Below are positions 1 to 47,110 of a DNA stretch of 47,110 bases, one piece after another. The DNA is from a virus. The stretch's first letter is position 1. Each line of letters begins with the position of its first letter. Location: IMG/VR virus record IMGVR_UViG_3300030102_006012, positions 8,151 through 55,260 of that record. One strand, written 5' to 3'. The notes beneath the pieces are model-generated. The model was not told the DNA's origin, searched no databases, and saw only the letters and a program-made list of their open reading frames with translations. The position numbers and the translations under genes were made by a program.

Positions 1-20
1 ACCCTTAAAAAATTATCAAA

Positions 21-347
21 ATGGTAAAATTTATTTACATTTCTAACGCCGCTGACGACGCTGCTGCTTATCCACTATCTGCATTAAAAGGTATAGATAC
101 AGCTGCTGGTAAAGTACACATGTACTTCAAGCCGCACAGAATTGGTGATGCAGTTGCTACAGGTGATACTAACGATCATATCGTTTTATCATGTGGTGCA
201 GACGAAAAAGCTTCACTTAAGTATATAGCAGAAGCTATTGCTAGTCCAACTGGTGATGAGTTATTAGTTATTGCTGATGACGAAAATTCAGTATACTTAG
301 CAGATTCTGGTATTACAGCTGTAGATTCTATTACGTACGCAACATAA
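21..347 (+). CDS. small hypothetical phage protein
   Basis: 108 residues, acidic and Ala/Asp-rich, with no signal peptide or membrane segment. The C-terminal half alternates short hydrophobic strands with Asp/Glu turns (ELLVIADDENSVYL), which suggests a compact beta-rich fold. Similar short proteins occur among virion-associated genes of marine phages as far as I recall, but I know no function. It is the first gene of a tightly packed + strand run. The leader is A-rich (ttaaaaaattatcaaa) without a Shine-Dalgarno sequence. It may be a minor structural protein, judged only from position. Confidence 0.7.
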   Translation: MVKFIYISNAADDAAAYPLSALKGIDTAAGKVHMYFKPHRIGDAVATGDTNDHIVLSCGADEKASLKYIAEAIASPTGDELLVIADDENSVYLADSGITAVDSITYAT

Positions 348-350
348 TAG

Positions 351-791
351 ATGAGACTAAGCGCACAAGATTTGCGTGAACTTCAAGTATTTAAGTATTA
401 CAGGCTCGTTCGTAAATGGGCCTGTAAAACTTATAACCTTAAAGACGCTGATCTAGAACTTTTAATTTATTTAGATTGCAAAGATAGATTTACACGTAAT
501 GATTTTATTGATGGCACTTACACATACAGCTGGGATAAAGATAGATGGGAACGTCTACGAAAAGATGGCTGGATAGATGTATGGAGACATCGCAACCGCA
601 CTTCAATTAAATATAGTATATATAAAACCTCATTTAAATGTAAGCAATTAATAATGCGAATATACCGCATAATGCTTGCAGAAGAAGACCTACCAACAAG
701 TACCCGTAACATTTTTTATAACAATAAATCATATACAGACAAAGTTTACAATAAAGCTATTGATGATATGATTAAAGACAAAGACAGATAG
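351..791 (+). CDS. hypothetical protein, possible winged-helix fold
   Basis: 146 residues, basic and aromatic-rich. Residues about 25-90 read as helices followed by a hairpin (RWERLRKDGWIDVWRHRNR), the spacing expected of a winged-helix DNA-binding domain in which a recognition helix precedes a two-stranded wing. The rest is helical (KQLIMRIYRIMLAEEDLP). It starts three bases after the previous stop (TAA TAG ATG). It could be a transcriptional regulator or a DNA-binding packaging factor. The fold is an inference from the pattern and the role is unknown. Confidence 0.65.
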   Translation: MRLSAQDLRELQVFKYYRLVRKWACKTYNLKDADLELLIYLDCKDRFTRNDFIDGTYTYSWDKDRWERLRKDGWIDVWRHRNRTSIKYSIYKTSFKCKQLIMRIYRIMLAEEDLPTSTRNIFYNNKSYTDKVYNKAIDDMIKDKDR

Positions 792-793
792 TT

Positions 794-874
794 ATGTATT
801 ATTCAAAACCTAAAAAAGCTAAAAAAGCTAAGAAAAAAGTAAAGAAAGTTAAAAAAGCAAAAAAAGGATATTAA
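794..874 (+). CDS. 26-residue poly-Lys/Ala micro-protein
   Basis: It encodes MYYSKPKKAKKAKKKV..., in which about half of the residues are Lys in KKAK/KKVKK steps, ending GY-stop. The gene starts two bases after the preceding stop and ends two bases before the next start, so it fits exactly into the operon. Such Lys-rich mini-proteins could bind nucleic acid and neutralise DNA charge in the head, but that is inference. The short length and low complexity limit certainty that it is translated. Confidence 0.5.
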   Translation: MYYSKPKKAKKAKKKVKKVKKAKKGY

Positions 875-875
875 A

Positions 876-995
876 ATGAAAAAGCTTTCAGGAAAACAAT
901 TAAAGATAGCTAAATTAACACCTCCGTTTAATAAATTAAATAAAGGTGATTTTATTAAGCTAAAGAAAATGAAAAAACTTAAATTCAAAAAGTAA
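876..995 (+). CDS. 39-residue basic micro-protein
   Basis: It begins MKKLSGKQLKIAKL and carries the pattern LTPPFNKLNKGDFIKLKKMKK. I recognise this as a variant of a small protein found in many marine phages (general form: Lys-rich start, N-K-x-x-x-x-D-F, then Lys-rich tail). The function is unknown. Its TAA stop overlaps the next ATG (TAATG), so translation is probably coupled to the downstream gene. It lies in a series of four consecutive small basic genes. Confidence 0.65.
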   Translation: MKKLSGKQLKIAKLTPPFNKLNKGDFIKLKKMKKLKFKK

Positions 996-1282
996 TGCCA
1001 AGTAAAAACGCTCCTTCAAGGAAAAAATCTCTAGGATATTATTCTAAGGTAAAAAAAGGCGGTGGTCGTGGTAAAAAAGCCGGCGGCGGAATGACGAAGA
1101 AAGGTGTAGCTAAATACAGAAGAGATAATCCTGGAAGTAAATTAAAAACGGCAGTTACAACTCCACCATCTAAGCTAAAGAAAGGAAGTAAAGCATGGAA
1201 AAGACGTAAATCATTCTGTGCTAGATCTCGTAGCTGGACAAGTGAAAGAGGTAAAGCTGCAAGAAGAAAATGGAACTGTTAA
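995..1282 (+). CDS. small basic protein of a marine phage family (GGGMTKKGVAKYRR type)
   Basis: 95 residues, extremely basic. The core (GGGMTKKGVAKYRRDNPGSKLKTAV, then LKKGSKAWKRRKSFCARS, then RKWNC at the end) matches a family I know as a widespread uncharacterised protein of cyanophages and other marine phages. The invariant-looking pieces are the Gly-Met-Thr turn, NPGSKL, RRKSFCAR and the terminal Trp-x-Cys. No function is established. The two Cys and many Arg/Lys could suit DNA binding or a capsid-internal role. It is translationally coupled to its upstream neighbour through TAATG. Confidence 0.75.
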   Translation: MPSKNAPSRKKSLGYYSKVKKGGGRGKKAGGGMTKKGVAKYRRDNPGSKLKTAVTTPPSKLKKGSKAWKRRKSFCARSRSWTSERGKAARRKWNC

Positions 1283-1283
1283 A

Positions 1284-1448
1284 ATGAAATCAAGAGGATT
1301 AGGGGACACAATACATAAGTTTACTACAAGAACTGGTATTAAAACCGTGGTTGATCATGTTTCAAAAGGATTGAACATACCATGTGGTTGTGAGGCCAGA
1401 AGACAAGCTTTAAATAAAGCAGTCCCATATAAAATGAAAAAATCATGA
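1284..1448 (+). CDS. 54-residue Cys-motif micro-protein (GLGDTI...CGC type)
   Basis: The start at MKSRGLGDTIHKFT was chosen because it sits two bases after the preceding stop and opens the conserved-looking part; a longer frame would overlap the previous gene. The protein reads GLGDTI, TGIKTVVDHVS, then IPCGCEARRQALNKAVPY. I recognise this layout (GLGDT-I, TGIK-V, CGC, R-x-x-x-LN) from small proteins of Bacteroidota and marine phages, usually next to virion genes. The paired Cys could bind metal. The function is unknown. Its TGA stop overlaps the holin start (ATGA). Confidence 0.7.
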   Translation: MKSRGLGDTIHKFTTRTGIKTVVDHVSKGLNIPCGCEARRQALNKAVPYKMKKS

Positions 1449-1906
1449 GTAAACCAAAAAAGAAATTTGCAGAAACTACTGTAGGTAAACTTTTGTTTGG
1501 TGCTGCTTCAATAGCTAGCCCAGCATTAGGTAATGTACTTAAAGGTGTTACAACACCTGCTGAAGCTATAGCAGCTATTGGCAAGTCAGACGCAAGTAGT
1601 GAAGATAAAATTAAATTACAACAATTAATATACGAACAGCAAAACAAAGAAATGGAAGCTATAACAAATCGTTGGACCGCAGATGCTGCATCCGATTCGT
1701 GGCTTTCGAAAAATGTACGCCCTCTAGTTTTAGTGTGGTGTATTGTTGTTTTTAGTTTTGCCGGTATACTTGACAGTGTAGAATCAATACCGTTTAACAT
1801 TGGAGTTACATGGAATGACACTTTTGAAAAGGTCATGATGGCCGTTGTTCTGGCATACTTCGGTGGGCGTAGTGGAGAAAAGGTTACAAGTATATTTAAA
1901 AAATAA
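1445..1906 (+). CDS. holin, three-transmembrane GTA-type family
   Basis: 153 residues. The N-terminal segment (LLFGAASIASPALGNVL) is hydrophobic. A helical stretch follows with the pattern KIKLQQLIYEQQNKEMEAITNRW. The C-terminus has two membrane segments, about residues 95-111 (PLVLVWCIVVFSFAGIL) and 128-140 (VMMAVVLAYFGG), closing with GRSGEKVTS. This order is typical of the 'holin of 3TMs, for gene-transfer release' family, which makes membrane holes that let the endolysin out. The match is to a family from memory. The endolysin is not adjacent: the M15 peptidase lies far to the right, so lysis genes are split. Confidence 0.75.
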   Translation: MSKPKKKFAETTVGKLLFGAASIASPALGNVLKGVTTPAEAIAAIGKSDASSEDKIKLQQLIYEQQNKEMEAITNRWTADAASDSWLSKNVRPLVLVWCIVVFSFAGILDSVESIPFNIGVTWNDTFEKVMMAVVLAYFGGRSGEKVTSIFKK

Positions 1907-1909
1907 ATC

Positions 1910-2407
1910 ATGCCTAGAATAAAAGACATACTAAGAGATCATATTTTATCGGCTGATGATAGGTTATTAGGAACAGATATTTCTGGTGTTACTAGAAATT
2001 ATAAACTATCAGATATAGCTAGCTTTGGAAATTTAGGTGCAACAGGTTTTGCTGATGTAACGTCAGCTGCTCCTGTGTCTGGTGATGCACATACGCATGG
2101 TATAGATTTAAATACAGCTGTAAATAATTATAATGTAACCGCTGTTAATGCGCCGAATAAAATAGTATTTGAAAATATAAACGCTAATGTAGTTGGTAAA
2201 ACAGGTACAATTGTAATAACGAATCCGTCTTCAGTTACTAGTTTAGCTTGGAGAGCATTTGATAATACCGTATATACTCCAGGTGGTGGTACTATTAATT
2301 TTGTTGCTACAGCAGATAATCTTGCTGTTTTAAATTATTTTGTAGCATCTACAACTAAAATATTAGTTAACTATGTAGGAAACTTCGGAATTTATCCTCA
2401 ATCTTAA
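1910..2407 (+). CDS. short tail-fibre-like structural protein
   Basis: 165 residues. The N-terminus (MPRI..., then SADDRLLGTD, then VTRNYKL about residue 30) resembles the N-terminus of the larger fibre gene in the right half, so the two probably attach to the virion in the same way. A linker follows with His residues (DAHTHGID). The C-terminal 90 residues form a beta-rich domain (GTIVITNPSSVTSLAW...FVATADNLAVLNYFV...STTKILVNYVGNFG), a layout I know from C-terminal domains of marine phage fibre proteins. It immediately precedes the giant Thr-rich gene, which supports a role at the tail or capsid surface. Confidence 0.7.
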   Translation: MPRIKDILRDHILSADDRLLGTDISGVTRNYKLSDIASFGNLGATGFADVTSAAPVSGDAHTHGIDLNTAVNNYNVTAVNAPNKIVFENINANVVGKTGTIVITNPSSVTSLAWRAFDNTVYTPGGGTINFVATADNLAVLNYFVASTTKILVNYVGNFGIYPQS

Positions 2408-2418
2408 ACTTTAGTTAA

Positions 2419-5412
2419 ATGAGATGGCTTTGGAACAGAATAGATTTTTGGAATACTGCTACAACTAAATCTACTAGCAAGAATACAACAAAGTCAACAA
2501 GTGTTGAAAAGCAAACTATAACTGCATTCAATACATCTACAAATACTGTTACAACATTTAATACATCTACATCTACATCCACAGTATTTAATACAAGCAC
2601 AAATACCGTAACAACCTTTGCTACATCAAAGTCTACAAATACTGTATTTAATACGTCTACAAATACAATAACTACATTTAATACTAGTACTAACACAACC
2701 ACGGTATTTAACACAAGTACAAGTACCGTAACTACTTTTGCAACATCAAAAGGAACAACCACTGCGTTCAATACTAGCACAAGTACAACTACTGAATATA
2801 ACACTTCAACAAGCACAGTTTTTAATACTAGCACTACAACCACAACCACTTTTAACACAAGTACTGCAACAAATACTATATTCAATACGAGTACAGCTAC
2901 AATCACAACTTTCAACACAAGCACATCAACAGTTACAACATTTGCAACAACTAGATCTACAACTACTACCTTTAGCACAACTAGAAGTACAGTAACCACA
3001 TATAATACCACAAGATCTACAACAACTGAATATAATACTACAAGAGCTACCACTACAGTATATAATACAACTAGGGCAACTACAACTGTATATTCTACAA
3101 ATAGAGCTACAAGTACAGTATACAATACATCTACTAATACAACCACTGCTTTTAATACATCTACTATAACTATTAAAAGTACTACAACAGCATTTAATAC
3201 GTCTACTAATACAGTAACGGTATATAATACTACGACAACAACTATAACAAGTTTTGGAACAACAGTGCCAACAAGTATTGCTACATCTACAACTATAAGT
3301 ACTACTAGATCAACAACTACAGAATATAACACAACGCGGTCGACAACTACGGAATATAATACGAGTACAACAACAAATACCGTATTTAATACTAGTACGC
3401 AAGTTCCACACGAAACATCGAGAACAACTACGTTTGCTACAACGCGATCAACTAATACAACTGTTTCAACTACTAGAAGTACAACAACCGCTTATACCAC
3501 AAGTTTTTCAACTAGTAGAATTACAAGTAAAGAAACAACAACTACTTTTAATACAAGTACAACTACGACGTTCAATACAAGTACATCTACAACGACTACT
3601 TATAATACGTCAACTGTAACGACAACAAGTACAACAACACAATTTAGTACTAATAAAAATACAACTACAACGTTTAACACTACTACTGCTACCAGCACGG
3701 TGTTCAATACATCTACTGTAACTAGTAAATCAACTACTACAACATTTAACACCACTACAGCAACTAGCACAGTATTTAACACAAGTACAACAACTGTATT
3801 TTCAACAACTACTGCTTATAACACAAGTACAACAACTTTAGAAAGCAGAAGTACAAGCACTGAGTATACTACGTCAACTACATTCAATACTACAACTGCA
3901 ACAGTTACAACATTCAATACGTCAACTGCAACAACTACTGTGTTTAACACTAGTACGAGTACTGTATTTAATACAACAACAACTTATAATACTAGTACAA
4001 CTACAACTGAAAGTAGATCAACAACAACTATATATACAACGTCAACCACGTTTAATACGACGACAGCAACAACCACAACTTTTAATACGAGTACAGTAAC
4101 TTCTAAAAGTACCACAACAACATTTGCTACTAATAGAAACACAACTGAAAGTAGATCAACTACCACAACTTATACTACAAGTACAGTATTTAATACAAGT
4201 AAAAGTACAACTACCGCTTATACTACCACATTTGCTACGTCAAGAAGTACAACAACAACATTTAGTACAAATAGGAATACAACAGAAAGTAGATCAACAA
4301 CTACGTTATATAGTACAACAACAACGTTTAATACAAGTAAATCAACATCAAAATCTACTACAACTACATTTGCAACTACAAGAACAACGACGACAACGTT
4401 TGCAACATCAAGATCTACAACAACCACATTCCAAACAAGTATTGTTACAAGTAGAACAACGACGTTTAACACTAGTAGAGGTACTGTAACTTCATTTAAT
4501 ACGGTTACAGCTTATAACACTACAACTACGTTTAATACATCTAAAAGTACACTTACGTCGTTTAACACTACAACCGCTTATAATACTACCACCACGTTTA
4601 ATACATCACGAGGTACCGGAGAATCGAGAGCTACTGGAACGTCTAGGAATACTACGACATCGTTTAACACAACGACTGCTTATAATACGACTACAACGTT
4701 TAATACAAGTAGAGGAACTACAACCACATTCAATACGGCTAGAGGTACTGGAGAAAGTAGAAGCACAACTACAGCTTACAATACTACAACTTCATTTAAC
4801 ACAAGTAGAGGCACTGGAGAGAGTAGAAGCACATCAACTGCGTTTAACACTACAACAACATATAATACAAGTAAAAATACAACAACTGTATATTCTACAG
4901 CCGCTGCGGTAACCGCGTTTGATTCAACTTCAAACAGTAACTTTAACTTTGTATGTCAAGAGTTCTTAGGGTCTACATATTATGGAAACAATGTATCTAG
5001 TGGATTACCGCAAGTAAGTTCAAATGTTTATACTAACTCAGGTGGTACAAGCGCATTATCTTCTGGTTATTATGGAGCAGCAAATACAAACTCTGTAGGT
5101 CCAACACACTATTTCCAAATCGGTGCTGGTGGTGTTGTTACAAGTTTAACTCAATGTTCTTTCGGTGGCGGTGGCGGACCAGGTGGTGGTTTCTCTGATA
5201 TATCTATGAAACAAAATATTAGATTTATGTATAAATCACCTAGCGGATTGAATGTGTACTCGTTTGAATACAAGGATGATTCGTTTGGTAAAGGAACACA
5301 TCAAGGAGTTATGGCACATGAGGTTGAGCATATTGATGGAGCTGTAATAAACTTCAAAGGTAAAAAATGGGTCAACTATAACAAGATAGATGTAGAATTT
5401 AAAAAAATATAA
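2419..5412 (+). CDS. giant Thr-rich repeat fibre with C-terminal S74 chaperone domain
   Basis: 997 residues. A short aromatic head (MRWLWNRIDFW) leads into about 800 residues of degenerate 10-residue repeats of the form [F/Y]-N-T-S-x-x-T-x-T-x, where nearly every second residue is Thr. The early part is uncharged (FNTSTNTVTT). The later part brings in Arg/Lys and Glu (FNTSRGTGESR). Residues about 830-915 form a non-repetitive globular piece, then a Gly-rich linker. The last 72 residues match the Peptidase S74 intramolecular chaperone: SDISMKQNI with candidate catalytic Ser926 and Lys931, then GLNVYSFEY, GVMAHEVE and WVNYNKI. S74 domains help trimeric fibres fold, then cut themselves off. I infer a trimeric fibre. 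The ligand is unknown. Confidence 0.85.
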   Translation: MRWLWNRIDFWNTATTKSTSKNTTKSTSVEKQTITAFNTSTNTVTTFNTSTSTSTVFNTSTNTVTTFATSKSTNTVFNTSTNTITTFNTSTNTTTVFNTSTSTVTTFATSKGTTTAFNTSTSTTTEYNTSTSTVFNTSTTTTTTFNTSTATNTIFNTSTATITTFNTSTSTVTTFATTRSTTTTFSTTRSTVTTYNTTRSTTTEYNTTRATTTVYNTTRATTTVYSTNRATSTVYNTSTNTTTAFNTSTITIKSTTTAFNTSTNTVTVYNTTTTTITSFGTTVPTSIATSTTISTTRSTTTEYNTTRSTTTEYNTSTTTNTVFNTSTQVPHETSRTTTFATTRSTNTTVSTTRSTTTAYTTSFSTSRITSKETTTTFNTSTTTTFNTSTSTTTTYNTSTVTTTSTTTQFSTNKNTTTTFNTTTATSTVFNTSTVTSKSTTTTFNTTTATSTVFNTSTTTVFSTTTAYNTSTTTLESRSTSTEYTTSTTFNTTTATVTTFNTSTATTTVFNTSTSTVFNTTTTYNTSTTTTESRSTTTIYTTSTTFNTTTATTTTFNTSTVTSKSTTTTFATNRNTTESRSTTTTYTTSTVFNTSKSTTTAYTTTFATSRSTTTTFSTNRNTTESRSTTTLYSTTTTFNTSKSTSKSTTTTFATTRTTTTTFATSRSTTTTFQTSIVTSRTTTFNTSRGTVTSFNTVTAYNTTTTFNTSKSTLTSFNTTTAYNTTTTFNTSRGTGESRATGTSRNTTTSFNTTTAYNTTTTFNTSRGTTTTFNTARGTGESRSTTTAYNTTTSFNTSRGTGESRSTSTAFNTTTTYNTSKNTTTVYSTAAAVTAFDSTSNSNFNFVCQEFLGSTYYGNNVSSGLPQVSSNVYTNSGGTSALSSGYYGAANTNSVGPTHYFQIGAGGVVTSLTQCSFGGGGGPGGGFSDISMKQNIRFMYKSPSGLNVYSFEYKDDSFGKGTHQGVMAHEVEHIDGAVINFKGKKWVNYNKIDVEFKKI
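2518..4905 (+). repeat. coding repeat block, Thr/Ser/Asn decamers (first gene)
   Basis: About 80 tandem units of roughly 30 bases encode [F/Y]NTS-type decamers, broken in places by insertions such as KSTTT, ESRSTTT or RGTGESR. The amino-acid repeat is tight, but the DNA is not: Thr is written with all four ACN codons and Ser alternates between TCN and AGY, so neighbouring units differ at many bases. The strand is rich in A and C and poor in G, which also leaves other frames and the opposite strand open for long distances. Confidence 0.9.
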
Positions 5413-5414
5413 TT

Positions 5415-5963
5415 ATGTTTAATGAAGATTTAATACCATTATATAACGGACAAAACTTTGTCGTAGAAAAAGAAACTAAACAACTTAATGCAGAAGAAAC
5501 GTTTACGATGTCCATATTTAAATACAAAGAGGATGTGTGGCATAGTAGATACAATCATGAAATACCATCTGCAAAATATGTAGGTGATTGTGAATCGTGT
5601 GGATGGAATCCTAATACTTATGATGATGTTACATGGGGAGACGTATTATATTTAGGTTTATACTTAGGTTGTACACCTGAATATATATATAATAATAAAT
5701 CGGTTACATCAATAGATGTAGTTGAGGAAGATCAAGAAATAATAGATTATGTTACTTGGATTAATAGTAATATTAATGTTATACAACATAATGAGTGGAC
5801 ATATACACCAAATAAAAAATATGATTTAATTTTAGTTGATTTATGGGCAATGCCTGCAGATATAACTGATGATCACAAACAATTGCTATTAGATAATTAT
5901 AGTAGTCATTTAAAAGAAGGTGGTAAAATAATATTACCGCAAGCACAAGAAATACTGAATTAA
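5415..5963 (+). CDS. SAM-methyltransferase-like (spermidine-synthase-type) protein
   Basis: 182 residues with the strand order of a Rossmann methyltransferase: GDVLYLGLYLGCTPEYI (residues 75-91) as a degenerate glycine motif I, VTSIDVVEED (97-106) with the acidic end of strand 2 that holds the ribose, INVIQHNEW (120-128), YDLILVDLWA (136-145) as motif IV, and LKEGGKIIL (166-174) as strand 5. Motif I has fewer glycines than usual, so SAM binding is uncertain. The gene sits between the two Thr-rich repeat genes with two-base spacing on both sides. I infer that it acts on those proteins or their decoration. The substrate is unknown. Confidence 0.65.
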   Translation: MFNEDLIPLYNGQNFVVEKETKQLNAEETFTMSIFKYKEDVWHSRYNHEIPSAKYVGDCESCGWNPNTYDDVTWGDVLYLGLYLGCTPEYIYNNKSVTSIDVVEEDQEIIDYVTWINSNINVIQHNEWTYTPNKKYDLILVDLWAMPADITDDHKQLLLDNYSSHLKEGGKIILPQAQEILN

Positions 5964-5964
5964 A

Positions 5965-8502
5965 ATGCCAAATACAAGTAGAAGTACAACAACAACGTTC
6001 GCAACATCAAATGCAACAGGTACTAGTAGAAATACTACTACTGCGTATAATACTACTACAACATTTGGTACTTCAAGAGGTACGGGTGAAAGCAGAAATA
6101 CTACGACTGCTTATAATACTACAACCACATTTAACACTAGTAAGAATACAACAACTACATTTAATACCGCAAGAGGCACAGGTGAAAGTAGATCAACTGG
6201 AACATCCAGAGGTACATTAACTTCTTTTAATACAACAACTGCATACAATACCACAACTACTTTCAATACAGCAAGGGGTACGGGTGAATCCAGAGCAACC
6301 GGTACTAGTAGGAATACAACTACAACTTTCAATACAGCGAGAGGAACAGCTGAAAGCAGAAATACAGGCACGTCAAGAAATACAACCACTACCTATAATA
6401 CCAGTAGAACAACTACGTATACAAGCTTTTTTAATACAAGCAGATCAACTACTACTACGTTTAACACAAGTCAGTCTACGATTACTACGTTCAACACGAG
6501 TACGACTACAACTACTGTATATACAACTACGTTTGCAACTAGTAGATCAACGGCAGAGTCAAGAAGTACGACTACTACTTATACAACTAACACTGTATTT
6601 AATACATCAACCGCTACAGTTACAGCGTTTAACACATCTACTATAACAACCAAAAGTACAACAACTACATTTGCAACTAGTAGAAATACAACTGAACAAA
6701 GATCTACAACAACTACATATACAACAAACACGGTATTTAACACGTCTACAGCAACTATAACAGCTTACACGACAACATTCTCAACATCGAGAAGTACAAA
6801 TACTACGTTTGCTACATCAAAAAATACAACAGAGCAAAGAAGTACAACTACAGTATATTCTACTACAACGGCTTATAATACAAGTACGACAACAGCAACC
6901 AGTAGAACAACAACTGTATCTACATCTAAATCTACGACTACTGCTTATAATACAACAAGAAGTACTAATACAACATTTGCAACGTCTAGGAATACTCTTG
7001 AAACAAGAAACACAACAACTACATATTCAACGACAACTACGTATAATACCAGTACAAGTACATTAACAAGTAGAACGACAACTGTGTCTACTAGTAAATT
7101 AACTAATACTGTTTATAGCACAAGCAGAAGTACAACAACTTCTTTTACAACAACGTTTAGCACAAGCAGAAATACAAATACTGTGTTTGCAACAACAAGA
7201 AGTACAAATACTGTATTTAACACGAGTACAACAACAATAACTGCATATACAACTACTTTTTCAACTAATAGAAGTACAACGACAACGTATAATACAACGA
7301 GAAGTACACAATTGCAAGAAACTAATAAGAGTACAACTACAGTGTATACAACAACGTTTAACACTAGTACTATAACTTCTCAGTCAACTACAACAACATT
7401 CAATACAGCAACCGCGACTGTAACAACATTTAACACAAGTACAACGACTGTATATAATACAAGTACTCAAATACCTCAGTCTACAAATAGAAGTACTACA
7501 ACAACGTATAATACTAGTACAAATACAACAACAACATTTAATACTAGTACAAATACTATTACAACGTTTAACACGTCAACAAATACAATTACGGTATTTA
7601 ATACAAGTACTGCTACAACTAAATCTACTGTAACAACGTATACAACTAGCAGGAGCACTACAACAACGTTTGAAACAACAAGAAGTACAAATACAGAATA
7701 TACGACAACGTTTGAAACGTCAAGATCAACTAGTACTGTTTATAATACAAGCACTAATACAACAACTGTATTTAACACGTCAACATCAACTACGACAACT
7801 TTTAATACAAGCACAAGCACTACTACAACATTTAATACTAGCACAAGTACAGTTACAGAATACAATACAACAACGTCAACTATTACAACGTTTAATACAT
7901 CAACATCAACTATAACAACGTTTAATACATCAACGACAACAACGACTGAGTATAATACAACTAGAAGTACCACGACGACATTTAGTACAAACAGAAATAC
8001 AACTACTGAATATAATACAAGTAAGAGTACAACAACCACTTACGAAACTTCTAGAACAACAGAATACAATACAACAACTAATACGGTTACAACATTTAAC
8101 ACTAGTACAACAACGACAACAACCTTTAATACAAGTACGTCAACGGTAACTACATTTAGTACATCTAGATCAACAACAACACAATATAATACTACTAGGT
8201 CTACTACTACAACTTTTGAAACTAATATAAGCACAACAACTACGTTTAATACTAGCACATCAACAGTAACAACATTTAGTACCAATAGAAATACAACAAC
8301 AGCGTACAACACAAGTACAAGTACTACAACAACGTTCCAAACAACAGAAATTACACATACTACGTTTAATACAACAACTGATATAACTACTAGTTTCAAT
8401 ACATCATTTACCGTACAAACCTCGTGGTATATAGACGCTGAACCAGTTAATCAGCCCGGAACTAGGGTTAATCACCCAAGGAACACAAGTACGGCTTTTT
8501 AG
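5965..8502 (+). CDS. giant Thr-rich repeat protein without chaperone domain
   Basis: 845 residues, nearly all repeats of the same kind as in the upstream gene. It has no separate N-terminal anchor: repeats begin by residue 4. The first 130 residues are the Arg/Glu-containing type (FNTARGTGESR). The rest shifts to the uncharged FNTSTSTTTT type, the reverse order of the upstream protein. The last 35 residues (SWYIDAEPVNQPGTRVNHPR...) form a short non-repetitive cap that I do not recognise. No signal peptide or S74 domain is seen. It is probably a companion fibre or a second part of one fibre. Start chosen at the only ATG next to the upstream stop. Confidence 0.8.
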   Translation: MPNTSRSTTTTFATSNATGTSRNTTTAYNTTTTFGTSRGTGESRNTTTAYNTTTTFNTSKNTTTTFNTARGTGESRSTGTSRGTLTSFNTTTAYNTTTTFNTARGTGESRATGTSRNTTTTFNTARGTAESRNTGTSRNTTTTYNTSRTTTYTSFFNTSRSTTTTFNTSQSTITTFNTSTTTTTVYTTTFATSRSTAESRSTTTTYTTNTVFNTSTATVTAFNTSTITTKSTTTTFATSRNTTEQRSTTTTYTTNTVFNTSTATITAYTTTFSTSRSTNTTFATSKNTTEQRSTTTVYSTTTAYNTSTTTATSRTTTVSTSKSTTTAYNTTRSTNTTFATSRNTLETRNTTTTYSTTTTYNTSTSTLTSRTTTVSTSKLTNTVYSTSRSTTTSFTTTFSTSRNTNTVFATTRSTNTVFNTSTTTITAYTTTFSTNRSTTTTYNTTRSTQLQETNKSTTTVYTTTFNTSTITSQSTTTTFNTATATVTTFNTSTTTVYNTSTQIPQSTNRSTTTTYNTSTNTTTTFNTSTNTITTFNTSTNTITVFNTSTATTKSTVTTYTTSRSTTTTFETTRSTNTEYTTTFETSRSTSTVYNTSTNTTTVFNTSTSTTTTFNTSTSTTTTFNTSTSTVTEYNTTTSTITTFNTSTSTITTFNTSTTTTTEYNTTRSTTTTFSTNRNTTTEYNTSKSTTTTYETSRTTEYNTTTNTVTTFNTSTTTTTTFNTSTSTVTTFSTSRSTTTQYNTTRSTTTTFETNISTTTTFNTSTSTVTTFSTNRNTTTAYNTSTSTTTTFQTTEITHTTFNTTTDITTSFNTSFTVQTSWYIDAEPVNQPGTRVNHPRNTSTAF
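5971..8400 (+). repeat. coding repeat block, Thr/Ser/Asn decamers (second gene)
   Basis: About 80 further units of the [F/Y]NTS-type decamer. Variants include TTRSTTTEY, FATSRNTTEQRSTTT and AYTTTFSTSRST, with occasional spacers (IPQSTNRS, LQETNKS). Codon choice is scrambled between units, as in the first block. The start of this block most resembles the end of the first block (AYNTTTTFNTSRGTGESR). Confidence 0.88.
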
Positions 8503-8554
8503 TATTGTAATAAAGCATGTAATAAATATATTATACAAATTTAAATTTAATTTT

Positions 8555-9454
8555 ATGGAAATGTTTAACAAAAAGGAGCTTGACAGTAGAATAGGCCCCT
8601 TAAAAAAAGACAAGAAGTTATATGATCTTGAACAAGTTGAAGGTTATGTAATTAGAAAAGCTAGTGAAAGAGGTCTTGAATCTAGCTATGATGTTATGGC
8701 AGAAGAAATGCCATACTTTAAAACTTTAGCATATACAGAATATGCAGGTTGTTTTTATTTGCAACCATTAAACTACAAAATAAGAAACGAACAAATGATC
8801 GATGCTGCTCAACCTAGCGGCGAAGAAGTTGTAGATTACTCATCTTGGTTTGTAAATAGAATTGTAAATAATTCAGCAAACAAGTATAGCGAAAGAGATG
8901 AAAAAGCTTTTGCAAAGTATGAACCAAAAGATTACTTAGTAGTTTTACCAGGTTCTAATAAGGTTAGAGAAAACGTATGTTTAAATAGATTGAAACATAT
9001 AAGAAGTAAACACGGTAATAATGTATACTTTAAGCCACATCCTATAACAACACATCAAATTATAGGTGAACTAAAAGATTTCTTTGGTGAAGAAAATATA
9101 CTACCAAGAAATATAAATATGTATTATTACTTGCAAAAAGCTAAAGGTGTATATACAACTCATATAAGCGAAAGTGCAGTATATAGTGTTGTTATGAATA
9201 AGCCTACAGAACCTATAGATGTTTGGAATAACATACAGCGTGGATCTTTTTATTGTATAAATAATCATTTATTATATAATCAAAAAGACGCAAAGAACTT
9301 TGTAAATAAAACTTTTTCAAATTATAAATCAGGTATTATAAATCCTGAAATAGATAAAAACTGGAAAGTTAAAGTTGATAAGTATATAGATTATATATGC
9401 GACAAGAGAGAAAAATATAAAGGGTGGTTTGTAAACGAAGCACCAAAAAGATAA
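8555..9454 (+). CDS. GT-B / capsule-synthesis-type glycosyltransferase-like protein
   Basis: 299 residues, cytosolic. Residues about 125-225 carry YLVVLPGSNKVREN, then NNVYFKPHPIT, then NMYYYLQKAKGVYTTHISESAVYSVVMNKPTEPI. The KPHP step followed by a 'Ser/Glu-x-x-x-Tyr' helix after a short strand is the signature region of capsule polysaccharide, polysialyl- and CDP-glycerol-type transferases (GT-B fold, nucleotide-sugar binding in the C-terminal half). It follows the Thr-rich repeat genes after a 52-base gap. A role in glycosylating phage fibres or altering host surface glycans is possible. Donor and acceptor cannot be read from sequence. Confidence 0.6.
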   Translation: MEMFNKKELDSRIGPLKKDKKLYDLEQVEGYVIRKASERGLESSYDVMAEEMPYFKTLAYTEYAGCFYLQPLNYKIRNEQMIDAAQPSGEEVVDYSSWFVNRIVNNSANKYSERDEKAFAKYEPKDYLVVLPGSNKVRENVCLNRLKHIRSKHGNNVYFKPHPITTHQIIGELKDFFGEENILPRNINMYYYLQKAKGVYTTHISESAVYSVVMNKPTEPIDVWNNIQRGSFYCINNHLLYNQKDAKNFVNKTFSNYKSGIINPEIDKNWKVKVDKYIDYICDKREKYKGWFVNEAPKR

Positions 9455-9468
9455 TTAAATTAAATATT

Positions 9469-9705
9469 ATGGCAAAAAATAAAATAACTAAAGAAGAATT
9501 AAAAAACTTACAAGAACTTGTAGGTAAATTAAATCAAGCAACTAGTCAATTAGGTAATATAGAAATGCAAAAGCATGATATATTACACGCTTCGGCACAA
9601 TTAAAAGTTGATTTAGAGCATATGCAAAATGCTTTAAAAGAAACTTATGGGCTAGTAAATATAAATTTGACAGACGGAACTTATGTCGCTGGTAAGGAAG
9701 ATTAG
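9469..9705 (+). CDS. small coiled-coil protein
   Basis: 78 residues. The start at MAKNKITKEELKNLQEL was chosen because it follows the upstream stop by 14 bases with the TATTATG leader; a longer frame would run into the previous gene. Residues 6-60 form a helix with regular heptads (LKNLQELVGKLNQATSQLGNIE...), followed by a short strand segment (GLVNINLTDGTYV). I recall close relatives in other marine phages, always uncharacterised. It could be an oligomeric structural or regulatory adaptor. Confidence 0.65.
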   Translation: MAKNKITKEELKNLQELVGKLNQATSQLGNIEMQKHDILHASAQLKVDLEHMQNALKETYGLVNINLTDGTYVAGKED

Positions 9706-9901
9706 TATAGGTAGAGACTATAAGAATGACGCAATGCACTATGCTGTAGGCCAAGAAGTATATGGTGGTCATACAATATGTGACATTGTAGAAGAGCAAG
9801 ATAAGTTTTCAATTTATATTAAAAAAGGTAAAGAAGTATTACCTTGGAAAGATTTTAATAAAAATATGGCTATCGCCGTTGAATATAATTTAGAGTATTA
9901 A
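9683..9901 (+). CDS. small hypothetical phage protein
   Basis: 72 residues: RKISIGRDYKNDAMHYAVGQ, GGHTICDIVEE and FNKNMAIAVEYNLEY. I recognise this layout from uncharacterised small proteins that sit upstream of the large terminase in related marine phages. It has no membrane segment and a mostly beta pattern. It overlaps the preceding gene by 23 bases and its stop overlaps the next start (TAATG), so the genes are probably translated together. Confidence 0.65.
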   Translation: MSLVRKISIGRDYKNDAMHYAVGQEVYGGHTICDIVEEQDKFSIYIKKGKEVLPWKDFNKNMAIAVEYNLEY

Positions 9902-10491
9902 TGCAAAGTTTATTTAACTTTATAGTTAAACCTAAACACGGACGCTACGATAATAAAAAAGATATTGACGGTCAAGAACTTCTGTTAACTACAGAAATTT
10001 TTGATCATCGATATGTTAGTCGTAATGCTATAGTGACAGCTACCCCTAAACAAAACAATACAAAAATTAAAGTAGGGGATGAAGTTATAGTGCATCATAA
10101 TGTATTCAGAAGATGGTATGATCAGTATGGTGAAGAAAAAAACACTAGAAGTTTTTATAAAGAAGATGAATACTTTGTAATGCCTGATCAAATATTTTTA
10201 TATAAAAGAAATAATAAATGGCATGCGCCTGAAGGCTATTGTTTTATTAAACCAATTGTATCTAATAATATATTTTCTAATGACAAAGAAGTTCCGTATA
10301 AAGGAATTTTAAAACATGTTGATAGCAAACTTAATGGTGTAAGTATAGAAGATTTAGTTGGTTTTACGCCAAGCAGTGAATATGAATTTATTGTTGATGG
10401 CGAAAGATTATACAGAGTATTAACTAATTCAGTATCTATTAAGTATGAACGTCAAGGAACAGAAAAAGAATATAATCCAAGCTGGTTATGA
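9901..10491 (+). CDS. hypothetical protein, possible GroES-like domain
   Basis: 196 residues. The middle reads KIKVGDEVIVHHNVFRRWYDQYGEEKN, and the following part YFVMPDQIFLYKR...APEGYCFIKPI. The 'VGD-x-V-x-x-x' strand, a mobile loop and a closing 'FIKPI' strand resemble the beta-barrel of GroES-type co-chaperonins, but the order is unusual and the similarity is weak. The gene is translationally coupled to both neighbours just before the terminase genes. It could assist capsid folding, or be an unrelated beta protein. Confidence 0.55.
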   Translation: MQSLFNFIVKPKHGRYDNKKDIDGQELLLTTEIFDHRYVSRNAIVTATPKQNNTKIKVGDEVIVHHNVFRRWYDQYGEEKNTRSFYKEDEYFVMPDQIFLYKRNNKWHAPEGYCFIKPIVSNNIFSNDKEVPYKGILKHVDSKLNGVSIEDLVGFTPSSEYEFIVDGERLYRVLTNSVSIKYERQGTEKEYNPSWL

Positions 10492-10717
10492 AGCAGTCAA
10501 AGAACTTGTCAAAGTCGCGAAAGAACCGATTGTTGAAACTGATGATGATGTCTCAGCCGACAGACTCAAGAACGCTGCCGCTACTAAAAAGCTCGCCATA
10601 TTTGATGCATTCGAAATATTAAATAGGATTGAAGAAGAAAATGGTTTGCTAGAAGGTAAGACGGTTGAAAAAAAAGAAAACACTTTTAAGGGTTTTGCTG
10701 AAAGAAGATCTAAGTAA
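10445..10717 (+). CDS. hypothetical protein, candidate small terminase by position
   Basis: 90 residues, helical and charged. Features are IIQAGYEAVKELVKVAKEP, an acidic stretch (ETDDDVSADRLKNAAATKKLAIFDAFEILNRIEEE) and FKGFAERRSK at the end. The conserved-looking core DRLKNAAATKKLAIFDAFEIL is familiar from genes immediately upstream of large terminases in this phage group. It overlaps the upstream gene by 47 bases and its TAA overlaps the terL ATG. A DNA-recognition (small terminase) role is inferred only from position and size. Confidence 0.55.
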   Translation: MNVKEQKKNIIQAGYEAVKELVKVAKEPIVETDDDVSADRLKNAAATKKLAIFDAFEILNRIEEENGLLEGKTVEKKENTFKGFAERRSK

Positions 10718-12927
10718 TGTACGAACAAACATTATATAGCGTTATAGAGCCAATAAAAATTAATACAATTAAAAGGCTTAATAAAGCAAAGAAGTGGAAA
10801 TACGGTTACAATAAAGAAAATGATGTTATTGTAATTAGCAAGACCGGGCAAATAGGGGATGTGTATAGCATACAGAATTTGAAAATAGCTTTACCGCCGA
10901 CTCCGAAAAAATTAAATAAAGAAAATAATAAATGGCAAGTACAAGAATATCCAAAAGAATTATCAAAGTTAAAAACTATATTTGATTGGAAAGACTTACC
11001 ATTAGATTATAAAAATAAATGGCATGGGTATATTGATAGCGAATTTACCAAACGCGATGAAGGTTATTGGTTCTACAACAAGGGTATTCCTACTTATATT
11101 ACTGGGGCTCATTATATGTACTTGCAGTGGACCAAGATTGATGTTGGGAAGCCAGAGTTTAGAGAAGCAAACAGATTATTCTTTATATTCTGGGAAGCTT
11201 GCAAAGCAGATACAAGATGCTACGGAATGTGCTACCTCAAAAATAGACGGAGTGGCTTTTCATTCATGGCATCATCAGAAACTGTTAACCAAGCTACTAT
11301 CTCCTCGGATTCAAGATTTGGTATCTTATCAAAATCCGGGGCTGATGCTAAAAAAATGTTTACCGACAAGGTTGTACCAATATCCGTCAACTATCTCTTC
11401 TTTAAACCAATACAAGATGGAATGGATAGACCAAAAACAGAGTTGGCATATCGTGTTCCCGCAAGTAAATTTACTAGACGTAAAATAATTGTAAATGAAA
11501 AAACTGAAGAGCTTGCTGGTCTCGACACTACAATTGATTGGAAAAATACTGGTGACAATAGTTATGATGGTGAGAAGCTTGCGTTACTTGTACATGATGA
11601 GGCAGGAAAATGGGAAAGACCAGAAAACATATTAAATAACTGGCGTGTAACTAAAACTACATTAAGGTTAGGATCTAGAGTCATAGGTAAGTGTATGATG
11701 GGATCAACAAGTAATTCACTTGACAAAGGTGGAGGAAACTTTAAAAAACTATATAATGATTCAGACGTTACAAAAAGAAACCGCAATGGACAGACTCGCT
11801 CAGGATTATATAGTTTGTTCATACCTATGGAATGGAACTTCGAGGGATTCATTGATTCTTATGGAATACCTGTATTCAATACGCCGAAAGAACCGGTTAA
11901 AGATAACTATGGAGAATACATTGATGTCGGAGTTATCGAACATTGGGAAAATGAAGTTGAAGGATTAAAAGGAGATCAAGACGCATTAAATGAATTTTAT
12001 AGACAATTTCCGAGGACTGAAGAACATGCTTTCAGAGATGAAACTAAAAATAGCATATTTAATCTTGTTAAGATTTACGAACAGATTGACTACAATGAAG
12101 AAGCTAGATATGACGGTAATGTCAATACTGGATCTTTTTCGTGGCAGAACGGTGTTAAAGATACAAAGGTCGAATTTACACCGAATCCTAACGGAAGATT
12201 TAAAATAAGCTGGATCCCAAGTGTAAATTTACAAAATAAAGTAATAGTAAAAAATGGACTCAAATATCCTGGCAATGAACATATTGGTGCATTTGGTTGC
12301 GATAGTTATGATATATCCGGAACTACCGACGGTAAAGGATCTAAAGGTTCATTACACGGTCTTACGAAATTTAGTATGGAGAATGCTCCACCGCATAGGT
12401 TCTTTTTAGAATATGTTGCAAGACCTCAAACAGCGGAAATGTTTTTTGAGGATATATTAATGGCATTGCATTTTTACGGTATGCCAATACTTGCAGAAAA
12501 TAATAAACCAAGATTATTATACTATTTAAAAAGAAGAGGATATAGAGGTTATTCAATGAATAGACCTGATAAAGTTTGGAATAGACTATCTGTTGCTGAA
12601 AAAGAAATAGGTGGTATACCAAACTCAAGTGAAGATATTAGACAAGCTCACGCAGCTGCAATTGAAAGTTATATAAATTCATATGTGGGTGATAAGGGAA
12701 ATGGAGACTACGGTGATATGTATTTTAATGATACATTAAATGATTGGGCTAAGTTTGATATAAATAAAAGAACAAAATTCGATGCCGCAATAAGTTCGGG
12801 TTTAGCAATTATGGCATGTAATAAAAATTTGTATACACCAAAAGCTATGGTACAATTAAAAGATAAAGTTAACTTTAGCTTTGCTAAATATAACAATAAA
12901 GGCGATATTTCAAAAATAATACAATAA
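10717..12927 (+). CDS. terL: terminase large subunit
   Basis: 736 residues, the ATP-driven motor and nuclease that fills the head with DNA. The ATPase half shows a P-loop-like segment at about 172-185 (LKNRRSGFSFMA, a deviant Walker A without the usual GKT/GKS) and Walker B at about 288-297 (LALLVHDEAG), followed by a coupling segment (KCMMGSTSNSLDKGG). The nuclease half has the RNase H-like acidic triad region: GCDSYD near 528, AENNKPRLLYYL near 590, and KFDAAISSGLA near 690. Long stretches (MCYLKNRRSGFSF, NEFYRQFPRTEEHAF) are what I associate with crAss-like and related Bacteroidota phages. The portal gene follows without a gap. Confidence 0.93.
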   Translation: MYEQTLYSVIEPIKINTIKRLNKAKKWKYGYNKENDVIVISKTGQIGDVYSIQNLKIALPPTPKKLNKENNKWQVQEYPKELSKLKTIFDWKDLPLDYKNKWHGYIDSEFTKRDEGYWFYNKGIPTYITGAHYMYLQWTKIDVGKPEFREANRLFFIFWEACKADTRCYGMCYLKNRRSGFSFMASSETVNQATISSDSRFGILSKSGADAKKMFTDKVVPISVNYLFFKPIQDGMDRPKTELAYRVPASKFTRRKIIVNEKTEELAGLDTTIDWKNTGDNSYDGEKLALLVHDEAGKWERPENILNNWRVTKTTLRLGSRVIGKCMMGSTSNSLDKGGGNFKKLYNDSDVTKRNRNGQTRSGLYSLFIPMEWNFEGFIDSYGIPVFNTPKEPVKDNYGEYIDVGVIEHWENEVEGLKGDQDALNEFYRQFPRTEEHAFRDETKNSIFNLVKIYEQIDYNEEARYDGNVNTGSFSWQNGVKDTKVEFTPNPNGRFKISWIPSVNLQNKVIVKNGLKYPGNEHIGAFGCDSYDISGTTDGKGSKGSLHGLTKFSMENAPPHRFFLEYVARPQTAEMFFEDILMALHFYGMPILAENNKPRLLYYLKRRGYRGYSMNRPDKVWNRLSVAEKEIGGIPNSSEDIRQAHAAAIESYINSYVGDKGNGDYGDMYFNDTLNDWAKFDINKRTKFDAAISSGLAIMACNKNLYTPKAMVQLKDKVNFSFAKYNNKGDISKIIQ

Positions 12928-15342
12928 ATGGCTAAGATAATTAAAAAAGGTATTTTTCCAAGTCAAGCTGTAAGCAGTGCTGAGAAAGCTAGTGAACAAT
13001 ATGGTTTACAGATCGGTAATGCAATAGAGGCAGAGTGGTTTAGAAAAGACGGGTCAGATACACGTTACTTTGCTAATAGAGATAATTTTCACAGATTAAG
13101 ATTATATGCAAGAGGTGAACAAAGTGTGGATAAATATAAAAACGAATTATCAATTAATGGTGATTTATCATATCTTAATTTAGACTGGAAGCCCGTTCCT
13201 ATTATACCTAAGTTTGTAGATATAGTTGTAAACGGTATACAAGAAAGAACATATGATTTAAAAGCATACTCAGTTGATTCTGTAGCTTCTGCTGAAAGAA
13301 CGCAATATGTGAAAGACTACTTAGAAGATATGCGTTTATTTAGCTTTAAAGAAGCTGTAGAGCAAGATGTAGGTTTAAATACATTTAAAAATGATAAAAA
13401 TAATTTACCTGAATCTGACGAAGAACTAGAGTTGCACATGCAATTAAACTATAAACAAAGCATAGAAATTGCACAAGAACAAGCTTTAGCAAATGTGTTT
13501 GATATAAATAAATACGATTTACTTAAGAAAAGATTAGATTATGACACAGCTGTATTAGGTATAGCTTGTGTTAAAAATAGTTTTAACACTGCTGAAGGTA
13601 TTAAATTAGAATATGTAGATCCTTCTGATTTAGTTTATTCTTACACAGAATCTCCGTACTTTGATGATTTATATTATGTAGGTGAAGTAAGAAAATTAAC
13701 TATAGCAGAACTTAAAAAACAATTTCCTGAATTAACTGATGATGATATTAAAAAATTAGAGCAGTATGGTTCGGGAAGTAATATGTTAGGCAGAAAATTT
13801 AGCTCAGCTGATAGTATTGATGCTAACTATGTTTATGTATTACATTTTGAATATAAAACTTTTGAGGATCAGGTATATAAAATTAAAGAAGGTGGAACAG
13901 GATATCAAAAAGCATTAAAGAAAGATGATAGTTTTAATCCACCAATGGATGATGTAAGGTTTGAAAAAGTAAATAGAGCAATAGAAGTATTATACGAAGG
14001 AACAAAAATAGTTGGTCATGAAAAGCTATTAAGATGGAAAAAATGCGTTAACATGACACGTCCTAAGTCTGATATTACAAAAGTTCAAATGAGTTATAAT
14101 ATTGTAGCTCCAAGAATATATAAAGGAAAGCCTGAATCTTTAGTTGGTAGAATGACATCATTTGCTGACATGATTCAAATAACGCATTTAAAATTACAAC
14201 AGGTTCTTTCAAGACTGGTACCAGATGGTGTATACTTAGATGCGGATGGTCTTGCTGAAGTGGATTTAGGTAATGGTACAAATTACAATCCGCAAGAAGC
14301 ATTGAATATGTATTTCCAAACTGGTTCTGTTATTGGTAGATCAATGACACAAGACGGTGATATGAACCCTGGCAGAGTACCTATTCAAGAATTACAAACG
14401 TCTGGTGGTAATAACAAAATTGCAAGTTTAATACAATCTTACAATTATTATTTACAAATGATGCGAGATGTTACAGGATTAAATGAAGCTAGAGATGGAA
14501 GCACACCTGATAAAAATGCTTTAGTTGGTTTACAAAAACTAGCTGCAGCAAATAGTAATACAGCAACACGACATATATTACAAGCTGGGTTGTATTTAAC
14601 ATTGAGAACAGCTGAAGCTGTATCTTTAAGAATTGCTGATGTGTTAGAATATTCTAATACGAATAATCAATTTATGCAATCGTTAGGTAAATTTAATGTT
14701 GGTAATTTAAATGAAATTACGGATTTACATACACATGACTTTGGTATATTTTTAGAATTAGCTCCTGATGATGAGCAAAAACAACTTCTTGAAAACAATA
14801 TTCAAATGGCTATTCAGCAGCAACAAATAAATCTTGAAGATGCTATTGACGTTAGAGAAGTTAGAAATTTAAAACTTGCTAATCAATTATTAAAAGTAAG
14901 AAGAAAGAAAAAACAACAATTAGATCAGCAAATACAACAGCAAAACATACAAGCACAATCGCAAGCTAATCAGCAATCAACTCAAGCAGCGGCTGCTGCA
15001 GAAATACAAAAGCAACAAGGTATTGCTGAAAGTAAAGTACAAATTGCACAAGCACAAACTCAATTTGATATATCAAAACTTGAAAGAGAAGCTGAAATTA
15101 AAAAACAATTAATGCAATTTGAATTTGAATTAAACATGAAGCTTAAAGAAGCTGAATCGAATGTAATTAATGATAAAGAGAAGTATAAAGAAGATCGTAA
15201 AGACGAACGAACTAAAATACAAGCATCGCAACAAAGTGAATTAATAGACCAGAGAAAATCTGGCAAGCCACCAAAAAAGTTTGAATCCGCAGGAATGGAT
15301 AACTTAGGTGGATTTGGTTTAGAGCAATTTGAACCAAGATAA
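12928..15342 (+). CDS. portal protein
   Basis: 804 residues, forming the ring at the head vertex through which DNA enters and leaves. The N-terminal half is mixed alpha/beta with WKPVPIIPKFVDIVVNGI, a conserved region in this phage group. The middle has a long helix-rich stem region (ADMIQITHLKLQQVLSRLVPDG). The last 180 residues are Gln/Ala/Lys-rich coiled coil (QQQINLED, then QQQNIQAQSQANQQSTQAAAAA), resembling the C-terminal barrel and crown helices of podovirus portals. Position directly after terL and before the scaffold and capsid genes supports the call. Confidence 0.88.
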   Translation: MAKIIKKGIFPSQAVSSAEKASEQYGLQIGNAIEAEWFRKDGSDTRYFANRDNFHRLRLYARGEQSVDKYKNELSINGDLSYLNLDWKPVPIIPKFVDIVVNGIQERTYDLKAYSVDSVASAERTQYVKDYLEDMRLFSFKEAVEQDVGLNTFKNDKNNLPESDEELELHMQLNYKQSIEIAQEQALANVFDINKYDLLKKRLDYDTAVLGIACVKNSFNTAEGIKLEYVDPSDLVYSYTESPYFDDLYYVGEVRKLTIAELKKQFPELTDDDIKKLEQYGSGSNMLGRKFSSADSIDANYVYVLHFEYKTFEDQVYKIKEGGTGYQKALKKDDSFNPPMDDVRFEKVNRAIEVLYEGTKIVGHEKLLRWKKCVNMTRPKSDITKVQMSYNIVAPRIYKGKPESLVGRMTSFADMIQITHLKLQQVLSRLVPDGVYLDADGLAEVDLGNGTNYNPQEALNMYFQTGSVIGRSMTQDGDMNPGRVPIQELQTSGGNNKIASLIQSYNYYLQMMRDVTGLNEARDGSTPDKNALVGLQKLAAANSNTATRHILQAGLYLTLRTAEAVSLRIADVLEYSNTNNQFMQSLGKFNVGNLNEITDLHTHDFGIFLELAPDDEQKQLLENNIQMAIQQQQINLEDAIDVREVRNLKLANQLLKVRRKKKQQLDQQIQQQNIQAQSQANQQSTQAAAAAEIQKQQGIAESKVQIAQAQTQFDISKLEREAEIKKQLMQFEFELNMKLKEAESNVINDKEKYKEDRKDERTKIQASQQSELIDQRKSGKPPKKFESAGMDNLGGFGLEQFEPR

Positions 15343-15371
15343 ATTTTTAAATAATTATATAATATTTTATT

Positions 15372-16556
15372 ATGGCAGAAATTAAAGCAAAAGTGCTGGA
15401 AGACGAAGTGAAGACTCCAGCCGAAAAAGAACAAGAAGTGCAGAAAGATTCTCAGTATGACAAAGAATCGGACATGTACAAAGTAGATTTAAGTAAACCA
15501 CCTAAACAAAAACAAGATGCCGTTCAAGAACAAAAAACAGAAGATGGCGTGCTACGCGGAAGCGGCGAAAATGAAGAAGCTGGGCAAGAAGCCGAAGTGG
15601 AACTGCAAGGAGTACGCGAAGAAGAAGAAGTAGTTTTAGAAGAAATTACAGACGAAGAAGTTGAAGAAAAGGTTGAAGAGTTACAAGAAGAAGTTGAAGA
15701 AGCAATAGAAGAAGCTCAATCAAACGCGCAACCTTTACCAGAAAATATTCAAAAAGTTGTAGACTTTATGAATGAAACTGGCGGTAGTTTAGAAGATTAC
15801 GTTAGATTAAACGCAGATTATAGTAATGTAGATAATAACACATTACTAACTGAATATTACAAACAAACTAAGCCTCATCTTAGTTATGATGAAATACAAT
15901 TCCTTATGGAAGATGAATTTTCATTTGACGAAGAAGTAGATGAGCCTAAGTTTATTAAAAGAAAAAAATTAGCTCATAAAGAAGCAATTGCAAATGCTAA
16001 AAACTATTTGGAAGGTTTGAAGGATAAATATTACGAAGAAGTCAAGTTGGGTTCTAAGTTACCTCCAGAGCAACAAAAGGCTATAGATTTTTTCAATCGC
16101 TACAATAATGAGCAAAAGCAGGCTGACGAATTATTACAGAAGCAAACAAAACATTTTGAACAAGAAACTAATAAGTTGTTCAACAAAGATTTTAAAGGTT
16201 TTAATTTCAATGTTGGAGAAAAGAAGTACAGGTTTAATGTTAAAGATGTGAGCAAAGTAAAACCACAGAATTTATCAAATGTTTTTGATAAGTATGTTGA
16301 TCAAAATAATCTTTTGACTAACGCAAGTGATTTTCATAAAGCTTTATTTGCCGCTTCAAATCCTGATTCTATAGCAAATCATTTTTATCAACAAGGTAAA
16401 GCTGATGCGATCAAACAAATGACAGCAGACGCTAAAAATATCGACATGACACCGCGTAAAACCGCAGATGGTTTTGTTGATGCCGGTGGGTTAAAAGTGA
16501 AAGTTATTTCAGGTGATAATCTTTCGGGAGCAAAATTAAAACTGAAAAATTATTAA
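15372..16556 (+). CDS. scaffold-like protein
   Basis: 394 residues. Residues about 65-120 are Glu-rich coiled coil (EEEVVLEEITDEEVEEKVEELQEEVEE). The middle is helical and charged, and the C-terminus ends in a short basic segment (GAKLKLKNY). Composition, helicity, and placement between portal and major capsid protein are those of phage scaffolding proteins, which guide capsid assembly and are then released. No protease gene is seen nearby. The assignment rests on position and composition, not on a motif. Confidence 0.7.
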   Translation: MAEIKAKVLEDEVKTPAEKEQEVQKDSQYDKESDMYKVDLSKPPKQKQDAVQEQKTEDGVLRGSGENEEAGQEAEVELQGVREEEEVVLEEITDEEVEEKVEELQEEVEEAIEEAQSNAQPLPENIQKVVDFMNETGGSLEDYVRLNADYSNVDNNTLLTEYYKQTKPHLSYDEIQFLMEDEFSFDEEVDEPKFIKRKKLAHKEAIANAKNYLEGLKDKYYEEVKLGSKLPPEQQKAIDFFNRYNNEQKQADELLQKQTKHFEQETNKLFNKDFKGFNFNVGEKKYRFNVKDVSKVKPQNLSNVFDKYVDQNNLLTNASDFHKALFAASNPDSIANHFYQQGKADAIKQMTADAKNIDMTPRKTADGFVDAGGLKVKVISGDNLSGAKLKLKNY

Positions 16557-16575
16557 ACTAAAAAATTAATTTAAA

Positions 16576-17979
16576 ATGGCAAACAATAATGTATTTACAG
16601 GACCTGGTGCTAGTAGTTTAGTAAGTCCAAATGTACAAAAAATGACTACTGCTGGTAGTTATTTAGATATACAAAATGATGGATGGGCTAAGCAATATTT
16701 ACCAGAGCTGTATGAAAAAGAAGTTGAAAGATACGGTAACAGAACTGTAGCTGGATTCTTAAAAATGGCAGGTGCAGAAGCACCATTACAATCTGATCAA
16801 ATTATTTGGTCTGAGCAAGGAAGATTACACATCGCTTATCAAGCAACTGTAGCAACTGCAACAGGTGATTTATCAAACTTTTTAGATATTGATAACACTG
16901 GTGGTTCTACAATTACTCATTCTTTAAGAATAGGTAACACAGTTGTATGTGAAGTATCAGGTGTAGTATTCAAAGCATTTGTAAAATCAGTAGGTAATAC
17001 TCCACAAATTAAGCCTTACGGTGCAGAAAACATCGATGACTTAGCTGGAATATCTGCTGGTAACGAAACTATTAAGTTATTTGTTTACGGTTCTGAATTC
17101 AAAAAAGGAACTGACTCAATGACTGAATCGGTTGAGCCTAACTTTAAAACTTTCACTAACAAGCCAATGATTCTTAAAGATCACTTTGAAATCAATGGTT
17201 CTGACACAGCACAAATCGGCTGGGTTGAAGTAACTGGTGAAAGCGGACAAGGAGGTTATTTATGGTACTTAAAAGCTAGTGGTGATACAAACGTTAGATT
17301 TGAAGAGTATATGGAAATGGCAATGGTTGAGGCTGAAAAGTCACACGCTAATGCTGATTCTGATATTCCTGATGGATCTGAAGGTTTACTTTCAGCTATT
17401 GGTTCAAGAGGTATCGTAGCAACTCAACAGTTCAACGCATCTCCTGAGATCGGTGAATTTGATGACTTGTTAAAAGAATTAGATAAGCAAGGAGCTATTG
17501 AAGAAAACATGTTATTCTTAGATAGAGACGCTAACATCGTAATGGATGATTTATTAGCGGGCTTAAACGCATACTATTCAGGTGGTACATCTTACGGTGT
17601 ATTTAACAACTCTGAAGATATGGCGCTTAATCTTGGCTTCTCTGGTTTCAGAAGAGGTTCTTATGACTTCTATAAAACTGACTGGAAATATCTTAACGAT
17701 AAATCTACAAGAGGTTTAACTGGAGGTTTAAAAGGAGTGTTATTACCAGCTGGTAGTAGCTCAGTTTATGATCAAGTATTAGCAGCAAATGTTAGAAGAC
17801 CATTCTTACACGTAAGATATAGAGCTTCTCAAGCTGATGATAGAAAGATGAAAACTTGGGTTACAGGTTCAGTAGGTGGTGCAACTGCTTCTGGAGTTGA
17901 TAAAATGGAAATTCATTATCTATCTGAAAGATGTTTAGTAGTACAAGCTGCAAACAACTTCATTAGATTTGATTCTTAA
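16576..17979 (+). CDS. major capsid protein
   Basis: 467 residues. Recognisable blocks for this phage lineage are KPMILKDHFEINGSD, QIGWVEVTGE, GGYLWYLKASGDT, FEEYMEMAMVEAE, LLKELDKQGAIEENMLFLDR, SYGVFNNSEDMALNLGF, YDFYKTDWKYLND and the end VQAANNFIRF. I identify it as an HK97-fold capsid protein of the crAss-like/Bacteroidota podovirus type. Codon use is smoother and GC slightly higher than in neighbours, as expected for the most abundant product. A hairpin terminator follows directly, so this gene probably ends the packaging-capsid transcript or sets its level. Confidence 0.9.
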   Translation: MANNNVFTGPGASSLVSPNVQKMTTAGSYLDIQNDGWAKQYLPELYEKEVERYGNRTVAGFLKMAGAEAPLQSDQIIWSEQGRLHIAYQATVATATGDLSNFLDIDNTGGSTITHSLRIGNTVVCEVSGVVFKAFVKSVGNTPQIKPYGAENIDDLAGISAGNETIKLFVYGSEFKKGTDSMTESVEPNFKTFTNKPMILKDHFEINGSDTAQIGWVEVTGESGQGGYLWYLKASGDTNVRFEEYMEMAMVEAEKSHANADSDIPDGSEGLLSAIGSRGIVATQQFNASPEIGEFDDLLKELDKQGAIEENMLFLDRDANIVMDDLLAGLNAYYSGGTSYGVFNNSEDMALNLGFSGFRRGSYDFYKTDWKYLNDKSTRGLTGGLKGVLLPAGSSSVYDQVLAANVRRPFLHVRYRASQADDRKMKTWVTGSVGGATASGVDKMEIHYLSERCLVVQAANNFIRFDS

Positions 17980-17987
17980 TATCTATT

Positions 17988-18020
17988 AAAGGTACGGGTG
18001 CTTCGGCACCCAATGCCTTT
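17988..18020 (+). terminator. Rho-independent terminator after major capsid gene
   Basis: The inner stem GGGTGC/GCACCC closes a TTCG tetraloop. An outer stem AAAGG/CCTTT is separated from it by a small internal loop. The tail is T-rich (attttaaacttttatt). UUCG-capped stems are exceptionally stable. It lies nine bases after the capsid stop codon. Confidence 0.8.
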
Positions 18021-18046
18021 ATTTTAAACTTTTATTATATTATATT

Positions 18047-18841
18047 ATGGCAAAAAAGAAAATAGCAGAGGTGGCTGTTGAGGAACCACAAGTGGTTGCC
18101 CCACCAAAACAAAAACAAAAAGAAAAAATAGAATACAAAGATAGGTTATATGAATTAACAATTAATGATACACCTATCACGTATATATTAAATAGTAGAG
18201 GCTTTTTACATTTTGATGAGGAGCTTGGTTATGAAAGAGAAGTTAAATATTGCGAAAATCAAAAAACAATATTTATAGATGAAATGAAAGGCAGTCAAAG
18301 ATTAAGTCATATTGCTTTTAGAAATGGAAAGCTTTTTGTACCAAAAGAAAAACAAACGTTACAAAAATTTCTTTCAGTTCACCCTAAAAACGGTACGCAT
18401 TTCCAAGAATATGACGCAGTTAAAGTTGCGGAAAATGAATTAGATTATTTACAATTAGAAATTACAGCTTTAACAGCTGCACAAACAATTGAACCTGATC
18501 ATGCAGAAGCAATATTGAGGTCAGAATTGGGATCTAAGGTATCTACGATGACTTCTAAGGAGCTTAAAAGAGATTTATTACTATTTGCTAGAAACAATCC
18601 AGAATTGTTCTTAGAATTAGCGGAAGATGAAAACATTAGTATTAGAAATCTAGGTATAAAAGCCGTAGAAAATCATATTATTAAATTATCTGAAGACCAA
18701 AGAACGTTTACTTGGGGATCAACAGGTAGAAAACTTATAACAGTTCCATTTGATGAAAATCCATATTCAGCATTAGCTGCTTGGTTTAAAACAGATGAAG
18801 GTGTTGAAGTTTACCAAACAATTGAAAAAAGACTAAAATAA
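18047..18841 (+). CDS. hypothetical virion-module protein
   Basis: 264 residues. After a Lys/Pro-rich start it contains YILNSRGFLHFDEELGYEREVKYCENQKTIFIDEMKGS, then FVPKEKQTLQKFLSVHP, then LGSKVSTMTSKELKRDLLLFARNNPELFLEL, and ends DENPYSALAAWFKTDEGVEVYQTIEKRLK. I recognise the same architecture in related phages, always just after the major capsid gene, but no function is known to me. It is the only gene flanked on both sides by stable tetraloop hairpins, so it may be expressed at its own level. Confidence 0.75.
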   Translation: MAKKKIAEVAVEEPQVVAPPKQKQKEKIEYKDRLYELTINDTPITYILNSRGFLHFDEELGYEREVKYCENQKTIFIDEMKGSQRLSHIAFRNGKLFVPKEKQTLQKFLSVHPKNGTHFQEYDAVKVAENELDYLQLEITALTAAQTIEPDHAEAILRSELGSKVSTMTSKELKRDLLLFARNNPELFLELAEDENISIRNLGIKAVENHIIKLSEDQRTFTWGSTGRKLITVPFDENPYSALAAWFKTDEGVEVYQTIEKRLK

Positions 18842-18849
18842 GTCAGTAG

Positions 18850-18877
18850 TGGTTGAGCCGCTACGGCGGCTTAATCA
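18850..18877 (+). terminator. stable hairpin with TACG tetraloop
   Basis: Twelve base pairs (TGGTTGAGCCGC with GCGGCTTAATCA, including two G-T pairs) close a TACG tetraloop. UACG belongs to the same extra-stable class as UUCG. The downstream tract is A/T-rich (ttatataaaaaaatatt) but not a clean T-run, so it may terminate weakly, protect an mRNA 3' end, or be a processing site. It sits between the stop of one structural gene and the start of the next. Confidence 0.65.
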
Positions 18878-18894
18878 TTATATAAAAAAATATT

Positions 18895-19647
18895 ATGGCA
18901 ATATCAGTAAATGCAGTATATAGAACCGTACTTTCTATAATGAACAAAGAAGGTAGAGGATATTTGACACCTGATCAATTTAATAAAATCGGTGCACAAG
19001 TGCAATTAGACTTACTTGAAAAATCATTCTTTGATTATAACAGAGCAATGAACAGGAAAAAAAGTTTTGTTGTAAATGATGAGTATGGAGATTTGCCAAG
19101 AAACATAAAAGAAAAGATAGATATACTATCTAAAGAAGCTACATTAAGTATAAGCAACGGTTCATCTACATTACCTGTTGACTTGTATAGAATTATAAAT
19201 ATAACATCAGGAAGCAGAACAATTAACTTACAAGAAGTTAAAAAATCTGAATTATCTTATATAAATGCTTCAAAATTAACTAAACCTAGTTTAGACTATC
19301 CGGTATATTATTTAGAATCGTCTTCTTCAAACACTACTAATCAAGAAACGGTTTCTAATGTTACGATAAATACCAATATAAAATTTTTACCAACTACATT
19401 AACATCGGCACAGATAGATTATGTTAAAATTCCACAAGAACCTAAATGGAGTTTTACAAGAACAAATAATAATGCCTATGAGTTCCAACCAGCAAGTGCT
19501 TATAATTTTGAATTACATCAGTCTGAACAAGTTAATTTAGTTATAAAAATACTTGCACATGCAGGTGTAATCGTAAAAGATCCTACATTAATACAAATGG
19601 CCGGAAACGAAGAAAATAAAAAAATACAACTTGAAATAACTAGATAA
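18895..19647 (+). CDS. head-tail connector (adaptor-like) protein
   Basis: 250 residues. The start VNAVYRTVLSIMNKEGRGYLTPDQFNKIGAQVQLDLLEKSFFDYNRAM is a helical block that I know from the first connector gene after the capsid module in Bacteroidota phages. The C-terminal half is beta-rich (YYLESSSSN..., VDYVKIPQEPKW) and finishes with a helix. By position it should bind beneath the portal. Its stop overlaps the start of the next gene (TAATG), consistent with making equal amounts of two ring components. Confidence 0.7.
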   Translation: MAISVNAVYRTVLSIMNKEGRGYLTPDQFNKIGAQVQLDLLEKSFFDYNRAMNRKKSFVVNDEYGDLPRNIKEKIDILSKEATLSISNGSSTLPVDLYRIINITSGSRTINLQEVKKSELSYINASKLTKPSLDYPVYYLESSSSNTTNQETVSNVTINTNIKFLPTTLTSAQIDYVKIPQEPKWSFTRTNNNAYEFQPASAYNFELHQSEQVNLVIKILAHAGVIVKDPTLIQMAGNEENKKIQLEITR

Positions 19648-20750
19648 TGGCATTACTACAAACATCAGCATATCAGTATTACGAAAACGCTCAGGTATTT
19701 ATTGCTACAGCAAATCAAACTCAATTTACCGTAAATGAAGACATAGAACTGGCTATCAAAAATGATGCCGGTAAATTTCTTGTGTTTGTTAATGAGGTTG
19801 AAGTATCTTCAGGATTTGCTTATTCAAATGGCGTATTAACTTTTACAACAGGAAGAGCTGAACAAGATGTAGTAAGAGTAGCATTAATAAACAGTCGTTT
19901 AGGTAGTTATAGATACATAACTTTAAAAGATATTATAAACAACTATTTAGTTGCTTTTGTTGGTGATGGTAAAATTATAGATAGTGCTAAGAAAACTGAT
20001 GTAATGTTTCATGCACAACGTGGTATACAAGAGTTTGCTTATGATATATCTAGAGTTGAAAAAATACAAGAAATAGAATTGGGGCCTAGCTTAGCAATGC
20101 CAATGCCAAATGATTATGTTAACTATGTTAAGATATCATGGGTTGATGATTCTGGTATAGAAAGATTAATTATGCCCACAAGACTTACATCAAAAGCTTC
20201 ACAACCACTTTTACAAGATGAAGATTTTAACTATATGTTTGATGCTGATGGTAAACCATTAACAGGATCTTCTATAATAGACGCTAGATTTAAAGATTTT
20301 GATACAACTAAAATTACAGGATCATTACCAAATCAAAAAGTAAATCATTCTGTATATGATGATTCAGTAGATAGAATGTCATTACACGGCGCTAGATTTG
20401 GTTTAACGCCTGAGACTACAACTGAAAATGGATTTTTTGTAATTGATGAAGCAGGTGGTACAATTAATTTTAGTAATCAATTAGTTGAAAAAGTAATAAC
20501 ACTTAGATACATATCTGACAGCTTAGGAACTGATGAAGAAATAAAAATACATAAATTTGCTGAAGATGCAATATATAAATATATAACTCATGCTATTGGT
20601 TCTGCTAAAGCTAATATGCCTGAATATATAATAAATAGGTTTAGAAAAGAAAAAAGAGCAGCAATGCGTAATGCTAAATTAAGATTAGCAAATTTAAAAA
20701 CTGAAGAAATGACTCAAGTCATGCGAGGTAAAGCTAAAATGATTAAATAA
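19647..20750 (+). CDS. tail ring (tubular A-like) protein with extra N-terminal beta domain
   Basis: 367 residues. The core, from about residue 90 onward (YRYITLKDIINNYLVAFVGDGKII, HAQRGIQEFAYDISR, MPNDYVNYVKISWVDDSGIERLI, KFAEDAIYKYITHAI, NRFRKEKRAAMRNAKLRL), matches the ring protein of crAss-like and related phages that continues the DNA channel below the portal. Residues about 12-85 (VFIATANQTQFTVNEDIELAI, KFLVFVNEVEVSSGFAYSNGVLTF) form an added small beta domain of the type usually seen on fibres. It is translationally coupled to the connector. Confidence 0.75.
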   Translation: MALLQTSAYQYYENAQVFIATANQTQFTVNEDIELAIKNDAGKFLVFVNEVEVSSGFAYSNGVLTFTTGRAEQDVVRVALINSRLGSYRYITLKDIINNYLVAFVGDGKIIDSAKKTDVMFHAQRGIQEFAYDISRVEKIQEIELGPSLAMPMPNDYVNYVKISWVDDSGIERLIMPTRLTSKASQPLLQDEDFNYMFDADGKPLTGSSIIDARFKDFDTTKITGSLPNQKVNHSVYDDSVDRMSLHGARFGLTPETTTENGFFVIDEAGGTINFSNQLVEKVITLRYISDSLGTDEEIKIHKFAEDAIYKYITHAIGSAKANMPEYIINRFRKEKRAAMRNAKLRLANLKTEEMTQVMRGKAKMIK

Positions 20751-20756
20751 TATTAC

Positions 20757-23700
20757 ATGCCAGAAATCAAAACTACCTTCCTTGAAGGTAAAATGAATAA
20801 AGATATTGATGCTCGTTTGTTAAAAAACGGAGAATATTTTGATGCGCAGAATATCCATATAACAAAGTCTGAAGGTTCTGACGTGGGTACTGTGCAAAAT
20901 ATTTTAGGTAATAAATTAAATTACACAACTGGTGCATTTAAATCTGGTGAAAGAACTATAGGAATTGTTACTACAAATACAACAGACGGAATTAATGCTG
21001 CAGGTGCAGGTTATAGCGGTGTGCCTAATGTTACCTCTGGATTTACAACAAACGGCAATGGTGTTGGCGGAAGTGTTAATATTATAATAGACGGAGGAAC
21101 AGTAACTAAAGTTACATTTAGCGGAACATCATCTGGATATAAAGTTGGTGATACTATAACAATAAGTAAAGATACAGGTACTCCTGCAATTGGCGGTTCA
21201 ACAAGTGTTGTTTTAACATTAAGAGAAGAAGATTTATTAATTACAGAAGATGTTGGTACTGTTATTGGTTTTTTCGTAGATAAAGAAGAAAAAAATGGTA
21301 AAAATACAATATACTATTTTGTAAAAGGCAATTCAAAACATAAAGACAATATATATTATTATCAAGAAGGCGCAGTTGCACCTATACCATTAATAAATAA
21401 TTCTACTGATTTTTTAAAATTTGATACTGATTTTTTAATAACAGGTGTAAATGTAATTGATGAATTATTGTTTTGGACTGATAATAAAAACCAACCAAGA
21501 AAAATAAACACTGTAACTGCTACTAATAATACTTCATATTATAATAATGAAGATAAAATATCTGTTGCAAGATATTATCCGTATATAGCGCCAAAAGTAT
21601 TAAGACAAGTTGATGGCACAGATCATACTGGTATACAAAAATTAAAACATCAAGCAACTACTGCCGCGGCGGTTAATACCGCTAAAGTTATAACTATAAC
21701 CCAAGCTTCAGATACAAATCATGAAATACATCCTGGCATGGAAGTGTTTTCTGGCACAACAACTTTAACAGCTTTAAATGCTAAAGTTGAATCAGTTAGT
21801 GCTGATGGTTTAACAATTAACGTAGACGCTAACATAAGCGCAGGAAATGGAGATACATTAACTTTTATAAATCAAAACGATAGACTTAAAGAAAAATTTG
21901 TAAGATTTGCATATAGATTTCAATTTAAAGATAGTGAGTATTCTTTAATATCACCATTTACACAACATTGTTTTATACCTCAAACATATAATTCAGCATA
22001 TGATGGACATGATGCACAAGGAAGAGGATTAACAACTGCGCAAGAAGTTGAGGCTAGTAAATCAACAATATTAGAAAGCATGATCAACGATGCGTCCCAC
22101 GTTAATTTACAAATAGAATTACCTTCCGCAACACCTACAACAGATTTTGAAATTGAAAAAATTGAAATATTAATAAAAGAATCTGATCGACCTGATATAA
22201 AAAGTATAGCACAATTAGATATAACAGATGCTAGCGTAAGCAATGACAAAATATATAATTATACTTATAAAGGTAGTTTACCATATAAAACATTACCTGA
22301 ACAACAGTTAACAAGAGTATACGATAACGTGCCTACCAAAGCAAAAGCTCAAGAAATAATTAGTAATAGAGTTGTTTACGGTAATTACCAAGAAGGATCT
22401 CAAAATAAACCTTATGATACAGGATTAAATTATTCTTTTGATTACACTCTTGCTGTGGGTGATAAAAGTGATACACAAAAATTTAGCACACAATATCCTT
22501 ATCATACTATTAAAAGCAGAAGATCATATCAAGTTGGTGTTGTATTAGCTGATAGATACGGTAGACAATCTCCTGTATTTTTATCTGACAATACTGAAAA
22601 TTCTATTATAACTGTTGCTGCTCAAAATAGTACTGAAACAGCTCAAAGCTGGAATGGTCAAAATTTAGAAATAACATTTAACAAAAGAATACCTGAAACA
22701 GACGAAGCAGGAAGAAGTGTTTTATATAGTGCAACAAATCCAACCGGTTGGTATACATATAAAATTGTTGTAAAACAAAATGAATATGAGTACTATAATA
22801 TATATGCACCGATGACAATACATGGTTTTCCAGATTCAGGTACCATGAGTGACCCTGGTTTATTTTATGCAGATGAAGATAAAAGAAGCTGGTTAGTTTT
22901 GCATGGTGATAATATAAACAAAGTTCCTCGAGATACAACAGAAGGGTCTGCGGAAGAAAATTCAATATTCCCAACAGACGTAGATTTATATCCAAAAATT
23001 AGACAAACTGTTTTTACTAATTCAAATTCTGGTGCAAACAACAATACGCTTAATATAATGGACGATGGACCACTTGTGAATATTACAAGCATTGGAAAAG
23101 CTTTAGATCACGGGTTAGAATTAATGACAGCAGGTACTCCTTATGAAGCTAGTAATCAAGCATACACTGTTCTTTATAACTTTAAGAAAAATCCTTTATT
23201 AGCCGAAATGCCCAATGGGTTTGGTTACGAAATAGCTGTTACAGCTGGCGATAATCAATCTCCATTAAACTTTAGAGGTAGTGACGGACTTTCAGTATGG
23301 GAAACAAAAGGTTTTGAAAGCGCGTTAGATATATATTATGAAACAGTAACTTGTGGTTTAATATCAGAATTAAATGCTGATATAGTACAAGGTCCTGGCG
23401 CTTCGGGTATTCCAACAAGCATCAAATTTAGCGATGGTACAACTGAAGCTAATTTAGCAGAAAATTTAACAGCTGGAAATGTTGTAGGTTCAACACACCT
23501 TGAAACATTTAATCAAGGCCCTAACGGTACTACACCGGCTGAAATGACTGGTATAACTTATTCTGTTATTCAAGTATTAAAAAATGGCACTGAAATAGAC
23601 ACAACAGGTAATTTGTTTTTTGATATACAGGACGCTGGAAATAATCAATTCCAACTTAAAACAACAAGTAATTTCGCTTATTTTGGAACATCAAGCGATA

Positions 23701-24434
23701 CATATACGGTAAGAATTAAAGCTGAAGATAATAGTAATAATTCTACAGTACAAGATTTTTCAATATTTGTAACAAACTCTACACCATCAATAACTTTACC
23801 AGAAACAGCTACACACCCACATTTTCAATCAAATAGATTACAAGTATTTTTACCTATATCTGCCGTAAATGGTAGCGCAGATACAACACAAAACACATCT
23901 AATTTAACATTTAGTATTACGGGTGTTACATTTGATCCAGACGGTACGCCAAGCAATTCAAGTACACATGCTGCTAAGTTTAGTATAAATTCTATAAATG
24001 GTGCCGTAGCAATTGCCGGTCATCGTTTTCCTGCTAGTGAGGTTGGAAAAAAATACAGAATAACTGTTCAAGTTAATGATAACAGCGGACAAACTAATAA
24101 TGTTGCAAGTGATACTTGTGATGTAGAAATAGGTTTATGGCAGGCATACACAAACACATTATATGCTAGTAGCCCCGCAGGCGTTTGTAACACTTTATGT
24201 AATAATTCCCCAAGCGGTACATTCTTTATAAAAAGACCAGATTCAGTTACACAAACTTCTTTAACTGTTCAAGTTGGTGATTTAGTTTACACAGACGCAG
24301 CAGGAACAACGAGTGCGGGTAATAAAGCAATAATTACAAATAATATGGCGGATGGAACGCATGATGTTGTAACGGGAGGTGCGGTACAATCTGTGGGTGT
24401 GGGTAATGGTTGTACAGGTTTCCCTTGCCCTTAA
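20757..24434 (+). CDS. tail-tip muzzle/stabilisation protein, first part, with Ig/cadherin-like extensions
   Basis: 1225 residues. The N-terminus (FLEGKMNKDIDARLLKNGEYFDAQNI...VGTVQNILGNKL) is the hallmark of the tail stabilisation (muzzle) protein of crAss-like and related podoviruses, which plugs the end of the short tail. Residues about 78-156 are an inserted Gly-rich beta domain (GAGYSGVPNVTSGF...SGYKVGDTI). The core continues with VRFAYRFQFKDSEYSLISPFTQ and YHTIKSRRSYQVGVVLADRYGRQSPVF. Residues about 928-1131 look like two cadherin/Ig-like domains, and the last 80 are a Cys-containing beta domain. The C-terminal half of the usual muzzle is in the next gene. Confidence 0.75.
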   Translation: MPEIKTTFLEGKMNKDIDARLLKNGEYFDAQNIHITKSEGSDVGTVQNILGNKLNYTTGAFKSGERTIGIVTTNTTDGINAAGAGYSGVPNVTSGFTTNGNGVGGSVNIIIDGGTVTKVTFSGTSSGYKVGDTITISKDTGTPAIGGSTSVVLTLREEDLLITEDVGTVIGFFVDKEEKNGKNTIYYFVKGNSKHKDNIYYYQEGAVAPIPLINNSTDFLKFDTDFLITGVNVIDELLFWTDNKNQPRKINTVTATNNTSYYNNEDKISVARYYPYIAPKVLRQVDGTDHTGIQKLKHQATTAAAVNTAKVITITQASDTNHEIHPGMEVFSGTTTLTALNAKVESVSADGLTINVDANISAGNGDTLTFINQNDRLKEKFVRFAYRFQFKDSEYSLISPFTQHCFIPQTYNSAYDGHDAQGRGLTTAQEVEASKSTILESMINDASHVNLQIELPSATPTTDFEIEKIEILIKESDRPDIKSIAQLDITDASVSNDKIYNYTYKGSLPYKTLPEQQLTRVYDNVPTKAKAQEIISNRVVYGNYQEGSQNKPYDTGLNYSFDYTLAVGDKSDTQKFSTQYPYHTIKSRRSYQVGVVLADRYGRQSPVFLSDNTENSIITVAAQNSTETAQSWNGQNLEITFNKRIPETDEAGRSVLYSATNPTGWYTYKIVVKQNEYEYYNIYAPMTIHGFPDSGTMSDPGLFYADEDKRSWLVLHGDNINKVPRDTTEGSAEENSIFPTDVDLYPKIRQTVFTNSNSGANNNTLNIMDDGPLVNITSIGKALDHGLELMTAGTPYEASNQAYTVLYNFKKNPLLAEMPNGFGYEIAVTAGDNQSPLNFRGSDGLSVWETKGFESALDIYYETVTCGLISELNADIVQGPGASGIPTSIKFSDGTTEANLAENLTAGNVVGSTHLETFNQGPNGTTPAEMTGITYSVIQVLKNGTEIDTTGNLFFDIQDAGNNQFQLKTTSNFAYFGTSSDTYTVRIKAEDNSNNSTVQDFSIFVTNSTPSITLPETATHPHFQSNRLQVFLPISAVNGSADTTQNTSNLTFSITGVTFDPDGTPSNSSTHAAKFSINSINGAVAIAGHRFPASEVGKKYRITVQVNDNSGQTNNVASDTCDVEIGLWQAYTNTLYASSPAGVCNTLCNNSPSGTFFIKRPDSVTQTSLTVQVGDLVYTDAAGTTSAGNKAIITNNMADGTHDVVTGGAVQSVGVGNGCTGFPCP

Positions 24435-24479
24435 CCATATAATTAGGGAATTAATAAAATATGTAATAATTAATATAAC

Positions 24480-25739
24480 ATGGCAAAAACATTAGACATT
24501 GGTTATTTTAACTCTATATTTATTAAAAGTGATGAATTTGCAGAAACTGCAAATGTTCCAACTAATAGATATTATATAGAAGAGGCAAGAATAAAAGGTG
24601 GATTTAATGAAACATTTATGGAGCCAGGTGTTAGAGCGTATGCTGTTAATGATGATTATACTGTTATAAATAGAAAAAATGCAATGATTTATTCTGGTAT
24701 TTACAATTCAAGAACTGGAATAAACGAAACAAATCAGTTTCCTATAGGTGCAGCAATTACAAAAGCAGTTGATATAACAGACGGTTCAATACAAAAGTTG
24801 CATGCAGAAGATCGTGAGCTATATATATTACAAGAAGATAAATGTAATGCTGCTGGTATAAATAAAGATTTTATATTTACAGCTGAAGGAAATCCATTAT
24901 CAACGGCATCAAACTTAGTTATTGGACAAGTAAGAACGTTTTTAGGTATATATGGAATAAGCACAAACCCAGAAAGTTTTGCAGTTAAAGGTAATAGAAA
25001 GTACTTTACAGATAAAAAAAGAGGTGTTGTTATAAGATTAACAAGAGACGGTGTTACTGAAATATCAAACTTTGGTATGAGAGATTATTTTAAAGATAAT
25101 CTTAAGTTAAATACAAACTTAATTGGCATGTATGATAATGTAAAAGATCAATATATTTTACATTTAAAAGAACAAAGTAAAACTATTGGGTTTGATGAAT
25201 CTTCAAAAGGCTGGACTAGTTTTTATACTTTTTATCCTGAAAATGGTTTTACTTTAAACGGCACTATGTATACTTTCAAAAAAGGAAATATATATGCACA
25301 TTATCAAAATACAGATTATAATGTATTTTATGGACAACCAGCCGACGAATCTAACATAACAACAGTTATAAACACGGATGGTTCAGTAGTTAAAACTTTT
25401 AAAACATTAGGTTATGAAGGTACAACAGGTTGGTCTGCAAGTGATATAAAAACAGATTTAGATAGTGGATCTTATACAGATTTAGGTGTGGATATTGCTA
25501 AAGCTGATTATAGTTTTAATGCAGATTATATATTACCATCAATGTTTAAGAAAAAAGAAAATAAATATTTTTCAATTTTACAAAATGGATCAATAGCAGG
25601 TCAAGAAGACGAAGTGTTGTTTGGAGGAGAAGTTTCAGGTATAAAAGGAATGTACTTACATGCTAAATTAAAAACAACAGAAAATACTAAACAAGAATTA
25701 TTTACGGCTTTAAGTGAAACCGTAATATCATCAAAATAA
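24480..25739 (+). CDS. muzzle/stabilisation protein, second part
   Basis: 419 residues. Blocks such as YYIEEARIKGGFNETFMEPGVRAY, NAMIYSGIYNSRTGINETNQF, GSIQKLHAEDRELYILQEDK, NPESFAVKGNRKYFTDKKRGVVIRLTRDGVTEISNFGMRDYF and KTFKTLGYEGTTGWSA are ones I associate with the C-terminal half of the single long muzzle protein of related phages. Here they begin with their own ATG, 45 bases after the stop of the upstream gene. The frame carries no leftover N-terminal domain, so this looks like a true split gene rather than a recent frameshift. The two products probably assemble together. Confidence 0.7.
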   Translation: MAKTLDIGYFNSIFIKSDEFAETANVPTNRYYIEEARIKGGFNETFMEPGVRAYAVNDDYTVINRKNAMIYSGIYNSRTGINETNQFPIGAAITKAVDITDGSIQKLHAEDRELYILQEDKCNAAGINKDFIFTAEGNPLSTASNLVIGQVRTFLGIYGISTNPESFAVKGNRKYFTDKKRGVVIRLTRDGVTEISNFGMRDYFKDNLKLNTNLIGMYDNVKDQYILHLKEQSKTIGFDESSKGWTSFYTFYPENGFTLNGTMYTFKKGNIYAHYQNTDYNVFYGQPADESNITTVINTDGSVVKTFKTLGYEGTTGWSASDIKTDLDSGSYTDLGVDIAKADYSFNADYILPSMFKKKENKYFSILQNGSIAGQEDEVLFGGEVSGIKGMYLHAKLKTTENTKQELFTALSETVISSK

Positions 25740-25744
25740 TAAAT

Positions 25745-26443
25745 ATGGACCCAATTACAATGGCAATTTCCGGCGGTGCATCACTAATAAGTGGCTTATT
25801 TGGTGCGGGCAGAGCTAGAAGAGCGGCAAGAAGAGCAAGAAAAGAAGCTGCTGCTTTAGAACGTAGAATATCAAATGTTGAAGCAAATAGACAAGCTGTA
25901 ATAGATCCATACGCTAATGTTAAAGATCTTAGTGGTATGATTAGCAATCCATTTCAAAATCTGCAAGTAGCCACGGAAGCAGCAGAAATGCGAGCTAGAG
26001 AACAAGATTTGTCTTTAGCATCGACACTAGATACATTAAGAGCAACTGGTGCAAGCGCTGGTGGTGCTACGGCATTAGCACAGGCTGCATCAAGAAGCAA
26101 AGCTAATATTGCTGCAGATATTGCAAAACAAGAAGCAGCTAATACTAGGTTAAGAGCACAAGGTGAACAGCAAATGCAACAAATGCAATTAAGAGAAGCA
26201 GGAAGAGTACAACAAGCAAGAGCACAAGGTGCTGCATTTAAGTTTGGTGCACAAGAAAAAAGAGATAATCAATTATTAAATAGATTAGCTGCAAAACAAC
26301 AGAACGCCGCAAATCAAGCTGCACAATATGGTAATCAAGCAAATCAAATGATGGGTCAAGCATTAGGTGGTGCGTTTGGAGTACTTGGCGGAATGTATGC
26401 AGCATCAAGAGACGTTCCAACAGGAACAGGAAATCCAGTTTAA
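25745..26443 (+). CDS. internal virion protein, small
   Basis: 232 residues. An N-terminal hydrophobic/Gly segment (ITMAISGGASLISGLFGAG) precedes an Arg-rich stretch and a long Ala/Gln-rich helix (residues about 110-200, QQMQQMQLREAGRVQQARAQGAA), then a second Gly-rich hydrophobic segment (GQALGGAFGVLGGMYAA). This resembles the small ejected core proteins of podoviruses (T7 gp14-like in role), which enter the host envelope to build a DNA channel. The relation is one of layout and position, before two larger internal proteins. Confidence 0.65.
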   Translation: MDPITMAISGGASLISGLFGAGRARRAARRARKEAAALERRISNVEANRQAVIDPYANVKDLSGMISNPFQNLQVATEAAEMRAREQDLSLASTLDTLRATGASAGGATALAQAASRSKANIAADIAKQEAANTRLRAQGEQQMQQMQLREAGRVQQARAQGAAFKFGAQEKRDNQLLNRLAAKQQNAANQAAQYGNQANQMMGQALGGAFGVLGGMYAASRDVPTGTGNPV

Positions 26444-26447
26444 AATT

Positions 26448-28400
26448 ATGGGAGCATACGAAAATCCAAGATTTTTCTCAGTAGACTATACTGCAGGCAC
26501 AAAAGCTTTTAATCAAGCATTCCAGCAAGGCTTAGCTCAAGGAGAAGAAATCTTTCAACAAAGAAAAGAGGCTAGAAAAAATTACGAAGAAACTATATAT
26601 AGTGCGGGTGATGACATGCTAGTAAAGATGCAAAATCTTGAAGGTGATGCAAAGATGACAGAAGAAGCAATGCAAGAATCTTTAAATAAATTTTATGATC
26701 ATGCTTTAGCGGTTGGTGAAAGACAAAAAGGTATAAAAGGTTTGTTTACAGCTCGTGAAGAAACTAGAATAGATGGCAAAGAATTAAGACAATATACAAA
26801 CAGTTGGACATCAAATAGCGCACCTATAAAAGCATTAGCTTCATTTACATATGATCAAGAACTTAGTAAGCAAGATGATTTAGATAGAGGAGATAGTGCT
26901 TATGAAGATCAAATGTATTATAGTAGGGCAAAAGAAGAAGGTAGATTAGAAACTAAAATGGATTTTATTCCAGGTAAAGGTTTTGAATCATATTTTGAAC
27001 TTAAAGACAACAACGGAAAAATTATTGAAAAAGTTCCTGCTAATAAAATAAACATGTTATTTTCTTCTGATAGCCGTGTAGCAAGACAAGAAATAGAAAC
27101 AACTTTTGATAAGGCTTATGGTAAAGATGGATTAATAACAGGTAATGCTAAAGGTGAAATAGAAAACTTATTAACAACACTGCAGGCTACCGATTCAGAG
27201 GGTTATATAAAAGCTAGAGATGTACTTGCTAAGCATGTAGACCGAACTGATGGTTTAGAAAAGTATTTAAAACCTGATGGCACTTTAAATCTTGAAGCAG
27301 AAAGCATGGATTACGAAGGAGGAACTGGTGCATTTAATTTAAGTAAAATTCCTTCATCTCAATTGCAAAATACAAATGATATTTACAATAATAAAGTTCC
27401 TGCAAGCAATATTGAAAAAATTGATACATTTAAATCAAGTTTTCCTGCTACTAATTTAAGCAATGAACAAATTGAAAGAATAATGGAGAAGGGTATGTTA
27501 ATTGGTGTTGATGGATTATTAAATGATAGAGAACTTAAAAAGGGTGGTAATTTAGAATTAAGCCCTGATCAAATAAATGCTATAGAAGATATTTATGCGG
27601 CTAGTTTAGTTGCAAAACATAAATTAACTAGAGACTATAAAATAAATACATTAGAGGCAAATGGATTGTTAGATAAATTTAATAAACCAGAAGAAAAACA
27701 AATAGATACAAGCGGTGACTTAACGACTCTTCAAAGAAAAAATATTTATGATGAAAATCAATATTATAATGTTCAAAAAACTGATTTAAATAGAAGTTTA
27801 GATGATTTTACTAATGTTATTGATTTAGGTTTTGAAGTTGACAATATGAAAGTAAATCAAGGTGCTGAAGAACTAAAAGGTATATTTAAAAACAAAAAAT
27901 ATGAATTTGATGGTGGTGAAAAAACATCAATTACTGATGTGAATGTTGATTACGACGGCAATATAACCGTTTATGCTGGTGATCCAAAAAGCTATAAGAT
28001 AACATTGAAGCCAGGTGATCCTGGTTACAACCCAGATGTACCTCTAGCAAATGTTAAATTTTTAGCAGATACTGACGCTAAAAAAGCTACATTTAGCGCT
28101 TATAGTCCTTCTGATTATAAAAAGCTATTAATAAACTTTGGTGCTGAAACTAAAGACGCTAGAAACTTTGAAGTTAAAGCAAATAACGAAATTATAATAA
28201 GAGCAAAAGAATTGGCTGGTAAAGGTAAATTTAAAGATGCAAGATACAGACAATGGTTTAACGAATTAAAAAGAACAAAATCCGGCGAAGAATGGTTAAA
28301 GAATTGGGCTGATAGTAATCCAAACGAAGCAACTGGCCCGCTATGGGGTGAAATTACAGGTAACACTACTCCAGCTGGCGGTAGTATGTTGCTTGACTAA
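26448..28400 (+). CDS. internal virion protein, middle-sized
   Basis: 650 residues. The start at MGAYENPRFFSVDYTAGTKAFNQAF was chosen because it follows the previous stop by four bases; an upstream ATG would overlap that gene. The protein is mainly helical and charged, with no catalytic motif that I can see. N-terminal features are FNQAFQQGLAQGEEIFQQRKEARKNYEE; the centre has many short DG/NG turns. Placed between the small and the giant internal proteins, it is probably ejected into the host with them. Function is by position only. Confidence 0.6.
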   Translation: MGAYENPRFFSVDYTAGTKAFNQAFQQGLAQGEEIFQQRKEARKNYEETIYSAGDDMLVKMQNLEGDAKMTEEAMQESLNKFYDHALAVGERQKGIKGLFTAREETRIDGKELRQYTNSWTSNSAPIKALASFTYDQELSKQDDLDRGDSAYEDQMYYSRAKEEGRLETKMDFIPGKGFESYFELKDNNGKIIEKVPANKINMLFSSDSRVARQEIETTFDKAYGKDGLITGNAKGEIENLLTTLQATDSEGYIKARDVLAKHVDRTDGLEKYLKPDGTLNLEAESMDYEGGTGAFNLSKIPSSQLQNTNDIYNNKVPASNIEKIDTFKSSFPATNLSNEQIERIMEKGMLIGVDGLLNDRELKKGGNLELSPDQINAIEDIYAASLVAKHKLTRDYKINTLEANGLLDKFNKPEEKQIDTSGDLTTLQRKNIYDENQYYNVQKTDLNRSLDDFTNVIDLGFEVDNMKVNQGAEELKGIFKNKKYEFDGGEKTSITDVNVDYDGNITVYAGDPKSYKITLKPGDPGYNPDVPLANVKFLADTDAKKATFSAYSPSDYKKLLINFGAETKDARNFEVKANNEIIIRAKELAGKGKFKDARYRQWFNELKRTKSGEEWLKNWADSNPNEATGPLWGEITGNTTPAGGSMLLD

Positions 28401-28411
28401 AAAAATAATTT

Positions 28412-31400
28412 ATGGCAGATCCAAAAATTTTATATAATAATTTATTTTCTAATAAATTATATTCAAAGTCTTATGACGATTTTTTAGAGCAATATGACAA
28501 CGAAGAAGGGGTTCAAAAATTGCATAATAAATTATCGCAAAATAGTTTATATTCAAAAGATTTTGATGCATTTAAAGAACAGTATAAACTGGGAAAGCAA
28601 AACGACCCTGTACAGGAGACTGCGAGTGTAGGGTCGGAAAACCTAAGCAGTACGGATTCCAAATTGGATCTTGGTTCATCGGGATCAGCACCAAGCAGAG
28701 CTAATATTTTAACTGGAGGTGCGGGTAAATTTACTCCTCAAGAACAAGAAGATTTTAAATACTTTGAAAATATAAGAACTAGAAAATCAAATGCCATTAC
28801 CCAATCGGACTTTGAGGAAGAAAAAGTACAGCCAGAATTAATGAAAAGATTTGGCAAATATGGTTTTGTTTTTGAACAAGCAGGTATAGGTGATTTTATA
28901 AAAGTATCTACAACTGATGCTGAAAATCCTATAACAAAAACATTTAAAATTAACAAAAGAGATTTATTCAGAGGAGGAAACAGTTTTGATGAATTAGAAG
29001 AATTTGTTAAAGCAAATAAAAAAAGCGCTGTAGGTTATGCTTCACCTAAAAAACTTGAAGAATTTGATCTTAAAGAATTTCAAAGATTGAAAAAATCAAT
29101 GATAGAATCTGGAGGTGATGGTAAAGTTCAATTTAAAGGAAGCTCTGGTGAAATGTATGACGAAGATCAAACTGAAGAATTATTTGCTGATCATTGGTAT
29201 GCTAGCCGAGGGTTTAATTATAAAGACATAAAAAACCTTAAAAATAAAAGTAAAGATAATCAAGAAAGAATTAATTTTATTGAACAACTTCAATTTAAAA
29301 CAACAAGGTATCAACAACCCGGTAGTGTACCAATTCCATTATCAATAAAACTTTTAGCGCCAGATATTATGAAAAGATCATATCAAGGCACTGAAGAGGA
29401 AATAAAAAAATATCCTGAATATTTTGATCAAAATGGCTTTGCAAAAAGAGATGTTTTAAAATCAGAATTAGAAAAATTTAAAAAGGAAAATAAAGACTAT
29501 TCAAATATAACTACTAACCCTGATTTTTTAAAAGCAGAAGGCGATTTAAATTTATTTTATGCTGATATTAAAAATAAAGCTGGAGCTGAAATTGAAAAAG
29601 AAATGCCTGTAATTGAACAAGAGCAGAAAAAACTACAGCAAGAATGGGAACAAAAATATGATTTAAAATTTAATAACGAAAATTTTGAATTAAAAGTTAA
29701 TGAATTTAACAGTCAAATAGATAATGCAACAAAAGAAATTGAACAAATTATTGGCGGTGATATTAGTAAATTAGAAAAATATAAACCAAAAAGTAAAGAA
29801 GAAGAAAGTTTATTAAATTCAAAAATAGATGCGTTAAACACTATTGTTAATAATGCAAAACCTTTAAATGATTTTTCTACTAAACACAGTGCACTATATC
29901 AACGTTCTAAAAATTTAAACGATTTAAATGAAATTTCAACAATGTTGCTTAACTTTGATGATGTACAAAGAACTAGAGGCGAGTATACAGACCAATATAA
30001 GAATTTTTTAAATAATATAAAAAGTGGCTGGAGTAGTGGTAAAATCAATTCTACTATTATGTCAGAACTTTACGGCGGTGTTGACATGGATAATCCTGAT
30101 GATGCTGCAAAAGTTGCAAAATTAATAGCCACAGAAAAAGCATACCAACAAGGTATATTAAATTCTAGAGTATACGAACAATACTTAAATGCTGACTCTG
30201 TTGCGGAACAATTAAAATTATTAGGTCAAAATCCATTTGAAATTTCTACAGCTTTATTTGGAAATTCAATGAGCCAATTAATAAGAAGTGGTTCAAAAAT
30301 ATTTTTTCCAGTTGTAGGAGCTGGCGCAGCAACGGGCTCTGCAGTTCCAGGTGTAGGTACAGTTGCAGGAGCAGGTAGAGGATTACAGGTATGGACAGGG
30401 CTTGCTGGTTTTGGTATGGAATATGGAAACGCATATTTAGATATTATGCAAGAAAATGGAATAGATATAACCAATGCCGAAGCAGTAGAAAAAGCTTTAA
30501 TGAATCCTGAAATACAAAGTCAAGCAAGAGAAAAAGGAATTAAAAGAGGTATACCTATAGCGATTGCAAACTTTATGAGTGCTAAAGCAGCATCTATGAT
30601 GGTAAAACCTTTGGCAACCGGTGGTGAACAATTTACAAGAGCATTAGGTTCACAGCTTATAGTACAGCCTGGATTTGAATTTAGTGGAGAAATGTTAGCG
30701 CAACGAACTGCTGGTGAAGATTTAAGTTTTACAGAAGGGTTTAATGAAGCTATTGGTGGTATTGGAGGTACTTATCATAATGTTGCTTTTGAAATGTACA
30801 AAAATTCAACAAAAGGGTTTTCAGTAAAATTAGCAAATAATCTTACTAATTTAGATAACATGGTTAACGGTAACTATGATGGCAAACAGGTTATTAAATT
30901 TGTAGATAGATTAAAAAAGAAAAAATTTATTAGTGAAAAAGTTGGAAATAAAATATTAGCAAATTCCCAATTACTTGATGAAGCAAATGCTAAATTAGGC
31001 GATAAAGCAAATAATAAAAATAGAGCTAGGCTTGCTGACTTATTGCATACAAGAAAAATGATTACTGATCAAAATACAAAAAGCAACAAGCTGGGTGATA
31101 TTGATCAAGAAATAAGTAAGCTAAGTTCAACAGGAGAAATTAGTGAAAGCGGAGTTCTTACTTTCAATGATTATATAAAAAATTATGAAGGTGGTATTAA
31201 AAATGGATTAAGCTTTTTAAAATCATTAGGTGTTGCTGACGATGTATCACTTGTAGAAAGTGACGAAAATGGTAATTTTAAATTTACTGATGATATATCC
31301 CCAGAGTTGCAAGAAGCAGTAAATAATTCAAATTCTCCTGCTTTTATAACACCATATACTGAAGGAAGTAAACAACTTATATTCTTAAATAAAAAGTTAA

Positions 31401-34400
31401 TAAGAGATCTCGGCACTGAAGCACAGTTTGAATCAAAATTAGATGTATTGTCTGCGGCTATGCCTCATGAAGTATTGCATGCTGTTTTAGACCGTACTTT
31501 TACTGATGAAGAAATAATAAACATTAGTAAAGATTTAAACAATTATTTACAAGAACAGTCTGGTAAAGGAATATCTGAAGGTACTGTAAATGATATATTA
31601 AGTAGGTTAAAAAATACTTACGGTGAATATAAAGAAGATGGAACATTTGTAGGTAAAAAACAAAAAGACGGAAGTGTATATACGGAAGCACAATATGCAC
31701 AAGAAGTTTTTACTTCAATATCTGATGAAATAAACATTGGAAATATTGATTGGAAAAGACAAGACGCTGGATTTTGGCAAAACTTTGCTGATAAAATAAA
31801 TGATTATTTTAAATATAAATTAAAATTATCAGCTGATGAAATAAACAAAGCTAATATTAAGACTGGCCAACAAGCGTTTGATTTTTTAAAAAATTACAAT
31901 AAAACCTTTGCAAAGTCAGGAAGAATTAAGCTTGGTCCTATTACAACACCCAAAGCACCTGTAAAAGAAGAAGAAATAAAAACTAGAAAAGCTGAGTTTA
32001 ATATACAATTAGAATCAGATAGATTAAAGGGTATAGCGAAGCTAAACGCTAAGATACAGGAAAATGAAGACATGGGGCCTGGCAACGCGATAATGAGACA
32101 AAGAATAAGAGAAGAAATTGAATCGCAAATAGAAAAGGTTAATGAATTAGAAACGCAAAATACAGCAAATGAATTAAGAGAAAAGCTTAAAAATGCAAAA
32201 GGAATAAATAGAGAAAATATACAACTCGCATTACAAGAAAAATTTGCTGCGTTTGAAGGAGAAGTTGAAACCGCAGGATTAAATATTGAAACAGGTAAAT
32301 TTAGAAGCTCTGATGTAATAACTGATTTAGGCAAACAATTTAAAAACGATTTAGATGAAGGTTTACTAACAAATGAATTATTAGCCCAAACTTTTAATTC
32401 GCCTTCAACCAATGACTCATCAAAATTTTCTATTACTGAAGCAATTGTTGAACACAATTGGCCTGTAATAAGCAGTGCTTTAAAGTTTACACCATCTGGT
32501 CCATATACAATGGAAAATGTAAAAGATGCTGTAAAAGAACAATTAAATGGTATATTTCCTGCAATGCAAGGTTTTTCTGCAAGAAAAATACCTGTGTTAA
32601 AAAATTATACAGGACCTGAAAAAGTTACAACGTATTTAGGCTCTGTATTTGGGCGTAGAAAAGCAGAGATATTTGAAAGAGCTAAAAAAATGGGTGATCA
32701 AGTTCTTGAAGAAAGTTTTAGCACAGAAACAATGACTGAAACAGAATTTAAAGAAACTACAACTACAAAAGAAACAAGAGTAAATCCATTAGAATATAAG
32801 AATGTAAAGAATAATGTTGATGCTATAAAAGATGCTGTTAAGGTTAATGAAAAAAATTACAAAGGATTAACTTATAAAAAGCTATCTGATAAGTTTGCTG
32901 GTAAAGTTGGTAGTATAATGTTTGATATACCTGCAAATAAAATTGATAATCCAAAAGCTAATTTAACTTATGCTAAAAGAATAACTGATGGTATTCCTGA
33001 ATCCTCTGAAGCAGGTAATATACAAAGGGATTTAGCCGATGCAAACGAAGTTAGAAAGTTTGTAAAATCACTGGCACCTGAAAATATATCTGGTGACATA
33101 TCTATACTTGATGAATCTGGATTAAAAGTTGAAGTTTCAAAAGAAGCAAAAAATCTTTCTATAGGTTTACCTAGAAACGTTTTAAATTTCTTTTATGATA
33201 ATACTGGTAAAAGAAGACAAAACTCTTTTGTACATAAATTAAAACCTGAATTTACTGGAAAAATATTAAATGAAACAATTGAAAAAGTACAGTCTGAATT
33301 TGCAGGTATTACAGAGGCTGGTCAATTAAATAACTACGATAGAAAAATTGGTCAGAACTTAAAGGGTTATGCTAAGGTAAAAGCAGCAAATACTGTAAAT
33401 AAAATTGCGACTGATAAAATAGAAAACTTAGATATAAAGCCAGATGCAAGACAACAAGCTAGAGCAGATGCTGCAGCAGGTAAGTCAAACTTTTTATATT
33501 CTGATGTAGGGTTAACATCGGAAATATTACCGCAAGAAAAAGTTGATAGTATACTTGATAGAGAGTTTATTTTAGAAGCTGAGGCTGCTGTAGAAGGAAG
33601 AACTAAAATAATAAACAAAGTTTTAAAACACCTTGGTATTAAAGAAGCTTACGATCTTCAAACAAAAAAAGGAATTGATGATTTTGCAGACGCATTAAAA
33701 GAACACGTCTTTCCATATTTTCCAAAAGATGCTTTTTTTGCAACAAAAGCTATAATGAGAGTCAGCCGTCGAATTGCTGGTGACATGGACACTTATTATC
33801 AAGAAAAATTAGAAGAGTTAAAAAATGATGATAGTATAGTTTATGGTGAAAATTATACATATACAAATGAAGAAGGTAAAGAAGTTGATATAGATAATTT
33901 ATCTCAATCTTCATATGATACAATGATAAAAACTCCTGAAAAAATTGCTAGAAATTTAATTGTTGGTAAAAAAGATGGTAAATCACCAATACAAAAATGG
34001 AATGAAAAAAATATGCGTATACATCGCGCTATGTGGGAAAGAACAAATGAAGCTATAAAAAATGATCCTACAGAAGGTAAAGAAGCAGCTAGAGCATTAG
34101 CGGTATATTATTCTTTTGTTAGCAATAATAAAAATCATCCGCATAGATTAGGCGCTGAATTTGTAGGGTATTCATTAAATCCTGAAGGAGTTGTAAATAA
34201 AAATGGTATTTTAAAATTATACGAAATGGAGCACGCAATGCCCGCTACCGGTGCATATGCTTATTTATTTGATAGTATATTAACAAATAGAAATTTTAAA
34301 GCAGACTACAATGCTATCGTTGATAATTATAAATTAATTGCTTTAGATGCAAAAGAAAACAAAAAGCTAGCTAAGGCTGGTGTTGGAACAAGTATGTTAC

Positions 34401-36763
34401 CTGGTTGGAAAGTAATGTCAAACTTCTGGTGGCAAAGATACTTTAATACAGCTGTTGGAAATATTAACGGTGGTATTGATGTAAATAATATTATATTTAC
34501 AGACGGCAAATCAATTGGACAAACGTTTGGTATTAATAATCAAGGCGAGTTTGCAACAAACCAAACAGCAAAAAATAATATTAAGAAAGCACCATTGTTA
34601 AGAGGCTCAGATGTAAACGTAGATAATAATAATTCTGTATTAGATAAGGCTCAAAAAATTGATGATATGAATGCTAAAATGCAGCAATCATATTTTAATG
34701 AAGTTGATTTAGATGCTGACTTTAATAAAATTATTGAAGAAACAACTGGTGTTGCTAAAGAAAAAAGATATAGCGATGCTAAAGCAAAAGTAGCAGGAAG
34801 AAAGAAAGGAAGATTTGATATATTTATTCCGCCACAAGCAGAAGACTTTATGGGTCTTATGTATAAATTTATGGGTAAAGGAAAAATAGGAGAAGGACAA
34901 ATTGCTTGGGTAAAAGAAAATATTTTAGATCCATTTGCAAGAGGTATAAATAATTTATCTAACGCTAGAATAGCTATGTTAGATGATTTTAATGCTATGA
35001 AAAAACAAGTTGGTATAAAGAATAGAGACTTAACTGTTGAAATACCAGGAGAGCCATATACTAAAGAAGATGCTGTAAGAGTATATGCTTTTAATAAAGC
35101 TGGCCATACTATTCCAGGGTTATCAAAAACAGATGAAAAAACATTAGTTAATTACGTAAGAAAAGACCCTAAGCTAAAGAAATTTGCAGATGGTTTAATA
35201 GCCACATATAAAAATGATAGTTATCCAAAACCAGATGAAAGCTGGGTAGCTGGTACTATTGGTTTAGATATGGCAGAACATATTAATAACTTTAAAAGAA
35301 GTGATTATTTAAAACAATTTAATGAAAATATTGATAGAATATTTACTAAACAAAATTTAAATAAGCTAGAAGCTTTATACGGTAAAAAATATAGAAATGC
35401 TGTAGAAGATATAATCCGTAGAATGAAAAGTGGTGTTAACAGGAAGCCTGCTAAAGACAGCATGGTTCAAGGGTTTATTGATTGGATGACTGGCTCAATT
35501 GGTGTTACAATGTTCTTTAACTCAAGATCGTCATTACTACAAACAATATCTACTGCTAATTTTATAAATTATAGTGATAACAACATATTTAAAGCTGGTT
35601 TGGCTTTTGCAAATCAAAAACAATTTTGGAAAGATTTTATAAATTTATTTAATTCTAAATATTTAAGAGACAGAAGAGGTGGATTAAAATTAAATGTAAG
35701 TGAATCTGATATCGCTAGTATTGCAAAGAAAAGAGGTGCAAAAGGAGTTATTGCTAAAATATTACAAGTAGGATTTTTACCTACACAAATGGCAGATAGT
35801 TTTGCGATTTCGTTAGGTGGTGCGTCATTTTACAGAAACAGAATAAAAACATATGAAAAGCAAGGAATGACCACAGAACAAGCTGAAGCTCAAGCATTTT
35901 TAGATTTTAAAGAAACAGCTGAAGAATCTCAACAATCAAGTAGACCAGATAAAATTAGTAAAGAACAAGCAAGTGAATTAGGTAGACTTGTTTTAGCTTG
36001 GGCAAATACGCCTGCTCAGTATGCAAGAATGAAAAAGAAAGATATTCTTGATATGATAAATAGAAGAAGAATACCTGGTAAAACTTTATTACAAAGTGAT
36101 ATAATAAGAATGCAAAGAATTACTTACTATGCAGTTATACAAAATATTTTATTCAACGCATTACAAAAAGGTTTATTTGCATTAGCGTTTACAGACGAGG
36201 AAGAAGAGGAATATAAAAAACAATACTTTGATGTAGGTAACAGTATGGCTGACTCAATATTAAGAGGTATGGGAACCAAAGCAGCTTTCTTTTCAGTGGC
36301 AAAAAATGCAGTTATAAAATTAATACAAGAGTCTGGTAAAAAGAATCCTGACTATGAAAAAGTTGCTGATGAATTTGTTGCTTTATCTCCACCTATTGAT
36401 GCTAAGTTTACAAGACTACAAATGGCAGCTAGAAGTATGAAATGGGATATGGACGAAATGAAATCTGAAGGTTTGAGTTTAAAAAATCCAGCTTGGATGG
36501 CGGCTGCAAACACTACAGCTGCGCTTACAAATGTGCCCGTAGATAGAGTTTTAAGAAAATATGATCATGTTAGTACCGCGGTAACACAAGATTTAGACGC
36601 ATGGCAAAGGTTAGGGTTACTTGGTGGTTGGACAAAATATCAATTAGGTGTTGATGAAGATCCTAAACCAAGAGTTAATCCTGCAAATCATGGAAACAAA
36701 TATAAAAATTTAAGAACACCAAAATTGAGTGGTGGAAATTTAAGAACACCAAAACTAAGATAA
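28412..36763 (+). CDS. giant internal virion (ejection) protein with HExxH motif
   Basis: 2783 residues, the largest gene here. The first 60 residues contain two copies of an 'LYSK-S/D-F/Y-D-x-F-x-E-Q-Y' motif, known to me from N-termini of huge virion proteins in related phages. Residues about 630-670 are Gly/Ala-rich and hydrophobic (VVGAGAATGSAVPGVG), a possible membrane-entering segment. PHEVLHAVLD at 1018-1027 is a zincin-type metal-binding motif (His1019, Glu1020, His1023). The C-terminal third has a conserved-looking block (LVLAWANTPAQYARMKKKDILDMINRR, TYYAVIQNILFNALQ). It ends in a doubled NLRTPKL. It is probably injected with the DNA; a peptidase activity is inferred. Confidence 0.75.
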   Translation: MADPKILYNNLFSNKLYSKSYDDFLEQYDNEEGVQKLHNKLSQNSLYSKDFDAFKEQYKLGKQNDPVQETASVGSENLSSTDSKLDLGSSGSAPSRANILTGGAGKFTPQEQEDFKYFENIRTRKSNAITQSDFEEEKVQPELMKRFGKYGFVFEQAGIGDFIKVSTTDAENPITKTFKINKRDLFRGGNSFDELEEFVKANKKSAVGYASPKKLEEFDLKEFQRLKKSMIESGGDGKVQFKGSSGEMYDEDQTEELFADHWYASRGFNYKDIKNLKNKSKDNQERINFIEQLQFKTTRYQQPGSVPIPLSIKLLAPDIMKRSYQGTEEEIKKYPEYFDQNGFAKRDVLKSELEKFKKENKDYSNITTNPDFLKAEGDLNLFYADIKNKAGAEIEKEMPVIEQEQKKLQQEWEQKYDLKFNNENFELKVNEFNSQIDNATKEIEQIIGGDISKLEKYKPKSKEEESLLNSKIDALNTIVNNAKPLNDFSTKHSALYQRSKNLNDLNEISTMLLNFDDVQRTRGEYTDQYKNFLNNIKSGWSSGKINSTIMSELYGGVDMDNPDDAAKVAKLIATEKAYQQGILNSRVYEQYLNADSVAEQLKLLGQNPFEISTALFGNSMSQLIRSGSKIFFPVVGAGAATGSAVPGVGTVAGAGRGLQVWTGLAGFGMEYGNAYLDIMQENGIDITNAEAVEKALMNPEIQSQAREKGIKRGIPIAIANFMSAKAASMMVKPLATGGEQFTRALGSQLIVQPGFEFSGEMLAQRTAGEDLSFTEGFNEAIGGIGGTYHNVAFEMYKNSTKGFSVKLANNLTNLDNMVNGNYDGKQVIKFVDRLKKKKFISEKVGNKILANSQLLDEANAKLGDKANNKNRARLADLLHTRKMITDQNTKSNKLGDIDQEISKLSSTGEISESGVLTFNDYIKNYEGGIKNGLSFLKSLGVADDVSLVESDENGNFKFTDDISPELQEAVNNSNSPAFITPYTEGSKQLIFLNKKLIRDLGTEAQFESKLDVLSAAMPHEVLHAVLDRTFTDEEIINISKDLNNYLQEQSGKGISEGTVNDILSRLKNTYGEYKEDGTFVGKKQKDGSVYTEAQYAQEVFTSISDEINIGNIDWKRQDAGFWQNFADKINDYFKYKLKLSADEINKANIKTGQQAFDFLKNYNKTFAKSGRIKLGPITTPKAPVKEEEIKTRKAEFNIQLESDRLKGIAKLNAKIQENEDMGPGNAIMRQRIREEIESQIEKVNELETQNTANELREKLKNAKGINRENIQLALQEKFAAFEGEVETAGLNIETGKFRSSDVITDLGKQFKNDLDEGLLTNELLAQTFNSPSTNDSSKFSITEAIVEHNWPVISSALKFTPSGPYTMENVKDAVKEQLNGIFPAMQGFSARKIPVLKNYTGPEKVTTYLGSVFGRRKAEIFERAKKMGDQVLEESFSTETMTETEFKETTTTKETRVNPLEYKNVKNNVDAIKDAVKVNEKNYKGLTYKKLSDKFAGKVGSIMFDIPANKIDNPKANLTYAKRITDGIPESSEAGNIQRDLADANEVRKFVKSLAPENISGDISILDESGLKVEVSKEAKNLSIGLPRNVLNFFYDNTGKRRQNSFVHKLKPEFTGKILNETIEKVQSEFAGITEAGQLNNYDRKIGQNLKGYAKVKAANTVNKIATDKIENLDIKPDARQQARADAAAGKSNFLYSDVGLTSEILPQEKVDSILDREFILEAEAAVEGRTKIINKVLKHLGIKEAYDLQTKKGIDDFADALKEHVFPYFPKDAFFATKAIMRVSRRIAGDMDTYYQEKLEELKNDDSIVYGENYTYTNEEGKEVDIDNLSQSSYDTMIKTPEKIARNLIVGKKDGKSPIQKWNEKNMRIHRAMWERTNEAIKNDPTEGKEAARALAVYYSFVSNNKNHPHRLGAEFVGYSLNPEGVVNKNGILKLYEMEHAMPATGAYAYLFDSILTNRNFKADYNAIVDNYKLIALDAKENKKLAKAGVGTSMLPGWKVMSNFWWQRYFNTAVGNINGGIDVNNIIFTDGKSIGQTFGINNQGEFATNQTAKNNIKKAPLLRGSDVNVDNNNSVLDKAQKIDDMNAKMQQSYFNEVDLDADFNKIIEETTGVAKEKRYSDAKAKVAGRKKGRFDIFIPPQAEDFMGLMYKFMGKGKIGEGQIAWVKENILDPFARGINNLSNARIAMLDDFNAMKKQVGIKNRDLTVEIPGEPYTKEDAVRVYAFNKAGHTIPGLSKTDEKTLVNYVRKDPKLKKFADGLIATYKNDSYPKPDESWVAGTIGLDMAEHINNFKRSDYLKQFNENIDRIFTKQNLNKLEALYGKKYRNAVEDIIRRMKSGVNRKPAKDSMVQGFIDWMTGSIGVTMFFNSRSSLLQTISTANFINYSDNNIFKAGLAFANQKQFWKDFINLFNSKYLRDRRGGLKLNVSESDIASIAKKRGAKGVIAKILQVGFLPTQMADSFAISLGGASFYRNRIKTYEKQGMTTEQAEAQAFLDFKETAEESQQSSRPDKISKEQASELGRLVLAWANTPAQYARMKKKDILDMINRRRIPGKTLLQSDIIRMQRITYYAVIQNILFNALQKGLFALAFTDEEEEEYKKQYFDVGNSMADSILRGMGTKAAFFSVAKNAVIKLIQESGKKNPDYEKVADEFVALSPPIDAKFTRLQMAARSMKWDMDEMKSEGLSLKNPAWMAAANTTAALTNVPVDRVLRKYDHVSTAVTQDLDAWQRLGLLGGWTKYQLGVDEDPKPRVNPANHGNKYKNLRTPKLSGGNLRTPKLR

Positions 36764-36765
36764 TT

Positions 36766-36903
36766 ATGGCAAAAGACGCATGTTATAAAAAAGTAAAGGC
36801 AAGGTACAAAGTATTTCCTTCTGCATATGCTAGCGGGGCTATTGCAAAGTGCAGAAAAGTGGGTGCTGCTAACTGGGGTAATAAATCTAAAAAGAAAAAG
36901 TAA
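36766..36903 (+). CDS. 45-residue marine phage micro-protein (SAYASGA type)
   Basis: MAKDACYKKVKARYKVFPSA, then YASGAIAKCRKVGAANWGN and a Lys tail. This is clearly the small family that I know from cyanophages and many marine phages, recognised by C-x-x-K-V-K-x-R-Y-K-V-x-P-S-A-Y-A-S-G-A and G-A-A-N-W-G. No function is established. The two Cys and the high basic content suggest nucleic-acid or metal binding. The stop overlaps the next ATG (TAATG). Confidence 0.8.
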   Translation: MAKDACYKKVKARYKVFPSAYASGAIAKCRKVGAANWGNKSKKKK

Positions 36904-37034
36904 TGAAAGAAAAAAAATTCAAACCGCATAAAATGTATTGTAAAGACGGAAGCGTTAAAGATGCAAAAACATTTGCTGATCATTTAAAATTTAAAAAGAA
37001 AGGTTGTGGTCACACGCCTATGAAGAAAAAATAA
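36903..37034 (+). CDS. 43-residue basic micro-protein
   Basis: MKEKKFKPHKMYCKDGSVKD..., then FADHLKFKKKGCGHTPMKKK. The pattern Y-C-K-D-G, a short helix, and G-C-G-H-T near the end could hold one metal ion (two Cys, one or two His). I do not know the function. Both ends overlap neighbours as TAATG, so three small genes in a row are coupled. Confidence 0.65.
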   Translation: MKEKKFKPHKMYCKDGSVKDAKTFADHLKFKKKGCGHTPMKKK

Positions 37035-37312
37035 TGGCAGTAAGAAAAACAGCAAAAGGCGCAGCTCTTAAACGATGGTTCAAAGAAAAATGGGTTGATG
37101 TACGAACTGGCAAACCTTGCGGTAGACGTAAAGGTGAAGGTCGAGGTGTGCCTTATTGCAGACCAAGTAAAAGAGTATCAAGCAAGACTCCTAAAACTTC
37201 CAGCGAAATGTCGTCGTCTGAAAAAGCAAAAAAAATAAGAGAAAAAAAATCTTTAGGGCAACCAGCAGGTAAGCCAAGAAGAGTTAAAAATGTTAAAAGA
37301 AGAAAAAAATAA
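37034..37312 (+). CDS. DUF5872-like small basic protein
   Basis: 92 residues, starting MAVRKTAKGAALKRWFKEKW. This start was preferred to a longer upstream ATG that would overlap the previous gene. The core WFKEKWVDVRTGKPCGRRKGEGRGVPYCRPSKRV matches a domain seen in many marine phages and some algae (DUF5872, from memory): WFKEKWVDV, P-C-G-R, Y-C-R-P-S. The paired Cys in 'PCGR...YCRP' may bind a metal. The C-terminus is a Lys/Arg tail. The role is unknown. Confidence 0.75.
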   Translation: MAVRKTAKGAALKRWFKEKWVDVRTGKPCGRRKGEGRGVPYCRPSKRVSSKTPKTSSEMSSSEKAKKIREKKSLGQPAGKPRRVKNVKRRKK

Positions 37313-37344
37313 GTAATTACATATAGTATACAAACTTAATCGTT

Positions 37345-37626
37345 ATGGCAAAAAAATTATCAGAAGAAACGGAAGTAAAACTTGACTTGAAAACGATCGG
37401 AATGATCATAGGCGGAGCTATTGCTTTAGCCGCAACTTATTTCACTTTAACAGCTGAGATAGAGCTTGCAAAAGAGTTACCAAAACCAGATATATCAAGA
37501 ACTGAGTTCGATTTGAAAGACGAATTAATTCGTTCGACAATAATTGATATTGACGAAAAGGTAGACAAGAATGCAGAAAAGCTTGAGGATATAGACGAAA
37601 AGCTTTATCAGCTAATAAAAGAATAA
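37345..37626 (+). CDS. single-membrane-helix protein with C-terminal coiled coil (paralog A)
   Basis: 93 residues. Layout: a short cytosolic N-terminus (SEETEVKLDLKTI), one membrane helix at about 17-38 (GMIIGGAIALAATYFTLTAEI), then a charged helix to the end. The gene three positions to the right has the same layout and shares the step F-T-L-T-A-E-I at the end of the membrane helix, so they are probably paralogs. The N-in helix plus periplasmic coiled coil is the form of an inner-membrane spanin or a holin accessory, which fits the endolysin nearby, but no direct proof is visible. Confidence 0.65.
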   Translation: MAKKLSEETEVKLDLKTIGMIIGGAIALAATYFTLTAEIELAKELPKPDISRTEFDLKDELIRSTIIDIDEKVDKNAEKLEDIDEKLYQLIKE

Positions 37627-37628
37627 CT

Positions 37629-37976
37629 ATGAAAAACTTAATCACTTTAATCTTATTATTATTTACATCAATTTCATTTTCGCAAGAAATGACAGTATTA
37701 TATATGAATTCACATTGGAATTCAAGAAATGATTGGAAAGATGTAGATAACTTAAAAAGAGCAAAAATTTTGAAAGTTGATTTTGACTCTCAAAAACCAA
37801 GTATTAAGCAGGCAATAAGATCAGTACCTGCTGTAATAGTATTAAAAGACGGTAGACCAGTTGCAACATGGCAAGCTGATTTATCTATGCAACTAAAAGT
37901 ACGCTGGGAAGATGTTCAAGATGTTATAGACGGTAAAAGCGTTCCTACATTAAGAAGAAGATCATCAACAAATTAA
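37629..37976 (+). CDS. secreted thioredoxin-like protein without CxxC
   Basis: 115 residues. The first 18 form a signal peptide (MKNLITLILLLFTSISFS, cut before QE). The mature part resembles half of a thioredoxin fold: KILKVDFDSQKPSIKQAIRSVPAVIVLKDGRPVATW, with the cis-Pro loop (S-V-P) and the K-D-G hairpin. The usual WCxxC active site is replaced by HWNSRNDW, so it cannot exchange disulfides. I recall similar exported proteins in Bacteroidota phages beside lysis genes. A binding or anti-competition role in the periplasm is possible but unproven. Confidence 0.65.
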   Translation: MKNLITLILLLFTSISFSQEMTVLYMNSHWNSRNDWKDVDNLKRAKILKVDFDSQKPSIKQAIRSVPAVIVLKDGRPVATWQADLSMQLKVRWEDVQDVIDGKSVPTLRRRSSTN

Positions 37977-37977
37977 T

Positions 37978-38292
37978 ATGGCAGAATTATCAGAAAAATC
38001 AAAAGTATCGCTAGATATTAAAGCAGTAATAGGTGCAGTTATTGGTATTGTATCAATTGCTGGTGTTTGGTTTACATTAACAGCTGAAATAGCACAGTTA
38101 CAATTAGATGTAATTAGAATGCAAGATGCTGTAGCCCTTAATGAAGAATTTAGAATTAAATGGCCGCGCGGAGAAATGGGAGCATTACCAGACGACGCAA
38201 AACAGGATTTAAGAATACAATATTTACAAGACGACGTAGAACAATTAAAATATGTTGTTAAAGCTCTTGAAATAGATAATGCAAAAAAATAA
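37978..38292 (+). CDS. single-membrane-helix protein with C-terminal coiled coil (paralog B)
   Basis: 104 residues. The N-terminus (SEKSKVSLDIKAV) and one membrane helix at about 13-36 (IGAVIGIVSIAGVWFTLTAEI) mirror the gene two places upstream. The remainder is a helix with heptad spacing (IAQLQLDVIRMQDAV, then LQDDVEQLKYVVKALEI). Adjacent to the endolysin, it is a candidate inner-membrane spanin or signal-arrest partner. The sequence likeness to paralog A is limited to the first 40 residues. Confidence 0.65.
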   Translation: MAELSEKSKVSLDIKAVIGAVIGIVSIAGVWFTLTAEIAQLQLDVIRMQDAVALNEEFRIKWPRGEMGALPDDAKQDLRIQYLQDDVEQLKYVVKALEIDNAKK

Positions 38293-38298
38293 AATTAA

Positions 38299-38763
38299 AT
38301 GAAAAACATAAGCGAACATATCTCATATAAGGAGGGAGTGTATAGCATTACTGCTTTGAGGCTAGGTTTAAATAACGACCCTACAAAGGCTCATTTAACG
38401 AATATGGAGTTACTTGCGGAAAAAATATTTGAGCCCCTTAGAAAGCACGTAAACGGCCCTATAAAGATCAATTCATTCTATCGCGGACCTGAATTAAATA
38501 AAGCGATCGGCGGAAGTGCCAATTCGCAACATTGTAAAGGCCAAGCAATTGATATTGACGATGTATACGGTTACATGAGTAACGCTGAAATGTACGAATA
38601 CATAAAGAAAAATTTATCGTTCGACCAAATGATATGGGAATTCGGAAATTCTGATAACCCAGATTGGGTTCACGTAAGTTATGTAAACGAAGAAGCTAAT
38701 AGGAATAGATGTTTATTAGCATATAAAGACGAAAATAATAAAACAAAATATAAAACAATATAG
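38299..38763 (+). CDS. endolysin, M15-type peptidase
   Basis: 154 residues. Zinc-peptidase signature: S-x-H-x-x-G-x-A-x-D at 76-85 (His78, Asp85), catalytic Glu near 114 (MIWEFG), and W-V-H at 123-125 (His125). IKINSFYRGPELNKAIGG upstream is typical of the Peptidase M15 family that cuts peptidoglycan cross-links or stem peptides. It has no signal peptide and therefore needs a holin. Membrane-helix genes flank it to the left, while the recognised holin is near the other end of the window. Start follows the previous stop by six bases. Confidence 0.88.
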   Translation: MKNISEHISYKEGVYSITALRLGLNNDPTKAHLTNMELLAEKIFEPLRKHVNGPIKINSFYRGPELNKAIGGSANSQHCKGQAIDIDDVYGYMSNAEMYEYIKKNLSFDQMIWEFGNSDNPDWVHVSYVNEEANRNRCLLAYKDENNKTKYKTI

Positions 38764-38765
38764 AT

Positions 38766-40325
38766 ATGCCACGAATTCATACAGTCGCAGCAGACGGTGT
38801 AATAACCGCAGGTGACAAACTAATCGGATCAGACGGTGGACAAGATAAAAACTTTGTTACTAGAAACTACACTGTAGGTGGCGTAAAAGATTTTATACTT
38901 GGTGGCACTCATGCTGGTTCCTTTACTACATTAACAACAACAGGAAATGCAACGATCGGCGGTAATGTTACTATCGCAGGTAATATTACAGTTGGTGATT
39001 CAAACACAGATACGATATCATTTGCAGCAGATGTTATTTCTCATATAATACCAGATGCAACAAATACATATACATTAGGTACCGCTGCAAAAGAATGGAA
39101 AGATTTACATTTATCAAACTCAGCTAGAATTGCTGATATATATTTAGATGGGTCTACTAATCAAATATCAGGTGTTACAGATATATATGCACAAAAAATA
39201 TTTGATAGTAACGATAGTACTTATTTCTTAGACCCTTCAGCTAGTATATCATTAAAAGTAAAAGGTAGTATACAATTAGGTGATGTAGATGCAGAAACAA
39301 ATGCAGAAATAACTTCATATGGTGATTTAATATTAAAAGCTGATGTTGATAATGACGGTGCATATGATAGAGGTGTAGAAATATTTAGAACACGTGGCGG
39401 TAACGATGGTGGTACAGTAATTGAATTCAATAGAAACCAATATGCTCTTGATAACTCGTCATTACCTGTTAGTATATTTAATCAAATTGCTGTTGGAAAA
39501 GTTGTTCATGGATTAGGTGGTGGAAGTAATTATCAAAATATATCTAGCGCTACAATTTCATCAATTGTTGGTTGGATGGATGCTGGTAGTAATGTTTTAG
39601 GCACTGTTTTAGATGAGCCGCCTGTTGGCGCAACTAAGCTTAGAGTGCAAATGAATACGTCAATATCGTATTCTAATAGCGCTTATCTTACAATTTTAGA
39701 TTCAAGTGCAACATTTAATGAAGATCTTACTCGTAATATTAAGTTCTTTTCAGGAACTACAGAGCTTGCAAGCTTTAATAAAGATGGTAAATTTACTGTT
39801 AAAGAAATAGATGCTGGTTCAAACGCTATAACAACTACTGGCAATTTAAACGTTGGAAGTGTAGTTGCAACGGGAACTATAGTTGCTAATAATACAGATA
39901 CTATAAACGGTATCAATATAAACAATAGTAATCAAGAAATGTCTGGCATTGGTGATATTTATGCTTATAAATTTTATGATAGTCAAGATAGTAATTACTA
40001 TATAGATCCTGGTCATAGTGGTATATCTATAAATGTTGCTGGACAAATAGTAGGTGCTGGCAATGCTAATATTGGTGGTATTGCTATAAATGCTTCTAAC
40101 AAAGAGGTATCTGGTGTTGGCGAACTTTATGCTTATAAATTTATTGATTCACAAACTGGTAGTCATTATGTAGACCCGGGTCATTCAACATTATCTGCGG
40201 TTTTTGCAGGTAGAATAAGAATGGTTGTTCCTACGTATGCCGATGACACTGCTGCTGGTAATGGTGGATTAGTGACTGGAGATGTTTATAAAACCTCTGG
40301 CGGAGATTTAAAAATTAAACTATAA
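38766..40325 (+). CDS. tail fibre / receptor-binding-like protein
   Basis: 519 residues. The N-terminus (AGDKLIGSD, then FVTRNYTV) resembles that of the short fibre gene near the left end. The next part is a typical fibre repeat region (GNATIGGNVTIAGNITVGD, LGTAAKEWKDLHLSNS). Three copies of a 20-residue motif (x-x-Y-A-[Y/Q]-K-[F/I]-x-D-S-x-x-x-x-[Y/H]-[Y/F]-[I/V/L]-D-P) are spread through it. The C-terminus is beta-rich with no S74 domain. It probably binds host surface glycans or protein, inferred from architecture. It overlaps nothing and directly follows the endolysin. Confidence 0.72.
   Translation: MPRIHTVAADGVITAGDKLIGSDGGQDKNFVTRNYTVGGVKDFILGGTHAGSFTTLTTTGNATIGGNVTIAGNITVGDSNTDTISFAADVISHIIPDATNTYTLGTAAKEWKDLHLSNSARIADIYLDGSTNQISGVTDIYAQKIFDSNDSTYFLDPSASISLKVKGSIQLGDVDAETNAEITSYGDLILKADVDNDGAYDRGVEIFRTRGGNDGGTVIEFNRNQYALDNSSLPVSIFNQIAVGKVVHGLGGGSNYQNISSATISSIVGWMDAGSNVLGTVLDEPPVGATKLRVQMNTSISYSNSAYLTILDSSATFNEDLTRNIKFFSGTTELASFNKDGKFTVKEIDAGSNAITTTGNLNVGSVVATGTIVANNTDTINGININNSNQEMSGIGDIYAYKFYDSQDSNYYIDPGHSGISINVAGQIVGAGNANIGGIAINASNKEVSGVGELYAYKFIDSQTGSHYVDPGHSTLSAVFAGRIRMVVPTYADDTAAGNGGLVTGDVYKTSGGDLKIKL
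39180..39237 (+). repeat. fibre motif copy 1 (DIYAQKIFDS...FLDP)
   Basis: First of three copies, residues 139-157 of the fibre protein. It precedes a beta segment (ISLKVKGSIQLGD). Confidence 0.7.
39954..40013 (+). repeat. fibre motif copy 2 (DIYAYKFYDS...IDPG)
   Basis: Second copy, residues 397-416. It is followed by HSGISINVAGQIVGAGN, close to the sequence after copy 3. Confidence 0.75.
40122..40181 (+). repeat. fibre motif copy 3 (ELYAYKFIDS...VDPG)
   Basis: Third copy, residues 453-472. HSTLSAVFAGRIRM follows. Copies 2 and 3 are 168 bases apart and are more alike than either is to copy 1. Confidence 0.75.
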
Positions 40326-40326
40326 T

Positions 40327-40692
40327 ATGAAACTATGGAAAATTGCCCTTTTTGTACTAACTGTATTTGTAGCTAGTTGCTCAATACAAAAGAAACCCAA
40401 AATAGAAATTACACATGTATTAGCCGTCACACACGAAGGTGATACGTTAAAAATACCTATTGATTTAATAAGACCTATTAATTATAGAATTATAAATTAT
40501 AGCACACCGTGGAATTACGGATATAATAATTGGTATCATGGTGGTAGAACATACCATTATGATTATAGTCATGGGTCATCAAGCAGAGGAAGTAATAATA
40601 GTAATGATAAAGGTTCAGATAAAATTGTACCTAGAGAAGATCCCGGAGATGGAAGACCATCCGGTGAAGTTTTATTAAAAGGAAAAAAATAA
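40327..40692 (+). CDS. phage lipoprotein
   Basis: 121 residues. Lipoprotein signal peptide MKLWKIALFVLTVFVAS followed by Cys18 (lipobox V-A-S-C). The mature part starts basic (SIQKKPKIE), so it lacks the acidic signal that Bacteroidota use to export lipoproteins to the cell surface. A Tyr/His/Asn-rich middle (WNYGYNNWYHGGRTYHYDYSHG) and a Ser/Asn linker follow. It could be an outer-membrane spanin partner or a superinfection-exclusion factor. No motif decides between them. Its TAA overlaps the next ATG. Confidence 0.7.
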   Translation: MKLWKIALFVLTVFVASCSIQKKPKIEITHVLAVTHEGDTLKIPIDLIRPINYRIINYSTPWNYGYNNWYHGGRTYHYDYSHGSSSRGSNNSNDKGSDKIVPREDPGDGRPSGEVLLKGKK

Positions 40693-40814
40693 TGAAGTTT
40701 TTTGATTTAAATAATAACGGAAAGTATGATTGGTGGGAATATATCCTGCCAATTTTATTATTATTATGTATTGAAATTATTGCTGAGATCGTGGCAAAAT
40801 TTTTGATATCTTAG
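40692..40814 (+). CDS. 40-residue membrane micro-protein with EF-hand-like loop
   Basis: MKFFDLNNNGKYDWWEY is followed by a single membrane helix (ILPILLLLCIEIIAEIVAKFL). Residues 5-16 (D-L-N-N-N-G-K-Y-D-W-W-E) fit the 12-position EF-hand calcium loop: Asp1, Asn3, Asn5, Gly6, Asp9, Glu12. It is joined to the lipoprotein gene by a TAATG overlap, and its 3' end overlaps that of the gene on the other strand. A calcium-sensing or calcium-stabilised membrane role is a guess; the two genes may form an envelope complex. Confidence 0.65.
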   Translation: MKFFDLNNNGKYDWWEYILPILLLLCIEIIAEIVAKFLIS

Positions 40815-41583
40815 AATATCGAGGAGCTGTTTTCATAATCTTCAACCCATTCATCCAGCCAGTATAAGGTACTTCACCTACATTCAAATTACTGAGCATA
40901 TGCCAATTTATAATACCTCTTCTTTTAAGAGAGCACATATATTGTTGTTCCATATCTTTATCATGAGCTGGTCTATTTAACACATACACCGGTAAGTGCC
41001 AACTATGAGGATTGCAATTACTTACTTGTCCACGTTTATCACGCGGTCTTTTATCTACGCTTTTAGCGAAGAAATCGAAACCTATAAGATCAATACTTTT
41101 ATAGGTTTTTACTTTTTGTATAAACCATAATATAGTTATAAATCCTGCACTAGGTCTATAATCATTAACGCCTAACAAGTCTTTATCAAACTGTTTCATA
41201 ACGCTAACTAATTCATCATCAGAATACATTTCAGTATATTCTGGAAAGTCTTTTGGTAATCTATTTTCTAATACCCAATCTTTTAATTTTAAATTACCAC
41301 GGCATCTATTAAGTAATACTTTAGTGTTTTTAAATTTACCATTAGTAAATTTATCTTTAACGGTAGTATATGATGGTGATCTAAATTGTCCAGTAACCCA
41401 TATATCACATTTAGTGCCTAATGATTCTTCTTGTAAATCATTAGCTTCAATAGCTCTACCAAACCTTACAACAATATCATATTCATCGATAAACTTCGCG
41501 AGCTTATGATTCATAATCTCTACGGAGTTACCGACAAATATAATACGTTTATCTTTTACAAACTGTTGTATACTCTCCACCAT
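40777..41583 (-). CDS. GT29-type sialyltransferase-like glycosyltransferase
   Basis: 268 residues. Sialylmotif L: residues 13-44, RIIFVGNSVEIMNHKLAKFI, then DEYDIVVRFGRA. Sialylmotif S: 144-172, PSAGFITILWFIQ...SIDLIGFDFF. Motif VS: HDKDMEQQY near 207. These are the three signatures of family GT29, which transfers sialic acid or a related nine-carbon or Kdo-like sugar from a CMP donor. The bacterial/phage branch lacks the membrane anchor of animal enzymes, as here. It starts inside the end of the neighbouring GT-A gene (28-base overlap). The acceptor is unknown: host LPS/capsule or a virion fibre. It is the last gene of the - strand module. Confidence 0.78.
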   Translation of the reverse strand: MVESIQQFVKDKRIIFVGNSVEIMNHKLAKFIDEYDIVVRFGRAIEANDLQEESLGTKCDIWVTGQFRSPSYTTVKDKFTNGKFKNTKVLLNRCRGNLKLKDWVLENRLPKDFPEYTEMYSDDELVSVMKQFDKDLLGVNDYRPSAGFITILWFIQKVKTYKSIDLIGFDFFAKSVDKRPRDKRGQVSNCNPHSWHLPVYVLNRPAHDKDMEQQYMCSLKRRGIINWHMLSNLNVGEVPYTGWMNGLKIMKTAPRYSKISKILPRSQQ

Positions 41584-42209
41584 TCTTCAGAAGCTTCTGC
41601 GTCTCTATAGTCATCAAACCAAGGTCCGCCGTTTGTATAATGTAATGCTTTAGCACCTTTTAAATCGTAGTGACCAACTAAACAATTATATTCTTTAGGT
41701 AAGTCAACTATATTATTATCATTAATAAAATAAAATTCATGCAACTGTTTTGGCGTTGCTTTATCTAAATATTCTTTTGATAATTTCTTTTTAAACTGGT
41801 TACATCTAAATAGCATTAAGCTAGACCAATTCTTTTTTGGATATGATTTGTTTTCAATACCATTCATCTTATTGCTTTCAGCTTCATAATCTTCGTGCTT
41901 TACAACCGCCATTGGCTGTCCGCCATTTAAATACTTTCTTAATTGTCTTGGATCACATTTCCATAAAAAATCATTATCACAAAACAATGCTAAGCCATCA
42001 TAGTTGCAAAGTAGCGGTACATAAAATCTTGTAAAAGAAAATTCTGTAGATTCACCCGGCACATCTTCTCGTTCATATATCTTATGCTTCTTTAATACAG
42101 CTTTGTTTAACCATGTTATATCTGCGTCTGGCCAGTAGTTTTTTATAGATTTTTCGCAAACTTTTGTTGCATCTTTAAATCTTGAGTCGTGTCCTATAAA
42201 TATTCTCAT
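41556..42209 (-). CDS. GT-A fold glycosyltransferase
   Basis: 217 residues from MRIFIGHDSRFKDATKVCE. This start was chosen over one 81 bases upstream because it falls immediately after the previous stop and opens strand 1. Residues 53-62 (ESTEFSFTRF), 74-83 (ALFCDNDFLW, with the DxD-type metal site Asp78-Asn79-Asp80), 112 onward (KSYPKKNWSSLMLF), and the end (KALHYTNGGPWFDDYRDAEASEEWW) are the fingerprint of a phage and bacterial family of small sugar transferases related to GT8. The His in ALHYTNGG is a further metal ligand. It should act in the cytosol with a nucleotide sugar. Confidence 0.82.
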   Translation of the reverse strand: MRIFIGHDSRFKDATKVCEKSIKNYWPDADITWLNKAVLKKHKIYEREDVPGESTEFSFTRFYVPLLCNYDGLALFCDNDFLWKCDPRQLRKYLNGGQPMAVVKHEDYEAESNKMNGIENKSYPKKNWSSLMLFRCNQFKKKLSKEYLDKATPKQLHEFYFINDNNIVDLPKEYNCLVGHYDLKGAKALHYTNGGPWFDDYRDAEASEEWWRVYNSL

Positions 42210-42210
42210 T

Positions 42211-42555
42211 TTATATTTTTTTACCTGATGTTCTTCTATTAATATCGTCGTGATTAAATTCAGCCCAGTATAATTCAAATGCAACACCATCTTCTAATCC
42301 TTCAAACTGATGAAACTTACCAGGCTTAACCATAGTAAAGTCGCCAGCTTCAAGTATTGTTTCGTCAACCAAGTCTTGATCGTCTTGCCAAACTCTTATT
42401 AGCATCTTACCAGACTCAACAAAAAATCCGTTCCATTTAAATTTATGTTCGTGTTCTGAACATTTAAATCCTTTATTGTATTCTATTCTGTGAAACTCTA
42501 GTACACCATTTTTGTGTACCATTTCGGTTTTACCCCAAATTTTTCCTGCTTTCAT
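42211..42555 (-). CDS. single-domain cupin
   Basis: 114 residues. Cupin motif 1: GFKCSEHEHKFKWNGFFVESG (His35, His37, Asn42). Motif 2: PGKFHQFEG (His82). The fold is a small metal-binding beta barrel. Similar short cupins (KIWG start, H-x-H-x-x-x-W-N, then PG-x-x-H-x-F) accompany glycosyltransferases in phages and bacteria and are related to sugar-phosphate isomerases. It probably works on a sugar nucleotide or helps glycan assembly. It overlaps the oxygenase gene by four bases (ATGA) and ends one base before the GT-A start. Confidence 0.75.
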   Translation of the reverse strand: MKAGKIWGKTEMVHKNGVLEFHRIEYNKGFKCSEHEHKFKWNGFFVESGKMLIRVWQDDQDLVDETILEAGDFTMVKPGKFHQFEGLEDGVAFELYWAEFNHDDINRRTSGKKI

Positions 42556-43349
42556 AATTTATTAAAATAAGGTTTAGACCAGTTCTTTTTATTCATAAGT
42601 CTAGATCGACTTTGTGGTTTTTGTTTTTTTTCTGGTTGCCAAGCAATCCACTCTGGTCTATTGTTTTGTTTATTTGATGTTACTTTAAATTTTTCTATAG
42701 ACTGATTAGGTTTGTTTTTAAAATGTATACTAATCAATATTCTTGGCCCTATAGTATCAACTTTGTGATATTGGTATTGTGGTATGTATAGCAAATCGCC
42801 GGGTTCTAAAATAAACTCTTCAGCTATTTCATTTGGTTTATCTGGCGTAAACTCTTTGTATATTGTCCATTTAGTTTTACCTTCGGTATGAAATAAAAAG
42901 TTTTCAGTTTGATCAGCGTGAGCTGGAAATGATTTTGAATTAGCTTTAGGTGAAGCATATACATTAGCTTGACCTGTGCCAAAATACTTTTCAAATTCAA
43001 AACATATATCAACTAATGCTTTCTTTTCGTATTCTACAAACGGTATAACAAATGTTTTACCTCCAGTCCATTGGCTGTACATTTTTTGTTTACTTATTAA
43101 TGGTAACTTTAATTTACCATTTCTTACTTTATCTAAACACCATCGGCCATCACCTTGTTTGCGGTAATCAATAATCTGCAAACCTTTTACGTGAGGATAT
43201 CTATTTAAATAATTATTAAAATCATTCCAGTTAAATAAATCTTTAAATTTATTTCTTCTAATAACTAAATGCTTTTTACCCCAATAGTTTTTAAAAAAGT
43301 TTGCAACGCCTACCGGCTCTAATATTTGTTCTAATGTTATTTTATCCAT
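42552..43349 (-). CDS. JmjC/cupin-4-type 2-oxoglutarate Fe(II) oxygenase
   Basis: 265 residues. N-terminal block FFKNYWGKKHLVIRRNKFKDLFNWNDFNNYL is typical of the ROX (ribosomal oxygenase, YcfD/MINA-like) subfamily. Iron ligands: H-x-D at 144-146 (FPAHADQTENF) and His195 (QYQYHKV), with EPGDLLYIP between. ROX enzymes hydroxylate side chains of ribosomal proteins; a phage enzyme may hydroxylate a virion protein or a host ribosomal protein. The usual C-terminal winged-helix domain of ROX is missing or replaced by a 50-residue basic tail. It is part of the same - strand operon as the glycosyltransferases. Confidence 0.78.
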   Translation of the reverse strand: MDKITLEQILEPVGVANFFKNYWGKKHLVIRRNKFKDLFNWNDFNNYLNRYPHVKGLQIIDYRKQGDGRWCLDKVRNGKLKLPLISKQKMYSQWTGGKTFVIPFVEYEKKALVDICFEFEKYFGTGQANVYASPKANSKSFPAHADQTENFLFHTEGKTKWTIYKEFTPDKPNEIAEEFILEPGDLLYIPQYQYHKVDTIGPRILISIHFKNKPNQSIEKFKVTSNKQNNRPEWIAWQPEKKQKPQSRSRLMNKKNWSKPYFNKL

Positions 43350-45063
43350 CGCATGCTAAACAGTTTTCATCCATAGCTTGCTCAGCAATATCGCCTCTAA
43401 GTACAGATTCGGTTCTCATATAATATAATGTTTTAATACCTTTTTTCCATGCAGCTATATGTACTTTGTTAAGCCATTTAGGTGTAGCCTCACTTGGAAA
43501 AGCTAAGTTTAAACTAACTGATTGATCAATATATTGTTGACGTATACCAGCTTGATTAACTAATTCTAATTGATTAATTTCTTTGAAAGTTTTGAATATT
43601 TCTTTGACGGGTATGTCGTGAGGTCCATGCGTAATGTTGTCTAATTGTTTTAAACCTTGTATAGATCCTCCGTCTTTTAGTATTTGATTCCATATAATTT
43701 CATTATCTATTTTATGCTTCCTTAATATTTTTTTAAGAGTCGGGTTCTTACGGATGAAAGTACCTTTTGCACTTTGCTCTGTGAATACATTAGCTGCCCA
43801 CGGCTCAATACCTGGGCTAACGTTTCCACTAAGCTTAGAGTTAGAGACAGTAGGAGCAATAGCGCGTAAGTGGGTATTACGTAAACCAGTACCGACACAC
43901 CAAAGAGGTTCTCCAAAAATTTCAGCCATAGCTCGTGAAGCTCGTTCAGACTCGATTTTAATTTGTGAAAATATTTTTCTTGTTTCATATGTTGCTAATA
44001 ATCCTTCAAATGGTAAACCTTTTTCCTGTAAATATGTATGCCAGCCAAGCACACCTAATCCTAATGCTCTACCCTTTTCAGCAGATCTAACAGAATTATG
44101 GAAGCCAACTTTACCTTTTGACTTTTGTATAAATTCTTCTAACACGCCATCTAAAAACCAAGTGGCGTCATATATTAAGTTTGTTCCTTTCCATTCATCG
44201 TACTTGGCTAAGTTTAACGATGATAAACAACAAACAAACGAATGTGATTCATCAGTGTGTAATGTAATCTCACTACATATGTTTGTCATATGCACTTTTA
44301 ATCCGTGCTTTTTGTAAGCTGCTGGGTTACTCTTGTTTGTATTTCCCTTAAATAAGATATAAGGTTCTCCAGTTGCTTTACGTTTTTGAAGTAGCTTACC
44401 CCATAACCTCCTTGCTTCTTGATCTCCGTTATCAAGTCTTCGCATGAACTTGTCGCCGACCACAGCGCACTGGTGTAAGTTGAGCGATTGACGATTAATG
44501 TCTCCTTTAGGTTCACGTATTTCCAACCACTCTTCAAAGTCGGGGTGATCAATATTAATATTAACGCTTGCTGCTCCTCTTCGGACAGATCCTTGATTCG
44601 TGGCAAGTATAGTGCTATCGTAGATTTTACAAAACGGCACAGTTCCATCAGATGTTCCATTTCCAGTTATGTTTGCACCAGCGGGTCTAATCATATTAAG
44701 TCCGATACCAACTCCACCGCCGTGCTTTGCGAGTAGCATCATCTCTAAATTTTTCATACCGATGTCATAAATACTATCTGCAACATCGATACCAAAGCAT
44801 GATATAGGCAATCCTCGATCTGTACCTGTATTAGACAACACAGGAGACGCTAAACATAACCAACCCTTCCATATATATTCAAAGAAAGTTTCAGTTAGTT
44901 CTGGACGATTTAAACGCTTCGCTACAGTTGTACATACACGCATGTAAGCATCCTTTGGTGATTCACCATTAACTAAATAACCTCCAGCTATTGTTTTCTT
45001 ATATACATCTGTATCACCCCACGAAGGATAGTCTATACCTTTTTTCCAATCTTTATTCCACAT
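43342..45063 (-). CDS. nrdA: ribonucleotide reductase, class I alpha subunit
   Basis: 573 residues. It reduces ribonucleotides to deoxyribonucleotides for phage DNA synthesis. Active-site residues: Cys89 (GLPISCFG), Asn261-Cys263-Glu265 (MTNICSEI), Cys278 (FVCCLSSLNL), the radical relay Tyr547-Tyr548 (YYMRTE), and the C-terminal redox pair Cys568-Cys571 (ENCLACDG). The specificity-site loop region reads QGSVRRGAASVNI. It is about 190 residues shorter than E. coli NrdA because the N-terminal ATP-cone (activity-inhibition domain) is absent, so it should escape dATP shut-off. Its ATG overlaps the stop of the small membrane-protein gene. Confidence 0.95.
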   Translation of the reverse strand: MWNKDWKKGIDYPSWGDTDVYKKTIAGGYLVNGESPKDAYMRVCTTVAKRLNRPELTETFFEYIWKGWLCLASPVLSNTGTDRGLPISCFGIDVADSIYDIGMKNLEMMLLAKHGGGVGIGLNMIRPAGANITGNGTSDGTVPFCKIYDSTILATNQGSVRRGAASVNINIDHPDFEEWLEIREPKGDINRQSLNLHQCAVVGDKFMRRLDNGDQEARRLWGKLLQKRKATGEPYILFKGNTNKSNPAAYKKHGLKVHMTNICSEITLHTDESHSFVCCLSSLNLAKYDEWKGTNLIYDATWFLDGVLEEFIQKSKGKVGFHNSVRSAEKGRALGLGVLGWHTYLQEKGLPFEGLLATYETRKIFSQIKIESERASRAMAEIFGEPLWCVGTGLRNTHLRAIAPTVSNSKLSGNVSPGIEPWAANVFTEQSAKGTFIRKNPTLKKILRKHKIDNEIIWNQILKDGGSIQGLKQLDNITHGPHDIPVKEIFKTFKEINQLELVNQAGIRQQYIDQSVSLNLAFPSEATPKWLNKVHIAAWKKGIKTLYYMRTESVLRGDIAEQAMDENCLACDG

Positions 45064-45308
45064 TATGTTAATAAATGTTTTATCCAGGCTATAAGCCCAT
45101 TAATATTTAATGCAACAAGATTCCATTGTTTTCTTGCTGCTGTCTGTACCATTACACAAATAAAACCTGCAATATATAATTTAGGTTCAATTGTCCATTG
45201 CGCTGCAACTAAAAAGCCAGCACCCATATAACCAATACGAGTGGTCATTTTTTCAACAGGTGTTAACCTTTTAGTTGTTGCAATTATTTTTAGTAACTTC
45301 CTATTCAT
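45063..45308 (-). CDS. small membrane protein between nrdA and nrdB
   Basis: 81 residues from MNRKLLKIIATTK; a TTG two codons upstream is possible, but the ATG overlaps the nrdB stop as TAATG and is preferred. Two or three membrane segments are visible: ARIGYMGAGFLVAAQW (about 25-40), KLYIAGFICVMVQTAA (about 43-58) and LNINGLIAWI (about 68-77). I recall similar 80-residue proteins beside nrd or metabolic genes in other marine phages, but no function. Coupled to both reductase genes. Confidence 0.7.
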   Translation of the reverse strand: MNRKLLKIIATTKRLTPVEKMTTRIGYMGAGFLVAAQWTIEPKLYIAGFICVMVQTAARKQWNLVALNINGLIAWIKHLLT

Positions 45309-46294
45309 TACCAAATATCTTGAAAATCTTCGCCTTCATTTGCTTTACTGTAGTCAGTTGGCCTAACCGCGAAAAAATCAGTATGGGTATGGCCCCCGGT
45401 AAGATGATCAAACCAAGACATATTTTCAATACATTTGGGGTCGTAAAACGTGAAGTCCCATTGTTTATACTTTTTAGTTGTGTAACCCAACTCCGCAAGT
45501 TTGTCACCAACTCTTTTCTTAATAAAGTGTACCAAGTCATATTTTTTCATTCCATCTATATCACCCATCTCAAATATCTTATTAATATAAGACATTTCAG
45601 CATTGTGCATTGTTAAAGCTGCTTCAAATATATGTGGTTCACATTCCTTTTTTAATCCTGGTATTTGCGAACACATATGTCTAAACAGTTGGCAGCCCAT
45701 CTTACTGTGTAGACTTTCATCTCTTACAGACCATTTCATCTGCTGCCCGATTCCCTTAAGTAGATTCCGTAACTGAAAGCTATAAAGAACGGCAAAAGCA
45801 GAGTATAAAGAAACTCCTTCTGCGAAAGCAGAGAAAGTAGCCAATGACTTTCCGATACCGACGGGATCTTTGCCATCATATGCAACGAGGTTATCAAAAC
45901 GAGCAGCCGTAGCAGGTTCGTGTAAAAAAGCTTCATAGTCTTCGAGTCCAAGTGTTTCATTTAAATAACTATAAGCTACAGCATGTATTGTTTCTTGTGA
46001 GCCGAACATCATAGCCATTTGCTGTATCTCATGTTTTGGAAACCATGACACGACTTTCTGAGTCCAGTAATCCGATACCGCACACTCAGTTTGTGCAAAA
46101 CCTAATAGTATATTGCCTACAAGATTCTTTTCTTCAGGTGTTAACTTTTCATTCCAGTCTTTAACATCACCACTCATTGGTATTTCTGTATGTAACCAAA
46201 ATGCTTGTGCTTGTTTTAACCAACCCTCAGTATAATACTCAGGATATTCAAAAGGTTTATAAGGTATTCTTTCTGTAAATAAAGGTATGTTCAT
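45308..46294 (-). CDS. nrdB: ribonucleotide reductase, class I beta subunit
   Basis: 328 residues. It generates the tyrosyl radical used by the alpha subunit. Metal ligands: Glu70 (FAQTEC, where E. coli has Asp), Glu101 and His104 (ETIHAVAY), Glu159 (FAEGV), Glu193 and His196 (RDESLH). The radical-forming tyrosine is Tyr108, spaced as Tyr122 in E. coli. The acidic C-terminal tail (EGEDFQDIW) is the part that docks onto the alpha subunit. All key residues are intact. Confidence 0.95.
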   Translation of the reverse strand: MNIPLFTERIPYKPFEYPEYYTEGWLKQAQAFWLHTEIPMSGDVKDWNEKLTPEEKNLVGNILLGFAQTECAVSDYWTQKVVSWFPKHEIQQMAMMFGSQETIHAVAYSYLNETLGLEDYEAFLHEPATAARFDNLVAYDGKDPVGIGKSLATFSAFAEGVSLYSAFAVLYSFQLRNLLKGIGQQMKWSVRDESLHSKMGCQLFRHMCSQIPGLKKECEPHIFEAALTMHNAEMSYINKIFEMGDIDGMKKYDLVHFIKKRVGDKLAELGYTTKKYKQWDFTFYDPKCIENMSWFDHLTGGHTHTDFFAVRPTDYSKANEGEDFQDIW

Positions 46295-46295
46295 A

Positions 46296-46454
46296 TTAAT
46301 TTTCCCATTCTATTGCGAGGTCTACAAATGGTAGATAAATAACTGTCTGAGAATATTGTGGTCCATGATAAGTTCTTACTCCAAATAATATACCTGGATA
46401 TAAACCTATGGCCATTGACCATTTATCTTCCTTGCCCTCTGTATTGTTTGACAT
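46296..46454 (-). CDS. 52-residue phage micro-protein (GLYPGILFG type)
   Basis: MSNNTEGKEDKWSMAIGLYP, then GILFGVRTYHG...QTVIYLPFVDLAIEWEN. The pattern I-G-x-Y-P-G-I-L-F-G-x-R and Y-x-P-F-V-D-L-A is one I recognise in small proteins of many marine and Bacteroidota phages. It is beta-rich and not a clear membrane protein. The role is unknown. It ends one base before the nrdB start and its own start lies within the previous gene. Confidence 0.72.
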   Translation of the reverse strand: MSNNTEGKEDKWSMAIGLYPGILFGVRTYHGPQYSQTVIYLPFVDLAIEWEN

Positions 46455-46560
46455 AGTTTTTACTTGATTTTAAATTACTTGATTTAGACTTAGCGTGAAC
46501 GCCAGGTCTTCTTTTCTTTGATTTTATTTTATATTGAAATATATTTGTTTTTTTAGCCAT
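46423..46560 (-). CDS. 45-residue basic micro-protein (KNYVKQYRGQGR end)
   Basis: MAKKTNIFQYKIKSKKRRPG, then VHAKSKSSNLKSSKNYVKQYRGQGR. The end (S-K-N-Y-x-K-x-Y-x-G-Q-G-R) and the R-x-x-V-H-A-K-x-K-x-S centre match a tiny protein family that I know from Bacteroidota and crAss-related phages. It is highly basic and probably binds RNA or DNA. It overlaps the following gene by 32 bases, so the two are read in different frames of the same DNA. Confidence 0.7.
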   Translation of the reverse strand: MAKKTNIFQYKIKSKKRRPGVHAKSKSSNLKSSKNYVKQYRGQGR

Positions 46561-46726
46561 AACATTTTACTCCGTATTTATTATGTATAAATTCCAAATC
46601 TTTCCATCTTAAATAACCACGAGTCGCTAATGACCATTTAATAAATGTATCGATCTTACGTTCTTTATACTTACGTCTAGCTAAATGCTTGGCTGACTCT
46701 TTAGTATTTCTATTACGCGGTCGCAT
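46553..46726 (-). CDS. 57-residue basic hypothetical protein
   Basis: MRPRNRNTKESAKHLARRKY, then KERKIDTFIKWSLATRGYLRWKDLEFIHNKYGVKCYG. Rich in Arg/Lys and aromatic residues, helical. I do not recognise it. It overlaps the endonuclease gene by 46 bases and the next gene by eight, which supports it as part of the compact - strand operon, but the overlap also lowers certainty. Confidence 0.5.
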   Translation of the reverse strand: MRPRNRNTKESAKHLARRKYKERKIDTFIKWSLATRGYLRWKDLEFIHNKYGVKCYG

Positions 46727-47110
46727 TCTTTTTGATTTTGTGGTTTGAATAATTTATAGTTTGGAAATTGTTGCATAACTAATTTTTTAAACAACTTCCA
46801 ACGCATTGGAAAAGATTCGTTAGGTCTTCCTTTAGTTTCTATTATAAAGCTTTTGCCAATAAAATCTGGCGTATACTTTATAGGTAAGATTCTTTTCTCA
46901 CCTCTGTTTTTAAATAGTCCTTTACTGTTAGCTTGTCGCTCCCAGCATTCATTATCAAAATGAAAACCATTTAGTAATACAAATGTTTCGCCTTCGTATG
47001 TGGCTTTTATACCTGCTTTTTTCAAAGCACAATACATATATTTTTCTAAGCCAGACGCAAAGGTTATTCCGTCGTGTGTTACTTTTTTAGAAACTACTGG
47101 ACCTCTTTTT
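46681..47110 (-). CDS. T7 endonuclease I-like Holliday junction resolvase (5' end outside window)
   Basis: The frame stays open to the window edge, reading KRGPVVSKKVTHDG, then ITFASGLEKYMYCALKKAGI before the first internal Met, so the start lies beyond the window. The catalytic set of T7 endonuclease I is present: Glu in ASGLE, Asp in YTPDF, and E-x-K in IIETKG. The enzyme cuts branched DNA during phage replication and packaging, and helps break down host DNA. It is longer at the C-terminus than the minimal nuclease core (KLFKPQNQKECDRVIEIL). Confidence 0.85.
   Translation of the reverse strand, partial: KRGPVVSKKVTHDGITFASGLEKYMYCALKKAGIKATYEGETFVLLNGFHFDNECWERQANSKGLFKNRGEKRILPIKYTPDFIGKSFIIETKGRPNESFPMRWKLFKKLVMQQFPNYKLFKPQNQKECDRVIEILKSQPSI

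Follow-up and report, generated by a model that had tools for sequence, protein, structure and literature searches.

Introduction

The T4 gp37 needle is a six-stranded antiparallel beta structure that runs out to the tip and back (PMC9659904; PMC7291167) and is ~150 A (about 15 nm) long (PMC3004832). T4 gp5C is instead composed of Gly-containing octapeptides forming a three-start intertwined helix (PMC3004832). Here, we analyzed a phage locus encoding two Thr-rich proteins, A and B, which resemble gp37 and the related lambda Stf tips in that their strands would be antiparallel, with layers coming alternately from the down and the up strands. However, gp37 is a single chain that supplies each strand pair, folds back at its receptor-binding head and carries His-metal layers, whereas the out and back strands of A/B are encoded by two genes. 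Furthermore, the gp37 needle is ~15 nm long, while the A/B arms comprise 440 to 1,200 residues and carry a Thr/aromatic/Lys-Arg code. No sequence relation was detected between A/B and gp37. Protein A also resembles the Peptidase_S74 fibers and spikes (endosialidase type) in its C-terminal S74 domain with an invariant Ser-Asp but differs from them in its shaft, which is of the antiparallel Thr-rich type and paired with a second protein. A full-text search of the open-access literature found no prior description of a fiber of this kind.

Because A and B match residue by residue when one of them is read backwards, we consider it very probable that they make up a single long phage tail fiber, A as the outgoing strand and B as the returning one. 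We also judge it likely that this represents a wider arrangement, in which chains from two separate genes, whose arms reach up to ~1,200 residues, zip together antiparallel over their full length by a residue code (aromatic opposite Lys/Arg, in staggered layers), evolve in length by matched mirrored indels and derive from single-chain hairpins found in unrelated phages. Such a fiber would allow the pairing code of an extremely long beta fiber to be read from sequence alone, would be a case of coevolution between genes at the single-residue level, and would explain a class of low-complexity phage open reading frames (ORFs) lying outside the profile libraries searched, one miniature in PHROG 30374 excepted.

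Results

Organization of the A/B locus

The window analyzed, a stretch of 47,110 nucleotides, belongs to a virus record of 55,260 bases (IMGVR_UViG_3300030102_006012). Its terminase is 61% identical to that of an uncultured podophage from Manatee Spring, 45% to those of Flavobacterium Elemovirus phages and 36 to 39% to those of Cellulophaga phages. Upstream (5') of the terminase gene lie, in this order, genes for a small protein, A, a small Rossmann-type protein, B and a glycosyltransferase-like protein (Table 1); in some relatives, annotated tail-fiber, S74 or structural genes occupy the region 5' of the terminase. The two repeat genes had initially been annotated as adjacent, but the non-repeat Rossmann-type ORF intervenes between them. 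Gene A is the first gene of such an A-x-B unit in 28 nonredundant pairs, that of the window included. These pairs come from metagenomic phages and are related by descent, and they are therefore not 28 independent tests; almost all relatives come from metagenomic contigs, whose repeats could have been assembled wrongly.

Table 1. Coordinates of the features of the A/B locus in the window
Feature	Position	Strand	Basis
Upstream small protein, candidate tail adaptor/anchor	1910..2407	+	Profile matches
Gene A, 997 aa: Thr-rich arm, tip domain and S74 chaperone domain	2419..5412	+	ORF
A arm, aa 1-840: unbroken Thr/aromatic dipeptide-parity strand	2419..4938	+	Parity, autocorrelation
A tip domain, aa 841-925, non-repeat	4939..5193	+	Alignment of relatives
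Peptidase_S74 intramolecular chaperone domain of A	5194..5409	+	PF13884
Small Rossmann-type protein between A and B	5415..5963	+	PF01564 weak match
Gene B, 845 aa, almost arm alone: putative return arm	5965..8502	+	ORF; antiparallel partner of A
Downstream glycosyltransferase-like protein, phrog_26179	8555..9454	+	PHROG match, linkage

The non-repeat tip and the Peptidase_S74 domain at the end of A were absent from the initial annotation. The tip is conserved in relatives (YYGNNVSSGLPQVxSNVY..THYFQIGAGG), and the S74 domain begins at Ser926-Asp927 (SDISMKQNI), which is invariant in all 10 aligned sequences. PF13884 scored 19.5 bits over the whole of A and 23.6 bits with the C-terminal part alone (curated cutoff, 22), and it was matched by 9 of 10 relatives. 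At its N terminus, A harbors a Trp-rich motif, MRWLWNRIDFWNT, which is likely the virion anchor.

The upstream small protein is related to tail-fiber proteins of Elemovirus and of MW202828. Profile matches to it were found 5' of A, 5' of the single-chain fiber of the L017 type described below, and also in L010, L011 and L015; it is a probable tail adaptor or anchor. The Rossmann-type protein is weakly spermidine-synthase/methyltransferase-like (PF01564, E = 0.006, below the cutoff). Its homologues (20 matches) are confined to split A/B loci, where they lie between A and B, and it perhaps has a role in assembly or modification.

The glycosyltransferase-like gene lies 3' of the fiber and next to it in all loci checked, 35 single-chain and 10 split. 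In a scan of bacterial genomes for this neighbor, one locus was recovered, and it lies on a phage contig deposited within a Flavobacteriales metagenome-assembled genome. A Foldseek search with the AF2 model of the protein (pLDDT 86) retrieved the Kdo transferases KrkA/KpsC (E 7e-5, TM 0.35-0.46). Given the gene linkage and this weak fold match, the enzyme may glycosylate exposed Thr/Ser of the arms, a suggestion that we make with low confidence.

Elsewhere in the window, positions 24480-25739 match the crAss-phage muzzle protein domains PF25731 and PF25729, and the phage that carries this crAss-type muzzle domain is related to Elemovirus, Pachyviridae and Pervagoviridae. A small, very basic protein (995-1282) matches the C terminus of PHROG 10346 and several uncharacterized PHROGs. 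The largest ORF of the window (28412-36763) encodes 2,783 amino acids.

The arms are built on a two-residue unit

The arms total ~1,670 repeat residues (A 1-840 and B 1-830), in line with the ~1,600 first estimated, and Thr, which makes up 39.6% of A and 45.9% of B, indeed occupies almost every other position in both. The decamer originally taken as the repeat unit fared less well. Autocorrelation at lag 10 is real, reaching 0.446 in A (0.259 when shuffled, z 15) and 0.409 in B (0.257, z 11), and the most frequent segment is [FY]NT[S/T][T/R/K]xT[T/V/I]T[T/V]. However, ten is merely the commonest spacing, found in 39 of 78 segments of A and 41 of 76 of B, the others measuring 4, 6, 8, 14, 16, 22 or 24 residues. 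Since the aromatic spacings are even in nearly all cases, the invariant unit is the dipeptide. Indels preserve this two-residue phase, which fits a two-faced beta strand that runs without interruption.

Thr, Phe/Tyr, Arg and Lys lie on one face, whereas Ser, Thr, Asn, Ala and Val lie on the opposite face. Arg amounts to 8.8% of the aromatic face and 0.3% of the opposite one, and Lys to 6.7% and 0.3%. Our first reading had been that the aromatics form buried core layers; because Lys/Arg are almost exclusively on the aromatic face, we no longer prefer it.

The Pfam and PHROGs profile libraries yielded no family for the arms, and a search of PDB sequences with A returned antibody-linker chance matches alone. 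Against phage records, tblastn gave no match for A or for the L040 single-chain protein and one weak match for L017, probably because the low-complexity filter masks these proteins.

A and B are in antiparallel register

When B was compared with A by BLAST, the matching pieces fell in reverse order along A. In the window, the B residue that stands across from A residue n is 831-n (lag -15). Cross-correlation of the aromatics placed the best antiparallel lag within -21 to +6 of an end-to-end alignment in all of the first 11 pairs, and the signal was clearly above segment-order permutations in 9 of them; in this set, cognate pairs also beat most non-cognate ones. Over 28 pairs, the antiparallel z was 4.7 to 15.9 in 27. 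Parallel pairing was rejected: its optima were scattered in the first 11 pairs, and z ranged from -2 to 4 across the 28 without a consistent register. Neither A (z 0.0) nor B (z 1.1) alone is palindromic.

The antiparallel cross-correlation has two equal peaks ten residues apart, which led us to a staggered model of the aromatics. At the midpoint between the peaks, the two sets of aromatics combine into an almost regular ladder, in which 93% of the gaps in the window measure 3 to 7 residues (z 10.9; permutations averaged 62%). The wider a gap between aromatics of one chain, the more partner aromatics it holds: mostly 0 for gaps of 6 residues, 1 for 10, 2 for 14-16 and 3 for 22 (none in 215 of 225 gaps of 6; one in 566 of 612 gaps of 10). 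This aromatic-gap test gave a weak signal in L116 (z 1.6), and the signal was also reduced in the longest pairs, L029, L037 and L121.

As a positive control, the HxH layers of T4 gp37 merged to gaps of 7, 9, 9, 7, 7 and 7 when the chain was folded at residue 945, inside the receptor region (932-965); this control comprises seven HxH motifs only, and its apex was chosen to minimize the gap spread. As in the gp37 needle, out and back strands in A/B run antiparallel and in register, and layers come alternately from both strand directions. The HxH metal-binding core of gp37 has no match in A/B, His accounting for 0.5% of A and 0.2% of B.

Arm lengths and indels mirror each other

Across the 28 pairs, the length of A equals 1.009 times that of B plus 151 (r 0.9992), and the mean difference between the end of the A arm and the length of B is 1.5 residues (s.d. 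6.2). Between L034 and L036, A differs by a 68-residue segment (125-192) and B by one of 68 residues as well, which maps to A 126-193 at lag -10. Similarly, L037 and L121 show 12-residue differences at A 566 and 999, and the corresponding 12-residue differences in B map to 573 and 1002. Relative to L022, the window carries changes of -40, -56, +12 and +24 in A and of -40 (as 20+16+4), -56, +12 and +24 in B; the 56-residue indels are adjacent and not coincident, at a place where the repeat alignment is ambiguous. At the level of sequence, these comparisons show arms of equal length that run antiparallel from one end to the other and keep their register down to the single residue.

These results bear on whether the repeats are simply low-complexity, mucin-like tails, disordered or glycosylated, with a pattern of mutational origin. 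Their high Thr/Ser content and the glycosyltransferase-like neighbor at every locus checked would suit such tails, but the signal disappears in controls in which the identical segments are permuted in order, and indels are compensated between two genes, so that we find this reading most improbable. The preference for a beta rod over disorder that was voiced at the outset is strongly supported, since strict two-residue parity, equal arms and mirrored indels are unexpected of disordered chains. What finds no support is the picture of two separate rods with the decamer as structural unit: the evidence makes A and B antiparallel partners within one fiber.

Lys and Arg face the aromatics of the partner chain

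In the window, 39% of Lys/Arg are directly opposite an aromatic of the partner (null 14%), and in other pairs up to 74% are (null 12-20%). The lag was chosen to maximize Lys/Arg contacts, one parameter per pair, and permuted sequences given equal lag freedom stay at 12-20%. The rule holds in all 28 pairs (z 8 to 42), including those weak in the gap test. When positions were stratified by their own distances to neighboring aromatics, Lys/Arg was found in 65% of those with an aromatic opposite versus 6% of those without (Mantel-Haenszel odds ratio 14.6, 28 pairs). Judged from these counts, the pairing rule is more than a by-product of the repeat motif. For the A of the window, the cognate B ranks first of 28 Bs, and a single lag stands out of ~1,680. 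In the register so defined, the aromatics of one chain preferentially face Arg/Lys (or Thr) of the partner and fall between its aromatics.

If A and B instead formed two separate homotrimeric fibers of equal reach, their lengths would reflect a shared span and not pairing. Homotrimers are the majority of known phage fibers, and equal arm lengths by themselves would fit. Such fibers would leave unexplained, however, the antiparallel register to the residue, the Lys/Arg found opposite partner aromatics given their own context, the cognate specificity and the mirrored indel positions, and neither protein is self-palindromic. We therefore regard separate fibers as improbable.

Model of the A/B fiber

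In the one-fiber reading, each chain would be one continuous beta strand along the fiber, and three A and three B chains would alternate to give a six-stranded antiparallel needle like that of T4 gp37. A bipartite needle-type fiber with A3B3 stoichiometry is probable, the 3:3 ratio being suggested by the S74 domain and the T4 analogy. Ser, Asn, Ala and Val would face inside, a choice made from composition, and Thr, aromatics, Arg and Lys outside, with cross-strand cation-pi rungs. The N terminus of A and the C terminus of B would lie proximal to the virion, where the upstream small protein would serve as adaptor; the last ~15 residues of B (PGTRVNHPRNTSTAF) overhang the N terminus of A, and the N terminus of B (MPNTSRSTTT) is placed at the tip end. 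The C-terminal domain of A would be the distal, receptor-facing tip, and the S74 domain would fold the A trimer before probably being cleaved off at the predicted site, Ser926. The count of dipeptide units would set the fiber length, very roughly 200-270 nm provided that the strands run along the axis.

Antiparallel A and B could also wind as a beta-helix-like tube or prism, or assemble at a ratio other than 3:3 (such as A2B2 or a single A-B ribbon), and the fiber would then be shorter. The ten-residue periodicity could then be one face of a triangular prism, and the A/B shaft is, like the gp5C triple-stranded beta-helix, repetitive and beta-structured. But the arms lack turn residues and corner Gly, and they keep their parity through many different spacings, which sets them apart from the Gly-containing octapeptide of the T4 gp5 triple beta-helix (PMC3004832). 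Moreover, A/B display dipeptide parity and antiparallel register where the gp5C type has a Gly-containing 8-residue repeat and parallel intertwined chains. We consider these arrangements possible but rather unlikely.

Single-chain relatives and miniatures

Scans of viral contigs recovered further Thr-rich proteins with different ends. These relatives, mostly metagenomic, spread beyond Bacteroidota phages, Thr-rich miniatures being present in Vibrio phage KVP40 and in Caulobacter phages. All complete single-chain relatives (26 distinct, 711-1621 aa) show a palindromic aromatic pattern over their full length, with a central apex (z 4.4 to 18) of non-repeat, variable sequence, and the Lys/Arg rule holds in them (z 9-32). 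In truncated ones, the palindrome is little or absent (z up to 4.7). AF2 modeling of a 201-aa hairpin tip segment from a two-sequence alignment gave a pLDDT of 31, and the model was discarded. Two single chains (L050:1005-5222 and L053:865-4977) are 20 aa shorter than close relatives, with symmetry z of 5.4 and 6.7 versus 9-15, and are either slippage mutants or products of repeat collapse in assembly.

Single-chain fibers occur in unrelated phages, the head-gene set of L017/L021 differing from that of the window, and single-chain loci and the window have flanking genes in common. Palindromic single chains with the tip at their center suggest that A/B corresponds to a hairpin cut in two, and the unit probably arose by splitting of an ancestral single-chain hairpin fiber at its tip. 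The simplest history would be a hairpin split whose outgoing half carries an S74 tip domain. Likely receptor-binding tips can be located mid-protein in the single-chain types and at the C terminus of A in the split type.

Among isolated relatives, no such Thr-rich proteins were found in the stretches compared of Elemovirus, phi46:3, phi38:1 and Gundel_1. The cultured Caulobacter phages BL199 and Lullwater encode Thr-rich proteins of 215-217 aa (L098:7321-7974; L181:2327-2974), between the annotated tail fiber gene and the same glycosyltransferase-like gene as in the window, with a weak hairpin signal near residue 113. As mini hairpins, these proteins (BL199 gp042 and Lullwater gp41; Lys/Arg p about 0.03 each, aromatic test null) and a near-identical ERS protein (p 0.15) were rejected. 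In the cultured, T4-like Vibrio phage KVP40, KVP40.0254 (L180:4151-4744; 197 aa), which falls in PHROG 30374 without functional annotation, lies two genes 5' of a homologue of the window's glycosyltransferase-like gene. Its 114-aa Thr-rich end fits the hairpin code, with the apex at 56 of 114 (p = 0.003) and p = 0.01 for the Lys/Arg rule.
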